This document shows positions 1 to 64,000 of a DNA stretch of 64,000 nt, in pieces. The notes under the pieces were generated by a model, which saw nothing but the letters and a program-made list of their open reading frames with translations, ran no database searches and was not told the origin of the DNA. A program made the position numbers and the translations under genes. The stretch is from Candidatus Poribacteria bacterium. Its GTDB lineage: Bacteria; Poribacteria; WGA-4E; WGA-3G. How positions within the stretch are numbered: position 1 is the stretch's first letter; the number at the start of each line of letters is the position of its first letter. The stretch is from positions 62,001 through 126,000 of the forward strand of contig JAPPII010000124.1 of the NCBI GenBank assembly GCA_028820845.1, given 5' to 3'.

Positions 1-1251
1 GATCTCAACCGTATCAAAGCCTCCGTCGTCCCCACAGCCGAGTGGCATCAGATGTATCGAGAGGCGTGGCGGCTTCAACGGGATTACTTCTGGACGGAGG
101 ATATGTCAGGCGTGGATTGGGAACAGGTCTATCAACGCTACCTCCCGCTACTTGACCGGATTGCCACGCGCGGCGAATTTTCTGACCTTATGTGGGAGAT
201 GCAGGGTGAACTCGGCACCTCACACGCCTATGAATTTGGCGGCGATTATCGCAGTTCACCGAATTACGCACAAGGATTTCTCGGTGCTGACTTCGTTTAT
301 GATGCTGAGAACGGCGGATACCGGATTACGCACATTCCGCAAGGCGATGCATGGGAGGCAGCAAAAGATTCAGCACTGAATGCCCCGGGGATTAACGTCG
401 GCAAAGGGGATATCCTGCTTGCTATCGGTGGACAAAGCGTCAGTGAAACCGTCTCACCCGGTGAACTCCTTGTGAACCTTGCAAACCAGGAGGTACAAGC
501 CACCTTCCAAAACGCAGAAGACAGCGAAAAACGGTCTGTCACGCTCAAAGTCCTACGGAGCGAAAGGGAGTTACGGTATCGCGAGTGGGTCTCCCGGAAT
601 CGGCAGTACGTCCACGAAAAAACGGACGGCAAAGTCGGATATGTCCATATTCCCGACATGTCGCGACGCGGGTATGCGGAATTTCACCGCGGCTATCTCG
701 CCGAAGTGAGTTATCCCGGCTTACTTGTTGATGTGCGTTATAATGGCGGAGGGCATGTTTCGCAGCTCCTGTTAGAGAAGTTATCCCGTCGACGGATTGG
801 ATATGACATTCCGCGTTGGGGAGCACCGCACCCCTATCCAGATGCGTCAGTCCTCGGTCCGATGGTAGCCGTCACCAACGAAAACGCAGGCTCTGACGGC
901 GACATCTTCTCACACTGTTTCAAGCTCATGGAGTTAGGACTGCTGATCGGAAAACGAACGTGGGGTGGCGTTATCGGTATCTCGCCGCATCAGATGTTTG
1001 TGGATAGAGGCGGAACAACGCAACCCGAGTATTCGTTCTGGTTCGTTGATGTCGGTTGGAGCGTTGAGAACTACGGCACCGACCCCGATATCGAGGTAGA
1101 CTATCGTCCACAGGACTACACCACCGAAGCCGATCCACAGCTCGATAGGGCAATAGAGGAACTCCTCCGACAGATGGAAGAGAACCCACCCGAAGTCCCA
1201 GATTTCGGCGACCGGCCCCGTTTAACATTGCCAACGCTGCCGAAAGCGTGA
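1..1251 (+). CDS. Tricorn-type protease, C-terminal part (5' end outside window)
   Basis: The frame is open to the left edge, so this is the 3' part (about 416 codons) of a longer gene. It matches the core, PDZ and S41 protease part of tricorn, a large cytosolic serine protease that cuts peptides released by the proteasome or other ATP-dependent proteases. The segment GTSHAYEFGGDYR carries the Ser-His pair expected in the C1 subdomain. A PDZ-like stretch follows (INVGKGDILLAIGGQSV). NENAGSDGDIFSHCFK holds the nucleophilic Ser, and VENYGTDPDIEVD the late Glu of the catalytic tetrad. All four catalytic positions therefore look intact. The beta-propeller domains that normally precede this part would lie upstream of the window. 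Assignment is by recognised family motifs. Confidence 0.88.
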   Translation, partial: DLNRIKASVVPTAEWHQMYREAWRLQRDYFWTEDMSGVDWEQVYQRYLPLLDRIATRGEFSDLMWEMQGELGTSHAYEFGGDYRSSPNYAQGFLGADFVYDAENGGYRITHIPQGDAWEAAKDSALNAPGINVGKGDILLAIGGQSVSETVSPGELLVNLANQEVQATFQNAEDSEKRSVTLKVLRSERELRYREWVSRNRQYVHEKTDGKVGYVHIPDMSRRGYAEFHRGYLAEVSYPGLLVDVRYNGGGHVSQLLLEKLSRRRIGYDIPRWGAPHPYPDASVLGPMVAVTNENAGSDGDIFSHCFKLMELGLLIGKRTWGGVIGISPHQMFVDRGGTTQPEYSFWFVDVGWSVENYGTDPDIEVDYRPQDYTTEADPQLDRAIEELLRQMEENPPEVPDFGDRPRLTLPTLPKA

Positions 1252-1360
1252 TAAGATGTATGAATGGCAATTTTCTGTAGGTGCGTTTTCCAAACACTAA
1301 TCCACTTCCCTTACGTGATTGGAAAACGCGTTTATGCAGGCAATTGGGAGGTAAGTCGAA

Positions 1361-1981
1361 ATGAATGTATTAGAGATGTCCGATTCTAAAATTTATAAAC
1401 TCGGGATTGGGATACTTATAGAGCAATTCGGACTTGATGGAACAACACGGTTTCTCGGAATCTGTAAACCGCGCAAGAACGACATGAAAATGAACGTACA
1501 AACGCTTTCCCATTCTGAGATGGAAAAGATTCAGGAGGAGCTCTATAAGGCTTATAGAACACAACCGCTTGGACTTCATAGAAACCTCAATCAAATGTCC
1601 GACATGGATTTTTACGAGTTGGGGATTAAAGCTATTTCGGACCAGATGGGCCCCGTCGGAATGGCGCGCTTTATCAGAATACGCAGACCTGGTACCACTG
1701 ATTATACTGCTGAACGCCATAAATGGCTTGATAAACTTGATAGGCACACAGCCCTTAAAGGGATTCGGCAGATTCAAGAAAAAAAATGCGTGGCAGCACG
1801 AACAGAAGACAACTCCGAGTCCGCATCGAAAATCCGCATACGTGGTTACAAAAGATGGATAGAAGTCAAAGGACAGCACACCAAGTATGAGCGGCATGCT
1901 GAGCCGGATTTCCTAATTGGTAGGCGCGGTTTTGCGGCGTACTCGACCCCGGTTCATGCCCTAAGGCATGAATACCGTTGA
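1361..1981 (+). CDS. Hypothetical protein with a duplicated MSD-x-x-[FI]Y-x-LGI motif
   Basis: A 206-residue protein with a good ribosome site (GGGAGG, about 9 bases before ATG). Two copies of a motif of about 37 residues are visible: residues 6-42 (MSDSKIYKLGIGILIEQFG...) and 79-115 (MSDMDFYELGIKAISDQMG..., ending GTTDYTAERHKWL). The second copy resembles small hypothetical proteins of 60-70 residues that I recall from cyanobacteria and Poribacteria, often near possible toxin-type genes; no function is known to me. The first copy is more degenerate. The last 20 or so codons run into a palindromic repeat (from 1919), so the C-terminus may be an accretion. Function unknown. Confidence 0.6.
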   Translation: MNVLEMSDSKIYKLGIGILIEQFGLDGTTRFLGICKPRKNDMKMNVQTLSHSEMEKIQEELYKAYRTQPLGLHRNLNQMSDMDFYELGIKAISDQMGPVGMARFIRIRRPGTTDYTAERHKWLDKLDRHTALKGIRQIQEKKCVAARTEDNSESASKIRIRGYKRWIEVKGQHTKYERHAEPDFLIGRRGFAAYSTPVHALRHEYR

Positions 1982-2010
1982 TTCATGCGACGGGCATTCC
2001 CAACCGCGCC
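1919..2010 (+). repeat. Family A palindromic repeat, long variant
   Basis: Outer arms GGTAGGCGCGGTT and AACCGCGCC enclose about 70 extra bases, including a hairpin TTCATGCC-CTAA-GGCATGAA. The inner ends (TTGCGGCGTACTCG on the left, ATGCGACGGGCATTCC on the right) recur in the copy at 8491-8551. The left arm overlaps the 3' end of the preceding ORF. Confidence 0.7.
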
Positions 2011-2043
2011 AGTTCTCCTTCCACAATCGATCGTGCCGCCGCT

Positions 2044-2065
2044 GGCGAGGTTTCCTAACCTCGCC
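2044..2065. repeat. Family A palindromic repeat (short form)
   Basis: Perfect palindromic arms GGCGAGG / CCTCGCC around a TTTCCTAA centre. One of seven short copies in the window; all are intergenic. Confidence 0.85.
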
Positions 2066-2092
2066 TTTTACTACATCTTCTGGCAAGTATTC

Positions 2093-2121
2093 CGGTTTGT
2101 AGTAGGGCAATTCATTGCCCG
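2093..2121 (+). repeat. Family B palindromic repeat
   Basis: CGGTTTGTAGTA lead followed by a stem GGGCAAT-TC-ATTGCCC. Related copies with different but still self-complementary stems lie near 55.8 and 56.6 kb. Confidence 0.75.
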
Positions 2122-2173
2122 TATTTCATATCTATAGATGCTTATCTCTTCTCCACCACTCTCCGTTAGAATA

Positions 2174-2199
2174 GGTAGGCGAGGTTTCCTAACCTCGTC
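2174..2199. repeat. Family A palindromic repeat (short form)
   Basis: GGTAGGCGAGG lead and arm with a CCTCGTC right arm (one mismatch). It sits in the 292-base space between the 206-codon ORF and the convergent EamA gene. That space also holds the copies at 2044 and 2093 and no gene. Confidence 0.8.
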
Positions 2200-2273
2200 G
2201 TCTCACCGTTCCAAACCCTCTCTTTGCTCCAGCGGAGCAGCATATCTATAGCATGAGTCGCCTTAAGACTTTA

Positions 2274-3194
2274 TCACTGCCGCATATTCACCAAATAAAT
2301 CCCAGCCGCCACCAGCACAGCACCCCCCAGCAAACTAATCGTCAGTTCATCCCCTAAAAACAAGTAGCTAAACAGCACTCCCGACAAAGGCGTTGCAAAG
2401 AACAGCACAACCAGTTTACTCGCACTATATCGCTCAAGTATAGATGTCCACGCCAAAAAACAGAAACCCGCGATAACACCCCCTTGATACAGGAGCGCAG
2501 CGGCACTTGAAAGTGTGAGCTGCATCGGTTCACCGCGTTCAAATAAGAAACTGATTACACCATAACACGGAAGACTCAAACTTAAATACCACACGAGAAG
2601 TCGGTACGGATGAATCGATTGGACGAGGAGTTTTGTCACGACAACGCGGAGCCCCAAGAAGCACCCACTGATGAGTACAAGGATATCGCCGAGAATACTC
2701 GTTTCACCATCACCGAGGTGCGGGGCGACTGTTACAAAAACACCACTGAAGGCAACGATAATCCCCAAGGTCTTTGGAATCGAAAGGCGTTCCGTCGGAA
2801 TCCAGAGATGCGCAAATATTGCTGTAAAAAAGGGGTAGACGTTGATGAAGATGGTTGAGCGCGATGCTGTCGTGAAGAGCGTTCCTATGTTCAATGTGAT
2901 AATTTGAAGTATGAAAATGGTCGTGAGTAGGATCAGTCGCGGCAGTTCACCGCGACGTAAACCAAGCGAGACACGTCTGAAGAGTGACCACCCTCCAATA
3001 ATAACCAGTCCAATCACAAAACGGAAAAACGCCAGTGCCATGGGTGGGAAGTCTTGCAGCCCGACTTTGATTGATGGCGAATTCCCACCCCAAAGAAATG
3101 CGAGGAGCAAAGCGAGGGCGATAATCTTCCCCCGCGGCTCCTCACTAATCACTGCTGGTCTTGGCGATGTCCCGATAGTCTCTTTTTTATTCAA
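2274..3194 (-). CDS. EamA/DMT-family transporter
   Basis: A 306-residue integral membrane protein of the drug/metabolite transporter superfamily: two EamA repeats, about ten transmembrane segments and short polar loops. The N-terminal block IIALALLLAFLWGGNSPSIK with the downstream stretch FPPMALAFFRFVIG is typical of the first EamA domain; the second begins near VITKLLVQSIHPYRLLVWYLSLSL. The substrate cannot be read from sequence; family members export amino acids, nucleotides or other small metabolites. Length matches the family. It lies downstream of the PhyH-like gene on the same strand, with a 69-base gap holding a GGGGTT-TGC-AACCCC hairpin, so co-transcription is possible. Confidence 0.85.
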   Translation of the reverse strand: MNKKETIGTSPRPAVISEEPRGKIIALALLLAFLWGGNSPSIKVGLQDFPPMALAFFRFVIGLVIIGGWSLFRRVSLGLRRGELPRLILLTTIFILQIITLNIGTLFTTASRSTIFINVYPFFTAIFAHLWIPTERLSIPKTLGIIVAFSGVFVTVAPHLGDGETSILGDILVLISGCFLGLRVVVTKLLVQSIHPYRLLVWYLSLSLPCYGVISFLFERGEPMQLTLSSAAALLYQGGVIAGFCFLAWTSILERYSASKLVVLFFATPLSGVLFSYLFLGDELTISLLGGAVLVAAGIYLVNMRQ

Positions 3195-3235
3195 AGGAAG
3201 CTGATATCCTCAGTAGAGGTTCCCGTTCTTTTACA

Positions 3236-3256
3236 GTAGGAGGGGTTTGCAACCCC
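3236..3256. repeat. Short palindromic repeat, GTAGG-led
   Basis: GTAGG lead followed by a stem GGGGTT-TGC-AACCCC. It resembles family A in layout (GTAGG plus a hairpin) but has a different stem. It lies between the PhyH stop and the EamA start. Confidence 0.55.
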
Positions 3257-3263
3257 GATTTCA

Positions 3264-4067
3264 TTAATCGTAAGCACCCGGACGGTGATTCCCCATTAAG
3301 CGTTGTTGACGTTCCGTTGCCAGTTCCAAAGTATTGTCGTTGAACTGAAACCGATTCAGGTAGGGCGGGAATTTCTGGGTTATCATCCGATTCGCGTAAT
3401 GCACCTGTAGGAGATACCGAGTCTGATCGCTCCGATTCGCTGTCCCTCGGTGCCAAACCTCACTTCGGAAAAGCACGACATCACCACCATTACAGAGAAT
3501 GCTTTTCTCTTGATTCCCTTTCCATTCCGTTTCGCCATCCGGTCGCCGTCCAGAAAGGTGGCTACCCGGCACGAACTTTGTTGGACCGAGGTCTTCGTAG
3601 AGATCGTCCAGATAGTAGTGTGCAGTTGTGATGAAAATCGGGACCTTGACGCGAGGGTCCTCTAAAATATCCGCTGGCAGTGGAATCGGCAACCAATCTG
3701 TGTGTAAACCTTGATCAGGACGCCCCGGACCTGTTACCCATGCTGTCATACCGATGACATGGCAGTCTTCGCCGTGCACTGCCTCTGCTAACTCAATGAC
3801 GGGAGACATGTCGAGATATTGTAGGAAGACCGGATCGCGATTGAAGGCATTATTAATATGTTTGTTGAGGAAACCGTTCCCATTTTCTGGTGTACCGTGC
3901 CTATCAAAACTCTCAGGAATAGCCGTTAACCTGTCCATCGCGGCGCGAAGTTCCGCCAGTTGTGCCCCTTCGATAACCGTCGGTAGATAGGCATATCCGT
4001 CTTCCTCCATTGCTGTGACTTGGCTCTCGAGGTCGGGATAGGCTACAAGAGGTAAGGATTCGCTCAT
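3264..4067 (-). CDS. Phytanoyl-CoA dioxygenase (PhyH) family oxygenase
   Basis: A 267-residue Fe(II)/2-oxoglutarate-dependent oxygenase-like protein. The metal-binding facial triad is readable: H122 and D124 in GLHTDW, and the distal H206 in VWHRGTANRSDQTRYLLQVHY, where a downstream Arg would bind 2-oxoglutarate. Family members hydroxylate varied small molecules; the substrate cannot be inferred. AAGGAG lies a suitable distance before the ATG. It is the first of three PhyH-like genes in the window (others at 12957 and 38273). They are not close duplicates of each other, which suggests diversified substrate use. Confidence 0.88.
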   Translation of the reverse strand: MSESLPLVAYPDLESQVTAMEEDGYAYLPTVIEGAQLAELRAAMDRLTAIPESFDRHGTPENGNGFLNKHINNAFNRDPVFLQYLDMSPVIELAEAVHGEDCHVIGMTAWVTGPGRPDQGLHTDWLPIPLPADILEDPRVKVPIFITTAHYYLDDLYEDLGPTKFVPGSHLSGRRPDGETEWKGNQEKSILCNGGDVVLFRSEVWHRGTANRSDQTRYLLQVHYANRMITQKFPPYLNRFQFNDNTLELATERQQRLMGNHRPGAYD

Positions 4068-4238
4068 TGTCTGTTTCTCCTTTTTCTATAGCGAAACTTG
4101 GAAAGTTCAATCTTTCACTTCTGTATTTTACAACTTTCAGATGTCTATGTCAACTTTTTTCCGAACAATTCGTTAACAAAGTACATCCAAATTAATGTTA
4201 AGAGTAACTAAAGTATTATCAAAAAAGGAGAAAGAAAA

Positions 4239-4505
4239 ATGAAAAATGAACACGTAACGCCCGAAACTTCTGAAACTATGACTAAAGATACAGCTATCCG
4301 GGTGCTTGGAACAGTGTTGGAATCTTTACCCGGCAATCTCTTTCACGTGAAGTTAGAGGATAACGATTACAAGGTGGTCGCCTACCTTGCCGGTAAACTG
4401 ATGCAGCACAAAATCTGGGTCCTCCCCGGCGACCAGGTTACCGTTGAGCTTTCTCCGTATGATCTCACGCGTGGACGCATCGTTTGGCGGGATCCGGGTG
4501 CTTAG
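4239..4505 (+). CDS. infA: Translation initiation factor IF-1
   Basis: An 88-residue OB-fold protein matching IF-1: [19 protein letters not shown], then [18 protein letters not shown] and the diagnostic [15 protein letters not shown] near the C-terminus. IF-1 sits in the A site of the 30S subunit during initiation. The start at 4239 is supported by an AGGAG ribosome site and gives an N-terminal extension of about 16 residues over the usual 70-72-residue protein. An internal ATG at 4278 would give the standard length. It is not in a ribosomal-protein operon here but precedes rsgA, another small-subunit factor, by 139 bases. Confidence 0.92.
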
Positions 4506-4644
4506 GATCTTCCGCTACGCACACCCTTTCCTGGAGAACGCTGCGTTTCATGCGATCACGTCCGTGCAAGTATAAAAAGGAGTAACAGCCTGTTTTTTCT
4601 TAATGCGCACATAAGCAACGCGTCTCCGACAGGCAAACCTAATT

Positions 4645-5634
4645 ATGGAAGGCATTGTAATCAAAGCGCGCGGTGGCGAATACGAGGTGCAGGTCGGCAA
4701 TCAATGCTATACCTGTGTCTTGCGCCACCAACTCATTGAGGATGAAAAACGGAGACTTGATGAGACAAAAGAGATGCCCTATGTCGATTTAGTCGCTGTC
4801 GGTGATCGGGTCCGTATCTCGGCAACAGCGTCTACACAAGAGAGCGGATATATCGAGGAAGGTCTTCCACGCGACACGCAGTTCGGACGCACCCGGATGG
4901 ACGGTTGGCGGCAAATCATCGTCGCCAACCTCGATATGTTACTCATCATCTTCGCCGCACGCCATCCTACCCTCAAACTTCGCATGCTTGATAGATTCCT
5001 CGTTACCGCAGAGGCATCTGATGTTGAACCCGTCATCTGTATTAACAAAATCGACTTAGCGAAATTCGAGAATGTACAGCGCGAACTCAATTTATATGAA
5101 GAATTAGGCTATAAAGTGGTTTATACAAGTACTGTGACCGGTATAGGCATTGACAAATTGCGCGAAGTGATGCAAAATAGCATTTCAGCGATTGTAGGTT
5201 CATCAGGTGTTGGAAAATCTTCGTTGCTCAATGCATTGCAGCCCGGGCTACAACTCCGAACGGGCGAGGTCGATGACCGCATACACAAAGGACGACATAC
5301 CACAACTGAAGTCGTACTCTTACCGCTCGAATTCGGGGGCTTCGTCGCCGATACACCGGGCATCCGAACCCTCGGTTTGCTTGAAATTGATGACGAACAG
5401 GGGCTTGATATCCATTTCCCAGAGATGCGGACTTATATACCGGAGTGCAAGTTTGCCGCGTGTACACACCAACACGAACCGGCTTGCGCCGTTAAGCGGG
5501 CAGTCGAAACTGGGGACATCAACCCGCTCCGATATGAAAGCTATCTCCGGATCTCCGGATTTAAGGAAGGGAGATATGAACGAAACTCAGATAAGAAACG
5601 AACCGATCGAAAGACACGACGACGTAGACGCTGA
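4645..5634 (+). CDS. rsgA: Small ribosomal subunit biogenesis GTPase RsgA
   Basis: A 329-residue circularly permuted GTPase that acts late in 30S maturation. The motif order is the permuted one: NKID (G4, 134-137) precedes the P-loop GSSGVGKSS (185-193), a conserved TT (G2, about 219-220) and DTPG (G3, 236-239). An N-terminal OB-like region comes first. The C-terminal zinc knuckle is visible with C268, C273, H275 and C281. Length matches the family. Its last 59 bases overlap the start of the next gene in another frame. Confidence 0.95.
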   Translation: MEGIVIKARGGEYEVQVGNQCYTCVLRHQLIEDEKRRLDETKEMPYVDLVAVGDRVRISATASTQESGYIEEGLPRDTQFGRTRMDGWRQIIVANLDMLLIIFAARHPTLKLRMLDRFLVTAEASDVEPVICINKIDLAKFENVQRELNLYEELGYKVVYTSTVTGIGIDKLREVMQNSISAIVGSSGVGKSSLLNALQPGLQLRTGEVDDRIHKGRHTTTEVVLLPLEFGGFVADTPGIRTLGLLEIDDEQGLDIHFPEMRTYIPECKFAACTHQHEPACAVKRAVETGDINPLRYESYLRISGFKEGRYERNSDKKRTDRKTRRRRR

Positions 5635-6406
5635 TCCTCAGAAATGGGCGAACGCAATTCAAAACCTGATGCGTATTATTGAGAGAAGCGAACAGAAACT
5701 TGGGTACTTTGAAAACCGAGTGAAACAGGCACAATTCGTAGATCGTCCGAAGCAGCAGAAAGTTCGTGCTGCGGGTGCCCAAGTCGGTATGCACTCAGCA
5801 CAGCTCGAAGGATTGCGCAACGAGTTGTACCAACTCGAACGTCTTCATAGTGGGGGCATCCACTTTCGGCACACCACGGAGAATGAGCTTCGCCAAATTT
5901 GGGCGTGGATCAGCCGACCGACCATCAGAAAATACCTTTACACAACGCCAGTATCGTTTGAAACCTTTCTTGAGGATTGGCATCGTTGGATGGCACAAGA
6001 ACAGACACGTGCCTTCGCTATTGAACTCCGTACGACCCGACTTCTCATCGGATTTATCCTTCTCCAGCACGATGAAGATACCGTTACCATCAAATTCGTC
6101 GTCATTCGACCCGATTATCGTGCCCGGGGATATGGCACAGATACACTCGTTGAAGCCGCTCACTACGCTTTTGAGCAACTCGGAGCTGAACACATCACGC
6201 TACAAGTATCCGTTGACAACGGACCCGCACTGGTATGTTTTGAAAATGCAGGGTTCCGCTACCTCGGTTACACAGATACTGCAGGACAGACCTACACCAT
6301 GGGCATTGAACGGAGCGAATGGGAAGGCGACACGCCGATAGACGAGGTATCTGCCTCCCCACGACTCAGTGCCCCGCTTGGTGCGTTTTTTGATGAGGAA
6401 AATTGA
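5576..6406 (+). CDS. GNAT-family N-acetyltransferase with N-terminal coiled coil
   Basis: Chosen start is the ATG at 5576, preceded by AAGGAAGGGAG; this gives 276 residues. Residues 1-90 are charged and heptad-rich (probable coiled coil). The GNAT domain follows from GIHFRHTTENELRQIWAWI. The acetyl-CoA loop is VIRPDYRARGYGTDTLVEAA (R-x-R-G-Y-G form), and motif B is DNGPALVCFENAGFRYLGY. It resembles RimJ/RimL-type acetyltransferases that modify protein N-termini or small molecules; the substrate is unknown. The start lies inside rsgA, so translational coupling is likely. The frame is open further upstream, but that part only shadows rsgA. Confidence 0.82.
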   Translation: MNETQIRNEPIERHDDVDADPQKWANAIQNLMRIIERSEQKLGYFENRVKQAQFVDRPKQQKVRAAGAQVGMHSAQLEGLRNELYQLERLHSGGIHFRHTTENELRQIWAWISRPTIRKYLYTTPVSFETFLEDWHRWMAQEQTRAFAIELRTTRLLIGFILLQHDEDTVTIKFVVIRPDYRARGYGTDTLVEAAHYAFEQLGAEHITLQVSVDNGPALVCFENAGFRYLGYTDTAGQTYTMGIERSEWEGDTPIDEVSASPRLSAPLGAFFDEEN

Positions 6407-6421
6407 ATTGTCTATACCGCT

Positions 6422-6443
6422 GGCGAGGTTTATCAACCTCGTC
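6422..6443. repeat. Family A palindromic repeat (degenerate short form)
   Basis: GGCGAGGTT and AACCTCGTC arms with a TATC centre instead of TCCT. First of two copies in the 678-base space between the GNAT gene and the regulator at 7085. Confidence 0.7.
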
Positions 6444-6475
6444 TTCTTAACTTAGTTCTTCCGCTATCTTACTCT

Positions 6476-6501
6476 GGTAGGCGCGGTTTCTTAACCGCGC
6501 C
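6476..6501. repeat. Family A palindromic repeat, GC-variant stem
   Basis: GGTAG lead with arms GGCGCGG / CCGCGCC. Both arms are altered relative to the GGCGAGG / CCTCGCC copies, so pairing is preserved. Confidence 0.8.
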
Positions 6502-6580
6502 GATTCTCCTGAATAAATAGCCCTATTTTTTTTCAAAAAAATACCCAAAAGTGCATCCGAAAATGTGTATAAACGAATCG

Positions 6581-6610
6581 TTGTCATTTTTTGAATGGCG
6601 ATGGTATCCT
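6581..6610 (+). promoter_or_regulatory. Possible promoter for the 10-codon leader ORF
   Basis: TTGTCA and TATCCT separated by 18 bases. The -10 element is weak. It would drive the 10-codon ORF at 6655 and the terminator at 6732. Confidence 0.35.
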
Positions 6611-6654
6611 ATTGCCGCTGTATTGTGGCAAGCGAAAAAAAGGAGGAATTTATT

Positions 6655-6687
6655 ATGTTAGCAAACCAGAGGAGGTGTGACACTTAG
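6655..6687 (+). CDS. 10-codon leader ORF with strong ribosome site
   Basis: ATG at 6655 is preceded by a near-perfect ribosome site (AAAGGAGG, spacing about 8) and encodes only MLANQRRCDT before TAG. The stop lies inside the first of two tandem hairpins, and a rho-independent terminator follows 45 bases later. An ORF so short with such a strong start suggests a regulatory leader peptide rather than a functional protein. It could also be the remnant of a deleted gene. No runs of a single amino acid codon point to a classical amino-acid attenuator. Confidence 0.4.
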   Translation: MLANQRRCDT

Positions 6688-6724
6688 TGTTACACCCTTG
6701 TGGTGTGACACCGAGTGTCGCACG
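6674..6724 (+). repeat. Tandem pair of GGTGTGACAC hairpins
   Basis: Two similar hairpins lie 28 bases apart, at 6674-6696 (GTGTGACAC-TTA-GTGTTACAC) and 6702-6724 (GTGTGACAC-CGA-GTGTCGCAC). Each contains G-U pairs. They sit between the 10-codon ORF and the terminator. Confidence 0.65.
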
Positions 6725-6731
6725 CTTTGGA

Positions 6732-6773
6732 AAGGGACGGGGGGCTGAAACCCCTCTGTCCCTTATTTTTCTT
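6732..6773 (+). terminator. Rho-independent terminator
   Basis: Stem AAGGGAC...GTCCCTT (6732-6738 / 6758-6764) with an inner GGGG/CCCC pairing, followed by ATTTTTCTT. It ends the short transcript of the 10-codon ORF well before the next gene. Confidence 0.8.
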
Positions 6774-6841
6774 ATGCGTTGCTTTTAGAATAGAATGAGA
6801 TCACACTGAACTAAATTTTCATGGCATATTTTTCTATCTTT

Positions 6842-6850
6842 TGGTATACT
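6842..6850 (+). promoter_or_regulatory. Extended -10 promoter
   Basis: TGGTATACT: an extended -10 (TG-n) with TATACT at 6845-6850. Only a weak TGGCAT lies at the -35 distance. It would transcribe the 27-codon ORF and the regulator at 7085. Confidence 0.5.
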
Positions 6851-6950
6851 ATCCCGTACAATTAGCAAAGCGTAATCTTTGCCAATATGTTGTTAATTTT
6901 TTCAATCGTGCTAAACTACAAAGAGAGACAAAAAGGAGGAGGTAACCATT

Positions 6951-7034
6951 ATGCTACGTTTGAACCACGCTACCCTTCGTCTAAAAACATGCAGTCCAGG
7001 GCGATGGTGCCTCTGCCCATTATCGACGCTTTGA
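6951..7034 (+). CDS. 27-codon leader ORF
   Basis: ATG preceded by AAAGGAGGAGG, a very strong ribosome site. It encodes a 27-residue basic, Cys-containing peptide that I do not recognise. It ends 50 bases before the sigma-like gene. Between them a hairpin (CCTCA-TACG-TGAGG, about 7060-7073) includes part of the GAGGAG that would serve the downstream start, so translation of this ORF may control access to that site. It is either a leader peptide or a small protein. Confidence 0.4.
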   Translation: MLRLNHATLRLKTCSPGRWCLCPLSTL

Positions 7035-7084
7035 TTGAAATGGCATAGGCGCAGTCGCCTCATACGTGAGGAGTCGCTCTATCT

Positions 7085-7459
7085 ATGCCCAAATTTAATC
7101 CTGAATTTTGGGAAATTCCGGTCCCACCGGAATATTTCGATGAGTTTACGACAGAAGATTGTCTTTGGTATCAAGCACCTGATAACGGATATATAATAGC
7201 CCGTCGTCTCAAACGTCAAGCGGTCTTAGAACAGATCCATCAAATTATTGTAAACGATCTAACGCACCGCCAAGCCGAGTGCGTCCAACTCTACTTCTAC
7301 CAGGGCAAAACCCAAGAAGAGATTGGTTCTATCCTCGGCATCTCCCGGCGTGTCGTCAGTCAACACCTCTTTGGTATCACACGAAACGGGAAGCAGATAG
7401 GCGGCGCGATTAACAAGATCCGCAAGATGTGCCGAAAACAAGGAATAGAATTTCCTTAG
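7085..7459 (+). CDS. Sigma-70 region 4-like helix-turn-helix protein
   Basis: A 124-residue protein. The C-terminal half reads as a sigma region 4 / LuxR-like HTH: LTHRQAECVQLYFYQGKTQEEIGSILGISRRVVSQHLFGITRNG, with the usual Q/T-x-E-E-I-G-x-I-L-G-I-S turn and a recognition helix RRVVSQHL. The N-terminal 45 residues are acidic and aromatic, without a recognised domain, and no region 2 is present. It is therefore unlikely to be a complete sigma factor; an anti-repressor or DNA-binding regulator is more plausible. It sits directly upstream of two lipoprotein genes it could control, but that is inference. Confidence 0.7.
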   Translation: MPKFNPEFWEIPVPPEYFDEFTTEDCLWYQAPDNGYIIARRLKRQAVLEQIHQIIVNDLTHRQAECVQLYFYQGKTQEEIGSILGISRRVVSQHLFGITRNGKQIGGAINKIRKMCRKQGIEFP

Positions 7460-7491
7460 TACTAAAGAACCAATTTATCTATCAACACTAC

Positions 7492-7550
7492 AAGTGCAAT
7501 TCAATGCAAGAGAAACCTTCTAGGAGAACCTCTTGCATTGAATTGCACTT
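7492..7550. repeat. Perfect 21-bp inverted repeat
   Basis: Arms at 7492-7512 and 7530-7550 are perfectly complementary, with a 17-base loop that itself contains a short stem around TCTAGGA. It lies between the regulator stop and the first lipoprotein start. There is no T-tract, so it is not an ordinary terminator. Confidence 0.85.
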
Positions 7551-7692
7551 CGACCCCTGCGACTCAGCAAACACCCTCGCTGGTCAGCGGTGCTGCCGCT
7601 GTAAATGAAAAATATTGAAACTTGGACGAACATTCTGCGTTTCCTTAAGGACGCTTTGTTGTTTAAAAAAATCAAATATTAAGGAGATAAAC

Positions 7693-8433
7693 TTGAACAG
7701 GTTCGCACATAGATGTCATACCCGTGTCATTCCAAGCCTTACGAGAGTTCCACTCGCTATAATCCTCATGTTTCTCGGATGTGGGGAACCCGTACCAACA
7801 GGTGAAATCCTCACCGTTCAACAGATAGAACAGATCGTTAAATCTACGGGAGCAGATACCGTCTGCCTTGAAGATACTACCGATTCAACCTGCCTCACAG
7901 TGGTGCCACCACCTACTGATCCTGAACCTGAAGCACCATCCCCGGTTCTGCATATCCATGCTGAAAATCTCACCTATGTCTTCTTTTATGAAGAAAAACC
8001 GATACTATTGGCTGAAGCAGTGCTGGATACCACGGAAACTCTCAAAAACTTGCTTCAAACTGAAGAAGTCATTAATACAGACATAGACATTGCCATTAAA
8101 TACTGGCGTTTCCACGTCTACTACCCGGACACACGCGCTGGAACAAACTATAGACTCCGGAAAAACAAGGTCAGAGCCGTTGAAGGTATAGAAGTGCCTG
8201 AGGATACCGCAGACGACGTAAAAATCGCAACATGGACACGCCACGATACCGCCGATGCGGAAACGGAGAACTTTCCTGATATCGACTTCACACTTGAAAC
8301 AGATGCCTTGGAATTGACGATAGTCATTGAGTTGTTGATTCCAGATAACACTGCGACTTTCTATATAAACGCAGTACACGTCCCAACCGATCCGGAAGCC
8401 GTCTCTTTTAATCTGAAACCTTTCAGAAATTGA
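7693..8433 (+). CDS. Putative lipoprotein, paralogue of the next gene
   Basis: The preferred start is TTG at 7693, preceded by AAGGAG at 7681-7686; this gives 246 residues. The frame is open upstream to 7615, but without a ribosome site. The N-terminus is a lipoprotein signal with a hydrophobic stretch ending at the lipobox FLGC; the mature part starts GEPVPTGEILT. A Pro-rich linker (VVPPPTDPEPEAPSP) is followed by HIHAENLTYVFFYEEKPILLAEA, which aligns with HIHLYTGRTVYVFYRDGVPVVRA of the next gene. The C-terminal part is beta-rich and acidic. No enzyme motif is visible. Probably anchored in a membrane facing the periplasm or outside. Function unknown. Confidence 0.7.
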   Translation: MNRFAHRCHTRVIPSLTRVPLAIILMFLGCGEPVPTGEILTVQQIEQIVKSTGADTVCLEDTTDSTCLTVVPPPTDPEPEAPSPVLHIHAENLTYVFFYEEKPILLAEAVLDTTETLKNLLQTEEVINTDIDIAIKYWRFHVYYPDTRAGTNYRLRKNKVRAVEGIEVPEDTADDVKIATWTRHDTADAETENFPDIDFTLETDALELTIVIELLIPDNTATFYINAVHVPTDPEAVSFNLKPFRN

Positions 8434-8490
8434 GAGCGATATCCAGTCGTTCACCCCAAATATGCACAAACGTGCAAACTCGAAATATAA

Positions 8491-8551
8491 GCGAGGTTAG
8501 GAATGCACGTTGCATTTAATTAAGCGAGGACACCGCAAAACCTCGCCTACC
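8491..8551 (-). repeat. Family A palindromic repeat, long variant (reverse orientation)
   Basis: Read on the minus strand: GGTAGGCGAGGTT, then TTGCGGTGTCCTCG, a variable centre, ATGCAACGTGCATTCC, and AACCTCGC. The same order of blocks occurs at 1919-2010 with a longer centre. Confidence 0.7.
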
Positions 8552-8602
8552 AGGGGGATGGAAGTGTGCTCTTATTTTTACCATTCGTTATAAGGAGTCC
8601 TT

Positions 8603-9493
8603 ATGAAACGCTACAATCCGTTCATATTTTTCATATATGCCGCAGGTGTCTTCAGCATAACACTCACCTTTATGAGTTGTGCCGACACTCCATGGACAGG
8701 TTCCATTGTCACCCCAACGATGGACGATTATCTCACGGTTACCGGAGACGGAGACCTGTGCTTTGAAAATGGCGTTGGTTCTTCTTGTGTCAAACTTATC
8801 CCGCAAGGTCCACAAGACCCTCTGAACCCGCGTCCGCATATCCATCTCTACACGGGGAGGACGGTCTACGTCTTTTATCGCGATGGCGTTCCCGTCGTCC
8901 GTGCCATTCGCAGCTCGACTGTATCAGGTGAAACACCGGTAGGTCTACAAGCCCCTACTAGTTCTGTGTTCGCTGCTGCAACTGAAGAACCGGAGCCTGT
9001 GATTGATAACACCGCGCCTGTATTCGATACCACAGGTACAGGACAATTGGAACCCGTCGTTGATAGCACACCACCGCCTATCGTCAATCCCGCAGTTGTT
9101 GTGAATTCACCAGACCCGGCTCCCGTCACTGATCCCGTCACTACTCCCATCACTACTCCCATCACTGATCCCGTCCCTGATCCCGTCCCTGATCCCGTCA
9201 CTGATCCCGTCACTACAAATAACAACGACGGCAAGAATAGATGGATAATTGAAATACAGGGTTTCACCTTAGGGGAGCCTGGAACGAATACCCTTGATCT
9301 TGAAGCTTATTGTGAATCTATTACTATCACAGACGAGAACGGAAACACTTACGAGAAGGATAGGGTTTCACTGCTCCATGGTCATCGCGGCGATGATGAC
9401 GGAATTCAAATGATATTTTATACAGATGCTGAAGAGTTAACAATTACAGAAGCGGAATGCGGAGACGACCCGGTAACATACACAATCCGGTAA
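8603..9493 (+). CDS. Putative lipoprotein with Asp-Pro-Val repeats
   Basis: A 296-residue protein with an AAGGAG ribosome site. A signal sequence with hydrophobic core ends at the lipobox TFMSC; the mature protein starts ADTPWTG. Residues 20-90 align with the preceding lipoprotein (DDYLTVTGDGDLCFENGVGSSCVKL against a similar Cys-containing block; HIHLYTGRTVYVFY against HIHAENLTYVFFY). A linker of about 100 residues follows, rich in Pro, Asp, Val and Thr, with 4-residue units (DPVT, TPIT, DPVP) encoded by 12-base repeats. The C-terminal beta-rich domain ends TDAEELTITEAECGDDP, again matching the neighbour. Likely a tandem duplication with linker expansion. Function unknown. Confidence 0.7.
   Translation: MKRYNPFIFFIYAAGVFSITLTFMSCADTPWTGSIVTPTMDDYLTVTGDGDLCFENGVGSSCVKLIPQGPQDPLNPRPHIHLYTGRTVYVFYRDGVPVVRAIRSSTVSGETPVGLQAPTSSVFAAATEEPEPVIDNTAPVFDTTGTGQLEPVVDSTPPPIVNPAVVVNSPDPAPVTDPVTTPITTPITDPVPDPVPDPVTDPVTTNNNDGKNRWIIEIQGFTLGEPGTNTLDLEAYCESITITDENGNTYEKDRVSLLHGHRGDDDGIQMIFYTDAEELTITEAECGDDPVTYTIR
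9128..9216 (+). repeat. 12-base coding tandem repeats
   Basis: Units close to ACTGATCCCGTC / ACTCCCATC / CCTGATCCCGTC follow one another in frame and encode the DPV-T/P linker of the lipoprotein. Confidence 0.8.
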
Positions 9494-9583
9494 CATACAA
9501 CCCATCGGACTGAATTCTGATTTTATGGTGGTATCCTCTTCGAGTGTTCCTTTGTCCCTAACACCAAAACACCCAAACACACC

Positions 9584-9612
9584 TTGCGAAAGAAAAGCAT
9601 CTGTGATATGCT
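9584..9612 (+). promoter_or_regulatory. Sigma-70-like promoter
   Basis: TTGCGA (9584-9589) and TATGCT (9607-9612) with a 17-base spacer, 44 bases before the 31-codon ORF and MFS gene. Confidence 0.5.
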
Positions 9613-9655
9613 AACCTATATCGTACTTGGTATTTCTGCCGAAAAGGGGAACATT

Positions 9656-9751
9656 ATGGCGGTTCAAATTGCAATTGTTGACTATGAAGAGGTCGTGGCA
9701 GGGAATATGGAAGTCTACCAGAAACCGATCAACGAACGGTGGAATCTCTAA
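9656..9751 (+). CDS. 31-codon ORF abutting the MFS gene
   Basis: ATG at 9656 with AAAGGGGA upstream. Its TAA (9749-9751) directly touches the TTG start of the transporter, and both are in the same frame. It is acidic and shows no recognised motif. It may be a leader or coupling peptide, or an N-terminal extension of the transporter separated by a stop codon. The stop is TAA, so selenocysteine readthrough is excluded. Confidence 0.45.
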   Translation: MAVQIAIVDYEEVVAGNMEVYQKPINERWNL

Positions 9752-11041
9752 TTGTCTAAACAGGAACGCTCTCCAACAAAGCCTGCAGAGGAACGCCAGC
9801 CGGAGATTGAGAAACCAGTCGGATATTTTGAACTCATCCGCCGCAACCGCAACTTCCGCTGCCTCTGGGCAGGGCAGGTCGTTAGCCTACTCGGTGATTG
9901 GTTTAACTTAATCGCCTCTGCAATATTAATCGCTGACTTAACGGGGTCAGGACTCGCTCTGGGATTCTTGTTCACAATTCGGATGATCGCACCCTTTGTC
10001 ATTGCCCCGATTGCCGGGATCTGTGCAGACCGATACAACCGGAAACACCTCTTAATCATTACTGACGTTGCCCGTGCCATCATTGTTTTCGGATTCCTTT
10101 TTGTTCAAGACGAAAGCCACGTCTGGCTGCTCTATGCCCTCACGGCACTTCTGTTTGCAGTCAGCGGCTTCTTCAGTCCTGCCCGGAGCGCGATCCTACC
10201 GGACATCACTTCTCCACAAGAACTCGGCACTGCCAATGCCCTCGGTGCTGCCACTTGGTCAGTCATGCTTGCTGTTGGTGCAATGATTGGCGGTTTAACA
10301 ACCGGACTCTTTGGCAGCCAGACGGCTTTTATTCTTGATGGATTAACCTTTTTCGTTTCGGCCGCTTTTCTACTTCCAATTAGACTACCCGGTCCCCCGT
10401 CTGCCGTGCCAGGGACCCCGACCCGGGCAAAGTTAAGTGCCTTACGCTACATGTTCCAGCATCCCGATATTCTTTTTATCGCGATGCATAAAGCAGCCAT
10501 AGCCCTCCTCCTCTCTTCAGGATTTCAGATTGTACAAATAGAAATCGCCAACAGTTACTTTGTCATCGGCGTTGGTGGCGCAATCAGCTTAGGTCTCATA
10601 TATGGTGTAAACGGAGTCGGTAGCGGTCTTGGACCTATTCTTGCACGACATTGGATCGGTGATCAAGATAGGCTCCTTCGGATAAGCATTAGCATCGGCT
10701 ACCTGATTAGCGCAGTTGGGGTTCTTATTACTGCCCCTCTTTATAATCTCACAATTGTACTCATCGGTGGGTTCGTCCGGAGCATTGGCGGTGGGATTAT
10801 ATGGGTCTTTTCAACGCAGCTCCTCCTCCAGAATGCGCCGAATGAGATCCGGGGACGCATCTTCGGCACGGAATTTGCGCTTTTTACACTCATGGGAAGT
10901 GTCGCCACGGCGGTCGTCGGTGCCTTGTTAGATCAGTTTCACGTTCGTATCATTCTCGGGGGAATGGTAGTACTCCCCCTTATTCCAACGGTATTCTGGT
11001 TATTGTGGCAGGTTCGTTACAATCGAATCAAATCGGGATAG
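9752..11041 (+). CDS. MFS transporter (macrolide/drug exporter type)
   Basis: A 429-residue protein with about 12 membrane segments. RNRNFRCLWAGQVVSLLGDWFN at the start is typical of the MFS_3 / enterobactin- or macrolide-exporter branch, and the A-motif-like AGICADRYNRKHLLIITD loop lies between helices 2 and 3. The start codon is TTG at 9752, immediately after the TAA of a 31-codon ORF, so translation is probably coupled. A promoter lies at 9584-9612. Substrate unknown. Codon usage and length look normal. Confidence 0.85.
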   Translation: MSKQERSPTKPAEERQPEIEKPVGYFELIRRNRNFRCLWAGQVVSLLGDWFNLIASAILIADLTGSGLALGFLFTIRMIAPFVIAPIAGICADRYNRKHLLIITDVARAIIVFGFLFVQDESHVWLLYALTALLFAVSGFFSPARSAILPDITSPQELGTANALGAATWSVMLAVGAMIGGLTTGLFGSQTAFILDGLTFFVSAAFLLPIRLPGPPSAVPGTPTRAKLSALRYMFQHPDILFIAMHKAAIALLLSSGFQIVQIEIANSYFVIGVGGAISLGLIYGVNGVGSGLGPILARHWIGDQDRLLRISISIGYLISAVGVLITAPLYNLTIVLIGGFVRSIGGGIIWVFSTQLLLQNAPNEIRGRIFGTEFALFTLMGSVATAVVGALLDQFHVRIILGGMVVLPLIPTVFWLLWQVRYNRIKSG

Positions 11042-11064
11042 ATATGTGTAGTCGTGGGGATCAC

Positions 11065-11655
11065 TTATTCTTTCCATCGTTGGATGAGTTGCGTGTCTAT
11101 CGCAAACTGATCTAAAATCTTTGTCACAACAAAATTAAACATATCATCCACGGTTTTCGGGAAGTGATATAATCCCGGCATCGCCGGTAAGATACATACC
11201 CCCATCCGAGATAACTTCAGCATGTTTTCGAGGTGAATAGAACTCAAAGGAGTCTCGCGTGGCACGAGTACAAGTTTGCGATTTTCCTTGATGCACACAT
11301 CCGCAGCGCGCTGAATCAGATTCCTTGATATACCTGTTGCAATAGAGGCGATGCTCCCCATACTACACGGCACCACGATCATCCCTTCCGTACGAAAAGA
11401 ACCACTCGCGATTGACGCACCAATATCCGATTCGTGATGGTAGATAACGCTCGGCGAGGATACGCCGATAAGCGATTCCAACTCGAAATTATCAGGGTCT
11501 ATCTTAATTTGGAGTTCTTCCCACAAAGCGCGCACACCCGACGCAGAAATCGTCAGATGTACCTCTATATCCTCATGCTGCGTCAGTACTTCGAGCAATC
11601 GGACACCATAGATACCCGCGCTTGCCCCTGTTATCCCAACAATCAATCGTCTCAA
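11065..11655 (-). CDS. ubiX: Flavin prenyltransferase UbiX/Pad1
   Basis: A 196-residue flavoprotein of the UbiX family. It prenylates FMN to make the cofactor of UbiD-type decarboxylases. The N-terminal Rossmann motif is LIVGITGASAGIYGVRLLE; PCSMGSIASIATGISRNLIQRAADVCIKE contains the SMG(S/T)-A-x-I-x-x-G signature, and VLVPRETPLS the conserved R-E-T-P-L. Full length. The N-terminal Ser/Gly pocket and the C-terminal FNFVVTKILDQF segment are intact. No ubiD partner is in this window. It is convergent with the MFS gene. Confidence 0.93.
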   Translation of the reverse strand: MRRLIVGITGASAGIYGVRLLEVLTQHEDIEVHLTISASGVRALWEELQIKIDPDNFELESLIGVSSPSVIYHHESDIGASIASGSFRTEGMIVVPCSMGSIASIATGISRNLIQRAADVCIKENRKLVLVPRETPLSSIHLENMLKLSRMGVCILPAMPGLYHFPKTVDDMFNFVVTKILDQFAIDTQLIQRWKE

Positions 11656-11876
11656 TTTTAATTCACTCCTCAGCGAAAATCACACAGTGTTAAGCAATCT
11701 CTGTATGTACCAGATGTAACTATTGTAACTGTTTTTTTCTAAAAAATCAAAGGTAAACCGTCTGTAGGCGAGCCACCAGAGGCATTCAATTCTCCAATAA
11801 TTTCAATTAATCCAACTTGACAGAAAACTTCATAAGGGGTAAATTAAACGCAGAAACCAGTTCACTGAGGAAAACG

Positions 11877-12920
11877 ATGAACATCGCTGATTTAGATACA
11901 CCGACACTCGCTGCAGACCTGGATGTGCTTGAACGAAATATCCAAGGTATGGCAGCACATTGCCGTCAACTCGGCATTCCACTCCGCGTTCACACCAAAA
12001 CGCACAAAGTGCCAGAGATTGCTAAATTACAAGTCGCTGCCGGTTCCCAAGGGATTACCTGTCAGAAATTAGGCGAGGCAGAGGTTATGGTGGATGCCGG
12101 ACTTGACAACATCCTTATCCCCTATAACATCGTCGGCAAACCCAAACTCAGACGTTTAACCGCACTCGTGAAACGCGCACAAGTTACTGTCGCGCTTGAT
12201 TCAGAAGAGACCGCAAACGGTATCTCTCAGCAAGCAACTGCTGATGGCTGCGTTGTGCCTGTTATTGTGGAGTTGGATACGGGAAGTGGTCGCTGTGGCG
12301 TGCAGTCACCGCAGGCAGCACAACATCTCGCGCGGAAGATTATGAAAATGGGCGGCATTGATTTCCAAGGCGTGATGACGTATCCAAGCAACCTCCGGGC
12401 AAAACCGTTTATTGCAGAGACGCTTGATCTCCTCGCTCATGACGGAATCCCTGTGAACATTATCAGTGGCGGCGGTACAGGTTCTGAAGCAGCATCGAAA
12501 GAACTCAGTTGTACCGAGACCCGTAGCGGCTCTTATGTCTACGAAGGCATGACTCGCGTCGGGAGATCAGGCATGCTGTCGCCGGAGCGGTGTGTCCTTC
12601 GCGTTATTGTGACCGTCGTCAGTACACCAACCCCGGAACGGATTATTATTGACGGCGGACAAAAGACGTTTGCCAGTTATCCGCCGACCCCTTATGGACA
12701 TATCATTGAACATCCAGATGCCAAAATTTACGGTATGTCCGTTGAGCATGGACATGTGGATGTCAGTGAATGTTCACACCGATTTAAGGTCGGTGAGCAA
12801 CTCTCCGTTATCCCACTGCACCAAGGGATGACGAGCAACCTTCACAATGAACTTGTAGGTATCCGAGACGGTAAAATTGAGGCAATTTGGCAGATCGCAG
12901 GCAGAGGCAAGGTTTCTTAA
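11877..12920 (+). CDS. D-threonine aldolase / D-serine dehydratase-like PLP enzyme
   Basis: The chosen start is ATG 11877 (347 residues) because GAGG lies 7-8 bases before it and families of this type begin close to DLDTP. The frame extends to a TTG at 11817 without a ribosome site. The N-terminal domain is the alanine-racemase-like TIM barrel, with the PLP lysine in RVHTKTHK (K41). The C-terminal part has VEHGHVDV and PLHQGMTSNLHNEL. In characterised members the His of the latter is followed two residues later by a metal-binding Cys or Asp; here that place is Gly, so metal binding may differ. Next genes: PhyH and amidohydrolase, closely spaced on the same strand. Confidence 0.8.
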   Translation: MNIADLDTPTLAADLDVLERNIQGMAAHCRQLGIPLRVHTKTHKVPEIAKLQVAAGSQGITCQKLGEAEVMVDAGLDNILIPYNIVGKPKLRRLTALVKRAQVTVALDSEETANGISQQATADGCVVPVIVELDTGSGRCGVQSPQAAQHLARKIMKMGGIDFQGVMTYPSNLRAKPFIAETLDLLAHDGIPVNIISGGGTGSEAASKELSCTETRSGSYVYEGMTRVGRSGMLSPERCVLRVIVTVVSTPTPERIIIDGGQKTFASYPPTPYGHIIEHPDAKIYGMSVEHGHVDVSECSHRFKVGEQLSVIPLHQGMTSNLHNELVGIRDGKIEAIWQIAGRGKVS

Positions 12921-12956
12921 GCCACGGCACTCTTTACGGACAGTAGAGGTGAAATT

Positions 12957-13673
12957 ATGATTCTACCGACACCCGAACAGCAGGAACAGTGGGAAGAAGA
13001 AGGGTATCTCGTCTTTGAAGACGCGATTCAAGGGGAAGATCTCAAAAGGCTTCAAACCGCCTTTGATTATTGGGCAGATGTATGCAAAGAGGAATGGTTG
13101 GATAGGGTTGAAGCCGGCGAAGCCGCAGCAACCTTTTACGACATCCCAAATCCGTTTGACAAGGACCCAATCTTCATAGATATTGTCGATTATCCGAGTT
13201 ACTACGGTGCCTTGATGGATTTCACAGACCACGATCTGATTATATTGGCGCCGCAGGTTCGGACGGTAGCCCCTTGGCCCGTGAGTTATACCGGATGGCA
13301 CCCAGATGTCGCACAGAGCAATCCGCTTCACATTAAGGTACAAATCTATGTGAACGATGTCCTTCCCGGATGCGGTGAATTCGCTTTTGTACCCCGTAGT
13401 CACAAACCAGGCGCGGGTCCCTATAAGCGTCCGCTTCACCAAGAGAGTATGCCCGGACATAAAACGTTCCCCGGTAAAGCAGGAACCGCAATCATGTTCA
13501 ACTCGTACGGCTGGCACGTCTCAATGGATAACGCTTCGGATGTCCCTCGGAAATCGATCATACTGATTTATGAGAAACGGACACCCGAACGCGTCGCACC
13601 CGACCGGTTTGCATCCATCGCATCCTATTGCCAAACGCCAGAGCGTCGTAAATTGTTTAGTTTGGACGACTAA
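12957..13673 (+). CDS. Phytanoyl-CoA dioxygenase (PhyH) family oxygenase
   Basis: A 238-residue Fe(II)/2-oxoglutarate oxygenase-like protein. GWHPD supplies the proximal His-x-Asp, and MFNSYGWHVSMDNASDVPRKSIILIY the distal His with the following Arg. Ribosome site GAGGTG. It begins 36 bases after the aldolase-like gene and ends 18 bases before the amidohydrolase, so the three probably form one transcript acting on a hydroxy or amino acid derivative. The substrate is not readable. Confidence 0.85.
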   Translation: MILPTPEQQEQWEEEGYLVFEDAIQGEDLKRLQTAFDYWADVCKEEWLDRVEAGEAAATFYDIPNPFDKDPIFIDIVDYPSYYGALMDFTDHDLIILAPQVRTVAPWPVSYTGWHPDVAQSNPLHIKVQIYVNDVLPGCGEFAFVPRSHKPGAGPYKRPLHQESMPGHKTFPGKAGTAIMFNSYGWHVSMDNASDVPRKSIILIYEKRTPERVAPDRFASIASYCQTPERRKLFSLDD

Positions 13674-13691
13674 ACGAAGGAGACCTGTTCT

Positions 13692-14585
13692 ATGCCACGG
13701 ATTGATGCACACCTGCACGTATTCGCGAAAGCCTCACCCGAATTTCCGCGTGAAACAAGTGATGTCTGGCCGGCGGAGCGTGAGGAACCCGTTGAGAAGT
13801 TATTAGGTGAGATGGAGCAAAACCAGATTGATCAGGCGGTTCTTGTCCAGATGGCTGGCACGAGTCTGGAGCAGCACCGTTACCTCTTACGATGCCTCAA
13901 AGATTATCCAAAACGGTTCTTGGGGATTGGGCTTATTCCACAAGACCATCCGAATCCTGCCGAACACATGGCGCGATTGACGGATGACACCGGCATTATT
14001 GGATTTCGGCTCTCGACATTTGGCGGCCCCCGTGATGTTTTCGCAAAAATGGAAGTCCGCGAATTTGAAACCTATCCTATCTGGGAATATGCTGCTGAAC
14101 ACGATTGTGTCCTCTGGCTCTATCCACAGGCGATTGAGGCGCACCTTCTTCCGTATCTAATACAAGCGTTTCCACAAGTGCGGATTGTGCTAAATCATCT
14201 CGGCATGACACCAGGCAAAGGTAAATTTAGTTGGGATGAACTCGGTCGTCCACAAATCCAAGTATCAAGTTACAACCTCGCTATGCACACCACATATCGT
14301 TTGGCGCGATTTGAAAATGTTAACGTGCATCTCTCTGGTCAGTACGCATTCAGTAAGGAAGGTTTTCCCTATCAAGATTCGGCGGGCTGGCACCGGAACT
14401 TGCTGAACGATTTCGGACCCAAACGATTGATGTGGGCAACCGATTTTCCATGGATCTTGGAGGATCCGGGTTACGATAAACTCACAACTGTTATCGAGAA
14501 ACTCATGCCGAGTTTAACCGAGTCAGAGTTAGCAGACATTATGGGTGGAAACGCAAAACGAATCCTACGTTTCCCTGATCTGTAA
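13692..14585 (+). CDS. Amidohydrolase family 2 protein
   Basis: A 297-residue TIM-barrel metal hydrolase of the Amidohydro_2 (ACMSD/LigJ-like) family. MPRIDAHLHVF gives the first two metal-binding His residues. VRIVLNHLGMTPG carries a later His, and KRLMWATDFPW the active-site Asp. The family hydrolyses or decarboxylates small cyclic and aromatic acids, including lactones. The start has an AAGGAGA ribosome site 18 bases after the PhyH stop. It is followed by a family A palindrome, which probably marks the operon end. Confidence 0.87.
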   Translation: MPRIDAHLHVFAKASPEFPRETSDVWPAEREEPVEKLLGEMEQNQIDQAVLVQMAGTSLEQHRYLLRCLKDYPKRFLGIGLIPQDHPNPAEHMARLTDDTGIIGFRLSTFGGPRDVFAKMEVREFETYPIWEYAAEHDCVLWLYPQAIEAHLLPYLIQAFPQVRIVLNHLGMTPGKGKFSWDELGRPQIQVSSYNLAMHTTYRLARFENVNVHLSGQYAFSKEGFPYQDSAGWHRNLLNDFGPKRLMWATDFPWILEDPGYDKLTTVIEKLMPSLTESELADIMGGNAKRILRFPDL

Positions 14586-14599
14586 TTACTTTACCCCAT

Positions 14600-14625
14600 G
14601 GTAGGCGAGGTTTCCTAACCTCGCC
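14600..14625. repeat. Family A palindromic repeat with 3' extension
   Basis: GGTAGGCGAGG...CCTCGCC. The following 40 bases contain CCTAAAATCTACTGTTATCCG, which matches the extensions after the copies at 15895 and 42107. Confidence 0.85.
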
Positions 14626-14687
14626 GGTTCATCTTGTCTCAGCAATCCTAAAATCTACTGTTATCCGCAATAGGAAATATTAATTTA

Positions 14688-15881
14688 ATGCGTATACTCT
14701 GTGCGAATGTAGGAAGTACCTCGTTCAAATACCAAATTATTGATATGGAGACAACAGCTTCCCTTGTCAAGGGAGGCGTGGAACGAATCGGCAATTCACC
14801 ATCAGCCTTTACGCATGCCGTGCCGGGCAAACCAGCCGTTGAAGGCGAGATAGATGCACCCACACATACCGGCGCAATTGCGCACGCAATTCGCCTAATC
14901 ACCGACCCCGAAGTCGGATGCCTCGCAAATCTGGAGCAGCTCGATGGTGTCGGGTTCAAAACCATTCTCGCCAAAGGTTACTGGCGTTCAGCAAGGATTA
15001 CTGAAGATGTGATAGCCGCGCTTGAAGCATCAACGCCACTCGCACCGATGCACAACCCTGCCTATATCGCCTCTATCCGTGCGTTTCAAGAACTCCTCCC
15101 CACAACCCCGCTCGTTGCTGTTTTTGAGACGTGGTTTCATCAGACGATTCCAGATTACGCCGCCGAATTCGGTGTGCCACGATTCTGGGTGGAAAAACAC
15201 GACATTCGTCGATATGGCTACCACGGTGCCTCACATCGATATATCTCCGAACGCGTGCCGCAACTCCTCAGACGTGAATCGGGAGACGGACTCCGTATTA
15301 TCTCCTGCCACCTCGGAGGCAGTTCGTCTCTCTGCGCTATCAAGGATGGAAAGTCTATTGATACGTCAATGGGGACCTCAACGCAATACGGGATGATTCA
15401 ATCCACTCGATGCGGCGAGCTGGATGCCTTTGCTGTATTGTATCTGATGGACAAAGAGGGGTTCTCTACCGATGAAATCCGCCGTCAACTGATTGAGGAC
15501 TCCGGTGTGAAGGGCATTTCCGGCACGAGTGGCGATATGCGAGATGTGGAGGAGGCAATAGAATCAGGGAACGATAAGGCGCGCCTTGCATTGGATACAT
15601 ACTGTTATGGCGTGAAAAAGTATATCGGCGCGTATATCGCCGCACTCGGTGGTGTCGATGTCATCGCTTTTGCGGGGGGGATTGGGGAGAAGGACCCAAT
15701 AGCGCGTGCGAAGATTTGTGAGGGGTTAGAATGGTGCGGGATTCGCTTAGATCCCGTGAAAAACGAGCAGTGTACCGGAGAATCCGACCTCTCTGCCGAC
15801 AATAGTCGTGCTAAGATTCTGGTTGTTTCCACAGACGAGGAATTCATCGTATCGCGTGAAACCGCCCGCTTACTAAGCTAA
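14688..15881 (+). CDS. Acetate kinase family protein
   Basis: A 397-residue ASKHA-fold kinase. The N-terminal phosphate loop is MRILCANVGSTSFKYQI (canonical N-x-G-S-S-S-x-K). YGYHGASHRYISERV is the conserved HG-x-SH segment, and CHLGGSSSLCAIKDGKSIDTSMG is the PHOSPHATE/adenine region. STRCGELD replaces the usual G-T-R-x-G-D-x-D. FAGGIGEKDP near the C-terminus is canonical. It is clearly homologous to AckA but divergent in several motifs, so butyrate, propionate or another acyl phosphate could be the substrate. No pta gene is adjacent. The start is assigned by similarity; no strong ribosome site is visible. Confidence 0.78.
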   Translation: MRILCANVGSTSFKYQIIDMETTASLVKGGVERIGNSPSAFTHAVPGKPAVEGEIDAPTHTGAIAHAIRLITDPEVGCLANLEQLDGVGFKTILAKGYWRSARITEDVIAALEASTPLAPMHNPAYIASIRAFQELLPTTPLVAVFETWFHQTIPDYAAEFGVPRFWVEKHDIRRYGYHGASHRYISERVPQLLRRESGDGLRIISCHLGGSSSLCAIKDGKSIDTSMGTSTQYGMIQSTRCGELDAFAVLYLMDKEGFSTDEIRRQLIEDSGVKGISGTSGDMRDVEEAIESGNDKARLALDTYCYGVKKYIGAYIAALGGVDVIAFAGGIGEKDPIARAKICEGLEWCGIRLDPVKNEQCTGESDLSADNSRAKILVVSTDEEFIVSRETARLLS

Positions 15882-15894
15882 CCCTATCAATCGC

Positions 15895-15920
15895 GGTAGG
15901 CGAGGTTTCCTAACCTCGCC
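15895..15920. repeat. Family A palindromic repeat with 3' extension
   Basis: GGTAGGCGAGG...CCTCGCC, followed by GAATGTCCAAGTAATTCTAA and then AATCCACCATAG up to about 15950. This extension is shared with the copy at 42107. Confidence 0.85.
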
Positions 15921-15981
15921 GAGACAGAATGTCCAAGTAATTCTAAAATCCACCATAGTTTGTGTTATCCGATGTACCAAC

Positions 15982-16020
15982 GTAGGGGTTGGGTTACCCA
16001 ACCCTACTTTTAATTTTAAA
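15982..16020 (+). terminator. Terminator-like palindrome GTAGGG...CCCTAC
   Basis: Stem GTAGGG-TTGGGT / ACCCAA-CCCTAC with a one-base bulge, followed by TTTTAATTTTAAAG. It could end the acetate-kinase transcript. The GTAGG lead also links it to the dispersed palindromes. Confidence 0.5.
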
Positions 16021-16053
16021 GTTTTTATCAAAAACAGAAGGGAGAAAATCATT

Positions 16054-17142
16054 ATGCGACAAGTTACACTCTATCGCGAACCGGGTCGTTACGCCGGTTG
16101 GCCAGCGAATTACGGTATATGGGCTTATGACAACGAAATCATTGTCGGTTTCACGGTTGGGTATCACAAATCCGATGGGGGTTTCCATCGCCGAGACCGC
16201 GATAAACCCTTCGTCGGGATGCAGGCACGCAGTTTAGATGGTGGTGAGACATGGAGCGTCTCAGAAACGCCCTGTCGCCTGCCCGCCAGAGGCACACTCT
16301 CCGCAGATGAACACGTCGAAGAACAGCATAGACTCAAAGCGGAGGCAGCGTTCGATACCCCGCAACGCGTTGATTTTACACACCCAGATTTTGCGATGAT
16401 GTGCAGCAGATCCGGACTGAGAGCCGGGGCGTACTCGTGGTTTTACACCTCTACAGACCGATGCAAAAGTTGGAGCGGCCCATACCGACTCCCGATGTTC
16501 GGTTATACCGGTGTCGCCGCTCGGACAGATTATCTTGTTTCCAGTCCAGACGAATGTCTGGTATTCCTCACCGCGTCAAAATCGGACGGTGAAGAAGGCT
16601 TGATATTCTGCGCACAGTCAACCGATGGTGGTGAATCTTTTTCGTTGCTATCTCAGATTGGACCGGAACCCGAAGGGTTCGCCATTATGCCCGCAAGTGT
16701 TAGGTTATCCGATTCAAAGATTCTCGTGGCGGTTCGTTGTCGTGATGCGAGCGGTTATACACGGCCGGACTGGCATGAACGCAGAAACTGGATTGATCTT
16801 TATGCTTCAGAGGACAACGGGAAAACGTGGGACTACATGAATCAACCTGTAGATGATACGGGACGGGGTGGGAACCCGCCAACCCTCACTCTTCTTCATG
16901 ACGGAAGGTTGTGCCTTATCTACGGCTATCGGGATGCACCGCATCGGATTTGCGCTAAGTTGAGCAGTGATAATGGTGAGACGTGGGGTGAAGAGATTGT
17001 TCTGCGCGATAACGGCGGCGACCACGATGTCGGCTATCCACGTACGATTCAACGTCCCGATGGAACTGTGGTAACCGCTTACTATTTTGATGAGGAACCC
17101 GACGGTGAACGGTTCATTGAGGCGACCTTGTGGAAGCCGTAG
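16054..17142 (+). CDS. Sialidase-like BNR/Asp-box propeller protein
   Basis: A 362-residue protein without a signal peptide. Four Asp-box motifs of the S-x-D-x-G-x-T-W type are readable: SLDGGETWSV, STDGGESFS, SEDNGKTWD and SSDNGETWG. This predicts a six-bladed sialidase fold. The N-terminal YREPGRYAGWPANYGIWAY is typical of environmental exo-alpha-sialidase-like proteins. Full catalytic identity (Arg triad, Tyr/Glu pair) cannot be confirmed by eye, so the substrate is uncertain. Ribosome site GGGAG. It ends 16 bases from the convergent PQQ-propeller gene. Confidence 0.75.
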   Translation: MRQVTLYREPGRYAGWPANYGIWAYDNEIIVGFTVGYHKSDGGFHRRDRDKPFVGMQARSLDGGETWSVSETPCRLPARGTLSADEHVEEQHRLKAEAAFDTPQRVDFTHPDFAMMCSRSGLRAGAYSWFYTSTDRCKSWSGPYRLPMFGYTGVAARTDYLVSSPDECLVFLTASKSDGEEGLIFCAQSTDGGESFSLLSQIGPEPEGFAIMPASVRLSDSKILVAVRCRDASGYTRPDWHERRNWIDLYASEDNGKTWDYMNQPVDDTGRGGNPPTLTLLHDGRLCLIYGYRDAPHRICAKLSSDNGETWGEEIVLRDNGGDHDVGYPRTIQRPDGTVVTAYYFDEEPDGERFIEATLWKP

Positions 17143-17158
17143 CAAGAGGACGCGGTTT

Positions 17159-18493
17159 TCAGTCTTTCTGGGGCGTGAGTGCGAAACAGACTAATCGGTT
17201 TTTGCCTCGAACATATAACAGTCCGTTTGATAAGGCAGGGGCCGACCATGCCGGATATTCTATAAATTGTCTGCCATTTTCGTCTCTTGGCACTGCTTCA
17301 GAGAGGATCTCCATCTTTTCAGGTGTGCATTTGAGCAGCATCAACCCTCCGTATTCACCGAGGTAGATGAAATAGTCGTTCACCCAGAGGAGTGAAGCCC
17401 GTTCGTTAACGCGTTGTGCCCATACGACCTTACCTGTTTTCATCTCTACACACCGAAGTTCCCCACCAGAAGAATGTCTGGAGCTACAACCGTAGAGGTA
17501 GCCTTCGTGGTGGATCGCCGTGTTCCAGTGCAGTTTCATTGATTTCTCGCGGCGCGGCGAATCTTTCCAAACAACTTTATAGCCACCCGGATACACTTGG
17601 AGAACCGAACTGCCGACCTCGTAAGATTCACTGATAAAGACGAGATCATCTGCAACGACAGGAGATGAGGCGTTAACGGATTCAATCCTTGCGCAACGCC
17701 ATGGATAGTAAAAGTCGAATTTCCCAGTGGTCGGTTCAAAACCGACGAGTCCATCGCGGGCGAACATGAATCCCCAACGCCGCCCATCAATTGTTGCCGT
17801 GATAGGACTGGCGTAACTCGCTAATTGGTCAGTGATTTTATAAACCACTTCGCCTGTGTGTTTGTTGAATGCGACGATACCGGTGCCGTTTGGTGGGGGC
17901 TTACCGTTTGATGCCCAAACGTCTTTCGGCGTTCCCGGTGGAGAACCCCCAATTTGGGCAATGAGGATATCGCCTTCAACGATGGGGGTTGAAGCCGTCC
18001 CGAAGAAGTTTTGAACGACGTTGAAACGCGCCGCCGTATCCACCTTCCATAATAGCGTCCCATCTGAAACGCTCAGACAGTGTAACTTTCCCTGAACACC
18101 GAAGATATAGACACGTTCACCATCAATGACGGGGCAAGACCGCGGTCCATTGTTGTATCCGTACATATCTTCGTAGTCTGTGGGGTATTCAAATCGCCAA
18201 AGTTCCGTACCGGTGTCGCTTTCCATACAGGTGAGGCGCGCCATGTCGTCATGACGAGCGAACATGAATAATCGTCCGTCTGCGATGGTAGGTGCCCCGT
18301 AGCTGGTGCCAACCTTCTTGTGCCAGATGACCGGAGGCCCCGTGTTTCTCCATGGCGCGATTTCTATCTTCTCTTGTGACTTGCCGTTTCGCGCTGGACC
18401 GAGAAAATCTGGCCAGTCCAAGCTGTCCGTATCTGCCGCTACTATCAACGGGAAACTCAATATGAGGAAGGCGATTCGCGCAAATATCCTCAC
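17159..18493 (-). CDS. PQQ-like beta-propeller protein, secreted
   Basis: A 444-residue protein with a signal peptide (MRIFARIAFLILSFPLIVAA) and repeated tryptophan-docking/PQQ-like blades: GTELWRFEY, GTLLWKVDT, GKVVWAQRV. The opening DWPDFLGPARNGKS is common in outer-membrane-assembly-like PQQ proteins of planctomycetes and Poribacteria. It is probably a periplasmic scaffold rather than a PQQ enzyme, because no catalytic Asp/CC motif is seen. The start codon is GTG, overlapping the stop of the upstream UxuA-like gene by four bases (GTGA), so the two are translationally coupled. Confidence 0.8.
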   Translation of the reverse strand: MRIFARIAFLILSFPLIVAADTDSLDWPDFLGPARNGKSQEKIEIAPWRNTGPPVIWHKKVGTSYGAPTIADGRLFMFARHDDMARLTCMESDTGTELWRFEYPTDYEDMYGYNNGPRSCPVIDGERVYIFGVQGKLHCLSVSDGTLLWKVDTAARFNVVQNFFGTASTPIVEGDILIAQIGGSPPGTPKDVWASNGKPPPNGTGIVAFNKHTGEVVYKITDQLASYASPITATIDGRRWGFMFARDGLVGFEPTTGKFDFYYPWRCARIESVNASSPVVADDLVFISESYEVGSSVLQVYPGGYKVVWKDSPRREKSMKLHWNTAIHHEGYLYGCSSRHSSGGELRCVEMKTGKVVWAQRVNERASLLWVNDYFIYLGEYGGLMLLKCTPEKMEILSEAVPRDENGRQFIEYPAWSAPALSNGLLYVRGKNRLVCFALTPQKD

Positions 18494-19509
18494 CCGGCAA
18501 CCTCTTCATTCGCCCGCTTCACGAGTGCATTCATATAGGCGATCGTATACGCCGTTCCGATGCGACCGTCGCCTCCCATTTGTGGAATATGGTCTGGAAT
18601 CAATACGCCGTTGAAGTTGACTTCGCGGAGTGCTTTCGCCACTTCGTACATATCCTGATAGCCGTTATCGACGAAAGTTTCGACGAAATGCGGAAGCGGT
18701 TGATCTACATTGCGGAAATGGACTTTGAAGATTTTGCCCCGTTCACCGAAGTAGCGGATCGATTCAATGACATCTTTGCCCATCAGTTCGCCACCTTCTA
18801 ACCAGCAGCCAACACAGAAACACATACCGACATTCGGACTATCAGCAATTTCCAGCGCGCGTTTATAGCCTTCAAAACTGCTGAAGATACATCGCGGAAT
18901 ACCAGCGAGGTGTACCGCGGGCGGATCGTCAGGGTGGATTCCAATCATCACACCGGCTTCCTCAGCCACTGGTGCCGCCTGCTTGATGAAATAAGCGTAG
19001 TTATCCCAAATTTCCTCTTCACTAAACTCGCGACCGTGTGAGAGCGGCATCCCATAGTGTTTACCGCCCCAGTGTCCTACATCGGCAGCATCAAGGTTAA
19101 ATGCCCGCGCGCTTGCACCGCCGCGGGTGGTTTCACGCTCAGTACTCCAGATGCCGTTCCCCATGTGTGCATAAGTCGTATACGGAATCCCGGCTCTACC
19201 GAGATCACGAATATAGCGTTTGTACTGTTCAACCTTCGCATCTCGGTTTTCCAGGTTAAGCACGATTCCGTCCTGATTGTGGACATCACTGTTGCCGAAT
19301 CCGTAGATTTTGAGTCCAGCGTTCTCGAAAATCTCACGACGGCTCATGAAATAGTCGTAGTTCGCATTTTCGCCGTTCGTCCAAAGGACAACGTATTCAA
19401 CATCCATCTGCTTAGCAAGCTGCAGATCAGCCTCACTCGGTTCCGGCGACATCTGTGCCGTAACTTTCATACCGGGTGCAATCTTGCTTAACGGGTTCTG
19501 AGTTGCCAT
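18490..19509 (-). CDS. Mannonate dehydratase (UxuA) family enzyme
   Basis: A 339-residue TIM-barrel protein with UxuA hallmarks: GIHPDDPPAVHLAGIPR, CFCVGCWLEGGELMGKDV, KVHFRNVDQP and LIPDHIPQMGGDGR. UxuA removes water from D-mannonate in hexuronate catabolism. The His, Cys and Asp metal ligands sit in these motifs. Ribosome site AAGGAAGG. Poribacterial genomes often carry several UxuA-like genes, so a related sugar acid is possible. The gene is coupled to the downstream PQQ propeller, and a sulfatase lies 150 bases upstream on the same strand, which fits use of sulfated or uronic acid polysaccharides. Confidence 0.82.
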   Translation of the reverse strand: MATQNPLSKIAPGMKVTAQMSPEPSEADLQLAKQMDVEYVVLWTNGENANYDYFMSRREIFENAGLKIYGFGNSDVHNQDGIVLNLENRDAKVEQYKRYIRDLGRAGIPYTTYAHMGNGIWSTERETTRGGASARAFNLDAADVGHWGGKHYGMPLSHGREFSEEEIWDNYAYFIKQAAPVAEEAGVMIGIHPDDPPAVHLAGIPRCIFSSFEGYKRALEIADSPNVGMCFCVGCWLEGGELMGKDVIESIRYFGERGKIFKVHFRNVDQPLPHFVETFVDNGYQDMYEVAKALREVNFNGVLIPDHIPQMGGDGRIGTAYTIAYMNALVKRANEEVAG

Positions 19510-19659
19510 TTTATCCCTTCCTTTAGGTTATGGGTTTTAAGTTTTGAGTTGTGGGTTAAAAGGTTTTTGTAACAATTTTACCGTCCCTGAAGATTCCGGT
19601 CTGGTGTCGATTACCACCAGAGTTCTCTTAACCAAAAACCAAGAACCAACCACTAACAA

Positions 19660-21057
19660 CTACTCCTCATCCCCTGCCTCTGCTTTGAGGCGATAGAGTT
19701 CCGCTGTCAATTCGGTAACAATATCTGCATAAGTCGGATCGTCGTAGACGCTACACATCTCGTTCGGGTCCTTCTCCAGATCAAAGAGTTCCCACTCCGG
19801 CTCTTTCGGTTCATCGATAGAGCCCGTTGTACCGAGTGCCTCGCCGTAGTAATAGATGAGTTTATAGCGATGCGTCCGTATCCCGTAGTGCGCTGGGACA
19901 TAGTGATGTGTCAGATGCATCCAGTAACGGTAATACATTGAGGTCCGCCAATCGTCTGCGGTTTCACCATTAAGGATAGGGCGTAAACTCGTGCCTTGCA
20001 TATCATCTGGGATTGAGACCCCTGCGTAGTCGAGCCAAGTCTCTGCGAAATCTATGTTCAACGCCATTGCATCTGACGAACTACCGGCTTGAATCTCACG
20101 CGGATAGCGAACAAGGAAAGGCATCCGTAAAGATTCTTCATACATAAAACGCTTATCATACCAACCGTGATCACCTAAGAAAAAGCCTTGGTCGGAGGTA
20201 TAAATGATCATAGTGTCATCAGCAATGCCTTCAGCGTCCAGATAATCAAGCATCCGTCCGACATTATCATCAATCGAGGCAACGCACCGGAGATATTCTT
20301 TAATATAACGCTGATATTGCCAGTTTGCCAGTTCCTTCTCAGACAATCCGTCAGGCGGCGGACCAAGCGTATCAATCTTGAGATCGCTTTCAGTCATGTG
20401 TCCGAAGACACGCATCTTCGCCTCTTTCGCGGCGTTTGAACGGTTCGCGTAATCGTCGAAGAAGTTATCCGGCATCGGAACGTCTTCGTCCTCAAACATG
20501 TGGGCGTGCTTCTCATCCGAATCCCAGGGTCGGTGCGGTGCTTTGTGATGGCACATCAAGAAAAAGGGTCGCTCCTTGTCCCGGTTCTGGAGCCAATCTA
20601 ACGAGAAATCGGTGATAATGTCAGTCGCGTAGCCTTCGTGGGTCGTTCTTCCTTCAGGTGTAAGCATCACCGGATCGTGATAGAGTCCTTGCCCAGGTAA
20701 GACGTTCCAGTAGTCAAAACCCGTTGGATCCGCATTGCCACCGTGTCCGAGGTGCCATTTGCCTACCATTGCTGTCTGGTAACCATCTGCACGCAACATC
20801 TTCGCAACATTAGGTTTCCTGCCATCAAGTGGGTCTGACAACGTCTTAACACCGTTGAGGTGGCTATGTTTCCCTGTCAAAATGTTTGCACGACTCGGCG
20901 TACAGATGGAGTTTACACAAAAACAGTTTTGGAGAATCATACCGTCATCTGCGATACGATCGAGGTTCGGTGTTTGATTAATCCGACTCCCATAACTGCT
21001 GATAGCGTGTGAAGCGTGGTCGTCGGACATGATGAATAAAATATTAGGTCTACTCAA
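19660..21057 (-). CDS. Sulfatase
   Basis: A 465-residue arylsulfatase-family protein. RPNILFIMSDDHA provides the Asp pair that binds calcium. CTPSR at residues 52-56 is the C-x-P-S-R site whose Cys is converted to formylglycine. GKWHLGH and TSDQGFFLGDHGWYDKR supply the remaining active-site residues. There is no signal peptide, so it may be cytoplasmic. The start is TTG with AAAGGAG upstream. Poribacterial sulfatases are thought to desulfate sponge-derived glycans; here that role is inference from neighbours. The 150-base space downstream contains only AACCA-rich low-complexity sequence. Confidence 0.93.
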   Translation of the reverse strand: MSRPNILFIMSDDHASHAISSYGSRINQTPNLDRIADDGMILQNCFCVNSICTPSRANILTGKHSHLNGVKTLSDPLDGRKPNVAKMLRADGYQTAMVGKWHLGHGGNADPTGFDYWNVLPGQGLYHDPVMLTPEGRTTHEGYATDIITDFSLDWLQNRDKERPFFLMCHHKAPHRPWDSDEKHAHMFEDEDVPMPDNFFDDYANRSNAAKEAKMRVFGHMTESDLKIDTLGPPPDGLSEKELANWQYQRYIKEYLRCVASIDDNVGRMLDYLDAEGIADDTMIIYTSDQGFFLGDHGWYDKRFMYEESLRMPFLVRYPREIQAGSSSDAMALNIDFAETWLDYAGVSIPDDMQGTSLRPILNGETADDWRTSMYYRYWMHLTHHYVPAHYGIRTHRYKLIYYYGEALGTTGSIDEPKEPEWELFDLEKDPNEMCSVYDDPTYADIVTELTAELYRLKAEAGDEE

Positions 21058-21095
21058 CTTTTTCTCCTTTAGATTTACAAATAAATGCGGACTGA

Positions 21096-22124
21096 CTATT
21101 TTGCCTTAATTTCCTCCCATGCCCGGTTATAGTGTCGCGTAAAGTCTCCAGGGTCTTTCAACCACTCAAGAGATTCCAGAATCTCTTTCGGCGGATAGAT
21201 GAATTTGTGCGCCCGCAGATGTTCCGGTAGATATTCTTTCGCTGTAGGCACGCAGGTCCCATATTTCGTGAAAGCCGTAATCTTAGCGTTGACCTCAGGA
21301 CGTAGCAGATAGCTGATAAACTGCTCAGCGAGTTCCTTATGCGGTGCGGATTTCGGAATACAGACCGCATCAATAAACTGGCTGGAGCCTTCTTTCGGGA
21401 TGACGTACCGAATCGTCGGGCGGGTCTCAACCGCTCGGAACGCATCCCCACTCCAGCAATGTGCCATCACAACATCCCCCGCGATAAGGAGTTCTTCCGC
21501 TTCGCTCTTGTACTGTTTAACAAGCGGTTTCTGGTCAATGAGTTTCTCTTTCGCCGCTTTGATTTCCTCTGGATCAGTTGTGTTGAAACTATATCCGAGC
21601 AGTTTAAGCGCAGCACCGATTGTCTCACGTTGGTCATCGAGCATACTGAATTGATTCTTATATTTCGGATCCCAAAGCACTGCCCAACTGTCAGGATCTG
21701 GTGAAACGACTGTCGAATCGTAGGCAATACCGGCGGTGCCGAATGTATAGGGGACGGAATATTTGTTTTCAGCATCAAAGTATTTGCCAAGGAATAGGGG
21801 ACTGATGTTCTGGAAGTTCGGGATATTATCGCGATTCAATTCTGATAACAGGTCCTGATTGATTAGAATTGACACCATATAGTCAGAAGGCATGATAATG
21901 TCGTAACCTGTCGCACCCGCTAACAACTTCGCGAGGAGATCCTCGTTGCTGGCATAAGTGTCAACAAGGACACTCACCCCGTATTCCTTCTCAAATCCTT
22001 CACGGATATCATCGCTGACGTAACCTGCCCACGTAAAGACATTGAGTTGTTTCTTTTGCCCATCGCTATCGCCGATGAAAAGCGTGAGGAGTATCAATGC
22101 TAAAATGATATATTTGTTGTGCAT
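21096..22124 (-). CDS. Spermidine/putrescine-type substrate-binding protein (PotD-like)
   Basis: A 342-residue periplasmic binding protein with signal peptide MHNKYIILALILLTLFIGDSDG. LNVFTWAGYVSDDIREGFEKEYG, VDTYASNEDLLAKLLAG and YDIIMPSDYMVSILI are typical of the PotD/PotF group. YSVPYTFGTAGIAYDS and AHCWSGDAFRAVE contribute to the binding cleft. No permease or ATPase genes are adjacent, so it is an orphan binding protein that may use a transporter encoded elsewhere. The specificity within polyamines is not readable. Confidence 0.87.
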   Translation of the reverse strand: MHNKYIILALILLTLFIGDSDGQKKQLNVFTWAGYVSDDIREGFEKEYGVSVLVDTYASNEDLLAKLLAGATGYDIIMPSDYMVSILINQDLLSELNRDNIPNFQNISPLFLGKYFDAENKYSVPYTFGTAGIAYDSTVVSPDPDSWAVLWDPKYKNQFSMLDDQRETIGAALKLLGYSFNTTDPEEIKAAKEKLIDQKPLVKQYKSEAEELLIAGDVVMAHCWSGDAFRAVETRPTIRYVIPKEGSSQFIDAVCIPKSAPHKELAEQFISYLLRPEVNAKITAFTKYGTCVPTAKEYLPEHLRAHKFIYPPKEILESLEWLKDPGDFTRHYNRAWEEIKAK

Positions 22125-22183
22125 GTTTTCTCCGTAATGTTGACAAGGTCTGTTATCTGTGCTAATCTACGTACACAAAACAC

Positions 22184-22549
22184 TTATTCTTCGGATGCCT
22201 CAGTTGGTAACCCTTCGGCTTTCCAACCGCGAAAGCCGCCGGTTAGGACTGAAACATTTTCATATCCCATATTTTTTAGCGTCTGGGCAGAAAGAGTCGC
22301 ACGTGTACCGCCGCCGCAGTACGTGACGATATGTGTGTCAGCATCCGGCACAACCTCGTCAATGTCAAGTTCAATGTATCCGCGTGGGAGTGAAACCGCA
22401 TTCGGTAAGTGTTCTTCATCGTAGTCGGGTTCGTCACGCACATCTATGATAACAACGGATTGTTCCGCTTCCGTGAGTTCGTCCGTGGAGATGTGTCCAA
22501 CGTTTGCCTTCGCTTCTGCAAGAAGTTCTTCAAGGGTTTTTAATGGCAT
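22184..22549 (-). CDS. Rhodanese-like domain protein
   Basis: A 121-residue single rhodanese domain. VVIIDVRDEPDYDEEHLPNAVSLPRGYIEL is the CH2-type N-terminal part. The active-site loop is CGGGTRA after IVTY, so the persulfide-forming Cys is present. VLTGGFRGWKAEGLP closes the domain. It is probably cytoplasmic and could handle sulfane sulfur or sulfite; its position beside the sulfatase may be relevant but proves nothing. Confidence 0.85.
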   Translation of the reverse strand: MPLKTLEELLAEAKANVGHISTDELTEAEQSVVIIDVRDEPDYDEEHLPNAVSLPRGYIELDIDEVVPDADTHIVTYCGGGTRATLSAQTLKNMGYENVSVLTGGFRGWKAEGLPTEASEE

Positions 22550-22764
22550 CGTTTTCCTCCAAAAGTGTTAAAAACTGCTGATTGAATTTAAGAGAATTTT
22601 GGCATTTTAGGGCGCAGCTTGCAAGCCCATATTCAAAAGTCTAAGCCAAAGTGAGTTTCTGCAAAATATAGCATAATGTGGTGGATGCGTCAACATTTTT
22701 TGGCACATCTTGTGGATCGAGGTGTCATGAACAGGAGATTGCTCTTATATGGAGAGGAGAAAAA

Positions 22765-23208
22765 ATGGAATTGCTTAAAAAATCTGTACAATCCGTACTT
22801 GAGAAAGATCGGATTGGGAGTCCAGTGTTCTTACGGTGTGTCCTTCATGTCGCTAATGAAGGTGAGAATTTGCTGTCACCGGGAACAGAGATTGCTACGC
22901 TCGCAAATGAATGGATACCCTCACAGCCGACGCACGTCTATGCCCAAGGGGACGCAGAGGCAACGCAGGTTACCATAATGATTCACTATGTCGGCGGACA
23001 GATGGCACTGCTAAGCGTCAATCGCGTTGATGTGCAAACGGCAATTGACCTTATGTTAGTTGGTAATAAAGGAGTCATTTACCACGAGACACCGATAGGC
23101 AGACATTACTCGAACGCCATTCCACCAGAATTGGACGGCTCAGGTGAACTAACAGCGGTTATCGCGCAATCGCTTGAAAGCGGTCAACCCATAACCTTGG
23201 AGGGTTAA
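22765..23208 (+). CDS. Hypothetical protein upstream of a Gfo/Idh/MocA oxidoreductase
   Basis: Start chosen at ATG 22765 because GGAGAGGAG precedes it; the product has 147 residues. It has no signal peptide or membrane segment. The middle shows alternating beta-like stretches (TQVTIMIHYVGGQMALLSVNRVDVQTAIDLM). I do not recognise the family. Its TAA is one base from the ATG of the oxidoreductase gene, so the two are almost certainly co-translated and may act on one substrate. Confidence 0.6.
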   Translation: MELLKKSVQSVLEKDRIGSPVFLRCVLHVANEGENLLSPGTEIATLANEWIPSQPTHVYAQGDAEATQVTIMIHYVGGQMALLSVNRVDVQTAIDLMLVGNKGVIYHETPIGRHYSNAIPPELDGSGELTAVIAQSLESGQPITLEG

Positions 23209-23209
23209 C

Positions 23210-24358
23210 ATGCAGCAGAATGGAAAATACGGTGTGCTTTTACTCGGTGGACATCGCACGCATCAAGAAAATTACGCCTCGAATTTCGCACAAGATGAAC
23301 GTTGTCAGTTGGTCGCCTTTGCGGATGAATTGGACGGACCACCAGAGCGAATTACGTTAGCGCGTTCCCTCGCAGCGGAATTAAATCTACCTTTCATCGC
23401 CGACCTTGATGAGGCGTTGGCACGTGAGGATGTACATATTGTCAGTCTCTGTACAGATGTAGAACGCCGTGGGCGCATCGGGGCAAAATGTGCCGAAGCA
23501 GGAAAACATGTCTATCTTGACAAACCGATGGCACTCAACGCGGAAGATGCTGATAAGATTGTTACTGCTGTTGAGAAAAACGGTGTAAAATCTCAAATGT
23601 TTAGCAACATTTATAGTACCTGGGCGCGTACCGTTCAGCAGGCATTGACATCTGGAAGTATCGGGCAGCTTCAGGCAATTCATTGCGATGTTCTGTTCTC
23701 CAAGGGACATCCCGGCACCGCGCCGGTTGGCGAGAAACGGGTCCAAAAACCGACTCTCGAACGCTACAGTTTCGTTGAAGCCAAACCTGAGATGTTTGAT
23801 GTCGGTGTCTACGCTGTGTCTATGGTGAATTGGTTAACGCAAAAACGGGTGCAGCGGGTCTTCGGTGGAACGGCGAACTACTTCTTTCAGGAGCATCGCA
23901 ACTGCGGACTTGAGGATTTCGGTGCTTTGGTCTTAACCTTAGAGGACGGGATCACCGCAACGATTGTTGGTGGACGCTACGGTTGGCAGAGCCACGCCCA
24001 AGGCGGCGTTCGGAAAGTCCATCTCATCGGCACTGAAGGCTCTTTGACATTTGATGCATCAGCGAATCGTTTAGAGGTCTTCGCTGCTGAACCGGCGTTT
24101 GAACCACCAGAGCCTCATCCACTTGATCCGATGGGGATGTGGAGTAGCACACAGGCTGGGATTGGGATGCAGCCTAAACAGCAGTGGATAGATGTGGGCA
24201 GTGGGGACGATGGACAACGCGAATTCGGCGCATTTCTGGATTGTATTGAAAAGGATGTCGAAAGTGAGATGAACGCAGAATTTGCATCGCATTCTGTGGA
24301 GATCATCTGTGCTGGGTATCGTTCCGCAGCGACTGGGGAGGTTATCATTCTCAATTGA
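23210..24358 (+). CDS. Gfo/Idh/MocA family oxidoreductase
   Basis: A 382-residue NAD(P)-dependent dehydrogenase. The N-terminal Rossmann part (YGVLLLGGHRTHQENYASNF) is slightly unusual, lacking the standard G-x-G-x-x-G. AEAGKHVYLDKPMALNAEDADKI is the diagnostic E/D-K-P segment with the catalytic Lys. The C-terminal domain contains EDFGALVLTLEDG and LIGTEGSLTFD, as in sugar and inositol dehydrogenases. The substrate is probably a polyol or sugar derivative. Ribosome site GGAGGG lies within the end of the previous gene. Confidence 0.87.
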   Translation: MQQNGKYGVLLLGGHRTHQENYASNFAQDERCQLVAFADELDGPPERITLARSLAAELNLPFIADLDEALAREDVHIVSLCTDVERRGRIGAKCAEAGKHVYLDKPMALNAEDADKIVTAVEKNGVKSQMFSNIYSTWARTVQQALTSGSIGQLQAIHCDVLFSKGHPGTAPVGEKRVQKPTLERYSFVEAKPEMFDVGVYAVSMVNWLTQKRVQRVFGGTANYFFQEHRNCGLEDFGALVLTLEDGITATIVGGRYGWQSHAQGGVRKVHLIGTEGSLTFDASANRLEVFAAEPAFEPPEPHPLDPMGMWSSTQAGIGMQPKQQWIDVGSGDDGQREFGAFLDCIEKDVESEMNAEFASHSVEIICAGYRSAATGEVIILN

Positions 24359-24441
24359 TGCCGGAACTCACAGCGGATTAATTACCTCATGTAACTTGGG
24401 ACTGTTGGTTGGGTGATTTTTCTACGACAAAGGGGCAATCG

Positions 24442-24801
24442 TTACATCACCATTTGTGTTACTACATCCAGTGTTACACGACTTCCGCGAAGCAGTGACA
24501 TACCAACCAACGGTTGCTTGTCTGTTTGCAGAACTTCTATATCGCGTTCTTTACCGTTCCAGATCACTTTGGCAAGATATAGGTCGAGAAGTACTGCCCC
24601 TCCGTGAGCAATAATTGTGTGCCGAGTACCAATCTGTGGTAGCCTTAAGTAGTGAATTAAAAACTCTGGTAGTGTCAGATAGCCCGTAAATCGGGTATCA
24701 AGAGTTGCCTCAATTTTCGCGCGTTGATTTAAGCCGATCACTTCCACTTCAATGATGGCTACGCGTTCGTCTCTAATTTTCCCTGTTATAAAACACCACA
24801 C
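24442..24801 (-). pseudogene. Clan AA aspartic protease-like gene, probably decayed
   Basis: A 119-codon frame related to small retroviral-type aspartic protease domain proteins: EATLDTRFTGYLTLPEFLI corresponds to the D-T-G active-site region, and PLVGMSLLRGSRVTLDVV to the flap/end region. Two defects stand out. The catalytic motif reads DTR, with Arg in place of Gly. At the place where relatives begin (M-I-T-G-K), the Met codon is ATA, so only a GTG five codons upstream without a ribosome site could start it. The gene may be inactive. No partner gene is obvious. Confidence 0.55.
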
Positions 24802-24866
24802 TGTGTTCGTTACACATTAGCATTATAACACAAAATTGTGTCGCGTGCGAATGCAGCATTTTCTTC

Positions 24867-26690
24867 CTATCCGGTAACGCCTATGGTCTCGAGTCTCGCG
24901 ATCTGTTTCACCCAAGATTCTCGAATCTCAGGGGAGTAGTCTCCGGGGAGTAAGGATTTTCGGGTGCAATTGACAAGAGCTTGTAGGGTTTGATAACGTC
25001 GAATGGGACCAATGTCGGGGAGAATCCGGTCTTCGACGACAGCGATGATCTCATCGAGCGTCAGTTCGCTTGTTTCGTCTGATGTCGTTGACAAACGACC
25101 CTTGTAGAGGCTGGCGGCTTCTAAGTCGGAACGTAGCGATGCGAAACTTGCGGCAGAGTAGTCCGCTGTCAATTTCAGGAGTTGTTCAACGGCTTCTTCA
25201 GAAATCGGATCCCCAATGACTTTAGCAAGCGTCCAGCGAAGGAAAGCCTCTCGGTCTTCGCCACTCGGGTCAAGCACAGGAACGACCATATCTCCAACCC
25301 TACCTTCTCGCCGTAGGTCGGGTGAGAGGTTATAGATACGCGCCGTCATCAAGAGCCACGTGATATTGCCACGGAGTTGCGGATCCGACATCATCGCTTG
25401 TATCTTGCCTGTCAACCGCCGTTCCGTGCTGTGTGCATCCCGCCCGACATCCCCGAATTGTGTATCCGCTTCATCAACGAAAATAAGCACCTTCACAAGT
25501 GCCATCAACAGTCGCCTGAGTCGCTCAAAGATAACATCCGTCTGTCCGAACCACATACTCCGAATGTTCTTGAGGACCAGCACCGGAATATCGAGTTCAC
25601 CGGCGAGTCCCTCAAAAATAAAGGTTTTTCCGCTGCCGATGGGACCACAAACGCTCATGCCAGCGATTGCATCAGGACCCGTTGAAGTGATACGCGGAAT
25701 TAATTGGGTCTTCAGAAAATCTACAAGTTTCTGGTTACCAACGATGTCTTTTAGACTATGTGCAGGTTTCTTAAACTCTACAACATCTTCGCCTAACTGT
25801 CCTTGGATAAATTCGGACACTTTATTAATCACATCTTCCGGTTGCAATTTGTCGCCAGAGTAGCGAGCAGAGAGGAGAAGTTGACGCAATGCCTGTATCG
25901 ATAAACCCGCCGTAAGCATCGCAAGTTGGGTTTGGGTGCCCCAGAGGTTTAATGGCTTTTCCACCAATTTCGGTGTATTGTTGAGCCATGAAATGAAGTG
26001 CTGGCGTTCCGGCATCCCTGGTGATGGGATCTCAACGGTGACCACCTGCGGCAGCCTGATAATCCGAGAATTCACAAGGCTCGCTGATTCTGTGATGAAG
26101 ATGACAGTGTCGTTATCATTCATGAAATTGGAGTCTGAAATCCAATCCTGAACGATACTAATCCGGTGTCTATCTTGAAGGGATAGACTCCGAATTTCAC
26201 CTTCTGGGAGCAGCATATCTGCCGCTTCAATGAAAATTATCAGTTTCTCTGATAGTAGTTTTTCGCCTTGCGCGTTCGTGCTTCGGGAGAGCAGACAAAA
26301 CTGACGTAAGAGTTCGAGTGCTAACGTCGGGCTCCCGATTGCATCGTTCATATACTGTGTAAAAGGGACATCAGCAGGTTCGGCAGCGGCGTCTAACAAT
26401 CCAATGGAACGTCGCTTGCTTGTGCTCGCATTTGGATCAAACTCCGGCTCGGTTGTCCCTCGCCACACATTGAATGCCTGCTTAACTTTTTCCCGATCAG
26501 CATCCTGGGCAAACCGTATAGGACCGTTGAGTTCGTAAACGATCAGGATGAACCCAGGGATGTCCCAGCTGCGCGTTAAAAAGGGGACAAGTGGAATATA
26601 ATCCGTATCCTCTTCCTGGCGTATGAAGAAGAGGTCGTGGATATTTCCAGATAGAACGAGACTCCGTGACGTTCCTGAATTGATGAGCAT
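24867..26690 (-). CDS. AAA+ ATPase, tandem module, PspA-associated
   Basis: A 607-residue classical AAA ATPase. The C-terminal module is complete: Walker A GPIGSGKT (349-356), pore loop SMWFGQTD (about 378-385, comparable to the K-W-x-G of Vps4/ARC proteins), Walker B VLIFVDEADT (401-410), sensor LLMTAR (447-452) and an Arg-rich LRREGR (459-464). The N-terminal module (1-300) keeps a Walker-B-like LIIFIEAADML (150-160) but has no Walker A, so it is a degenerate first AAA ring. Start ATG 26690 is the only candidate after an in-frame TAA. It is separated by 92 bases from the upstream pspA-like gene on the same strand, suggesting that it remodels PspA polymers. This pairing is inference. Confidence 0.82.
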   Translation of the reverse strand: MLINSGTSRSLVLSGNIHDLFFIRQEEDTDYIPLVPFLTRSWDIPGFILIVYELNGPIRFAQDADREKVKQAFNVWRGTTEPEFDPNASTSKRRSIGLLDAAAEPADVPFTQYMNDAIGSPTLALELLRQFCLLSRSTNAQGEKLLSEKLIIFIEAADMLLPEGEIRSLSLQDRHRISIVQDWISDSNFMNDNDTVIFITESASLVNSRIIRLPQVVTVEIPSPGMPERQHFISWLNNTPKLVEKPLNLWGTQTQLAMLTAGLSIQALRQLLLSARYSGDKLQPEDVINKVSEFIQGQLGEDVVEFKKPAHSLKDIVGNQKLVDFLKTQLIPRITSTGPDAIAGMSVCGPIGSGKTFIFEGLAGELDIPVLVLKNIRSMWFGQTDVIFERLRRLLMALVKVLIFVDEADTQFGDVGRDAHSTERRLTGKIQAMMSDPQLRGNITWLLMTARIYNLSPDLRREGRVGDMVVPVLDPSGEDREAFLRWTLAKVIGDPISEEAVEQLLKLTADYSAASFASLRSDLEAASLYKGRLSTTSDETSELTLDEIIAVVEDRILPDIGPIRRYQTLQALVNCTRKSLLPGDYSPEIRESWVKQIARLETIGVTG

Positions 26691-26782
26691 TCCGGCTTCT
26701 GTGCGGAATGTGTAGGTTGGGCTTTTAACGGCTATGAATTACCGCCCCCTTCTATTTCTGCAACGCACGAAAAAGAGCCGCG

Positions 26783-27619
26783 TTATATCGGTAGTTCGGA
26801 GTCCGAGTCTGATTTTGCCTTATCGGGTTCAGCCTTTGTCTGTGTGTCCGTTTGCTGTGCGCCGAAAATTAAGGCATCAAATTCATCATTGGTAGCAGAG
26901 GAACGTGCTGCAGTGAGGAATTCTTCCTCTTCGCTTTTTGAATCGGTGCCAGCCAACTCCTGTGCGACTGTTGAGCGGGCTTTCGCTTTCTCACGTATTT
27001 CACGCATGCGCGTCAATTCGGCAGAAGTGCCATCCATACTGATACCCGAGAGCATATCGGCGATTTCTTCTTGTTCCCGTGCCGTAATCAGATCCGCAAC
27101 TGCCTCGGATTGTTCGGACTTGATTTTATCTAAATCACGATGGAGACTGGTAATCTGCAGTTTGTGGGATTCAATATCTGCTTGTGCACCTTCAATCTCG
27201 TTTTCCAGTTCCGTGATGCGCCCAGTTTTTTCCATCAGATTGGAATTGAAGTCTTGATAAGCGGTAACACATCGCGTGTATTCAGCGTGCTGCTTGATTT
27301 CTTCCTGTGCGAGCCCTTCACCTTGCAACGCCGCAGCCGTCTGCTGTGCCTTGGCGATCGCACCTGACTTTAGTTCTTCCAACCGATCAACTTCATCAGT
27401 CAAACTCTGGACTGTGGACTTCTTCTGTTCAACCAGCGCGATAAGTTGTCCGATCGCCGCCTTATAGCGTTGGATATTCCCCTTTTTGTCCTTGATAATA
27501 TCTTCGTAAGCACCTCTGACGGCTTCGGGGTTTTCCATCATTCTATCCGCAGATTCATGTGCGCGGCCCGTTAATGTGTACCAGATAGCCTTGAAAAATC
27601 TTGTGAATCCATTTGCCAT
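26783..27619 (-). CDS. PspA/IM30 family protein
   Basis: A 278-residue, almost wholly helical protein. The N-terminal amphipathic helix MANGFTRFFKAIWYTLTGRAHESADRMMENPE and the long coiled coil (about 30-200) are typical of PspA/IM30/Vipp1, the bacterial relatives of ESCRT-III. These proteins polymerise on damaged inner membrane. The C-terminal tail (200-278) is acidic and low in complexity. Ribosome site AGGAGAAAC. A promoter (27739-27767, minus strand) precedes it. The downstream AAA ATPase is probably co-transcribed. No PspF, PspB or PspC gene is in the window. Confidence 0.88.
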   Translation of the reverse strand: MANGFTRFFKAIWYTLTGRAHESADRMMENPEAVRGAYEDIIKDKKGNIQRYKAAIGQLIALVEQKKSTVQSLTDEVDRLEELKSGAIAKAQQTAAALQGEGLAQEEIKQHAEYTRCVTAYQDFNSNLMEKTGRITELENEIEGAQADIESHKLQITSLHRDLDKIKSEQSEAVADLITAREQEEIADMLSGISMDGTSAELTRMREIREKAKARSTVAQELAGTDSKSEEEEFLTAARSSATNDEFDALIFGAQQTDTQTKAEPDKAKSDSDSELPI

Positions 27620-27738
27620 TGTTGTTTCTCCTGTAAGGGTGCGGGTTTGAAACGCAGCCTTCCTATGTTGATTTCCGAGTTATGCCAGTGCCACTTCGCA
27701 CGGCTCTGCACCGCGCTATAGACACCCATAATATCGTA

Positions 27739-27767
27739 ATTTTAACATATTTTATCTAAAACCGCAA
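27739..27767 (-). promoter_or_regulatory. Sigma-70-like promoter for the pspA-AAA pair
   Basis: On the minus strand TTGCGG (27762-27767) and TAAAAT (27739-27744) are separated by 17 bases. It is divergent from the promoter at 27801. Confidence 0.5.
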
Positions 27768-27800
27768 GAAAATTTCACGTAAGTCCTGTTGAAATTCTGC

Positions 27801-27829
27801 TTGACACGAAGCAGGTATCCAAGTAAGAT
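27801..27829 (+). promoter_or_regulatory. Sigma-70 promoter for the membrane metalloprotease gene
   Basis: Perfect TTGACA (27801-27806) and TAAGAT (27824-27829) with a 17-base spacer. The expected transcript start is about 27836, giving a leader of about 27 bases. Confidence 0.7.
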
Positions 27830-27862
27830 AAACAGTAAACACTACTTTACAATCTTTAAAAG

Positions 27863-30274
27863 ATGTACGTGACACCTATGGTACATAGGTCATTTTCATA
27901 TTGGTTCTGGTTCATTGTGTTCGGTATGTTGGCATTCCTACTTGCCAACGTGCCCCTGTTTAATATCCTCGCCTTTGAATTTTGCGCCGTGATGGCACTC
28001 AGTATTTCTTTCGCTGGCGCGCATATAGCACTAACAGTGCTGCAACAAATGAAGCGGAGTCCGCAGGCACTTACCGGTCCACCCCGACAAATTGTCTTCC
28101 GGTGTTTCTGGCATGTGCTGCTATTTAACACGAGTTTGCTCGTGTTCCCCCTTACCATAATTTTGCTGAACGCTTTTCGGGTCAAAAATTGCGATTTTGG
28201 TGAAGGATTTCTGTTTTTCGCTATTTTACCTCTAATCAGTTGTCTGTATGCGACTGCGGTGGGTGTGTTTTTTGGCTTCTGGATTCAAAAACGGTGGGCG
28301 GCATATTTAGCGTATCTGGGTTATCTCCTACTTTCTTGTGTCCCAGTGGTTATCAATCTAATATTTCATCCACCCGTATTCGCGTATCACTCGACTTTCG
28401 GATATTTTCCGGGACCAATTTACGATTTCGTTATTCGGATAACTGGCACCCTCCTGATTGCCCGTACGGAGGCGCTGCTCTGGGGCCTTCTATTTTTGGG
28501 ACTTACCGTCAGCACTTGTGAGGTGAGCCGGGGAACAGGATTGATGCCGAAGCTTAGGTGGCGTAAACTTGTTGGACCGATTACACAACGCGTACCGCTA
28601 TATTTATTGATCGTTGGCTTATTAGGTTTTCAATTTTATGCAGGCGCGCTCGGTATTCGTCCCACCCGGGAAGATGTCGCTCAAAAACTCGGCGGCTTCC
28701 GAGAAACAACGCATTTTGAAATCTTCTATGCACGTGAACTTGAGACTGAGATTGAACGCATGGCTGAGGATTGTGAATTTCAGTACGCCCAGCTCTCTGC
28801 GTATCTCATGCCTGAAGGTGAAGTGCTTTCTCAAAAGGTTCGCGCATACATTTATGCTTCTCCAGAACAGAAGAAACGGTTGATTGGTGCCCGTCATACA
28901 TCTGTTGAGGACCCGTTCGGTTATGGATTTCACATCCATGCCCAAGGTTTTCCGCATCCAGTACTGAAACATGAATTGGCGCATGTCTTTACTGTGCCTT
29001 GGTCCCCTCTGAAAGTGAGTCTGAAGATAGGGCTCCATGAAGGAATCGCAGTCGCTGCGGATTGGGAGGAAGGTAGACTTACTGGACATCAGTGGGCAAA
29101 AGCGATGCGACAGATGGAGATCGCACCACCCCTTTCAGGCATCATGGGATTCGGATTTTGGGGACATGCCGGTTCGAGAAGTTATCTATTGGCTGGTTCC
29201 TTCGTTCGGTTTCTTGTTGATACCTACGGCATAGAAAAATTTAAGAGTGTTTTTCCAACCGGTAATTTTGTGAAGCATTACGGGAAAGACTTGTATTCAC
29301 TGGAAATAGAGTGGATCGAATTTTTGGACAATGTCCCTTTGACGGATAATGACATAGCCTATACAACGTACCGTTTACAGCAGCGGAGTGTTTTTGAGCG
29401 CGTCTGTGCCCATGAAATGGCTGCTTGGCGAGATACGGCGTGGCAGGCATACTACCAAAAAGATTTTGTCACTGCTGTCCAAACCTTTGAAACGATGTTG
29501 GCTGCTGAACCTAACAACTTAAGCACGCTATACGGCTTAATGTACAGTGCTTATCGGATACAAGATTATGATAAGGCGCTGTCGTTAGCAACTCGCGTCG
29601 TAGCTGCGGAGGACACACGATTGAGTCCAGAAGCAGTGCTCTTAATCGGAGACATCTACTGGCTCAAGGATGATCACGAGAAGGCATTAGAGACTTATGC
29701 CTCGCTTGAAACAGAACACCAAACGGTTGAGTTGAGGCGTATCAAGCGAATTGTAGCACTCTCTCATTCTGATACAATGCCAACGGATTGGGATTCCCAA
29801 TTAACTGGGAAGCCGGAAGAAAATTCGTCCTTACCAGAGTTATTGCGTGCTGCATTAATAGAATCCAAAGATGGGGCGGAAAAGATGGTATACCTGTCGA
29901 GGTGTATACAAACGGCACCAGATATGTGGTTAGCATATCTCTTAGCTGGCGAATTATTGCATAGAGAAGAAGCGTGGCAGAGCAGCAACCGATATTTCCA
30001 ACGCGCAGCGGCACTATTAGAAGAGGAGAATTCGCCAGAAACACCAGCACGCTTCCAGTTGACATCCCAACAGTATCAGAGTCTCGCGTTAGAAGTCCAG
30101 AGGACAATAGGTATCAATGCCTACCACCAGAAAGATTATGACACTGCAATAGAAGAGTTTTCTGCAATTGCAAAGAACGAAGCATTGCCCCTTGGAACCA
30201 CACTAAAAGCAGGTAGGTGGCAACAAAGGTGTCACTGGGCGCGATTAAATTGGGAAGATGCCATAAGTCCATAA
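27863..30274 (+). CDS. Membrane metalloprotease-like protein with TPR domain
   Basis: An 803-residue protein in three parts. Residues 1-265 hold about seven hydrophobic membrane segments. Residues 280-500 form a peptidase-MA-like domain with the zinc motif HELAH (370-374) and a downstream GLHEGIA whose Glu (393) would be the third ligand. Residues 510-800 contain tetratricopeptide repeats (for example WQAYYQKDFVTAVQTFETMLAAEPNNL and HQKDYDTAIEEFSAIAKNE). This order predicts a membrane-anchored gluzincin with a protein-binding tail. The start has no clear ribosome site but follows a good promoter. It is divergent from pspA, so a role in envelope quality control is conceivable. Confidence 0.75.
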   Translation: MYVTPMVHRSFSYWFWFIVFGMLAFLLANVPLFNILAFEFCAVMALSISFAGAHIALTVLQQMKRSPQALTGPPRQIVFRCFWHVLLFNTSLLVFPLTIILLNAFRVKNCDFGEGFLFFAILPLISCLYATAVGVFFGFWIQKRWAAYLAYLGYLLLSCVPVVINLIFHPPVFAYHSTFGYFPGPIYDFVIRITGTLLIARTEALLWGLLFLGLTVSTCEVSRGTGLMPKLRWRKLVGPITQRVPLYLLIVGLLGFQFYAGALGIRPTREDVAQKLGGFRETTHFEIFYARELETEIERMAEDCEFQYAQLSAYLMPEGEVLSQKVRAYIYASPEQKKRLIGARHTSVEDPFGYGFHIHAQGFPHPVLKHELAHVFTVPWSPLKVSLKIGLHEGIAVAADWEEGRLTGHQWAKAMRQMEIAPPLSGIMGFGFWGHAGSRSYLLAGSFVRFLVDTYGIEKFKSVFPTGNFVKHYGKDLYSLEIEWIEFLDNVPLTDNDIAYTTYRLQQRSVFERVCAHEMAAWRDTAWQAYYQKDFVTAVQTFETMLAAEPNNLSTLYGLMYSAYRIQDYDKALSLATRVVAAEDTRLSPEAVLLIGDIYWLKDDHEKALETYASLETEHQTVELRRIKRIVALSHSDTMPTDWDSQLTGKPEENSSLPELLRAALIESKDGAEKMVYLSRCIQTAPDMWLAYLLAGELLHREEAWQSSNRYFQRAAALLEEENSPETPARFQLTSQQYQSLALEVQRTIGINAYHQKDYDTAIEEFSAIAKNEALPLGTTLKAGRWQQRCHWARLNWEDAISP

Positions 30275-30392
30275 GCGCGAACCCGCAACTGAGGCATTTG
30301 AACGAATTTTCACTTCAACTAAAATTGCGAGGTCTTCGTCTAATTGAGGTTGATCTAAGAACAAATTTTACTATTTTTATTAAGGAGCTGCT

Positions 30393-32312
30393 ATGAAACT
30401 TTTTGTGCCGGGAAGAATTTGCCTGTTCGGGGAACACAGTGATTGGGCAGGCGGGCACCGGCGAAATAACGCAGCGCTCGAAAAGGGCTATACGTTAATA
30501 ACCAGCACAAACCAAGGTGTGTATGCCGAGGTTAAACCGCATCCAACCTGTCTAATTTTGAGGACAACACTCAGTGATGGCACCCGTCATGGTCCCTATA
30601 GCCTGCCCATGGACGGTAACGTGCTTCTCGCCGAAGCTGAAAAAGGCGGATTTTTTAGTTATGCCGCCGGGGTCGCATATCAAATTTTAACCAACTACCG
30701 GGTCCAAGGGTTGGAAATCGATAATTATCTCACCGATTTGCCCGTCAAAAAAGGGTTGTCTTCAAGTGCAGCTATCAGTGTTTTGGTGGCACGTGCCTTT
30801 AATCGTACGTATGATCTCAAGATGACGACGCGCGGTGAGATGGAATATGCCTATCGAGGCGAGACAACAACACCTTCACGCTGTGGACGGATGGACCAGG
30901 GGTGTGCATACCAGCAGCCTATCCTCATGACCTTTGACGGGGACCATATTGATGTCCGAGAGTTCAATGTATCGCAGAACATGTACCTCGTGATTGTTGA
31001 TCTCGGTGCTGGTAAAGATACACGCCTCATATTAAACCAATTAAATCACTGTTATCCATTTGCGGAAAGCGAGTTAGATAGAAATGTTCAACACTACCTC
31101 GGTCCATTAAGCGCGCAGATTACACAAGAGGCATATCAGACACTCCGCGATGGAGATGCCGAAGCAGTTGGGAAGCTCATGACACGTGCCCAGATGGAGT
31201 TTGACAAACACCTCATCCCAGCATGTCCATCGCAATTGACGGCACCCGTCCTTCACAAGGTCCTCAACTATGAACCGATTCAACCGTATATCTGGGGCGG
31301 CAAAGGGGTCGGTTCGCAAGGTGACGGATCCGCACAATTTATTGCAAAAGACAAAGAGAGCCAACAGAAGGTTATTGAGATTATTGAGCGGGATTTGGAT
31401 CTGTCTTGTTTGGAGCTCGTTATTGAGGCGGGTAGACATGTCCGAAAAGCCGTCATCCCTGCTGCAGGATTTGGAACTCGGTTGTTCCCTGCTTCAAAGG
31501 CGATGAAGAAAGAGTTGTTTCCAGTGATTGACAGTGCCGGGCAAGCAAAACCAGCGATCATGGCGATCGTTGAGGAGGCAGTGAAGGCAGGCGTTGAGGA
31601 AGTTTGCCTTATCGTTCAGCCAGGTGATACTGAACTCTTTGAGTCGTTTTTCAAAACGCCACCCCCGATTGAACACTTTAATAAACTCAGCAAAGAGAAT
31701 CAAACGTATTGTAACTATTTATTGGAATTAGGGAGTCGAGTGACGTTCGTTACGCAAGACGTTCAGGAGGGTTTTGGACATGCTGTCTACTGTGCACGGG
31801 AATGGGTTGGCAACGAACCGTTTCTGCTCATGCTCGGGGACCATCTCTACGGTTCAGATGAGGAAAGGTGCTGCGCTCGACAGGTGGTCGAGGCTTATGA
31901 GCGCGTGGGGCAGAGCGTCGTTGGACTCAAAGTTACGCCGATTGAACACTTGTCGAATTTTGGATGTGTCAGTGGGGTTTGGGAAGAAGAAAACTCGCTA
32001 CTTTCGGTAACGGAGTTTTACGAAAAACCGGATGCTGAGTATGCGATGGAACATTTGCACGTAGATGGAATGGATATAGACCAGTTCTTGACGGTGTTTG
32101 GTATCTATGTAATTCAGCCCCAGATTTTTGAATTTCTTGAACGCAACATCACCCATAATCTCCGCGAGCGCGGGGAATTCCAACTCACTTCCTGTTTGGA
32201 CGAATTGCGGAAAGCAGACGGATTTTCAGGATATGTTGTTAAAGGCCGCCGATTCGACATCGGGCTTCCTGAGGAATATCGGCAGACAGTTATTGAGTTC
32301 AGGGATGCGTAG
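30393..32312 (+). CDS. GHMP sugar kinase - UTP-glucose-1-phosphate uridylyltransferase fusion
   Basis: A 639-residue two-domain enzyme. The kinase half (1-345) has GRICLFGEHSDWAGG (galactokinase-like motif 1), GLSSSAA (121-127, ATP loop), RMDQ with the probable catalytic Asp (168), and GGKGVGSQGDGSAQF (302-316, motif 3). The nucleotidyltransferase half (351-639) starts RKAVIPAAGFGTRLFPASK and continues KKELFPVID, as in GalU, with EGFGHAVYCAREWVG and LMLGDHLYG further on. A single chain could phosphorylate a sugar at C1 and make the NDP-sugar. The domain order is opposite to that of bifunctional fucokinase/pyrophosphorylase (Fkp). The substrate is not predictable. Ribosome site AAGGAG. Confidence 0.85.
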   Translation: MKLFVPGRICLFGEHSDWAGGHRRNNAALEKGYTLITSTNQGVYAEVKPHPTCLILRTTLSDGTRHGPYSLPMDGNVLLAEAEKGGFFSYAAGVAYQILTNYRVQGLEIDNYLTDLPVKKGLSSSAAISVLVARAFNRTYDLKMTTRGEMEYAYRGETTTPSRCGRMDQGCAYQQPILMTFDGDHIDVREFNVSQNMYLVIVDLGAGKDTRLILNQLNHCYPFAESELDRNVQHYLGPLSAQITQEAYQTLRDGDAEAVGKLMTRAQMEFDKHLIPACPSQLTAPVLHKVLNYEPIQPYIWGGKGVGSQGDGSAQFIAKDKESQQKVIEIIERDLDLSCLELVIEAGRHVRKAVIPAAGFGTRLFPASKAMKKELFPVIDSAGQAKPAIMAIVEEAVKAGVEEVCLIVQPGDTELFESFFKTPPPIEHFNKLSKENQTYCNYLLELGSRVTFVTQDVQEGFGHAVYCAREWVGNEPFLLMLGDHLYGSDEERCCARQVVEAYERVGQSVVGLKVTPIEHLSNFGCVSGVWEEENSLLSVTEFYEKPDAEYAMEHLHVDGMDIDQFLTVFGIYVIQPQIFEFLERNITHNLRERGEFQLTSCLDELRKADGFSGYVVKGRRFDIGLPEEYRQTVIEFRDA

Positions 32313-32346
32313 ATTAGCGGTCAGCGGTCAGCACAAGAAAGTTTGC

Positions 32347-32426
32347 AAGTTCAAAGTTGTGAAGAGTCGTTCTTTTTCATCAGAAGTCTCTTGCAACTTT
32401 ACGGACTTTAGATACACTTTGAACTT
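32347..32426. repeat. Inverted repeat AAGTTCAAAGT / ACTTTGAACTT
   Basis: 11-base perfect arms at 32347-32357 and 32416-32426 within the 121-base space between two convergent genes. A low-complexity intergenic repeat; no gene is seen there. Confidence 0.6.
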
Positions 32427-32433
32427 TACAGCT

Positions 32434-35400
32434 TTATGGGATTCTGATGACGACGATTGTCATGTCATCATACTGCTCCGCCTCACCCACAAAATTGCGG
32501 ACATCAACGACAAGGTGCTCAACGACTTCTGCCGCACTACAACCCCCAGGAATGCGTGCCACTGATTCCTTTAAACGATCAGTTCCATACATCTCTTCCG
32601 CTTGGTTGAGTGCTTCAATCAGACCATCGGTATGAAAGATAAGAATATCGCCCTCGCTTAAATCGAAGGTCGCCGATTCATATTCCACCGTTCTCATACT
32701 ACCCAGTGGAAGGTCGCTGTTTTCAATCTCAATTATGTCGTTCCCGCGCTTAAGAACAGGATAGGGTTGTCCTCCGTTAGCATAGTCGATTTGTCTTGTA
32801 TTTTCATCAAGAATCGCGAGGTTGAGTGCGATGAAACTTGGACCGTACATGCGTGGGGCTAATCCTGAATTAAGGTCGCTGAGAATGACATCCGCCTCGG
32901 ATTTGAAACGTGAGACTTCGTATAACATCCCATTCGTCAGTACTGCGTTCATCGCGCCTCGTAATCCTTTCCCCGCAGCATCCGCCACTGCTATTGCTGT
33001 CTGACCGTTTGCTACAGTGAGATAGTCGTAGAAGTCTCCGCCGACCTGCGTCGCAGGTACCGACATCCCCGCGACATCAAACCCTTTCGTGTCAGGTGCT
33101 TCTGTGGGCAGAAGTCCCATTTGGATATTTTGTGCTTCACTCAATTCAGCGCGGATGCGACGCATTTCCGCTTCTTCGCGTTGACGCACTTCATTGCGGA
33201 GCTGCGCTGTGTGCCGTCGATTGACAATTAAGCGACCTAATAAGGAGAAAACGACGGTCAAGAAAATGAGCGTTGGTAAGTAGGTACGCCATCGCGTCCA
33301 AAGCGGCGGTTGGATATTAAAATCCACAACTGCGGGTCGATGCGTGTAGTCCCAGTTTTCGCGGAAAGCCTTAACAAGGAAACTGTAGTTTCCTGCTTTC
33401 AAACCGGTGTAGCGAATGCGCAGAATACCGTTCCGGTTTTGAAGTGCCACTTTAACGCCGCTACTGTTCATGAGTTGTGTGTCTGTTGACTCGGATGTGG
33501 CGAGGTTAATCCACTCCTCAGATGAAACGCTTGGATTCGTTGTTAAAAGAGAAAACATCTCTGCTGAAACGTTGGTCCACTTCGGATTATCTAATCCGAG
33601 TAATCTGAATTGATATGACAGGCCTTCTCGGAGTGGACTAATGCCCTGCACATCAAAGATAACATTTCTGGTGCCACGGGCGGGTAGCGAGAGGTTAGAT
33701 GAAAGTTGCGTGTAGGTTTTGTCAGCCGCTAAAGCGGTTAACCGACAGAAAGGGATTCCACCGCGGGTAGGTGTATATTGTGTAGCACCCCCTTCGGTTG
33801 CAAACCAGATCTCTTGATCCTTGAACTCATAAAGTTCCCAGATGTTATTATGTGCCAGACCGTCTTTTGTCGTGAGTGTATAAAAGGTTTCGCCATCATA
33901 TCGAACAGTGCCGCCACCCCTTGTGGCAAACCAGATATTACCGCTGCTGTCCTCCATCACATCCCGCACATTGTCCACAAGAAATCCATCTTTTGTTGTG
34001 TACGTTGTCAGTATGTTTCCATCGTAGCGAACCGCCCCACGAGATGTTGCTAACCAGAGGGTTTGGTCCTTGGAAATCAGTGAGGCATTTACTGGCGCGA
34101 GTTCAATGTTCTTAGTTGTAATTAACTGCGTGCCTAAATACGTCCTGAGGGCGTCTGAAAAGAGAAAAGTTATTTCGTTGTTTTGTTGCGTCGGATCCTT
34201 CCAAACCGCGAGTGGTGCTGAGCTGGACGCTCCGTCAAGAAAAAGCGGAGCACCGAGTTCAGTCTCACTCCAGAGTACCAATTTTCCTGTTACAGCATTG
34301 AAGAACCATTTACCACCGAGCGCAGATTTTAACAGGGTTGTCGCTTTAAGTGGCAGAATTTCTGGCTTGATACCGCCGGTTGTGGACGTTAGGCGGTCAA
34401 TATTTTTCGGATAGCGTAAAACCCTTCCATTCTCAAAATGCACCCATAGCCTCTTATTTGAATCTCTATAGAGGGCGGTAATAGCGGCTTCACCGTGATC
34501 TATCTCCGAAGTCGTGCCGAACATAATTCTCTGAAAACCACTGTTTGTGATTCGTAATAAACCAGACGTATCCGCTTTAAAAAGGTTTCCACCGAAGGCT
34601 ATCCATCGGTGTTCGCCTTCACTAACAAGAACTTCAGGATCACTGGTCGCGCCTTCGCCACCAGGGCCGATTCTGGTCTGAATGGATATAGAAACTTGGT
34701 CAAATTTTCCATTGGCGTACCGAAAAAACGTATATCGTCTTGATCTTCCACGCGACCTCGGATCTACGAAGTTGACGAACCAGATGTGTCCGTTCACTTC
34801 AAACATTTTTATGATTTCAGTGCGAGAACCCGATCCAGCTTGCCGTCTATTTGTAGGGTTGGTTTGGGTGGAAGACGACGTGTCTTGTGTCAAACCTAAT
34901 CGCAATGAATTGATGGTGATGTCTTCCGTGTCCGCAGTGGGGTTGTAGCGCGCAACGCCTCCGGGAATACTGAACCAGAGGTAGCCACGGCTATCTTCAT
35001 ATATCATCCGGACTCGGTTGGTGCCGATACCAGCGTGTGTACTAATGACGGGTCTCGGATCGAACGCTGTCACACCGTTATCGTGTCCAAACCACAACTT
35101 ACCGTCCATGGCTTCAAAAATTGTGTGAACGTTATCGTTTTCCAGACTGCTACTGGTGGTATAGGAAATTGGTTGAAGGTCTTGGTCATATCTCTGTGGT
35201 CCATATTCATTGGCGAACCATAAGTGCCCTGTAGCATCTTCGACTTCAAGAAACCCGGATAGGTTTGCGCGCGTATGCAACCGGGCCCCATCCCACCATC
35301 TTGTGGTATATTCGTCGCTGAACCAAATTCGTCCTTTTTTATCACTTCGGATTTTTGTAAATCTTCTGGTCGCTGTTGTTTCTAAAGAGGTGGTTATATT

Positions 35401-36342
35401 GGAGCCTCTGTACGCCCAAGGTAGTGGGAGAATCTGCTCAAAGTCTTTTCCGTCAAACCGTAGGAGAAGGTTGTAGCCCCCGAACCAAAGATTTCCATCT
35501 TTATCTTCGGCTATTGCCTCAATTGCCCCCACAGCGCGAAGATTTGACGTATCGTAACGTACGAACCCGGAACTCACTGACATACGCGGTGTTTCAGCAT
35601 CTGTTTTACCACTTGCGTCATCCGTTAGGAGTTCACGTGTCAAGGGACCCTCTCGAAAACTCAGAATCACACCGGTTTGTTCTTTTTCACCTTCACTCCC
35701 ACCCAACCAGAGCGTCCCATCTTTACTTTCAAAGATCACGTTGATTGTCAGATCCGTTGAACGCAGCAAATCTTCGCCTACGATTTCGTTTGGCTGTGCT
35801 TGTGGTGGACGTTCGGCATCTGTGACGTATTTTGTCAATCGCTGATTTTCACCAACCCACACGTCACCGAGTTGATCGACAATCAATGAGTTCCCATTGC
35901 CAATCAGACTGATTGCGGTGCCGTCAAATCGACTTACGCGTCCTTCTCTTTCTGACGACATCCGCGTGAGGAACCAGATATGTCCCCACTTGTCTTCAGC
36001 GATTTGTCGCGTCCTTCCAAGCAACGCACCCAATTTCACTTTAGCGGAAGGTGCTTCATCCAGAGCGTTCAGGGAGCCTGCATAGGATTCAAAAGTGTTG
36101 CCATCAAATTGGCTTACGCCATTTTGGTCAGAACCGAACCAGAGAATACCACGACTGTCTTGAAAAATAACAGGGACGACAGGACCCACCAATCCATCGG
36201 CAACGGTATAGGTTTGCATCTGCTCAGCCTGTGTATCTGCACAGGTAAAAACAGCAACAAGGACTGTGCTAAAGATGAGGATGGCATTTTTTGCTGAATG
36301 CGGGTGAGCATATATCATGAGTCTGTTGTGAACCAGAAGCAT
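32434..36342 (-). CDS. Two-component-type beta-propeller sensor with SpoIIE/PP2C phosphatase output
   Basis: A 1,302-residue protein. A signal peptide or anchor (AILIFSTVLVAVFTCADTQA) leads into about 14 Reg_prop blades (for example DSRGILWFGSDQNGVSQFDG, EDKDGNLWFGGYNLLLRFDG and EDSSGNIWFATRGGGTVRYDG). A Y_Y_Y domain then ends near VKAFRENWDYTHRPAVVDF, followed by one transmembrane helix (TYLPTLIFLTVVFSLLGRLIV) and a coiled coil. The cytoplasmic PP2C SpoIIE domain includes QVGGDFYDYL, ADAAGKGLRGAMNAVL, IFHTDGLIEA and QYDDMTIVV. It is a hybrid-type sensor in which a Ser/Thr phosphatase replaces the usual histidine kinase. ATG 36318 is an alternative start; neither start has a clear ribosome site. 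Confidence 0.87.
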   Translation of the reverse strand: MLLVHNRLMIYAHPHSAKNAILIFSTVLVAVFTCADTQAEQMQTYTVADGLVGPVVPVIFQDSRGILWFGSDQNGVSQFDGNTFESYAGSLNALDEAPSAKVKLGALLGRTRQIAEDKWGHIWFLTRMSSEREGRVSRFDGTAISLIGNGNSLIVDQLGDVWVGENQRLTKYVTDAERPPQAQPNEIVGEDLLRSTDLTINVIFESKDGTLWLGGSEGEKEQTGVILSFREGPLTRELLTDDASGKTDAETPRMSVSSGFVRYDTSNLRAVGAIEAIAEDKDGNLWFGGYNLLLRFDGKDFEQILPLPWAYRGSNITTSLETTATRRFTKIRSDKKGRIWFSDEYTTRWWDGARLHTRANLSGFLEVEDATGHLWFANEYGPQRYDQDLQPISYTTSSSLENDNVHTIFEAMDGKLWFGHDNGVTAFDPRPVISTHAGIGTNRVRMIYEDSRGYLWFSIPGGVARYNPTADTEDITINSLRLGLTQDTSSSTQTNPTNRRQAGSGSRTEIIKMFEVNGHIWFVNFVDPRSRGRSRRYTFFRYANGKFDQVSISIQTRIGPGGEGATSDPEVLVSEGEHRWIAFGGNLFKADTSGLLRITNSGFQRIMFGTTSEIDHGEAAITALYRDSNKRLWVHFENGRVLRYPKNIDRLTSTTGGIKPEILPLKATTLLKSALGGKWFFNAVTGKLVLWSETELGAPLFLDGASSSAPLAVWKDPTQQNNEITFLFSDALRTYLGTQLITTKNIELAPVNASLISKDQTLWLATSRGAVRYDGNILTTYTTKDGFLVDNVRDVMEDSSGNIWFATRGGGTVRYDGETFYTLTTKDGLAHNNIWELYEFKDQEIWFATEGGATQYTPTRGGIPFCRLTALAADKTYTQLSSNLSLPARGTRNVIFDVQGISPLREGLSYQFRLLGLDNPKWTNVSAEMFSLLTTNPSVSSEEWINLATSESTDTQLMNSSGVKVALQNRNGILRIRYTGLKAGNYSFLVKAFRENWDYTHRPAVVDFNIQPPLWTRWRTYLPTLIFLTVVFSLLGRLIVNRRHTAQLRNEVRQREEAEMRRIRAELSEAQNIQMGLLPTEAPDTKGFDVAGMSVPATQVGGDFYDYLTVANGQTAIAVADAAGKGLRGAMNAVLTNGMLYEVSRFKSEADVILSDLNSGLAPRMYGPSFIALNLAILDENTRQIDYANGGQPYPVLKRGNDIIEIENSDLPLGSMRTVEYESATFDLSEGDILIFHTDGLIEALNQAEEMYGTDRLKESVARIPGGCSAAEVVEHLVVDVRNFVGEAEQYDDMTIVVIRIP

Positions 36343-36366
36343 TAATTCAAAGGCTGTGTCTAATGA

Positions 36367-37542
36367 TTAGTGCGCGAAATCGCGAATCCGGGAAATTGCT
36401 TCTTTGATAACCGAATCTGGATACGTAAGAGAGAGTCGGCAATAGCCTTCGCTCCACTGACCATATCCAAGGCCGGGTGTTACCACAACCCCGACTTCTT
36501 CAAGGAGTGCTGTCGCGAAGGCACGGCTTGAACCGTTGAAACGCGGTGGAACGGGTGCCCAAATATATATCGTCGCCTTCGGTTTTTCGATATCCCATCC
36601 ACTATCTGTCAGGGCGTCCACTACCATGTCGCGTCGCCTTTGGTAAACAGCGTTAATCGTAGGTGTAACTTCATCCGCTATTGAGAGTGCCTTCGCACCG
36701 GCAAATTGAAGGGCGCGGAGTGAACCGTTATCTATGTTATCTTTAACGGTTTTAACGGCACTGACAGCAGTTGGATTACCGACAACAAATCCCAATCGCC
36801 ATCCGGTCATATTAAATGCTTTGCTCAATGAGAAGAATTCAACGGCTACTTCAGCGGCACCCTCTACCTGCAAGATACTTGGTGACCGGTAACCGTCGTA
36901 GGTGTTTTCGCTATAGGCGTTGTCGTGTGCGATGAGAATGTTATTTTGCCGCCCGAATTCCACAGCACGCTCGAAAAAATCGAGATCGGCAGTTGCTGTC
37001 GTTGGGTTATTTGGATAATTAATCCAAAGGACTTTGGCGAGGCGTTTTATTTCATCAGGAATAGCGTCAAAGTCGACATAGAAATCGTTTTCTCGCAGCA
37101 GTGGCGCATAGTAAGTCGTCGCACTTGCGAAGACGTGTCCGATGTTATAGGTGGGATAGCCAGGACTTGCGGCGATGCCAATATCACCCGGATTCAGTAT
37201 GCCTAATGCCAGTTTAACAATAGCATCTTTACTTCCGAGCGTTATCGCAACCTGATCATCGGATAGCGGGACACCGTAGCGGTGTTGATAAAAATCGCAA
37301 ACCGCCTGCGGAAAATCGTCGACAGGATTGTCGCATCCATAACGGTGGCGGTCGGGGTCTTTTGGGTTTTGGATTGTATGGACGAGACTTTCGACGACTG
37401 GATCGGGAGTCGGGATATCCGGATCACCGATGCCGAGGCTAATGACATCAACACCTCGTGCCTGTGCCGCCTGCATTTTTTGACGTATATCCACGAAGAG
37501 ATAGGGTGGAAGTTTCTGTAACCTTTCTGCGATTGTAATCAA
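36367..37542 (-). CDS. dapL: LL-diaminopimelate aminotransferase
   Basis: Start chosen at TTG 37542 because AGGAG lies 8 bases upstream; this gives 391 residues. An ATG-type start upstream would add residues not seen in relatives. It is a fold-type I PLP aminotransferase: VISLGIGDPDIPTPD at the N-terminus, LGSKDAI, INYPNNPTTATAD, AHDNAYSENTYDG, and the PLP lysine in FFSLSKAFNMTGWRLGFVVGN. These fit DapL, which makes LL-diaminopimelate from tetrahydrodipicolinate in one step. The two dapB genes 4-6 kb upstream on the same strand support a role in diaminopimelate and lysine synthesis. A related class I aminotransferase cannot be excluded. Confidence 0.85.
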   Translation of the reverse strand: MITIAERLQKLPPYLFVDIRQKMQAAQARGVDVISLGIGDPDIPTPDPVVESLVHTIQNPKDPDRHRYGCDNPVDDFPQAVCDFYQHRYGVPLSDDQVAITLGSKDAIVKLALGILNPGDIGIAASPGYPTYNIGHVFASATTYYAPLLRENDFYVDFDAIPDEIKRLAKVLWINYPNNPTTATADLDFFERAVEFGRQNNILIAHDNAYSENTYDGYRSPSILQVEGAAEVAVEFFSLSKAFNMTGWRLGFVVGNPTAVSAVKTVKDNIDNGSLRALQFAGAKALSIADEVTPTINAVYQRRRDMVVDALTDSGWDIEKPKATIYIWAPVPPRFNGSSRAFATALLEEVGVVVTPGLGYGQWSEGYCRLSLTYPDSVIKEAISRIRDFAH

Positions 37543-37655
37543 AATTGTTCTCCTAATTCCATATTTTCGTAAACACACGCGATTTGGAATCGCGTGTGCA
37601 GATCATTTTAATAGTACCGTTGCGGTATCAAGAGCTGTAGGAGCAGTGAGGATTG

Positions 37656-38003
37656 TTAAAAAATCAGTACTAACACGGTGACAATACCAGTTGTGCAAAC
37701 AGTCCCAGCAGCTACAACTATACCTATAAACCGCTTTAACTCGGCTTCTGACCTATCTATCCTATTATTAAGGCGTGATTCAAGCTGCTTGAGCTGTCTC
37801 TCGATATTGCCAATTTTCTCGTTGATGTTTGATTCAAGTTGTTCAAAATCCTCCCCAATGGACTGCTGTATTATACTAAAAATCTCTTGATCCTGATTAG
37901 ATAGATCATCAGAATCTATTGTTTCAAAGTCCACATTTTCTGTATAACTCCTAACTTTCAACTTTAGCCATCCCGGAATTGGATAACTATCTATTTCCGC
38001 CAA
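37656..38003 (-). CDS. Small coiled-coil tail-anchored membrane protein
   Basis: 115 residues: an acidic N-terminal half, a heptad-rich segment (about 60-92, EKIGNIERQLKQLESRLNNRIDRSEAELK) and a C-terminal hydrophobic helix (IGIVVAAGTVCTTGIVTVLVLIF). The architecture suggests a tail-anchored protein. The family is not recognised. It overlaps the upstream 88-codon ORF by 13 bases, so the two are probably coupled. A protein of similar layout lies at 56805. Confidence 0.6.
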   Translation of the reverse strand: MAEIDSYPIPGWLKLKVRSYTENVDFETIDSDDLSNQDQEIFSIIQQSIGEDFEQLESNINEKIGNIERQLKQLESRLNNRIDRSEAELKRFIGIVVAAGTVCTTGIVTVLVLIF

Positions 38004-38257
38004 GATATGCTCTTCGGTCTTGCCTTGTTTTTTAGTTCCTCAAGCACTCTATTGAAGAGTGCCTCAGATCCAAGTCTATGGATTGCCGATAGGACGAGTC
38101 CAGCGAATGGTCCCCAAGGTCCAACACGCCCCACAAACCTATTCGCTAATCTGGATCTCAAAAAGGGCTCTATCCTCCCCATTGCTACAATCAACACCAG
38201 GGATAGGCTTCCTACTCTAGCAATTTTTTCTACGGCGCGGTTACCAAAATTAAACAT
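37991..38257 (-). CDS. Hypothetical small protein
   Basis: 88 residues, basic, with two moderately hydrophobic stretches (SLSLVLIVAMGRI and WGPFAGLVLSAIHRL). No recognised domain. It overlaps the following coiled-coil gene by 13 bases, and both lie between the PhyH-like gene and dapL, so they likely form a pair. Confidence 0.5.
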   Translation of the reverse strand: MFNFGNRAVEKIARVGSLSLVLIVAMGRIEPFLRSRLANRFVGRVGPWGPFAGLVLSAIHRLGSEALFNRVLEELKNKARPKSISWRK

Positions 38258-38272
38258 AGTTCCTCACTTCTG

Positions 38273-39016
38273 TTATTTAAGTTGAAGGATTGCCTGTTGG
38301 GTTTCGCTGAGGCTTTCCATAACGTTTGGACTAAAGTGCAAGCCTTGACCCCCCCAGTCTGGCATATAACCGATGCTGTAACAATAGTAAAGCGTCCGCC
38401 TCGGTTTACCAGAAACGTTGATAACAGACCCGTGGGTTAACGCCTCCGTGAAAATAATAGCATCGCCTGCCTTTGCGGGAATCGGGGTCAAGACAGGATT
38501 TTCATCTGGATGACTTCCCCAAGGCTTACGGAAATTGCTCTTATGTGCGCCGGGTATAACAGCAAAGCATCCGTCCTCCACATCACAATCCAGCATCGGA
38601 AAGACTGCCTTTGTTAGCGTAGACACCATCTCCCCGTTTCGGCAGTGGTACTGGCATTTTGGAATAATGGGTGTACCGTGCATGTGCAGCCCAGTATAGC
38701 CGCCTCCCCATCGGTAGATCGTGTAGGTGTGATTGAGTCGATAGGGACCGCCTGTTACGCCTTGGACAACATCAAGAACCTCTGGGATGTCAATGAGCCT
38801 GTTGAAGGTGCTGTCGGCTTCCAAAATATTGGAGATATAGAGCTCCTGCTCCGTGCGCTGCGTCCCCAGACACAGCGGCGGCGGATACGCCTCGGGCGGC
38901 ATATTTTCGTATTGGTCTAAAACCTCGTTGCAGGCATCAATGATTGTCTGTGGAACAACACCCTTTAGCACAATGAAACCCTGCAAGTCGAATAGATATT
39001 TTTGTTCGTCTGTCAT
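38273..39016 (-). CDS. PhyH-like oxygenase with unusual HxH metal motif
   Basis: A 247-residue protein of the phytanoyl-CoA dioxygenase superfamily. The proximal metal motif reads GLHMHG (H111, H113), where most members have H-x-D/E. The distal His is H195 in EALTHGSVINVSGKPRRTLYY, followed by the Arg expected to bind 2-oxoglutarate. GCFAVIPGAHKSNF is family-typical. The changed motif could still bind iron, or it could mark a different activity. Ribosome site AAGGAAAA, spaced 4-6 bases. Substrate unknown. Confidence 0.8.
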   Translation of the reverse strand: MTDEQKYLFDLQGFIVLKGVVPQTIIDACNEVLDQYENMPPEAYPPPLCLGTQRTEQELYISNILEADSTFNRLIDIPEVLDVVQGVTGGPYRLNHTYTIYRWGGGYTGLHMHGTPIIPKCQYHCRNGEMVSTLTKAVFPMLDCDVEDGCFAVIPGAHKSNFRKPWGSHPDENPVLTPIPAKAGDAIIFTEALTHGSVINVSGKPRRTLYYCYSIGYMPDWGGQGLHFSPNVMESLSETQQAILQLK

Positions 39017-39046
39017 AGTATTTTTCCTTTAAGGTGTTTTTAACGC

Positions 39047-41194
39047 TTACGGAACGGCTTCATATCTAAGGATTGTCCCGTTCTGCCCAACGACCCATCC
39101 GCTATTTGAATTACTGACGTAAATAGCCTTCAAATCTGTGCGTGTATCCGTACGTTGGGGTCTCCAATTCTGTCCACCGTCCTTTGTGTGTAGGACGAGT
39201 CCCTCTTTTCCGACAATCCAGCCTTTTGTTTCAGAGATAAAAAATACGTCGTCAAGGAAATTCGCAGTATGACTCTCTTGACGTTGCCACGTTTTTCCGC
39301 CATTATCCGTATGAAGGATCAATCCATCCATACCCAAACTGCGAAGATCCAATCCGACGACCCACCCCTTGTCTGCTGTGATGAAGGTAACGGCATCTAA
39401 CAAAAAGAATGAGTGGTTTCTGCTAATAGCGGCGGGATGCCAATGGTCACCACCGTCGAGCGTAGAAAGAATCGTGCCGCTCATCCCAACTGCCCAGCCG
39501 CGTTGTTTTGAGGTAAAATGAATGTCAAAAAGATTCCAGGTCGTTCCACTCTCTTGGCGTTGCCAGGTCTGTCCACCGTCGTCTGTATGAATAATTTCGC
39601 CGGCACTCCCAACACACCATCCTGTTTCTTCGTCCACAAAGAAGACGGCGAGTAATTCTTGCGTCGTTTGGCTCTCTTGGCGTTGCCAGAGGCTTCCACC
39701 GTTTGTGGTGTGCAAGACCACACCGGCTTCCGCAACCGCCCACCCTTTTTCTGGAGACACAAAATGCGTTGCACCGAAACATTCAGTGGTTCGGCTATCT
39801 TGTGCATCCCATACAGCCCCGCCATCTTCAGTGCGTAGGATCGCGCCGCGATCGCCTACAACGTACCCTTCTTTTGAAGAGACGGCGCAAACATCGACAA
39901 GGAGATGGCTCGGACTTGATTGCGATTCCCAAGTTATACCGCCGTTCCGGGTGTGTAGAATCGTGCCGTTTTCGCCGACAGCCCAACCGAGTCGTTTAGA
40001 GACAAAGTCAACGCCTAAAAGGACAGCATCGGCACTGTTGTGGAAACGCGGGCCGCCACGCTGGTGTTTCCATTTGCCTTTCCCGCCAGATGCCGTGTGG
40101 AGAATAACACCTAAGTCACCGACAATCCAGCCGTTTTGGGAGTCCGTAAAGTCGATGTCGTAGAGCGTAAAGGTGTGGAGCGGCTCATTGCCGAGATACT
40201 CCGGCTGCCCATAACTGCTTTTATGCCGTTGGTTGCTCCCGTCAGTGATGAATTCCCATGTCTGTCCGCTGTTAGTTGTTACAAAGACGCTCCGCCGATC
40301 ACCGACAATCCAGCCAGTTTGTTCGTCAATAAAGTGGAGGTTGAAGAGAGCCTGCGCTGTCGTAAACTGCTCTTCCCATGACTGCCCACCATCTGTTGTT
40401 CGGTAAATATAGCCTGGGTTTACGTTGTTCGAGGTTCGTGAATCTCCAATACTTGTTCCTGATGTTGGCGTATTGTAGGTGATAACCCATCCCAGATGTG
40501 CGTTCACGAAGTGAACTCCTTTCAAGGACTTTCTACCAAATATGCCTGCGTCAGCCTGCGTAAACGTCTTTCCGCCGTCGGTTGTTTTGAGCAATGTCCC
40601 CCAATCCCCGACGATCCAACCTGTAGTTTCACCTATAAAGATGTCGTGCAGGTTATTTTCCGTACCTGTTTTGATATGGGACCACGTCTTCCCGCCATTG
40701 GTCGTATGGATGACTGTTCCGCTTTCTCCAGTGCACCATCCCTCTAATGCAGAGCGAAAATAAACTTTGCGCAGCGGTTTATCGAAAACGCTACTGCTCT
40801 GCCTATGCCATGTTTGTCCACCATTGTTTGTGTGGATGATGAGGCTTTCAGCCTCTTCCGTAAAGTCTTGCCCCGGAATAATATCTACTGCATTGCCGAC
40901 TGCCCATCCTTGTGTTTCAGAGATGAAGTGAACGTCATATAGGTGTGAGCTCCAATCACCTTCCATAACGGTTTTCCACTCGTACTGGATTTGTCGTTTG
41001 GACGCACTGTTTTCACAACCGACTATAGATAGAATACCGATGAACAGCACGAGAAGATAATTCTTAGTTATCAGTAGCGGGTAGTCAGCTAATTTCTCTG
41101 GCAGTTGCCTATTGTTTGCATACCCCAAACATCTCTTTAACTGACAACTGATAACTGATAACTGAAAACCACTAAAAAAGGACTTCGCTAACAT
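39047..41194 (-). CDS. Ycf48-like (photosystem II assembly factor type) BNR propeller lipoprotein
   Basis: About 715 residues with at least ten repeats of the form GWAVG...GTILHT-x-x-GG-x-TW (for example GWCTGESGTVIHTTNGGKTW, GWVVGKEGLVLHTKDGGQNW), predicting one or two Ycf48-type propellers. A hydrophobic segment ends at the lipobox LSIVGC, so the mature protein is probably lipid-anchored. The true start is uncertain. The first 45 residues of the frame come from an ACTGATAACT inverted repeat between the genes. ATG 41194 has AAAGGA upstream but overlaps the end of dapB; a GTG at 41050 is possible. The protein is unlikely to relate to photosynthesis here. Confidence 0.75.
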   Translation of the reverse strand: MLAKSFFSGFQLSVISCQLKRCLGYANNRQLPEKLADYPLLITKNYLLVLFIGILSIVGCENSASKRQIQYEWKTVMEGDWSSHLYDVHFISETQGWAVGNAVDIIPGQDFTEEAESLIIHTNNGGQTWHRQSSSVFDKPLRKVYFRSALEGWCTGESGTVIHTTNGGKTWSHIKTGTENNLHDIFIGETTGWIVGDWGTLLKTTDGGKTFTQADAGIFGRKSLKGVHFVNAHLGWVITYNTPTSGTSIGDSRTSNNVNPGYIYRTTDGGQSWEEQFTTAQALFNLHFIDEQTGWIVGDRRSVFVTTNSGQTWEFITDGSNQRHKSSYGQPEYLGNEPLHTFTLYDIDFTDSQNGWIVGDLGVILHTASGGKGKWKHQRGGPRFHNSADAVLLGVDFVSKRLGWAVGENGTILHTRNGGITWESQSSPSHLLVDVCAVSSKEGYVVGDRGAILRTEDGGAVWDAQDSRTTECFGATHFVSPEKGWAVAEAGVVLHTTNGGSLWQRQESQTTQELLAVFFVDEETGWCVGSAGEIIHTDDGGQTWQRQESGTTWNLFDIHFTSKQRGWAVGMSGTILSTLDGGDHWHPAAISRNHSFFLLDAVTFITADKGWVVGLDLRSLGMDGLILHTDNGGKTWQRQESHTANFLDDVFFISETKGWIVGKEGLVLHTKDGGQNWRPQRTDTRTDLKAIYVSNSNSGWVVGQNGTILRYEAVP
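41065..41156. repeat. Inverted repeat AGTTATCAGT / ACTGATAACT
   Basis: 10-base arms at 41065-41074 and 41147-41156, with further ACTGATA units nearby. It falls where the N-terminus of the Ycf48-like frame would otherwise be read. Confidence 0.55.
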
Positions 41195-41969
41195 CGTGCA
41201 ATCCTTTGGGAGCGTTGACGACCCATCTCGCTGCGCGAATCGCACCTTTGGCGAATGCTTCCCGATTGTGGGAACGATGAATGATGTTTAATTGTTCACC
41301 CTCGGTTGCGAACAGGACAGTATGATCTCCGGCAATATCACCACCACGGACAGCGTGAGTACCAATTTCCTGTTGGGTCCGCGCGCCGACGATACCGTGG
41401 CGACCGTAGACCCCAATCTCTGCTAAATCACGCCCTAATGCTACAGCGACGGTCTCTGCTAAACGGAGGGCAGTGCCGCTGGGTGCATCTGTTTTGCGAT
41501 TATGATGTGTCTCGATCGTCTCAATATTGTAATCATCTCCGAGGGCTTTCGCAATTAATTCCGATGCTTGGATCATTACATTGACACCGAGGCTCATATT
41601 GGGTGCCATGACGCAGCGCGTCTGTGAGGCAAGCGTTTTAACGATAGTCAATTCATTGGTGCTGAAACCTGTTGTTCCAATAACCACCGCTTTATCAGCG
41701 TCAACAGCCTGTTGGAGATACTGTACAGTTGCTTCTGGCTTCGAGAATTCGATGATAACATCCGCGCTGTCAAGGACATCCTCAAGCTTACCTGTGACAG
41801 GTACCCCAATCTCGCCGATGCCTGCGACAACGCCAACATCACTTCCGATTTGTGGGTGTCCAGAATATTGAATCGCCCCAACAAGTTCCATATCAACCTG
41901 TTCGGCAATGCCTTGTGTAATACACCGACCCATGCGACCGCAGACACCGGTGATAACGACACGGATCAT
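41172..41969 (-). CDS. dapB: 4-hydroxy-tetrahydrodipicolinate reductase, copy 1
   Basis: Start ATG 41969 is supported by AAAGG and by the Rossmann motif beginning at VVITGVCGRMG; the frame extends upstream without support. 265 residues. IGTTGFS is the nicotinamide-side loop, and ETHHNRKTDAPSGTA carries the catalytic His pair and Lys; KGAIRAARWVVNAPKGLHDVSEVLF is the usual C-terminus. All key residues are present. A second, very similar dapB lies 231 bases upstream on the same strand. It supplies tetrahydrodipicolinate to DapL. Confidence 0.93.
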   Translation of the reverse strand: MIRVVITGVCGRMGRCITQGIAEQVDMELVGAIQYSGHPQIGSDVGVVAGIGEIGVPVTGKLEDVLDSADVIIEFSKPEATVQYLQQAVDADKAVVIGTTGFSTNELTIVKTLASQTRCVMAPNMSLGVNVMIQASELIAKALGDDYNIETIETHHNRKTDAPSGTALRLAETVAVALGRDLAEIGVYGRHGIVGARTQQEIGTHAVRGGDIAGDHTVLFATEGEQLNIIHRSHNREAFAKGAIRAARWVVNAPKGLHDVSEVLF

Positions 41970-42064
41970 GTTTTTACCTTTTATAGTAAAGCCGAAAAAT
42001 ATGTGGATACTTATAGCACAAACTTGCCTCGCAGTGAGAGTTTGTGTAAAGTGTGCACGCAAAC

Positions 42065-42168
42065 TATGGTAAACCAGAAAAATAAATGAACATTTTACCC
42101 CGGCCTGGTAGGTGCGGTTTCTAACCGCACCGGTCCTGAATGTCTAATTAATTCTAAGGTTTACCATA
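42065..42168. mobile_element. Possible miniature inverted-repeat element containing a family A palindrome
   Basis: 11-base perfect terminal inverted repeats TATGGTAAACC (42065-42075) and GGTTTACCATA (42158-42168) bound a 104-base segment with the family A palindrome (42107-42131, stem GGTGCGG/CCGCACC) inside. It lies between the two dapB copies. No target duplication was recognised. Confidence 0.45.
42107..42131. repeat. Family A palindromic repeat, GGTGCGG variant
   Basis: GGTAG lead with arms GGTGCGG / CCGCACC, a third stem version with compensating changes. The following sequence GAATGTCTAATTAATTCTAA matches that after the copy at 15895. Confidence 0.8.
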
Positions 42169-42200
42169 AATGAAGTTTAAGTATTTAAAACTGATAGGCA

Positions 42201-42998
42201 CTAAAAAAGGACTTCACTGATGTCGTGCAATCCTTTGGGAGCATTGACGATCCATCTGGCGGCGCGAATCGCACCTTTGGCAAATGCCTCTGGACTGTGT
42301 GCACGGTGGACAACACTTAATTGTTCACCCTCGGTTGCGAACAGGACAGTGTGATCCCCGGCAATGTCACCACCACGGACGGCGTGGATACCAATCTCTT
42401 GTTGTGTCCGCGCACCGACGATGCCGTGGCGACCGTAGACCCCTACTTCCGTTAAATCACGTCCTAACGCTGTAGCAACGGTTTCCGCTAAACGGAGGGC
42501 TGTGCCGCTCGGGGCATCTGCTTTGTGATTGTGATGTGCTTCTATCACCTCAATATTGTAATCGTCTCCGAGGGCTTTCGCAATTAATTCCAATGCTTGG
42601 ATCATCACATTAACACCAAGGCTCATGTTCGGAGCCATGACGCAGCGAATCTGGGACGCAAGCGCGTTGATAGTTGCGAGTTCATCGGGCGTGTAACCGG
42701 TTGTTGCAATGACCATCGCTTTATCAGCAGCGACGACTTGCCGGAGGTGTTGCACAGTCGCTCCTGGACTTGAGAACTCGATAACGACATCCGCACTTTC
42801 AATTACATCGTCAAGCTCACTTGTAATAGCGATGCCAGTTTCACTCATGCCTGCAACAACGCCAGCATCACTCCCGATTTGTGGGTGTTCAGGATATTCG
42901 ATTGCGCCAACAAGTTTCATATCCTCTTGTTGGGCAACACTTTGGATAATGAGCCGACCCATGCGACCGCATGCTCCATTAATAATTACACGAACCAT
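42201..42998 (-). CDS. dapB: 4-hydroxy-tetrahydrodipicolinate reductase, copy 2
   Basis: 265 residues, co-linear with copy 1. The Rossmann motif VIINGACGRMG and catalytic EAHHNHKADAPSGTA are intact; the nicotinamide loop reads IATTGY in place of IGTTGF. The C-terminal half is almost identical to copy 1, while the N-terminal half differs at many positions. Both copies therefore look functional, but cofactor handling may differ. They could be a recent tandem duplication under partial gene conversion. Confidence 0.92.
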   Translation of the reverse strand: MVRVIINGACGRMGRLIIQSVAQQEDMKLVGAIEYPEHPQIGSDAGVVAGMSETGIAITSELDDVIESADVVIEFSSPGATVQHLRQVVAADKAMVIATTGYTPDELATINALASQIRCVMAPNMSLGVNVMIQALELIAKALGDDYNIEVIEAHHNHKADAPSGTALRLAETVATALGRDLTEVGVYGRHGIVGARTQQEIGIHAVRGGDIAGDHTVLFATEGEQLSVVHRAHSPEAFAKGAIRAARWIVNAPKGLHDISEVLF

Positions 42999-43018
42999 TT
43001 ATTTTCCTCTGGTTATAA

Positions 43019-43061
43019 GTTATAAGTTAAGATGATTCCCAGAAGCCTCTTAACTTATAAC
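43019..43061. repeat. 13-bp inverted repeat GTTATAAGTTAAG / CTTAACTTATAAC
   Basis: Perfect arms with a 17-base loop, between the cytochrome and dapB genes. AT-rich; similar TTATAA / AACTGATA-type strings recur in other intergenic spaces. Confidence 0.6.
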
Positions 43062-43089
43062 TAACGACTTACAACTAACCCCTATTTTT

Positions 43090-44058
43090 TTACTTCAATG
43101 TCAGCAAATATGCCATGAGGTCTTCCATCTGCTTTACTGAAAGAATATCTGCGAAGTTTTCGGGCATAACACCCGCTTGTGGCACACTGGTAGCCCTTAT
43201 ATCCTTTTTGTAGTAAGTTGTCCACAACTTCCCTGATTCGTCAAGTATTTGCACGACATCGGGGTTTTCTCTATCTCTGTGATCGTAGAGGTACCGTTTC
43301 TTGCCAGTGATTTCCTCTCCGTCTATGGTGAGGATCGTGAGCATTTCGTATTCAGGGGCTATATAAGCGCGTGGATTGAGGATAGACTCCACAATGAAGT
43401 GTGGGGCGCGGGTGCGAGCAATATAAGTCAAATCGGGGCCTATCTCATGACCAGTCCCGGTAGCACCTCTGCCATGAACTGCATGGCATTTACCGCAAGC
43501 GTATCCGTCAGAGTAGAAGATAGCCTCTCCGGCTTTGACATCACCCTCCATGTACGGTGTCCATTCTTCGCTCTGTTTTATCTCTTCCAAGGAGACCCCC
43601 GCCGCCTTTGCCTGCTCCGTGCGGAGATAGCCGACAATCATGTTGATTGCTTCATCGGAGAGTTTGCCGCCGAATTTTTGCATTTCAGTTCCCGGTAATC
43701 CGTTGAATACGGTTTGGAAGATACCACTATCGGTCCATCCATAGAGCCACTCGGCTTTGAAGAGATCGGGTGCTTGTCCGCCACGAGTGCGTCCGGCGTG
43801 GCAGTTCCAACACATTAAGCGAAAATAAAACGCACCGTCTATGACATCTTCATCATAACTGTGTTCCGGCGGTGCTGCCGGTGCGATATCCACTTCCATC
43901 TCTTGGGCATCTACAAGTGATAGCGAAAACAGACTCACACCTAAAAAAAACAGAAGGAGAATACTACACGCTGTGTATATGGCAGAAGTTGTACGCTCAG
44001 ACATTTTGCCAGCGCGCTTGCGAAGCGCGCCTATGAAGCTACAAGTAGAGTGTATCAT
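43090..44058 (-). CDS. Dihaem c-type cytochrome (XoxG-like role)
   Basis: 322 residues from ATG 44058, which has AGGAGGAGG just upstream and shares TAATG with the stop of the previous gene. A secretion signal with hydrophobic core lies at residues 28-51. Two haem sites are visible: CWNCH (83-87) and CGKCH (188-192); conserved Met residues follow each. Placed after a PQQ dehydrogenase and an XoxJ-like protein, it is the likely periplasmic electron acceptor. Residues 9-17 are encoded by a GCGCGCTT/AAGCGCGC palindrome, and an internal ATG at 44004 (MSERTTS) gives a cleaner signal peptide but a weaker ribosome site. Confidence 0.87.
   Translation of the reverse strand: MIHSTCSFIGALRKRAGKMSERTTSAIYTACSILLLFFLGVSLFSLSLVDAQEMEVDIAPAAPPEHSYDEDVIDGAFYFRLMCWNCHAGRTRGGQAPDLFKAEWLYGWTDSGIFQTVFNGLPGTEMQKFGGKLSDEAINMIVGYLRTEQAKAAGVSLEEIKQSEEWTPYMEGDVKAGEAIFYSDGYACGKCHAVHGRGATGTGHEIGPDLTYIARTRAPHFIVESILNPRAYIAPEYEMLTILTIDGEEITGKKRYLYDHRDRENPDVVQILDESGKLWTTYYKKDIRATSVPQAGVMPENFADILSVKQMEDLMAYLLTLK
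44012..44030. repeat. GCGCGCTT-GCG-AAGCGCGC palindrome inside the cytochrome ORF
   Basis: Eight-base perfect stem with a three-base loop between the ribosome site/ATG and the signal peptide. Probably a dispersed palindromic element inserted in frame. Confidence 0.6.
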
Positions 44059-44930
44059 TACTTTTCCTCCTCCTGAAACGGAGCGTAGTAGGGTAAATGG
44101 TACTTCTGAACAATCCCTTTAAGTTTTTCCCCACTCCATTTCTGTTCGATAATTGTGTTAACAGCGTTTTGAAGTGCTTGTGTATCTCGCTCTGCCGTGT
44201 TTTTACTGAAAGCGATAGAGACATTCCAACGGAGACGAGATGGCGGCATGTATCCAGCAACAACTTCTAATTCAGGATAAGCTGTTTCTGTTTGTGCTGC
44301 CCGCTGAAGACGGGATCCTTTTTCAATCAACCAACCCGAGTTTGCCCACATACATCCGTAAGCGATTTCACCTTTCTGTAGCGCATCCAGAACAGCGATT
44401 TGTGAACGATAAACCCGGCGGTTGTATCCCATCTGTCGAAGCACGTCACTCGCGATCGATCCAGCCTCTGTACCAATCGTTTCCAGTTTGATGTCTTCCA
44501 GTGTTTTGGGGGACTGTTGCAAATCTTTCCGCTTTATCAACACATAACCGGTGCCGTAATACGGTTTAGAGAAGTCAACATTCTGACCCAACTGGACGTT
44601 TTCACTCATCGCGCGCTCTTCAATAGGGATTCCGATAACGCAGTCGCAATGCCCGCGTAACATATCAGCGAGCAAGCTATCCCGGAGCGAATCGAGCCAA
44701 TGGAGTTCCAGTTTAACCCCTAATTCTTCTGCCAGTAGATGTGCTATCTCAACATCTACTCCTGGGAGTTCTGGATCGGCATTAGAATAGGGCAGATTCC
44801 GAACGTCCATGCAGACTGTCAACACTCCTTTTTCTCTAATCTCTTCCAAGGCATCGTCAGCATCCGCATTGTGCAATATCGAACCGGACAGCGTGAAAAG
44901 CAATACCCATAAAAGTATGTGATATTTCAC
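44058..44930 (-). CDS. Quinoprotein-associated periplasmic binding protein (XoxJ/MxaJ-like)
   Basis: 290 residues with a signal peptide (ILLWVLLFTLSGSILHNADA). The family 3 solute-binding fold is seen in KGVLTVCMDVRNLPYSNADPELPGVDVEIAHLLAEELGV and VDFSKPYYGTGYVLIKRK. This matches the class of binding-protein-like factors found beside PQQ methanol/ethanol dehydrogenases, thought to help activate or mature the dehydrogenase. Its gene lies 197 bases after the dehydrogenase and overlaps the cytochrome gene by one base, so the three form a unit. An ordinary amino acid binding protein is less likely given this context. Confidence 0.82.
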   Translation of the reverse strand: MKYHILLWVLLFTLSGSILHNADADDALEEIREKGVLTVCMDVRNLPYSNADPELPGVDVEIAHLLAEELGVKLELHWLDSLRDSLLADMLRGHCDCVIGIPIEERAMSENVQLGQNVDFSKPYYGTGYVLIKRKDLQQSPKTLEDIKLETIGTEAGSIASDVLRQMGYNRRVYRSQIAVLDALQKGEIAYGCMWANSGWLIEKGSRLQRAAQTETAYPELEVVAGYMPPSRLRWNVSIAFSKNTAERDTQALQNAVNTIIEQKWSGEKLKGIVQKYHLPYYAPFQEEEK

Positions 44931-45127
44931 AGGGCAAACCTCCTTTATTGGTTATTAGCAGTTAGCAGATAGCGTATAGCATATAGTAATTAGCGAATAA
45001 CAATTAGCAAAGACGCAAGCGTTCCGTAACGCCTCTTTTCTTTGCTATAAGTGCAGCGACTTATACGCTACATGCTAATCGCTATAAGCGTAGCGACCTG
45101 ACCACTGAAAGCGTAGCGACCTGACTG

Positions 45128-46858
45128 CTATTCATCAAAGAGCGCGAACACATAGAGGGTGCCGCCTTGGCGGGCGTTAACTTCGGCATATTTCACCGCA
45201 CCCGATGCTATGACAACATATTGAACACCATCAAGTTGATAGGTAATCGGTGGCGCGAGCACCCCGGATCCAGTTTGGAAGTCCCAAAGCACTTCGCCGG
45301 TTTCTGCCGATAATGCCATGAATCTTCCCTCTAAGTCCCCTGCAAAAACGAGACCGCCCGCTGTTGTGAGGCATCCACCCCATTGTGGGAAGTTCGTTTT
45401 GTGCCGCCATTTAATTTCACCTGTAGAAACGTCAATCGCGCTAATGTGCCCCCACATCTCCATGTCGCCAGCGGCATCTCTTTCTGCCGTCATACCGCTT
45501 CCAAGATAGGGTAAACCTTTCACATAGAAAACGCGACCTTGATGGTAGGAACCACAAAGTTCTAAAGACGGGACATAGAGATGGTTTGTGAGAGGGTTAT
45601 AGGCTGAAGGAGGCCAATTTTTCCCACCTTCAACACCAGGACATACGCGAATCGTCCCTTCTTCCGTGGTAAACACGCCCGGTTTGACAGTCGGACGCCC
45701 GTTTTCGTCGAGTCCCGCAGACCAATTCATTTCGCAATACGGACTTGCATATAAGAACTTCCCGTTGGTTCTATCAAGCACGTAGAAATAGCCGTTACGG
45801 TTTGCCTGCATCAGTGCCTTAGTCGGCTTCCCATCAATGTCCATGTCAATGAGAACCGGTTCACTCACGCCATCCCAGTCCCAAACATCGTGGGGTGTGG
45901 CTTGGAAGTGCCATTGGAGTTTACCGGTATCGGCATCAAGTGCGACAATGCAGTCGGTATAAAGATTGTCACCCCTGCGAACAGCCCCGTTCCAGTCGGG
46001 TGCAGGATTGCCCGTTCCCCAGTAGACAAGATTCAATTCTGGATCGTATGAGCCGGTGACCCAAGCAGAGCCGCCGCCTGTCATCCATGAATCGCCTGCC
46101 CATGTGTCGCCGCCGGGTTCATCTTTTGAAGGAACAGTGTAAAACCGCCACGCTTGTTCACCCGTTTCAGCGTAATACGCGTCAATGTAGCCGCGAATGC
46201 CGTATTCCGCACCAGATATCCCGACAATCACTTTGTCTTTGACAACTAACGGGGCAACGGTCAAAGATTCAGCGTTGGTTGAATCTCCAACGACTCTATC
46301 CCACAGTACCGTTCCAGTTTTCACGTCAAGCGCAAGGAGATGGGCATCGAGGGTTGTCCAAAAGACTTTGTCTCCAAGAATGGCAGCACCGCGATTGACC
46401 ATACCGCAGCAGATAGCCAGACCATCTTGGAGCGGATAATTATATCGCCATATTTCCTTGCCCGTTCTGGCATCCACGGCGTAAATACTGCTATAGGGGG
46501 TTGTGATAATCATTACCCCGTCTATAACAAGCGGAGTGCATTCAAACTTATCGAACCTTGTTCCAATTTGAAACGCCCATTTCGGGACGAGTTTTTTGAC
46601 GTTTTCGGTGTTAACCTGTGTGAGTTCGCTATATCTCCAACTTCTATAGTCGCGTCCATACATCAGCCAGCTTTCCTGATCGCCTTGTGAGGACAATAAC
46701 ATCTCATTGGTAACGGGTCGGATATTATTGACATCGGTACCCGCTGTAACAATCCCCGGTGTCGCAACAAGTGATAGGGCTACCACAAAGATGACGAGGC
46801 TTACGCGTTTTGTGTGTAGACAATCGCTTGCTGCTTTGAAAAAAGTCTGCACGCTCAT
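45128..46858 (-). CDS. PQQ-dependent alcohol dehydrogenase, lanthanide type (XoxF/ExaF-like)
   Basis: 576 residues with a signal peptide ending near VATPGIVTAG. An eight-bladed PQQ propeller is evident from W-motifs (GKEIWRYNY, GTVLWDRVV, GEIKWRHKT, GEVLWDFQT). Active-site features: vicinal Cys-Cys at 150-151 (the disulfide over PQQ), Glu218 in GAEYGIRG, Asn284 in GTGNPAPDW, and Asp327-Trp-Asp329 in HDVWDWDGV. The second Asp of D-x-D is the extra ligand that marks lanthanide-dependent enzymes; calcium enzymes have Ala or Ser there. It oxidises a primary alcohol in the periplasm. Ribosome site AAGGAGAGG. PQQ synthesis genes are not in the window. Confidence 0.9.
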   Translation of the reverse strand: MSVQTFFKAASDCLHTKRVSLVIFVVALSLVATPGIVTAGTDVNNIRPVTNEMLLSSQGDQESWLMYGRDYRSWRYSELTQVNTENVKKLVPKWAFQIGTRFDKFECTPLVIDGVMIITTPYSSIYAVDARTGKEIWRYNYPLQDGLAICCGMVNRGAAILGDKVFWTTLDAHLLALDVKTGTVLWDRVVGDSTNAESLTVAPLVVKDKVIVGISGAEYGIRGYIDAYYAETGEQAWRFYTVPSKDEPGGDTWAGDSWMTGGGSAWVTGSYDPELNLVYWGTGNPAPDWNGAVRRGDNLYTDCIVALDADTGKLQWHFQATPHDVWDWDGVSEPVLIDMDIDGKPTKALMQANRNGYFYVLDRTNGKFLYASPYCEMNWSAGLDENGRPTVKPGVFTTEEGTIRVCPGVEGGKNWPPSAYNPLTNHLYVPSLELCGSYHQGRVFYVKGLPYLGSGMTAERDAAGDMEMWGHISAIDVSTGEIKWRHKTNFPQWGGCLTTAGGLVFAGDLEGRFMALSAETGEVLWDFQTGSGVLAPPITYQLDGVQYVVIASGAVKYAEVNARQGGTLYVFALFDE

Positions 46859-47055
46859 ATTTCCTCTCCTTGTTCTATCAATAATACAATCCCAATTTCC
46901 TATCCTTTTAAATGCTATATCACATAAGGAGGCGCGAGGCCTCTCTCTCGCTGTTTCAGGTGTAGATACCTCAGGTTTTAATTTATCAAAAATTAGATTT
47001 TATGTAAACCGGAAAAATCTCGTCTAATGCAGATTTGCCTTCATATCTACGGAAT

Positions 47056-47094
47056 TTCATAGGGATTCATAGTATTCATAGTATTCATAGTAAC
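47056..47094 (+). repeat. ATTCATAGT tandem units
   Basis: Four units of about 9-10 bases (TTTCATAGGG, then ATTCATAGT three times), ending ATTCATAGTAAC. The 12-base reverse complement GTTACTATGAAT lies at 47182-47193. Confidence 0.65.
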
Positions 47095-47128
47095 GTTCTG
47101 AACATTGCGTCTTTAGAACCTTCATAAA

Positions 47129-47295
47129 GTGAGGTGTGGCATGGGTTTATAGGTTGTTTGTGAAGCAGGCACTTTTTTGGTGTTACTATGAATCCGAATT
47201 TTGGGGTTCTGAGAATTAGGCGTGAAAAGTCAATGGTGGTGTAGGTTTATAGGGGATTCCGAGTTGTGTACTTTTGGGGTGGTTACTATGAAAGT
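47129..47295 (+). repeat. Two imperfect direct repeats spaced exactly 100 bases
   Basis: TTTATAGG at 47146 and 47246, ACTTTT-rich blocks at 47171 and 47270, and GTTACTATGAA at 47182 and 47282. They lie in the 565-base gene-free stretch (46859-47423) upstream of the PQQ dehydrogenase. That stretch also has a degenerate TATGTAAACCGGAAAAAT at about 46998 and no ORF. Confidence 0.65.
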
Positions 47296-47423
47296 TGTGT
47301 GTCTCTTTGTTATACTTTATTTAACGTTATGATTAAGAGTTATGCAAGGATTTCCTGAATCAGGATTTTGGAGTTACAAGACAGACGAGATCGCCTCGCT
47401 TGATTTACGATTGACATGTCCAG

Positions 47424-48320
47424 TTACCCTAATTGTGCTTGTTCTCCAGCGTGGTAGGAACTCCGCACAAGGGGGCCAGATTCCACGTGCCGAAAGCCCA
47501 TCTCTATCCCGACTTCTTTGAGTTCGTCAAATTCTTCGGGGGTATAATAACGTTGTATCGGTAGGTGACGTGTGGAGGGTGAAAGATATTGCCCGATGGT
47601 AATAATATCGCAGCCGGTATTACGGATGTCCTGCATTGTCTCTAAGAGTTCTGTGATTGTCTCGCCTAAGCCTACCATGAGTCCCGATTTGGTGAGCATT
47701 TGGGCGTCGAGCTGCTTGACTATTTCGAGGAGTGTTAGGGTCTGTTGGTAGTTGGCGTACGGGCGGACCCTGCGGTAGAGGCGCGGCACGGTTTCGGTGT
47801 TGTGATTCAGAACTTCAGGACGGGCGCGTACAATAACATGAAGTGCTTCCCAATTTCCTTCGAGATCAGGAATGAGAACTTCGACTGTACATCCGGGTTG
47901 ATTTTTCCGGGCTTCGGTGATGCATTCTGCGAAAACACTCGCGCCGCCGTCGGGTAGGTCGTCACGGTTAACAGAGGTAATCACGACGTGTTTGAGTTTT
48001 AAGTGTGCAACAGCCTCACCGATGCGTCTCGGTTCATCGGTATCAACAATGCCACCGGGCGCGCCTTTCTTGACAGCACAGAACATACAACGCCTCGTGC
48101 AGACATCACCTAATATCATGAAGGTTGCAGTCCGACTGTTCCAGCATTCGCCGATGTTCGGACATCGCGCTTCTTCACAAACAGTGTGAAGTTCCAAGTC
48201 GCGCATCAATTTTTTGAGTTCCGCGTAGTTGCCGCCACCTGGGATCCTCGCCTTAATCCATGATGGATGGCGGCTTTGCTGTCTATTCACGTTGACGATA
48301 GGGAGGGTTTTTAACATCAT
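47424..48320 (-). CDS. lipA: Lipoyl synthase
   Basis: 298 residues. The auxiliary cluster ligands are C48, C53 and C59 (CEEARCPNIGEC), and the radical-SAM CxxxCxxC is C74, C78, C81 (CTRRCMFC). The C-terminal RSSYHA supplies the last cluster ligand Ser. LipA inserts two sulfurs into octanoyl groups on lipoyl-dependent enzymes. Full length, no oddities. No lipB is adjacent; a tRNA-Sec and selB follow upstream on the same strand. Confidence 0.96.
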   Translation of the reverse strand: MMLKTLPIVNVNRQQSRHPSWIKARIPGGGNYAELKKLMRDLELHTVCEEARCPNIGECWNSRTATFMILGDVCTRRCMFCAVKKGAPGGIVDTDEPRRIGEAVAHLKLKHVVITSVNRDDLPDGGASVFAECITEARKNQPGCTVEVLIPDLEGNWEALHVIVRARPEVLNHNTETVPRLYRRVRPYANYQQTLTLLEIVKQLDAQMLTKSGLMVGLGETITELLETMQDIRNTGCDIITIGQYLSPSTRHLPIQRYYTPEEFDELKEVGIEMGFRHVESGPLVRSSYHAGEQAQLG

Positions 48321-48352
48321 TTGGTCCGGACAATACTACTTTGCTGTCAAGA

Positions 48353-48446
48353 TGGCGGGAGAGGGTGGGAGTCGAACCCACCTATCCACTTGCATGGACA
48401 AGCCGGTTTTGAAGACCGGTAGGGCCACCGGACCCTATCCTCCCCC
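48353..48446 (-). tRNA. selC: tRNA-Sec (UCA anticodon)
   Basis: 94 bases on the minus strand, ending in an encoded CCA. The 8-bp acceptor stem (GGGGGAGG / CCTCTCCC, one G-U) and 5-bp T stem, six-base D stem with four-base loop, anticodon loop CTTCAAA with UCA, and long variable arm are the bacterial tRNA-Sec pattern. It lies 20 bases downstream of selB and is probably expressed with it. It delivers selenocysteine at UGA codons with SECIS elements. Confidence 0.95.
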
Positions 48447-48465
48447 ATCTTCAAGTGCTTCACAA

Positions 48466-50406
48466 CTATGCCTGTGAGTGCCGTGGGTGCAATCTTCGGA
48501 CGTTCCCGTCTCGGATTGTGAGGTTTTGACTATCGCAGTACTCTAAAAACGGCACCGCATATTTTCGAGATGTTTCTGCGATTTCGCGGAATTCCGCAAC
48601 AGTTATTATATCATTTTCGCGGAGATACGTAATTAATAATTCCTGCACCGCTTTGAGAGCGACACTATGAATGAAAAGATCATCGGCTATCCTAACGAAT
48701 CGCCCCAAGCGAAGAAGCGCGTAAAAGGTTGATTCAAGGACTTTCGGTGTATATTCGGGCAATCGCGTGCTAAGTTCCTTGAGTGTGGGTGTATGGATAC
48801 CTGCTTCTAAGAATAATTTCTCTAACGTCTCCTTGGCGGTCTCTTCCTCTTGGGAGAACTGAATTTCATGGGAGGCAAGACGTAAGAGATTACCATCTTT
48901 AACGAGTTGACGCTCCGCAGTGAGTTGATTCTCCAATTTCTCAAAGCCAGTTTCGTCCAATCCAACCTCACTACGAAGCTGTGTGGCGTTTTGTCCGGGG
49001 AGAAGAGGTTGTGCTTCATGGAAATCTGCTAATGCGTTTAATAATTTTTCTTTCGTTTTTGCAGTGCGTGGGGCATCGGAGACTAAAGGGTTCCTGCCAG
49101 ATTTGTCCCAACGCACAATTTTCCTATCGGCTTCTAAGCTGCCTAAAATGGCTTTCACATGCTGCTGTGAATGTGGAAGATAGTAGTGGAGGAAGGACTC
49201 CGGGACGCAAAACGTCTTGCTATTTTCCAGAACGGTGTTAACTACTTGGGCATTATCAGCCTCTTCCCATTGTGCTAAAGTGGTTATGGTTTCCGGTGTA
49301 AACCGTTTGTGCTTAGGCGCGAAGGGGTTGATAACCTCGCCCCCGCCGACGGTATATTGCGCTGAGAAGTCTCTCAAGATAATCCGATCTCCCCTAAACG
49401 TTAGAATCGGTTGTTCTAAACGGAGTTGCGCTTGCACGGTATCTCCCGGTAGAATTGCCTCGTCAACCAATAGGATCAATCGGCAGAATATCTCACGGGT
49501 CCCGATATACGCACGGAGACGGCTCCAATGTTCCAATATTCTTGGAAAGGAGGACAGCACTCGCAATGACACGTCGATGTTGTTAGTTACCTGAGAAAAC
49601 TCGGTTGGGCAGAGAACATCGCCGCGTTGAATATTTTGAACAGAGGTGCCTGACAGGTTGAGTGCTGTTCTTTGACCTGCTTGGGCAACGGATGCTGGTT
49701 CGTTATGCACCTGTATACCCCGCACCCGGACTGGATCTCCTTGCGGTAGAATTACCATTCGCTGGTCGCGGTTGATGGAACCTCCAATAAGCGTCCCGGT
49801 GACAACGATGCCAAATCCTTGAACCGTAAAAACCCGGTCAACATAGAGTCGTGGGATTCCATCACTTTCCTCAACTTTTGTTGCGAGTGTTACTTGTTCA
49901 ACAATCGTCTGCTTTAGGGTATCAATACCCGCACCGGTTATTGAGGAGACGCTAACGGTGGGAATCCCTTCGAGGCTTGTTCCGACAAGCATTTCCTGTG
50001 TCATTTCTGTGGCTTCCGCCAATTCGTCTGCCGTTGCCAAATCCGATTTCGTCATGACGAGAATGCCGTTTGAAATGCCTAACAGATCCAGGATTGCTAA
50101 GTGTTCAAGTGTTTGTTCTTGGACCCCTTCCTTCGCGTCTACCACAAAGAGGACGATATCCATACCGTAAGCACCGGAGAGCATACTTCGGATAAATTTC
50201 TCGTGTCCGGGGACATCGACGATCCCAGCCCGTGAGTTATCGGGCAAATCGAAGTAAGCGAAACCTAATTCGATGGACAGCCCGCGTTCGCGTTCCTCCT
50301 TGAGTCGGTCTGTCTCCATGCCGGTAAGTGTGCCAATTAGGGCAGTTTTCCCGTGGTCCACGTGTCCGGCTGTTCCGATGATGAGATGTCGTCTGTCTTG
50401 ATGCAT
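48466..50406 (-). CDS. selB: Selenocysteine-specific elongation factor SelB
   Basis: 646 residues. The N-terminal GTPase domain has GTAGHVDHGKT (P-loop), ERGLSIELGFAYF, DVPGHEKFIRSM and TKSD. EF-Tu-like domains 2 and 3 follow, and the C-terminal third (from about 400) contains winged-helix repeats that bind the SECIS RNA, ending EYCDSQNLTIRDGNVRRLHPR. It places Sec-tRNA at internal UGA codons. selA and selD are outside the window. It is paired with tRNA-Sec, as in many selenoprotein-making bacteria. Confidence 0.95.
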   Translation of the reverse strand: MHQDRRHLIIGTAGHVDHGKTALIGTLTGMETDRLKEERERGLSIELGFAYFDLPDNSRAGIVDVPGHEKFIRSMLSGAYGMDIVLFVVDAKEGVQEQTLEHLAILDLLGISNGILVMTKSDLATADELAEATEMTQEMLVGTSLEGIPTVSVSSITGAGIDTLKQTIVEQVTLATKVEESDGIPRLYVDRVFTVQGFGIVVTGTLIGGSINRDQRMVILPQGDPVRVRGIQVHNEPASVAQAGQRTALNLSGTSVQNIQRGDVLCPTEFSQVTNNIDVSLRVLSSFPRILEHWSRLRAYIGTREIFCRLILLVDEAILPGDTVQAQLRLEQPILTFRGDRIILRDFSAQYTVGGGEVINPFAPKHKRFTPETITTLAQWEEADNAQVVNTVLENSKTFCVPESFLHYYLPHSQQHVKAILGSLEADRKIVRWDKSGRNPLVSDAPRTAKTKEKLLNALADFHEAQPLLPGQNATQLRSEVGLDETGFEKLENQLTAERQLVKDGNLLRLASHEIQFSQEEETAKETLEKLFLEAGIHTPTLKELSTRLPEYTPKVLESTFYALLRLGRFVRIADDLFIHSVALKAVQELLITYLRENDIITVAEFREIAETSRKYAVPFLEYCDSQNLTIRDGNVRRLHPRHSQA

Positions 50407-50495
50407 CAGTTTTTTTATCGTTGTCAGTTGTTGGTTATTGATTATCGGTTTTTTCTCGTAGAATTTACAATTACTTAGATACTATTGACAACTCT

Positions 50496-51266
50496 TTAAG
50501 GATGTCCATGAATGATTTTACCGATTCGGTTGAACCTGACATTCCCTACCAGTTTCCACACTTGCCAGAGTTTCGCCGGTCGTGCATCAAATGACCAATA
50601 CACCATAAACGCTTGCCCTTTGATGTCGTTTATATCTACTGGTCCCCAAGAGCGGCTGTCGCTGCTCTGGTCTCTGTTATCACCCATTGCGAAGACTGTG
50701 CCTTTCGGAATAGTAAACGGTTTCCCTTCTGGGAATTTACGACTAAATTGGCTTGCTGTTAAAGTGTAATCCGAAAATGCTTCGTTATCAGGCAGATATT
50801 CCGGTTGCCGAAACGGCGGGAAATTACCTTTTCTAAAGTGGCTGAAGGACATGTATTTCGTATAGTGACTGTCATCAACTGCTTTGCCGTTTACATAAAG
50901 TGTATTACTGCGGGTTTCAACGGTATCGCCTTCAACGGCTACGATGCGTTTAATGAAATTGCGTTCTCGGTCGTGAGGCGGGATGAAAACGAAAACGTCA
51001 CCGCGCGCGGGCTTATGGAAATCAAAGACCTTGATACTCGTGCCAGGAATTTTAACCCCATAAATGAACTTGCAAACCAGAATTCGATCTCCGATCAGGA
51101 GTGTATCTTCCATCGAACCTGAAGGGATCTTGAAGGCTTCGACAACAAAAGGACGTATGAATCCAAAAACAAGAATCAGCGCGACGACGATAACTTGCGT
51201 GTATTCCCATACGACGGTCTGCCGAAATTTCTGCCATTTAGATAGCTGGGTGTCGTTGTTATTCAT
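50496..51266 (-). CDS. lepB: Signal peptidase I, copy 1
   Basis: 256 residues with a single N-terminal membrane helix (VIVVALILVFGFIRPFVV). The catalytic Ser is S51 in PSGSMEDTL and the Lys general base is K106 in FIKRIVAVEGD; MGDNRDQSSDSRSWGPV is box E. It cleaves signal peptides at the outer face of the inner membrane. It lies 49 bases downstream of a close paralogue, itself directly after lepA. Confidence 0.94.
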   Translation of the reverse strand: MNNNDTQLSKWQKFRQTVVWEYTQVIVVALILVFGFIRPFVVEAFKIPSGSMEDTLLIGDRILVCKFIYGVKIPGTSIKVFDFHKPARGDVFVFIPPHDRERNFIKRIVAVEGDTVETRSNTLYVNGKAVDDSHYTKYMSFSHFRKGNFPPFRQPEYLPDNEAFSDYTLTASQFSRKFPEGKPFTIPKGTVFAMGDNRDQSSDSRSWGPVDINDIKGQAFMVYWSFDARPAKLWQVWKLVGNVRFNRIGKIIHGHP

Positions 51267-51315
51267 AATATGTGTAAAGTCGCTATGAATAGAAAAGCGT
51301 TCTCCTTTGCTCGGT

Positions 51316-52122
51316 TTAGTTCACCTTGAACGAATCCGCGTACGATGGGATAAGTTTGCCGATTCGGTTGAACCGAATATTGCCTATCATCTTCCAGACT
51401 TCCCACGGTTTTACAGGGCGATTGTTGACCGAAAACATCACCATAAAAGCCTGTCCCTTAATATCATCTACTGAGACAGGTCCCCATGTGCGGCTATCAC
51501 TGCTCTGGTCGCGATTGTCGCCCATTGCGAAGACCATGCCTTTCGGGACAGTGAACGGTTTGCCTTCTGGGAATTTACGACTAAACTGGCTTTCTGTCAA
51601 GGCATAATTGTCATAATTTTCGCCATCGGGGAGATATTCAGGTTGCCGAAATGGTGGAAAATCCCTTCTAAAGTGGTCAAATGGTAAGTATTTCGCATAA
51701 CTGCTATCGTCAACGGTTTCGCCGTTCACGTAAAGCGTATCCCCACGGGTTTCAACGGTATCCCCTTCAACGGCTACAATGCGCTTAATAAAATGTCGCT
51801 CGTCGTGTGCTGGAATAAAAACGAAGACATCTCCGCGTGCGGGTTTATGAAAGTCAAAAACCTTAATATCCGTGCCAGGGATTTTAACGCCGTAGATAAA
51901 CTTGCAAACCAGAATCTGATCGCCAACGAGAAGTGTATCCTCCATTGAACCAGAGGGAATTCTATACGCCTGAACAATAAACGGATTTACGAAGCCGAAA
52001 ACAAAAATGAGTGAAACGATAATTTGCTTTATAACCCCATGAATCTCGGATTTGTGATTTTTTTTCTGTTTGACTAATTTTGGTTCAAACCTTTGAATAT
52101 GTTTCTGTGTATTCTTATACAT
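51316..52122 (-). CDS. lepB: Signal peptidase I, copy 2
   Basis: Start ATG 52122 is chosen: GAGG is upstream and the gene then begins 7 bases after the lepA stop. 268 residues with a slightly longer basic N-terminus than copy 1. Ser59 (PSGSMEDTL) and Lys113 (FIKRIVAVEGD) form the catalytic dyad; MGDNRDQSSDSRTWGPV is present. Most of the protein is nearly identical to copy 1; the N-terminal 30 residues and the C-terminus differ. Both copies look active. Confidence 0.93.
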   Translation of the reverse strand: MYKNTQKHIQRFEPKLVKQKKNHKSEIHGVIKQIIVSLIFVFGFVNPFIVQAYRIPSGSMEDTLLVGDQILVCKFIYGVKIPGTDIKVFDFHKPARGDVFVFIPAHDERHFIKRIVAVEGDTVETRGDTLYVNGETVDDSSYAKYLPFDHFRRDFPPFRQPEYLPDGENYDNYALTESQFSRKFPEGKPFTVPKGMVFAMGDNRDQSSDSRTWGPVSVDDIKGQAFMVMFSVNNRPVKPWEVWKMIGNIRFNRIGKLIPSYADSFKVN

Positions 52123-52129
52123 TTCTATA

Positions 52130-53935
52130 TCATTCCTCAGTTGCGAGCATGGCAGTGAATGCTTCTTGGGGGACATCAACGTTGCCAATTTGTTTTAGCC
52201 GTTTTTTACCTTCTTTTTGTCTTTCCAGCAATTTCCGTTTTCGTGTCACATCCCCACCGTAGCATTTCGCTGTGACGTTTTTGCGGAGTGCGCGCACTGT
52301 CTCACGAGCGACAATCTTGTTCCCAATCGCCGCTTGAACCGGGACTTCAAACATCTGTCTCGGAATTAATTCCTTGAGTTTGCTGACTAATACTTTCCCC
52401 CGCGCCTCTGCGGTGTCTCGTGGTAAGATAGTAGAGAGTGCGTCTACCGGTTTACCGTTGAGTAGGATATCCAGTTTCACGAGTTTTTCGGTTTTGTATT
52501 CGCCAATATCGTATTCTAACGACCCATATCCACGGGTCAGCGATTTAAGTTTCGGATAGAAATCCATCAGCATTTCACTGAGTGGGAGTTCATAAAGTAA
52601 TTGGACACGTTTTGCGTCCAATTGGTTCATTCGCTTGTATATACCCCGTCGCTTCTGACAAAGTTCCATTGCATTTCCAATGTACTCGCGCGGCACAATG
52701 AGATCAATGTTCACATAAGGTTCTTCAATCCGATCAATATCGTTGGGTTCCGGGAGATGCGCTGGGTTGTCGACCGGGATGTACTCACCGGTTTTCAGGA
52801 GGACTCGGTACATAACACTCGGTGCAGTCCGAACAAGCGCGAGACCGAATTCCCGTTCAAGACGTTCATGGATGATCTCCATGTGTAGCAACCCCAGAAA
52901 ACCGCACCGGAACCCAAAGCCGAGGGCAACAGAGGTTTCGGGTTCAAAATTGAAAGAGGAGTCGTTGAGACGTAATTTATCGAGTGCCTCACGCAACGCA
53001 TGGAATTGATTGGTATCTGCCGGATACAGCCCGCTAAATACGAGCGGTTTCATCTCGCGGTAGCCTGGTAGCGGTTCTGCTGTCGGTTTCGTGTGGTGTG
53101 TGATGGTATCCCCGATTTTTGCCTTGTCAATTTCTCGAATACCGGCAATGAGATATCCAACGGCTCCAGTGTCGAGTTCGGCAGTCGGTTCCATCTCCGG
53201 TGTAAAAATGCCTACCTCCTCAACCTCGTAGGAGCGTCTGGTCTCCATGAGCTGAATCTTCTCGCCTTGTTTGATACTGCCCTCAAATATTCGCGTATAC
53301 ATGATGACACCGCGATAGTTGTTGTAGATAGAATCGAGGACGAGTGCCTTCAATGGCGCGTCAATTTCGCCGACGGGAGCAGGGATTCGATTGACGATTG
53401 CTTCCAATATTGCGGGAATGCCGATTCCCATCTTGGCACTCACGAGGAGGGCATCGTCTGCTGGAATACCAATGACTTCTTCTATCTGTCGTTTGGCTTC
53501 ATCGGGTTGTGCCATTGGCAAATCAATTTTATTGATGACAGGAATAATCTCAAGATCGTTGTCAATGGCGAGGTAAGCGTTGGCGAGGGTTTGTGCTTCG
53601 ACACCTTGTGCGGCATCGACAATTAAGATCGCACCTTCGCACGCCGCGAGACTCCGCGAGACCTCATAGGTAAAATCGACATGACCGGGCGTATCGATTA
53701 AGTTGAGTTCGTAGCGGTTTCCATCGGGGGCGGGATAGTGGAGTTTGACAGCGGTCGCCTTAATCGTAATACCGCGTTCACGTTCCAGATCCATCAAGTC
53801 AAGTACCTGGTCACGCATTTCACGATCAGCGAGTGTATTGGTGTGCTCAAGGAGCCTGTCGCTGAGCGTGCTTTTCCCGTGGTCGATGTGTCCTAAGATG
53901 CAGAAATTCCGTATATTTTCAAGCTTCGTTGGCAT
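52130..53935 (-). CDS. lepA: Elongation factor 4
   Basis: 601 residues. GTPase motifs [27 protein letters not shown] and NKID are present. The LepA-specific C-terminal domain has [30 protein letters not shown] and ends with [19 protein letters not shown]4 back-translocates stalled ribosomes. lepA followed by lepB is a widespread gene order. The ATG has no clear ribosome site. Confidence 0.97.
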
Positions 53936-54007
53936 AATATAGATAGTGTATCACAACGCCTGTTGAATTGTCCATAAAATCTTATTTTCACTTTCAAGAC
54001 GCATAAT

Positions 54008-54036
54008 TTGAAAATATTGTGCAAATGCGTTATACT
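54008..54036 (+). promoter_or_regulatory. Sigma-70 promoter of the toxin-antitoxin cluster
   Basis: TTGAAA (54008-54013) and TATACT (54031-54036) with a 17-base spacer. The expected start is about 54043, so the first ORF would be nearly leaderless. Confidence 0.65.
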
Positions 54037-54043
54037 TAAAAAT

Positions 54044-54205
54044 ATGCAAATCATTGCCCGAGAGGTCAGAAACTGTATCACGCCAGAAGGACGTAACCCG
54101 TTTCGTCAGTGGTTGACACAACTCCGAGAGAAAAGAACACGCGCAAACATTCAGAGACGAATTGCACGTCTACAAGAGGGAAAATTCGGTGGTTGTAAAA
54201 CGTAA
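54044..54205 (+). pseudogene. RelE/HigB-type (Gp49-like) toxin, truncated
   Basis: 53 codons matching only the N-terminal half of the intact toxin at 54421: EVRNCITPEGRNPFRQWLTQLREKRTRANIQRRIARLQEGKFGG aligns with its first half. After KT a TAA occurs and the next gene starts 13 bases later, so the catalytic C-terminal half has been deleted. Probably non-toxic remnant. Confidence 0.65.
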
Positions 54206-54217
54206 GGGACAGAGACC

Positions 54218-54418
54218 ATGAACACGGAAGCTATACTTGAGAAGACTACCTGTTTCAGGGATGACCTCTTAAAAGACCTCACAGATACAGAGTTTGCAAT
54301 GTATTATTTGGAGGCAGCATTAGCAGACTATAAGGAGGATGACAACACAGAGTCGCTCTGGATGGCACTGCGTGATGTGGTAGAGGCACAAGGCGGAAAG
54401 GTGATCGCCAAACTATAG
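54218..54418 (+). CDS. Antitoxin-like short protein (HigA2/DNA-binding antidote family), HTH missing
   Basis: 66 residues. EFAMYYLEAALADYKEDDNTESLWMALRDVVEAQGG matches the N-terminal part of the addiction-module antidote family. The helix-turn-helix that normally follows the AQGG motif is absent. It may still bind a toxin, but DNA binding would be lost. Ribosome site AAGGGA. It ends 2 bases before the intact toxin gene. Confidence 0.65.
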   Translation: MNTEAILEKTTCFRDDLLKDLTDTEFAMYYLEAALADYKEDDNTESLWMALRDVVEAQGGKVIAKL

Positions 54419-54420
54419 AG

Positions 54421-54771
54421 ATGCCATCAATGCGGAACAACGCACCTGTGCAAGAAATACAATATTACCGTGCCCCAGACGGCAAAAATCCTTTCACGGA
54501 ATGGCTTGAATCTATCCGAGACAAAAGCACACAAAACAAAATTGACAAACGGCTTGAGCGGTTGGAAGATGGCAATTTTGGCGATTTCAAATCTGTTGGA
54601 GACGGTGTTTTTGAATTGCGTCTCCGCTTCGGTCCGGGATATCGTATCTATTTTGGCAGAATTGACAATACACTTGTTCTTCTACTTTGTGGTGGAGACA
54701 AGGCATCACAAGTGCGGGATATTGAACGCGCAAAAACCTATTGGCGAGAATATAAGGAGGCACACCCATGA
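54421..54771 (+). CDS. RelE/ParE-superfamily toxin (HigB/Gp49-like)
   Basis: 116 residues, full length for the family. IQYYRAPDGKNPFTEWLESIRDKSTQNKIDKRLERLEDGNFGDFKSVGDGVFELRLRFGPGYRIYFG is the core, with the basic surface and conserved Arg/Tyr expected of mRNA-cleaving toxins. LVLLLCGGDKASQVRDIERAKTYWREY is the usual C-terminus. The stop overlaps the antitoxin start (ATGA), the classical toxin-first order of HigBA-type modules. Confidence 0.85.
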   Translation: MPSMRNNAPVQEIQYYRAPDGKNPFTEWLESIRDKSTQNKIDKRLERLEDGNFGDFKSVGDGVFELRLRFGPGYRIYFGRIDNTLVLLLCGGDKASQVRDIERAKTYWREYKEAHP

Positions 54772-55121
54772 GAGAAATGGGAAATTGGCGTGAGTACCAA
54801 AGGGAGAGGCTTGCTAATGATCCAGAAGCAGCAATTGACTATCTCCAATTAACAGTGGAGGAATACCTTGCTGACGGTGATCTACCTTTCTTTCTGAAGG
54901 GACTCCGAACTTTTATAGAATCACAGGGCGGGATTGCTGAAATTTGCAAACGAACTGATATTGAACCTGAAATTCTCTTGGATGCTCTCTCTAACGAGGA
55001 TGCCCGGCGGTTAGACATACTCAACACTATACTAAATACCTTTGAGTGTCGGTTGCCGCTTCAACATAAGGCAGATGCAAACTTTAGCGTTAAACCCGAA
55101 CGGAAATCCTTTATAACGTGA
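54768..55121 (+). CDS. Antitoxin of the HigB-like toxin
   Basis: 117 residues, overlapping the toxin stop by 4 bases. WREYQRERLANDPEAAIDYLQLTVEEYLADGDLPFFLKGLRTFIESQGGIAEICKRTDIEPEILLDALS is the antidote family core with a helix-turn-helix after SQGG. The C-terminal 25 residues (ECRLPLQHKADANFSVKP) extend beyond the HTH. It likely neutralises the toxin and represses the promoter at 54008. Confidence 0.8.
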   Translation: MREMGNWREYQRERLANDPEAAIDYLQLTVEEYLADGDLPFFLKGLRTFIESQGGIAEICKRTDIEPEILLDALSNEDARRLDILNTILNTFECRLPLQHKADANFSVKPERKSFIT

Positions 55122-55148
55122 GTTTGAAAATAAAAATTGAAGCTTCCC

Positions 55149-55180
55149 GTAGGTTGGGTTGAACGTAGTGAAACCCAACA
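55149..55180 (+). repeat. Palindromic repeat GTTGGGTT...AACCCAAC
   Basis: GTAGG lead with stem TTGGGTT / AACCCAA around GAACGTAGTGA. A common bacterial interspersed form; it stands between the antitoxin and the HsdR stub. Confidence 0.7.
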
Positions 55181-55222
55181 TAGCCACCCAATCTAACCTA
55201 TCAGCTTAGACGTGACAGAACA

Positions 55223-55714
55223 CTACGTAATCTCTTCAAAATAATTCGGATCTTTTCGGTGGTAGTGTGAGATATCCTGTCCGTTTGTCCATACCGCTAT
55301 GGGCGCACCGGTCGCGTTGCAGTAGGATTTGAGTTGATCCTTACCGTCTTGGAGTTTCGGCTTCTTTAACTCAACGATGATGTAGGGGGTATCGGGTTGG
55401 TCCTTATCGACGATGACAATATCGGCACGTTTCCTTTCTCTGCCAAAATTCACGAGATGTTCAAATCTCACGCGTTCTGTTGAATAGCGGTACTGCTTCA
55501 GAAGTCGTGCGGCGTAAAGTTGGCGGATGAGTTCTTCAGGTTTTAGTTGAATTGCTTTTCTGCGAATGGGACAGCGGATAAATGCGGTCTTTTTACCTCT
55601 AACCGTTTGGATAAGAATTGATTCCCGCAACGCTTGAATTTCGGATTCGTCGAACAAGTCAAGGTGATAATTGCTGTCTTTGAGGATGGTTTGGATGATG
55701 TCGGATTGCGTCAT
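55223..55714 (-). CDS. HsdR N-terminal-like nuclease domain protein (stand-alone)
   Basis: Start ATG 55714 is chosen for its AAAGGAA site; 163 residues. It matches the N-terminal domain of type I restriction R subunits: CPIRRKAIQLKPEELIRQLYAARLL, then FGRERKRADIVIVDKDQPDTPYIIVELKKPK with the PD-(D/E)xK Asp and E-x-K residues intact. No helicase domain or methylase follows, so it is either a remnant of a larger gene or one of the small HSDR_N proteins of unknown role. It lies beside the toxin-antitoxin cluster, an accessory spot. Confidence 0.7.
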   Translation of the reverse strand: MTQSDIIQTILKDSNYHLDLFDESEIQALRESILIQTVRGKKTAFIRCPIRRKAIQLKPEELIRQLYAARLLKQYRYSTERVRFEHLVNFGRERKRADIVIVDKDQPDTPYIIVELKKPKLQDGKDQLKSYCNATGAPIAVWTNGQDISHYHRKDPNYFEEIT

Positions 55715-55806
55715 GGATTCCTTTCTTTTTACTGCGTCCAATTGGGAGGTATGGGAACTACGCATGGACGCAATAGTCCTTTATCCATTTTGGATTTTAG
55801 GGTTGG

Positions 55807-55873
55807 TTCGTAGTAGTGCGATTTATCGCACGTTCGCGGGTCAAAAACGGGCAATGAATTGCCCTACTACGAA
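55807..55873. repeat. Family B repeats in inverted pair
   Basis: TTCGTAGTAG plus stem GTGCGAT-TT-ATCGCAC (forward) and GGGCAAT-GA-ATTGCCC plus CTACTACGAA (reverse) face each other across 16 bases. Confidence 0.7.
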
Positions 55874-55923
55874 CTGGGTTTACCTTTAATTTGAAACTGG
55901 ATAAAGCAATAGTTATGGACTTT

Positions 55924-56532
55924 CTATAACGGTTTGACTTTAATGTTTCGACACCAGATCTTCCCACCGTGGTCCTGAATACCGATATGTCCACTTCGCG
56001 GGAAATCTTTGAGCGCAATACCGAACTTATTCCGGCTGCCGTCGGGATTCTGGTGGGGTGTATCCCATTCGTCTAAATCCGCCCGAACAATCTCTTCACC
56101 ATTGAGCGTCACAGCGATAATGCTTCCATCGCACGTGATGATCATCTCATTCCACTCACCCGCAGGTTTACAGGTGTTTCGAGTCGGTCCCAAGGCATCG
56201 TAGAGTGCCCCGCAATCGTGGTTAGTGGTAGGTTCTTTACCGTGCGTATCCAAAATTTGGATTTCAAGTCCACTCTGAACGGCATCTTCAAGGTCTGCCC
56301 ATCGGACGAAAATACCGCTATTGACTTTCGGCTCGGTTTTGTATTCAAGAGACAACACGAAGTTATCGTAATGTTGTTCGGTATAGAGATATTTTCCGCC
56401 TTGAACGGTGCAGAGAATACTACCGTCATCAATTATCCAACCTTCAGCACTTCCAGTGGCACCCCAACCGTTGAGCGTTTCGCCGTCGAAAAGGGATATC
56501 CAACCTTCAGATTTTTCTTTTTCTGTTAACAT
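55924..56532 (-). CDS. DUF1080 (3-keto-disaccharide hydrolase type) protein
   Basis: 202 residues, a concanavalin-like beta sandwich. GWISLFDGETLNGWGATGSAEGWIIDDGSI is the standard DUF1080 opening; DNFVLSLEYKTEPKVNSGIFVRW and GLEIQILDTHG are conserved internal strands, and GHIGIQDHGGKIWCRNIKVKPL the end. Some members hydrolyse 3-keto-glycosides; most are uncharacterised. No signal peptide is visible. It stands alone between palindromic repeats. Confidence 0.87.
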   Translation of the reverse strand: MLTEKEKSEGWISLFDGETLNGWGATGSAEGWIIDDGSILCTVQGGKYLYTEQHYDNFVLSLEYKTEPKVNSGIFVRWADLEDAVQSGLEIQILDTHGKEPTTNHDCGALYDALGPTRNTCKPAGEWNEMIITCDGSIIAVTLNGEEIVRADLDEWDTPHQNPDGSRNKFGIALKDFPRSGHIGIQDHGGKIWCRNIKVKPL

Positions 56533-56574
56533 ATTTCATTTTTTCCTTTTGTAGTAGATTAAGATTTACGCAGA

Positions 56575-56600
56575 GAGGTGATAAATCACCTCACTACGAA
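56575..56600. repeat. Family B palindromic repeat
   Basis: Minus-strand reading CGTTCGTAGT, then stem GAGGTGAT-TT-ATCACCTC. The 272-base gap 56533-56804 holds this copy and that at 56641; no gene is seen. Confidence 0.65.
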
Positions 56601-56640
56601 CGCAGACCTCTTTTAAATAAGGGGTGCCTCAAAAGCGTAT

Positions 56641-56667
56641 CGGTTTGTAGTGGCGCAATTCATTGCG
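56641..56667 (+). repeat. Family B palindromic repeat
   Basis: CGGTTTGTAGT lead with stem GCGCAAT-TC-ATTGCG. Confidence 0.7.
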
Positions 56668-56804
56668 TAAGTCCTATAGATTTTAGAATGGCTGACCTAC
56701 AGATAGGGTATCAGGTATAGGTTGGATGTTTGATTTGCATAGGATCTACGCAAAAATGTCTAAATTAATGCTAATATCTACCCTAAACGTGAAACAGTAT
56801 TAGA

Positions 56805-57053
56805 TTAGGAAAGGAACGCCTTGAGTGCCCCGCCGACACCTATCACCGCGGCGATCCGGAATAGCCAGTCGACCAGCTGTCTCTGATACGTAGCGACAGC
56901 TTTTGTCCCAGCGACAGTCTCTTCAACTCTTCGAAGCCGATCGTCTAAAGCGTGTATGTCCGATCGGACCTCTGAAATCTGTGCTTTGACTTCCGAAATA
57001 TCAGATCGCAATATCTCAAACATATCTTTTGTCGTCAGTTGGTTGTCGTTCAC
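56805..57053 (-). CDS. Small coiled-coil protein with C-terminal membrane helix
   Basis: Start GTG 57053 is chosen (AAAGGGG upstream); 82 residues, or 90 from a GTG at 57077. A heptad pattern covers DMFEILRSDISEVKAQISEVRSDIHALDDRLRRVEETVA, followed by a hydrophobic C-terminus (WLFRIAAVIGVGGALKAFL). The layout resembles the protein at 37656 and phage- or gene-transfer-agent-like small membrane proteins, but no function can be assigned. Confidence 0.6.
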   Translation of the reverse strand: MNDNQLTTKDMFEILRSDISEVKAQISEVRSDIHALDDRLRRVEETVAGTKAVATYQRQLVDWLFRIAAVIGVGGALKAFLS

Positions 57054-57162
57054 TGCCTTTCCCCTTTCTGACTTCACGCCCTATTTCCTTTATTATTCAC
57101 CTAAGTTACTCACGTATGCTAAAAATATTATATCACATTTTTGGGAAATATGTCAAATGATA

Positions 57163-57685
57163 CTATTTCCTTATGAGCATCTTCCGCGTTGCGGTGAAAT
57201 CGCCCGCTAAGAGTGTAAAAAAATAGAGTCCACTTGCCACTTTTTCGCCTTGTACATTTCTGCCATCCCAATACGCTGCCCGGTTTTTGCTATGATACAT
57301 GCCCGCTCGCTGATGTCCCAATACCAAAGTCCGCACCAAATCACCCTTCACTCGACCCAAGGAGTAACACGGTCAGTTGTGTCAACCCCGATAAGGGAGA
57401 AATATCTGATATTGCATTCCGCTGAAGGTTCAGGTTCCTGAGGTTGCTTGCATGTTCGAGACCGGTGAGATTTTCTATCCCGCGCTCTGAAGCCGTAAGA
57501 CTTGTAAGATCCAGCAGCGTGTGTGTCGTAATGGAATCGCCAATGATTTCCTTCACTGCCGCTGCCAAATTTGCATCGGGTATGGACACAACTTTAGGTT
57601 GATTCTGTTGTGCGTAGACAAAGTTGGGAAACAAAAGACTGAACAGCACCGAAAAGACTATAATAGGTACACGTTTGATTGGCAC
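57163..57685 (-). pseudogene. Leucine-rich repeat protein with FlgD/T9SS-like sorting domain, internally deleted
   Basis: The 5' part (57685 to 57341) has a signal peptide (VPIIVFSVLFSLLFPNFVYAQ) and LRR sequence (LTGLEHASNLRNLNLQRNAISDISPLSGL). The 3' part (57360 to 57163), in another frame, has the sorting-type C-terminus YWDGRNVQGEKVASGLYFFT and ends TATRKMLIRK. Between them the remaining repeats are missing and the frame shifts near 57350. It was probably a secreted or surface LRR protein and is now non-functional. Confidence 0.7.
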
Positions 57686-57698
57686 GTCAGAATCTCCG

Positions 57699-58808
57699 TT
57701 AGTGCAGACTCTCTAAAAAGAGTCTTCCGACATCAAGGTTGTATTTAAAGTCTGTTGCCGCCCACGGACTGTTATACCCAATAATCGGCACATAACTTTC
57801 GTGGCGCGAACCGTGTGAACGCACTGCAGTCGGCTCTACGGGTGCTGCTAATTCACCGAAGACAGTTGTCTCGTCGGCTAACACAAAGATGTCCCCAATC
57901 CGTTCACGATGGAGTTTGAATATGGTTGCAGCCTCTTCCGCTTCATAAACCTCTTCAACACCGGATGTGTTTAGAAACGTCTGAATTGCTTTGTCGGTGT
58001 CAGCGCGGTTTTTGAGAAACACATAAGCAGCACCGCCCAAATTGCCGTGGTGTGCGATGTAGCGATCCTTAATAATCGGGATGGAACTCGCTGGGATGCC
58101 GTGTTCTGTCAGCACACGTCCCGGATCAAGCGCAGTGTTTTTCTCTAACATCCCGTGATCCGCTGTGATATAAATCTCGCGTTCTGGTTCGTCATCAATA
58201 ATATTACCGATGATCCTGTCTAATTCTGTGAGATGTTGTTGAGACAGGTCCGCATCAGGTGCGTATTTGTGTTGAACCCAGTCTGTCGTTGAACAGTAAA
58301 GAAGTTCTGGATCGTGTATACGCAGGGTCTCCCGTACGGCGCGAAGGAGCCACCAGTTAATTTCGACCGAATAGATCGGCTCAACAGGTCCTGCGGTTTG
58401 AATGTATTCGGGGGGCGGGTCTTCAGCGGCAACTGCGATATCAGTGCCGGCTTCTAACATCCGTAGCAGCTTCTTCTTTGTCACAAACAAGGCGGTTTTA
58501 TCAGCGAATTTAGAGGCTTTTGCCACCTCAAAAAGTGTTGGCGAGAGCAGGAAACGGTTATCCTCAATAAATTCCCCAACGCCGGTTGTTCTATCCACGT
58601 GATAATTCGTCGTGATGCCGTGCGTTTCCGGGAATGTTCCCGTCGCAATACTCACATTGTTGACATTTGTCACGGACGGGATAACGGCGTTGACGTGTTC
58701 ATAGAAACCGGCTTCCGCCAATTTCCGCATATTCGGGATGTCGCTTGCAGCGAGGTAGTCATGACTGCCCGCGTCGATACAGAGGATGAGAACTTTGCGT
58801 CTTTTCAC
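57699..58808 (-). CDS. Alkaline phosphatase superfamily hydrolase, phosphonoacetate-hydrolase-like
   Basis: 369 residues starting at GTG. VLILCIDAGSHDYL supplies the first metal Asp, and PSVTNVNNVSIATGTFPETHG the nucleophilic Thr and Asn. YCSTTDWVQHKYAPD and ITADHGM add Asp and His ligands, and HGSRHESYVPIIGYN a late His. The arrangement suits the nucleotide pyrophosphatase/phosphodiesterase group. T-N-x-N-N-x-S resembles phosphonoacetate hydrolase (PhnA), which splits a C-P bond. Another phosphodiester substrate is possible. No phosphonate transporter is adjacent. Confidence 0.75.
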   Translation of the reverse strand: MKRRKVLILCIDAGSHDYLAASDIPNMRKLAEAGFYEHVNAVIPSVTNVNNVSIATGTFPETHGITTNYHVDRTTGVGEFIEDNRFLLSPTLFEVAKASKFADKTALFVTKKKLLRMLEAGTDIAVAAEDPPPEYIQTAGPVEPIYSVEINWWLLRAVRETLRIHDPELLYCSTTDWVQHKYAPDADLSQQHLTELDRIIGNIIDDEPEREIYITADHGMLEKNTALDPGRVLTEHGIPASSIPIIKDRYIAHHGNLGGAAYVFLKNRADTDKAIQTFLNTSGVEEVYEAEEAATIFKLHRERIGDIFVLADETTVFGELAAPVEPTAVRSHGSRHESYVPIIGYNSPWAATDFKYNLDVGRLFLESLH

Positions 58809-58927
58809 GCCTTGTGTGTTGCTCCATGGTGAGTGTTGTCGTACTTTAAAACCTGCCTATCTGTGAAGGAAATTGTAGCAGCACTTCACTCAAATTGCAA
58901 AAGTTTTCTTTTCCTTCGGGATTTGAA

Positions 58928-58956
58928 TTGTTATTCCAGCGGAAATCTGTTATAAT
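58928..58956 (+). promoter_or_regulatory. Sigma-70 promoter
   Basis: TTGTTA (58928-58933) and consensus TATAAT (58951-58956) with a 17-base spacer, 33 bases before the HEAT/TPR gene. Confidence 0.75.
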
Positions 58957-58989
58957 AAACTTAAAATCCGGCAATAGCGAGGTCTGGTT

Positions 58990-59643
58990 ATGTATAGGAG
59001 AAACGGCTCTTCCGAATTAGCGAAACTAATGTTCAAGAATTTCGGAGACGATGAAAAACTGAGACAGCTTCTGACGGATACCTACTCGGAAGCCGATCTG
59101 ACCACCTATCTTCATAGCGATGACCCGTTGCTTGGACGTGCTGCTGGGTTTGCCCTTCGGTTAATCGGCACGTCCGAAGTGATTCCCGCCTTGGTAGACG
59201 CACTTAAAAACGATGATCGCGGTACGCGCTACAATGCTGAATACGCGCTCTGGGAAATTTGGTCACACTCCGGCGATGATTCTGTTGACGCGATGCTCGC
59301 TGATGGAAAAGATTTACTGAAAAATGAAGCGTATCAACAGGCGGTCGCGCTTTTCACGACAATAATTGAGGCGGCTCCGAGTTTCGCTGAAGGCTATAAC
59401 CAACGCGCAATCGCTTATTTCATGCTTGAAGAGTGGAGCAAGGCGATCCGCGATTGCAAGCAAACGATTACCCTTAATCCGCACCACTTCGGTGCGTTCG
59501 CTGGAATGGGACACGTTTACGTGAGGCTCGGTAAGCTTGAAGAGGCGATCGAGGCGTATAAGCAGGCATTAATTATTAATCCGAATCTGATTTCTATTGC
59601 TGAAGCAGTTTTACGGCTCCACCGTCAGCTTGAAAAGGAATAA
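58990..59643 (+). CDS. HEAT- and TPR-repeat protein
   Basis: 217 residues. Residues 30-100 contain HEAT-like helices (DDPLLGRAAGFALRLIGTSEVIPALVDALKNDDRGTRYNAEYALWEI). Residues 105-210 contain three TPRs (AYQQAVALFTTIIEAAPSFAEGYNQRAIAYFML; WSKAIRDCKQTITLNPHHFGAFAGMGHVYVRLG; LEEAIEAYKQALIINPNLI). It is cytoplasmic and is likely a protein-protein scaffold. Ribosome site GAGG, with a strong promoter upstream. It probably shares a transcript with the membrane protein and glmM-like gene behind it. Confidence 0.8.
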   Translation: MYRRNGSSELAKLMFKNFGDDEKLRQLLTDTYSEADLTTYLHSDDPLLGRAAGFALRLIGTSEVIPALVDALKNDDRGTRYNAEYALWEIWSHSGDDSVDAMLADGKDLLKNEAYQQAVALFTTIIEAAPSFAEGYNQRAIAYFMLEEWSKAIRDCKQTITLNPHHFGAFAGMGHVYVRLGKLEEAIEAYKQALIINPNLISIAEAVLRLHRQLEKE

Positions 59644-59659
59644 AATTGATTTAATAGAT

Positions 59660-60436
59660 ATGGCTATATCAGATCGAAATCGCCTCCTAAAACCGCTTTT
59701 AGTTTGCATTGCGACGGCAAGTTTTTTGCTATGGGCAATCTATCGGTTATTGGTGCAGGCGAAACTCGCTTTACCAGTGGATTGCTTCTTCATGGCACAA
59801 GCATGTGTCGTGTTTTTGATTGCGCCTTACCTTGCTGCCAGCCGTTTTCTGGGAGGGTATTTTGGATCGCCGTCTATGAGTTCTACTGCATCGCTACTCA
59901 GACTCAGTCCCATTTCTTCTATATGGCAGTTATTACGAATGCTGCTCATAAGTCAGATGTCTCTGTTATGCTGGATATTTTTATCCACTGCTATTGCTTT
60001 CTTTCTTACAAATACCCCTTTTGTAAAGATGTTACAGATGTTCACAATATTGGTGGTTTATAGTCTGTCAGCAGGGGCAGTTGGAATGTGGGGTGCACGG
60101 GTTTTCAGAGATGCGCTTTTTGGGACGGAATGTGCCTATCTTTTATGGTGTGTGTTAATAGGTGGCGTGTTTTTATTAGCACCGCTGGATCGTTATGTGA
60201 ACAATATTCAACCTGTGATTTCACCCGTGCTTCATATCAATCCGCTTATTGCTGTCTGCTATATCTTTGAGATAGATCCTTTTAGATCCCCGTTCATCTA
60301 TAAACTGACACCCGTCGGGTCGTATCATGTCCCGTATACGCCTTGGTATGTTGTGGGTTTCTGGCAACTTCTAATAGGTATTTGCTGTTTTTTCGGGGCG
60401 TGGCGAATATCCAGTCCGTATAAGCGTGTTTTGTAA
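59660..60436 (+). CDS. Multi-pass membrane protein, possible ABC-2-type permease relative
   Basis: Start ATG 59660 is chosen, 16 bases after the previous stop; 258 residues with about six hydrophobic segments (for example LLVCIATASFLLWAIYRLLV; CVVFLIAPYLAASRFLGGYF; LCWIFLSTAIAFFL). The layout and RFLGGYFGSPSMSSTASLLRLSPISSIWQLL loop recall ABC-2-type permeases, but no ATPase gene is adjacent and the motif is weak. Function unknown. Confidence 0.6.
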   Translation: MAISDRNRLLKPLLVCIATASFLLWAIYRLLVQAKLALPVDCFFMAQACVVFLIAPYLAASRFLGGYFGSPSMSSTASLLRLSPISSIWQLLRMLLISQMSLLCWIFLSTAIAFFLTNTPFVKMLQMFTILVVYSLSAGAVGMWGARVFRDALFGTECAYLLWCVLIGGVFLLAPLDRYVNNIQPVISPVLHINPLIAVCYIFEIDPFRSPFIYKLTPVGSYHVPYTPWYVVGFWQLLIGICCFFGAWRISSPYKRVL

Positions 60437-60460
60437 TATGTTTCCTGCCGAGAGGATTTC

Positions 60461-61861
60461 ATGGCTATAGCAGAAAAACCAATTATTAGTGTTTCAGGTG
60501 TCCGAGGTGAGGTAGGTGTTTCACTTGATGTCAGAGTCATTACGCGCTTCGCGATGGCTTTTGGAACTTTTGTGAGTGGTAGGACAGTGGTTGTTGGGCG
60601 TGATTCTCGGACCTCCAGTCCAACAGTCCGACATGCCGTCCTTGCTGGACTTTTTGCCACCGGATGCCACGTCATAGATGTCGGTGTCTGTCCGACACCG
60701 ACGATACTCTTAATCGCAAATGCGCTGCGTGCGCAGGGGAGTATTACCGTCACAGCCAGCCACAATCCGGTCGCTTGGAACGGAATTGAATTTGCCGCCG
60801 CATCAGGGAATCTCTTGACACAAGCGGAACGGGCTGAATTGATGCGAATTTATGAAACAGAGGATTTTGCACTCGCCCCTTGGAACGAACAGGGAACACT
60901 TGAGACTTATGGCGAGGCAATAGCGTATCATCTGGAGCGGGTTCTGCATGCTCAGTGGCTCGCACCAGATTCGATTCGGAAAGCCGGTCTAAAGGTCGTA
61001 CTGGATTGTGGTAATGGTGCCGGAAGCGTCATCAGTCCGTCCTTATTAAGAAAACTGGGTTGTCGGGTTGTTGAACTTAATTGTGTTGCAGATGGGCACT
61101 TTCGTCGTCCGGCTGAACCTACACCTGAGGCGTTGGATGAACTCTGCGAAGTAGTCCGTATTTCTAAAGCAGATATCGGCTTTGCGCATGACGGCGATGC
61201 CGATCGGCTTGTGCTTGTTACAGATAAGGGGATTCCACTCAATGGTGAGTGGACACTTGCTTTTGTCGTCGATTTCATTCTCGGTAAAACCAAAAGTGAT
61301 GTAGTGGCTACCGTATCTACGAGTCGAATGTTAGACGATATTGCCGAAAAGCACGGTGTCAGGCTTCACCGTACAAAAGTTGGCGTGGGTTGGGTGGTCG
61401 GGAAGATGCACGAGGTTAATGCAGCTATCGGTGGTGAAGGCACCGGCGGTGTGATTTATCCTGATATTCACTATACAACGGACGGTATCGCCTCTATTGC
61501 CGCAATCACACAATACCTCGCCGAGTCTGGTGGCACCGTTACGCAGCTCGTCGAAAACATGCCGCAATATCAAATGTGTCGAAAGAAATTGGAGATTCCG
61601 TCACAAGAAGTCGCAGCACGCCTCATCGAACGCGCCGTGAAGGTTTATAAAGCGGAAGTTTCTACAAAAAAGAGTCCGCTTCTTGATCTCACAGATGGCG
61701 TCAAACGCGTCTGGGAGGATCGGTGGGTGAACATCCGTCCGTCTGGCACAGAACCTGTGATTCGGGTTTTCAGCGAGGCACCGACCTTAGCGGCGGCGGA
61801 GCAATTGTGCGACGAAACGCTTGAAACCCTGAAGGTGTTAATGAAACAAATTTCGTCTTAA
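60461..61861 (+). CDS. glmM: Phosphoglucosamine mutase / phosphohexomutase
   Basis: 466 residues of the alpha-D-phosphohexomutase family. TVTASHNPVAWNGIEF contains the phosphoserine, AHDGDADRLVLV the magnesium site, GEGTGGVIYPDIHYTTDG the sugar-binding loop, and RPSGTEPVIRVFSEA the phosphate-binding loop. The length and sequence best fit GlmM (glucosamine-6-phosphate to glucosamine-1-phosphate, cell wall precursor) or archaeal-type phosphomannomutases; which one cannot be settled by eye. The next gene, yvcK, is often near glmM in Gram-positive genomes, which supports GlmM. Confidence 0.82.
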   Translation: MAIAEKPIISVSGVRGEVGVSLDVRVITRFAMAFGTFVSGRTVVVGRDSRTSSPTVRHAVLAGLFATGCHVIDVGVCPTPTILLIANALRAQGSITVTASHNPVAWNGIEFAAASGNLLTQAERAELMRIYETEDFALAPWNEQGTLETYGEAIAYHLERVLHAQWLAPDSIRKAGLKVVLDCGNGAGSVISPSLLRKLGCRVVELNCVADGHFRRPAEPTPEALDELCEVVRISKADIGFAHDGDADRLVLVTDKGIPLNGEWTLAFVVDFILGKTKSDVVATVSTSRMLDDIAEKHGVRLHRTKVGVGWVVGKMHEVNAAIGGEGTGGVIYPDIHYTTDGIASIAAITQYLAESGGTVTQLVENMPQYQMCRKKLEIPSQEVAARLIERAVKVYKAEVSTKKSPLLDLTDGVKRVWEDRWVNIRPSGTEPVIRVFSEAPTLAAAEQLCDETLETLKVLMKQISS

Positions 61862-61931
61862 CTGCGTTATTTAACCTAACTTGCTACTAACGGATTCTAC
61901 GCTTTTGAAAAACCTGTTTCAGCACGTTTCT

Positions 61932-61979
61932 TCACCCCCGTTGAATGCCACACGCGCATTCAGCGTTGATTCGGGGTGA
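61932..61979 (+). promoter_or_regulatory. Long hairpin in the glmM-yvcK space
   Basis: Outer stem TCACCCC / GGGGTGA and inner stem CGTTGAATGC / GCATTCAGCG (one G-U pair) give a structure of about 48 bases, 51 bases before yvcK. There is no T-tract, so it is not a standard terminator; a role in RNA processing or control is possible. Confidence 0.45.
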
Positions 61980-62030
61980 TATGTCTATAGAAATGGTTGG
62001 GTTTAATAGTTTAAAAATTTTGGAGAAATT

Positions 62031-63275
62031 ATGGCTTTGAAACTTGCCTGCATCGGGGGGGGCAGCGGTTTATCCGCCTTGCTGAGTGGCATTAAACACT
62101 ATGCCGATCTTGAGAAAGGTAAAGATAGTATTATTGATTTGGATAGTTTAGCGGCAATCGTTACCGTCTCTGATGATGGTGGGAGCTCAGGGCGACTCGT
62201 TGAAGAGTTTGACATGCTACCCCCGGGCGATATTCGTAGGCTTCTCTTTACCTTATCCGATGCCGATGAACTCGCAGGACTTTTTGAATATCGCTTTTCG
62301 AGCAATGGCGAACTCGGTGGACATACCGTCGGAAATCTCTTGCTAACGGCGTTAACAGAGAAATTTGAGGGTAATTTTCCGAAGGCGATTCAAGCGGCAT
62401 CAAGGCTCCTCGCCGTTCGTGGACAGATTATCCCTGTTACATTGGATTATACGGTTTTGTGCGCTGAACTTGCGGATGGAGAGGTTGTCCGTGGTGAATC
62501 CACGATACCTATCAGAGAAAATCGTGAACCGATCAAACGCGTTTTTTTTGAACCGCGCGAGAATGGAAAGATACATCATGCCCCGGATGAAATCTATGAG
62601 TGTCAGGCGCATGAAGGTGCTATAGAGGCACTGATTAACGCTGACGTGATTCTCATCGGGCCCGGTAGCCTTTACACCAGCATTATGCCAAATCTGGTTA
62701 TTAAAGGAGTCGTTGAAACGATTCAACGCTCAGACGCTATTAAAATCTACGTTTGTAACGTCATGACGCAGCCCGGCGAAACCGACGGCTACGCCGTTAC
62801 GGATCATGTTAATGCTATTTGGGACCACGCAAAAATTCCGATAAACTATGTTGTGGTTAACAATCAACCAGCACCAACGGAGATCATGCAAGAGTATGTC
62901 CGCAAAGAATTGGTGTCGCAGTTGACGCGAATTCGATCGATTGCTGAGGAAGGGCTTTCGATGCTCTATGAAGATGCCCAACATCTTATGGAGGTCCTAA
63001 ACTTAGCGAAGGATATCTCGTCGTTATCCGTGGAAACGATACAGCTCGCCGACGCTTCAAAAGTACAGGTTTCTTATAATCGTGAGCAGGAGAGTCTTGA
63101 AGAGGAAGGAATCAGTGTGATTGAAGCGGACCTCATTCGGGACATGGTTGTTACTGAGTTTGGGACATGGCTCGGTGGTGTTCAGATGAACGTTATCCGT
63201 CACGATCCCGAAAAATTGGTCCGCTCACTTGTTAAGATCTTTAGGAGTCACCCAAAACTCCAAGAGGCGGTCTGA
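62031..63275 (+). CDS. yvcK: YvcK/CofD-like gluconeogenesis factor
   Basis: 414 residues. LACIGGGSGLSALLSGIK and AAIVTVSDDGGSSGRLVEEFDMLPPGDIRRLL are the hallmark N-terminal motifs; ADVILIGPGSLYTSIMPNL and CNVMTQPGETDGYAV follow. In Bacillus the protein binds UDP-GlcNAc and is needed for growth on gluconeogenic carbon and for cell-wall synthesis. The C-terminal 90 residues extend beyond the usual core (about 320 residues). Ribosome site GGAGAAATT. Confidence 0.93.
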   Translation: MALKLACIGGGSGLSALLSGIKHYADLEKGKDSIIDLDSLAAIVTVSDDGGSSGRLVEEFDMLPPGDIRRLLFTLSDADELAGLFEYRFSSNGELGGHTVGNLLLTALTEKFEGNFPKAIQAASRLLAVRGQIIPVTLDYTVLCAELADGEVVRGESTIPIRENREPIKRVFFEPRENGKIHHAPDEIYECQAHEGAIEALINADVILIGPGSLYTSIMPNLVIKGVVETIQRSDAIKIYVCNVMTQPGETDGYAVTDHVNAIWDHAKIPINYVVVNNQPAPTEIMQEYVRKELVSQLTRIRSIAEEGLSMLYEDAQHLMEVLNLAKDISSLSVETIQLADASKVQVSYNREQESLEEEGISVIEADLIRDMVVTEFGTWLGGVQMNVIRHDPEKLVRSLVKIFRSHPKLQEAV

Positions 63276-63295
63276 GAAAATTCGTAACCTTCAAT

Positions 63296-63490
63296 TTAGC
63301 GTTGTTGACGCTTAGAAACGGTAGGGTCTTCGGCAGCAATCTGTAAGGCGAATGTATCACAAATCTGGGATAAATTGTCAATGAAAAGTTCCCAGCGTAA
63401 TTCATCTTGGCGTGCTTTTGCTATTGCCAGACATAGTGCCGTTTCGTATAAAGATAGATGATTTTTCTTACGAGCATCAGTGGATTTCAT
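63296..63490 (-). CDS. Small hypothetical protein
   Basis: 64 residues with a plausible ribosome site (AAAGGGA). KKNHLSLYETALCLAIAKARQDELRWELFIDNLSQICDTFALQIA is helical and amphipathic. No recognised family. It is convergent with yvcK and ends 20 bases from it. Confidence 0.45.
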   Translation of the reverse strand: MKSTDARKKNHLSLYETALCLAIAKARQDELRWELFIDNLSQICDTFALQIAAEDPTVSKRQQR

Positions 63491-63643
63491 AGCTTTATCC
63501 CTTTCTAAAGAATGGTAAATTATCTAAAAATAGATATAAATTCCAACGAACGTAACGTTTAAACGAAGAGTCGTCGGAAAGGTTACATTTTTTTAAAACA
63601 AGGCAATTTTAATTTCGTAATCACGTGGGCAGTGCCTCTTTCG

Positions 63644-63670
63644 GAACCTTATCATAAGGTTCTTTTTTAT
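63644..63670 (+). terminator. Rho-independent terminator without an upstream ORF
   Basis: Stem GAACCTTA-TCA-TAAGGTTC followed by TTTTTTATTTTC. No plus-strand gene ends nearby, so it may close a small RNA transcribed from within 63491-63643. The 510-base tail of the window (63491-64000) otherwise shows only AT-rich sequence and no supported gene. Confidence 0.7.
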
Positions 63671-64000
63671 TTTCTAACGCAAAAATCGTGCCATATTCAC
63701 AATAGTGCCACAATAGGTGCTGCAGACGGCGAAACATTAAATAGCAGACATATCTGCCTATTTTTTACGCGATCGCGGTCTGTTTTTACGACATTGTTCC
63801 CCAGATGTTTTCTTGTGTTCGGTAGTTCCAGATAGAAACCGCGCCTTTGTTGGGCTATATGGAAAACGTAACTTTGGCAGAAAAAGAAAATGCTTTCTGC
63901 CTATTAGATACAATTAGAAGGCAAAAAGGTTGCATAATTTTTTAAATGATAGTTGGTGGTTGGCAATCAGCAGTCGGTAGGACGGAAAATTGTCTGAATC

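What the first reader, a model, noticed from the sequence alone, without database searches (positions are those of the whole stretch)
44058..45128. Lanthanide-type PQQ alcohol dehydrogenase with XoxJ- and XoxG-like partners
The dehydrogenase carries D327-W-D329, the extra-Asp signature of lanthanide-dependent quinoproteins, plus Glu218, Asn284 and the Cys150-Cys151 pair. A binding-protein-like gene and a dihaem cytochrome follow in one coupled unit (43090-46858). If the organism is a sponge-associated Poribacterium, this would place rare-earth-dependent alcohol oxidation in an unexpected lineage.
Basis: partly seen in the sequence, partly recalled or inferred. Interest (0 to 1): 0.65.

Follow-up and report, generated by a model that had tools for sequence, protein, structure and literature searches.

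The report
Rare-earth-type alcohol oxidase operon in Poribacteria
A group of uncultured, mostly sponge-associated bacteria (Poribacteria) keeps a three-gene operon for an alcohol-oxidising enzyme that has every residue needed to hold the cofactor PQQ and a rare-earth metal, yet these bacteria appear unable to make PQQ, so the enzyme would have to be loaded with a cofactor made by neighbours.

Summary
The dehydrogenase is 45128-46858 (-). It has every PQQ and lanthanide-site residue checked against XoxF 4mae (E218, N284, D327, D329, C150-C151, R156, R354). Its best sequence and fold match is the lanthanide enzyme PedH. It is under strong purifying selection, intact in all 17 Poribacterial copies aligned.

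The host is Poribacterial: 26 of 38 genomes of its genus carry the gene. The enzyme is not XoxF, PedH or a calcium clade. It lies in a well-supported separate clade with Acidobacteriota and Gemmatimonadota proteins, two branches of which have lost the PQQ site while keeping D-W-D. The partners are not XoxJ or XoxG by family cut-offs. They are a divergent family-3 binding protein found only with the dehydrogenase, and a dihaem cytochrome whose relatives sit beside, or are fused to, the acidobacterial enzymes.

New points: no PqqC or PqqE in any of 38 genus genomes and no E. coli-type PqqU, with working controls. One outgroup Poribacterium does encode PqqU. Likeliest: a lanthanide-type, non-methylotrophic alcohol dehydrogenase loaded with scavenged PQQ. 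Metal and substrate are untested.

The parts
45128..46858 (-). PQQ alcohol dehydrogenase, 576 aa, signal-peptide-like N-terminus; site residues E106, C150-C151, R156, T200, E218, W253, N284, D327, D329, R354, N414-W415
   Evidence: ORF; TIGR03075 650 bits > 480; residue mapping to 4mae; AlphaFold model closest to PedH 6zcv
44058..44930 (-). family-3 periplasmic solute-binding protein, 290 aa (GTG start), divergent from XoxJ/MoxJ
   Evidence: PF00497 51.7 bits; TIGR03871 72 bits < 212; present in 26 of 28 genomes with the dehydrogenase and 0 of 57 without
43090..44058 (-). dihaem c-type cytochrome, 322 aa, CWNCH (83) and CGKCH (188); ATG overlaps the preceding stop codon
44931..45127 (-). 197-bp gap between dehydrogenase and binding protein, with short imperfect repeats
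46859..47423 (-). upstream non-coding region likely to hold the operon promoter; only weak sigma-70-like matches, no more than in shuffles
47424..48320 (-). flanking lipA (lipoyl synthase), conserved upstream neighbour, not part of the operon
   Evidence: synteny across Poribacterial loci
42201..42998 (-). flanking dapB (first of two tandem copies), conserved downstream neighbour, not part of the operon
   Evidence: synteny

Best explanation
A periplasmic PQQ-dependent alcohol dehydrogenase with a lanthanide-type active site. It oxidises alcohols (probably C2 or larger, not for methylotrophy) and passes electrons to the dihaem cytochrome encoded two genes downstream, which would feed the respiratory chain. 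The operon-specific periplasmic binding protein is an accessory whose role is unknown; delivery or assembly of cofactor or metal is a guess. Because the genus lacks PqqC and PqqE, the apo-enzyme would be loaded in the periplasm with PQQ made by other members of the community. Shown: gene content, intact site, selection, conserved operon, absence of PQQ genes. Inferred: PQQ loading, metal, substrate, electron path, source of PQQ.
For: All checked site residues map onto XoxF 4mae, including both Asp. Best PDB match by sequence and by fold is lanthanide PedH, TM-score 0.84. dN/dS 0.05-0.07. The operon is conserved in place between lipA and dapB in the genus. The binding protein occurs in 26/28 genomes with the dehydrogenase and 0/57 without. 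Relatives of the dihaem cytochrome lie directly next to the dehydrogenase gene in Acidobacteriota, and are fused to it in L087, L062 and L079. PqqC absent in 38/38 genus genomes, including single-contig ones, and PqqE above cut-off in 0/38, with positive controls at 313-523 bits. Poribacterium G015 has the same operon plus a PqqU-type importer with the published signature residues F99/R304/R365. Relatives with an intact site in Gemmatimonadota genomes G085 and G095 also have PqqU and no PqqC above cut-off. Fae is absent in 38/38, against classical methylotrophy. Scavenging of PQQ by non-producers is established (PMC12124388).
Against: No biochemical data for metal, PQQ or substrate. No PqqU-type importer was found in this genus, so the PQQ route is unknown (porin diffusion or another transporter). 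D-W-D persists in relatives without a PQQ site, so it is not by itself proof of lanthanide use. The fused cytochrome-dehydrogenases are mostly of the PQQ-site-less type. No lanthanide-uptake genes were looked for. MAG incompleteness could hide genes in single genomes, though not across 38.
Confidence: 0.6

Rival explanations
1. A PQQ alcohol dehydrogenase that uses calcium, or either metal, rather than depending on lanthanides.
For: Its clade contains no experimentally tested member, and D-x-D is kept even where the PQQ site is gone, so D-x-D may be ancestral rather than selected for lanthanides. The paper on ocean PQQ enzymes predicts metal promiscuity for some D-x-D enzymes (PMC11996626).
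Against: Every Ca-type structure compared has Ala, Ser or Thr at the second Asp; every Ln-type one has Asp. PedH, the nearest characterised relative, is lanthanide-dependent (PMC5487730).
Confidence: 0.22
2. An 'empty' quinoprotein: the host makes no PQQ, and the protein binds another ligand or has a non-catalytic role, as proposed by name for the acidobacterial TIGR04528 group.
For: No PQQ synthesis genes or PqqU in the genus. The protein scores 525 bits on TIGR04528, and its clade contains two branches that have lost the PQQ site.
Against: It fails the TIGR04528 cut-off (525 < 650) and passes TIGR03075 (650 > 480). Vicinal Cys pair, catalytic Asp, Glu, Asn and PQQ Arg are all retained in 17/17 copies, whereas site-less relatives lose them.
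Confidence: 0.13
3. A XoxF-type methanol dehydrogenase with true XoxJ and XoxG, supporting methylotrophy in Poribacteria.
For: Same three kinds of gene in one operon, as in S. meliloti xoxF-xoxG-xoxJ; D-x-D site.
Against: Outside the XoxF/MxaF clade with full support; the cytochrome is dihaem and unrelated to XoxG at detectable level; the binding protein is below the XoxJ family cut-off; Fae absent in the genus.
Confidence: 0.05

Closest known systems
PedH / ExaF, lanthanide-dependent alcohol dehydrogenase (PDB 6zcv, 6zcw)
   Same: Best match by sequence (453 bits) and fold (42% identity); same metal and PQQ ligands including D-x-D.
   Different: Separate clade; different cytochrome partner (PedH systems use PedF, monohaem); no PQQ synthesis in the host.
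XoxF methanol dehydrogenase with XoxJ and XoxG
   Same: D-x-D site; operon of dehydrogenase, periplasmic binding protein and cytochrome c.
   Different: Not in the XoxF/MxaF clade; dihaem cytochrome; binding protein below cut-off; no Fae.
Acidobacteriota/Gemmatimonadota PQQ dehydrogenases of the same clade (L027-L049)
   Same: 45-50% identity, same site residues, dihaem cytochrome gene adjacent.
   Different: Cytochrome lies upstream and no binding-protein homologue was found in the loci; Poribacterial copies form one clade.
Acido-empty-quinoprotein group A (TIGR04528)
   Same: Second-best NCBIfam model (525 bits); same wider clade; partner dihaem cytochrome.
   Different: Below cut-off; PQQ site intact here, lost in site-less relatives such as L055 and L062.
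PQQ scavengers with PqqU (PMC12124388)
   Same: Quinoprotein without PQQ synthesis; Poribacterium G015 carries PqqU.
   Different: This genus has no detectable PqqU.

Membership tests
PQQ-dependent methanol/ethanol dehydrogenase (TIGR03075) | Score above curated cut-off | tested here: met
   650 bits > 480
PQQ-dependent methanol/ethanol dehydrogenase (TIGR03075) | PQQ-site residues (vicinal Cys pair, Glu, Asn, catalytic Asp, Arg) | tested here: met
PQQ-dependent methanol/ethanol dehydrogenase (TIGR03075) | Binds PQQ and oxidises alcohols | not testable with these tools
   needs purified protein
Lanthanide-dependent PQQ dehydrogenases | Second Asp two residues after the catalytic Asp, at the metal position | tested here: met
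   D329 = 4mae D301; 17/17 copies
Lanthanide-dependent PQQ dehydrogenases | Activity depends on Ln rather than Ca | not testable with these tools
   no biochemistry; D-W-D also kept in PQQ-site-less relatives
XoxF | Placement in the XoxF/MxaF clade | tested here: not met
   XoxF/MxaF clade 100/100 excludes it
PedH/ExaF | Placement in the PedH/ExaA clade | tested here: not met
   PedH/ExaA clade 100/100 excludes it
XoxJ/MoxJ | TIGR03871 or TIGR03870 above cut-off | tested here: not met
   72 < 212 and 47 < 258 bits; S. meliloti XoxJ control 296
XoxG / cytochrome cL | Monohaem, sequence match to XoxG/MoxG models | tested here: not met
   two CxxCH; 22 bits on TIGR03872 (cut-off 148); best E 0.85 to XoxG
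Acido-empty-quinoprotein group A (TIGR04528) | Score above cut-off | tested here: not met
   525 < 650; but the site-less L055 and L062 also score below it, at 549 and 541
PQQ producers | pqqC and pqqE in the genome | tested here: not met
   0/38 genus genomes; controls positive. PqqA, PqqB and PqqD were not searched
PqqU-based PQQ scavengers | PqqU homologue with Y/F/W99, R304, R365 | tested here: not met
   genus: one weak TonB-receptor match in G079, residues L99/R304/E365; met in G015

The most novel reading that the evidence does not exclude
Sponge-dwelling Poribacteria keep a rare-earth-dependent quinoprotein that works only as a community enzyme: the symbiont supplies the apo-enzyme and its dihaem acceptor, while PQQ (and perhaps the lanthanide) comes from other members of the sponge holobiont by a route other than PqqU, possibly using the operon's own binding protein.
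Probability: 0.3. Interest if true: 0.75.

Novelty: new variant of a known kind. Interest (0 to 1): 0.5.

Why it matters
It adds Poribacteria to the lineages with lanthanide-type alcohol oxidation and points to an enzyme clade (Poribacteria plus Acidobacteriota, Gemmatimonadota, Planctomycetota) with no characterised member. The combination of an intact, strongly selected quinoprotein with no PQQ synthesis and no known importer makes cofactor exchange inside the sponge microbiome a testable question. The same clade contains members that lost the PQQ site but kept D-W-D and the cytochrome partner, which warns against using D-x-D alone to count lanthanide enzymes in metagenomes.

Tried and rejected
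PqqE-like hit in the own genome (L089, 119 bits): a SPASM radical SAM protein closest to AhbD/NirJ-type haem synthases, not PqqE. PqqC-like fragment in G015 (L094): only 132 aa at a contig end, 83 bits, below cut-off, in a genome with 7% contamination; left undecided. E. coli PqqU in the genus: only one weak TonB receptor without the signature residues. Promoter and terminator scans: no more sites than in shuffles. Literature: no paper joins Poribacteria with lanthanides. The four that join Poribacteria with methanol dehydrogenase looked off topic from titles and abstracts and were not opened. Three alignment or scan calls failed because match ranges held an upstream stop and were rerun with trimmed ranges.
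Full report
WHAT IS THERE. The reported interval 44058-45128 covers the middle gene and a gap. The operon is 43090-46858 on the - strand: a PQQ dehydrogenase (45128-46858, 576 aa), a 197-bp gap, a family-3 periplasmic binding protein (44058-44930), and a dihaem c-type cytochrome (43090-44058) whose start overlaps the preceding stop by one base. All three begin with a hydrophobic, signal-like N-terminus.

ACTIVE SITE. They align with E172, N256, D299, D301 and the C104-C105 pair of XoxF 4mae; R156 and R354 match R110 and R326. Among the reference structures, all lanthanide enzymes have Asp at the second position and the calcium enzymes have Ala, Ser or Thr. The AlphaFold model (mean pLDDT 82) is closest to PedH, 6zcv, with TM-score 0.84 and 42% identity. 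Side-chain geometry was not measured.

HOST AND DISTRIBUTION. The window lies in a 5.69-Mb genome. The nearest named relatives are Candidatus Poribacteria MAGs, 83-98% identical. In 85 genomes of the phylum the dehydrogenase is found in 28: 26 of 38 in the genus, one in the same order (G015, 80%), and one decayed copy with 12 stops (G024). It is absent from the 21 genomes of the sister genera. The operon sits between lipA and dapB in the genus, which indicates vertical inheritance with patchy loss or one early gain. dN/dS against other copies is 0.05-0.07 for the dehydrogenase, 0.08-0.15 for the binding protein and 0.07-0.14 for the cytochrome. That the host lives in sponges is likely from the relatives' sources but was not tested.

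PHYLOGENY. In a careful tree (IQ-TREE) the XoxF/MxaF, PedH/ExaA and type II quinohaemoprotein groups each have 100/100 support. The Poribacterial proteins (100/100) fall in a different clade (100/99) with proteins of Acidobacteriota and Gemmatimonadota; a larger, quicker tree agrees. Two branches of that clade have lost the PQQ site: one lacks the Cys pair and has Gly or Asp for the catalytic Glu, the other has Leu-Tyr or Ile-Tyr for the pair. Both keep D-W-D. So D-x-D alone is weak evidence, and the case for a lanthanide-type quinoprotein here rests on the full set of residues.

PARTNERS. The binding protein is operon-specific: 26 of 28 genomes with the dehydrogenase have it and none of 57 without do. 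The two exceptions are the decayed G024 copy and G068, whose contig shows a truncated dehydrogenase running into the cytochrome. It is not XoxJ by cut-off (72 against 212 bits; S. meliloti XoxJ 296). The cytochrome is dihaem in all full-length Poribacterial copies. Its relatives, also dihaem, lie directly next to the dehydrogenase in most of the acidobacterial loci and are fused to it in L087, L062 and L079. This makes it the probable electron acceptor. The fused enzymes are of the site-less type, which weakens that argument somewhat.

COFACTOR SUPPLY. PqqC is absent from all 38 genus genomes, three of which are single-contig and carry the operon. PqqE above cut-off is absent from the same 38. 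The models work: the genomes behind L040 and L042 score 313-322 bits for PqqC and 500-523 for PqqE. The E. coli PQQ importer PqqU has no credible homologue in the genus, although the same search finds clear ones in two Gemmatimonadota genomes and in Poribacterium G015. The G015 protein has F99, R304 and R365, the published signature, and Glu at position 274, a change that PMC12124388 suggests could allow metal co-binding. PqqA, PqqB and PqqD were not searched. The simplest reading is dependence on external PQQ by a route not identified here.

WHAT IT PROBABLY DOES. Fae is absent from all 38 genomes, so methylotrophy by the tetrahydromethanopterin route is unlikely; other formaldehyde routes were not tested. 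Oxidation of ethanol or larger alcohols is favoured because PedH is the nearest characterised enzyme, and PedH turns over methanol poorly. This is inference.

KNOWN BACKGROUND. Lanthanide-type PQQ dehydrogenases were reported in 14 of 33 marine phyla (PMC11996626), and PQQ scavenging without synthesis is established (PMC12124388). No held paper joins Poribacteria with lanthanides. A metaproteome of the sponge Aplysina aerophoba lists ExaA-type alcohol dehydrogenase among frequent proteins and six Poribacterial oxidoreductases (PMC6081418). Whether those are this enzyme could not be checked, because supplements were not available.

VERDICT. A real, conserved, selected operon. It is a new variant of a known kind, with a correct core observation, an over-specific XoxF/XoxJ/XoxG label, and an unexplained PQQ supply that is the most interesting part.

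Noticed in passing
L055, L062, L065, L083; L068, L073, L080, L081: Acidobacterial relatives have lost the PQQ site in two different ways but keep D-W-D; several still pair with, or are fused to, the dihaem cytochrome.
   Followed up: partly
L118 (Poribacterium G015): PqqU-type PQQ importer with F99, R304, R365 and Glu at position 274; appears to be the first PqqU seen in Poribacteria among the papers read.
   Followed up: partly
L094 (G015, contig end): 132-aa fragment matching the first half of PqqC at 83 bits, cut by the contig end; could be PqqC-like or a related CADD-family protein.
   Followed up: partly
48353-48446 and 48466-50406: Selenocysteine tRNA next to selB: the organism has at least part of the selenocysteine machinery.
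   Followed up: no
41172-42062 and 42201-42998: Two tandem dapB genes, retained side by side in most relatives whose loci reach that far.
   Followed up: no
50496-51266 and 51316-52188: Two tandem signal peptidase I genes.
   Followed up: no
G024:C155:59668-60717: Decayed copy of the dehydrogenase with 12 in-frame stops in another family of the same order.
   Followed up: no
L026 (G068): Dehydrogenase truncated after residue 332 and running into the cytochrome gene, binding protein missing: internal deletion or assembly error.
   Followed up: no
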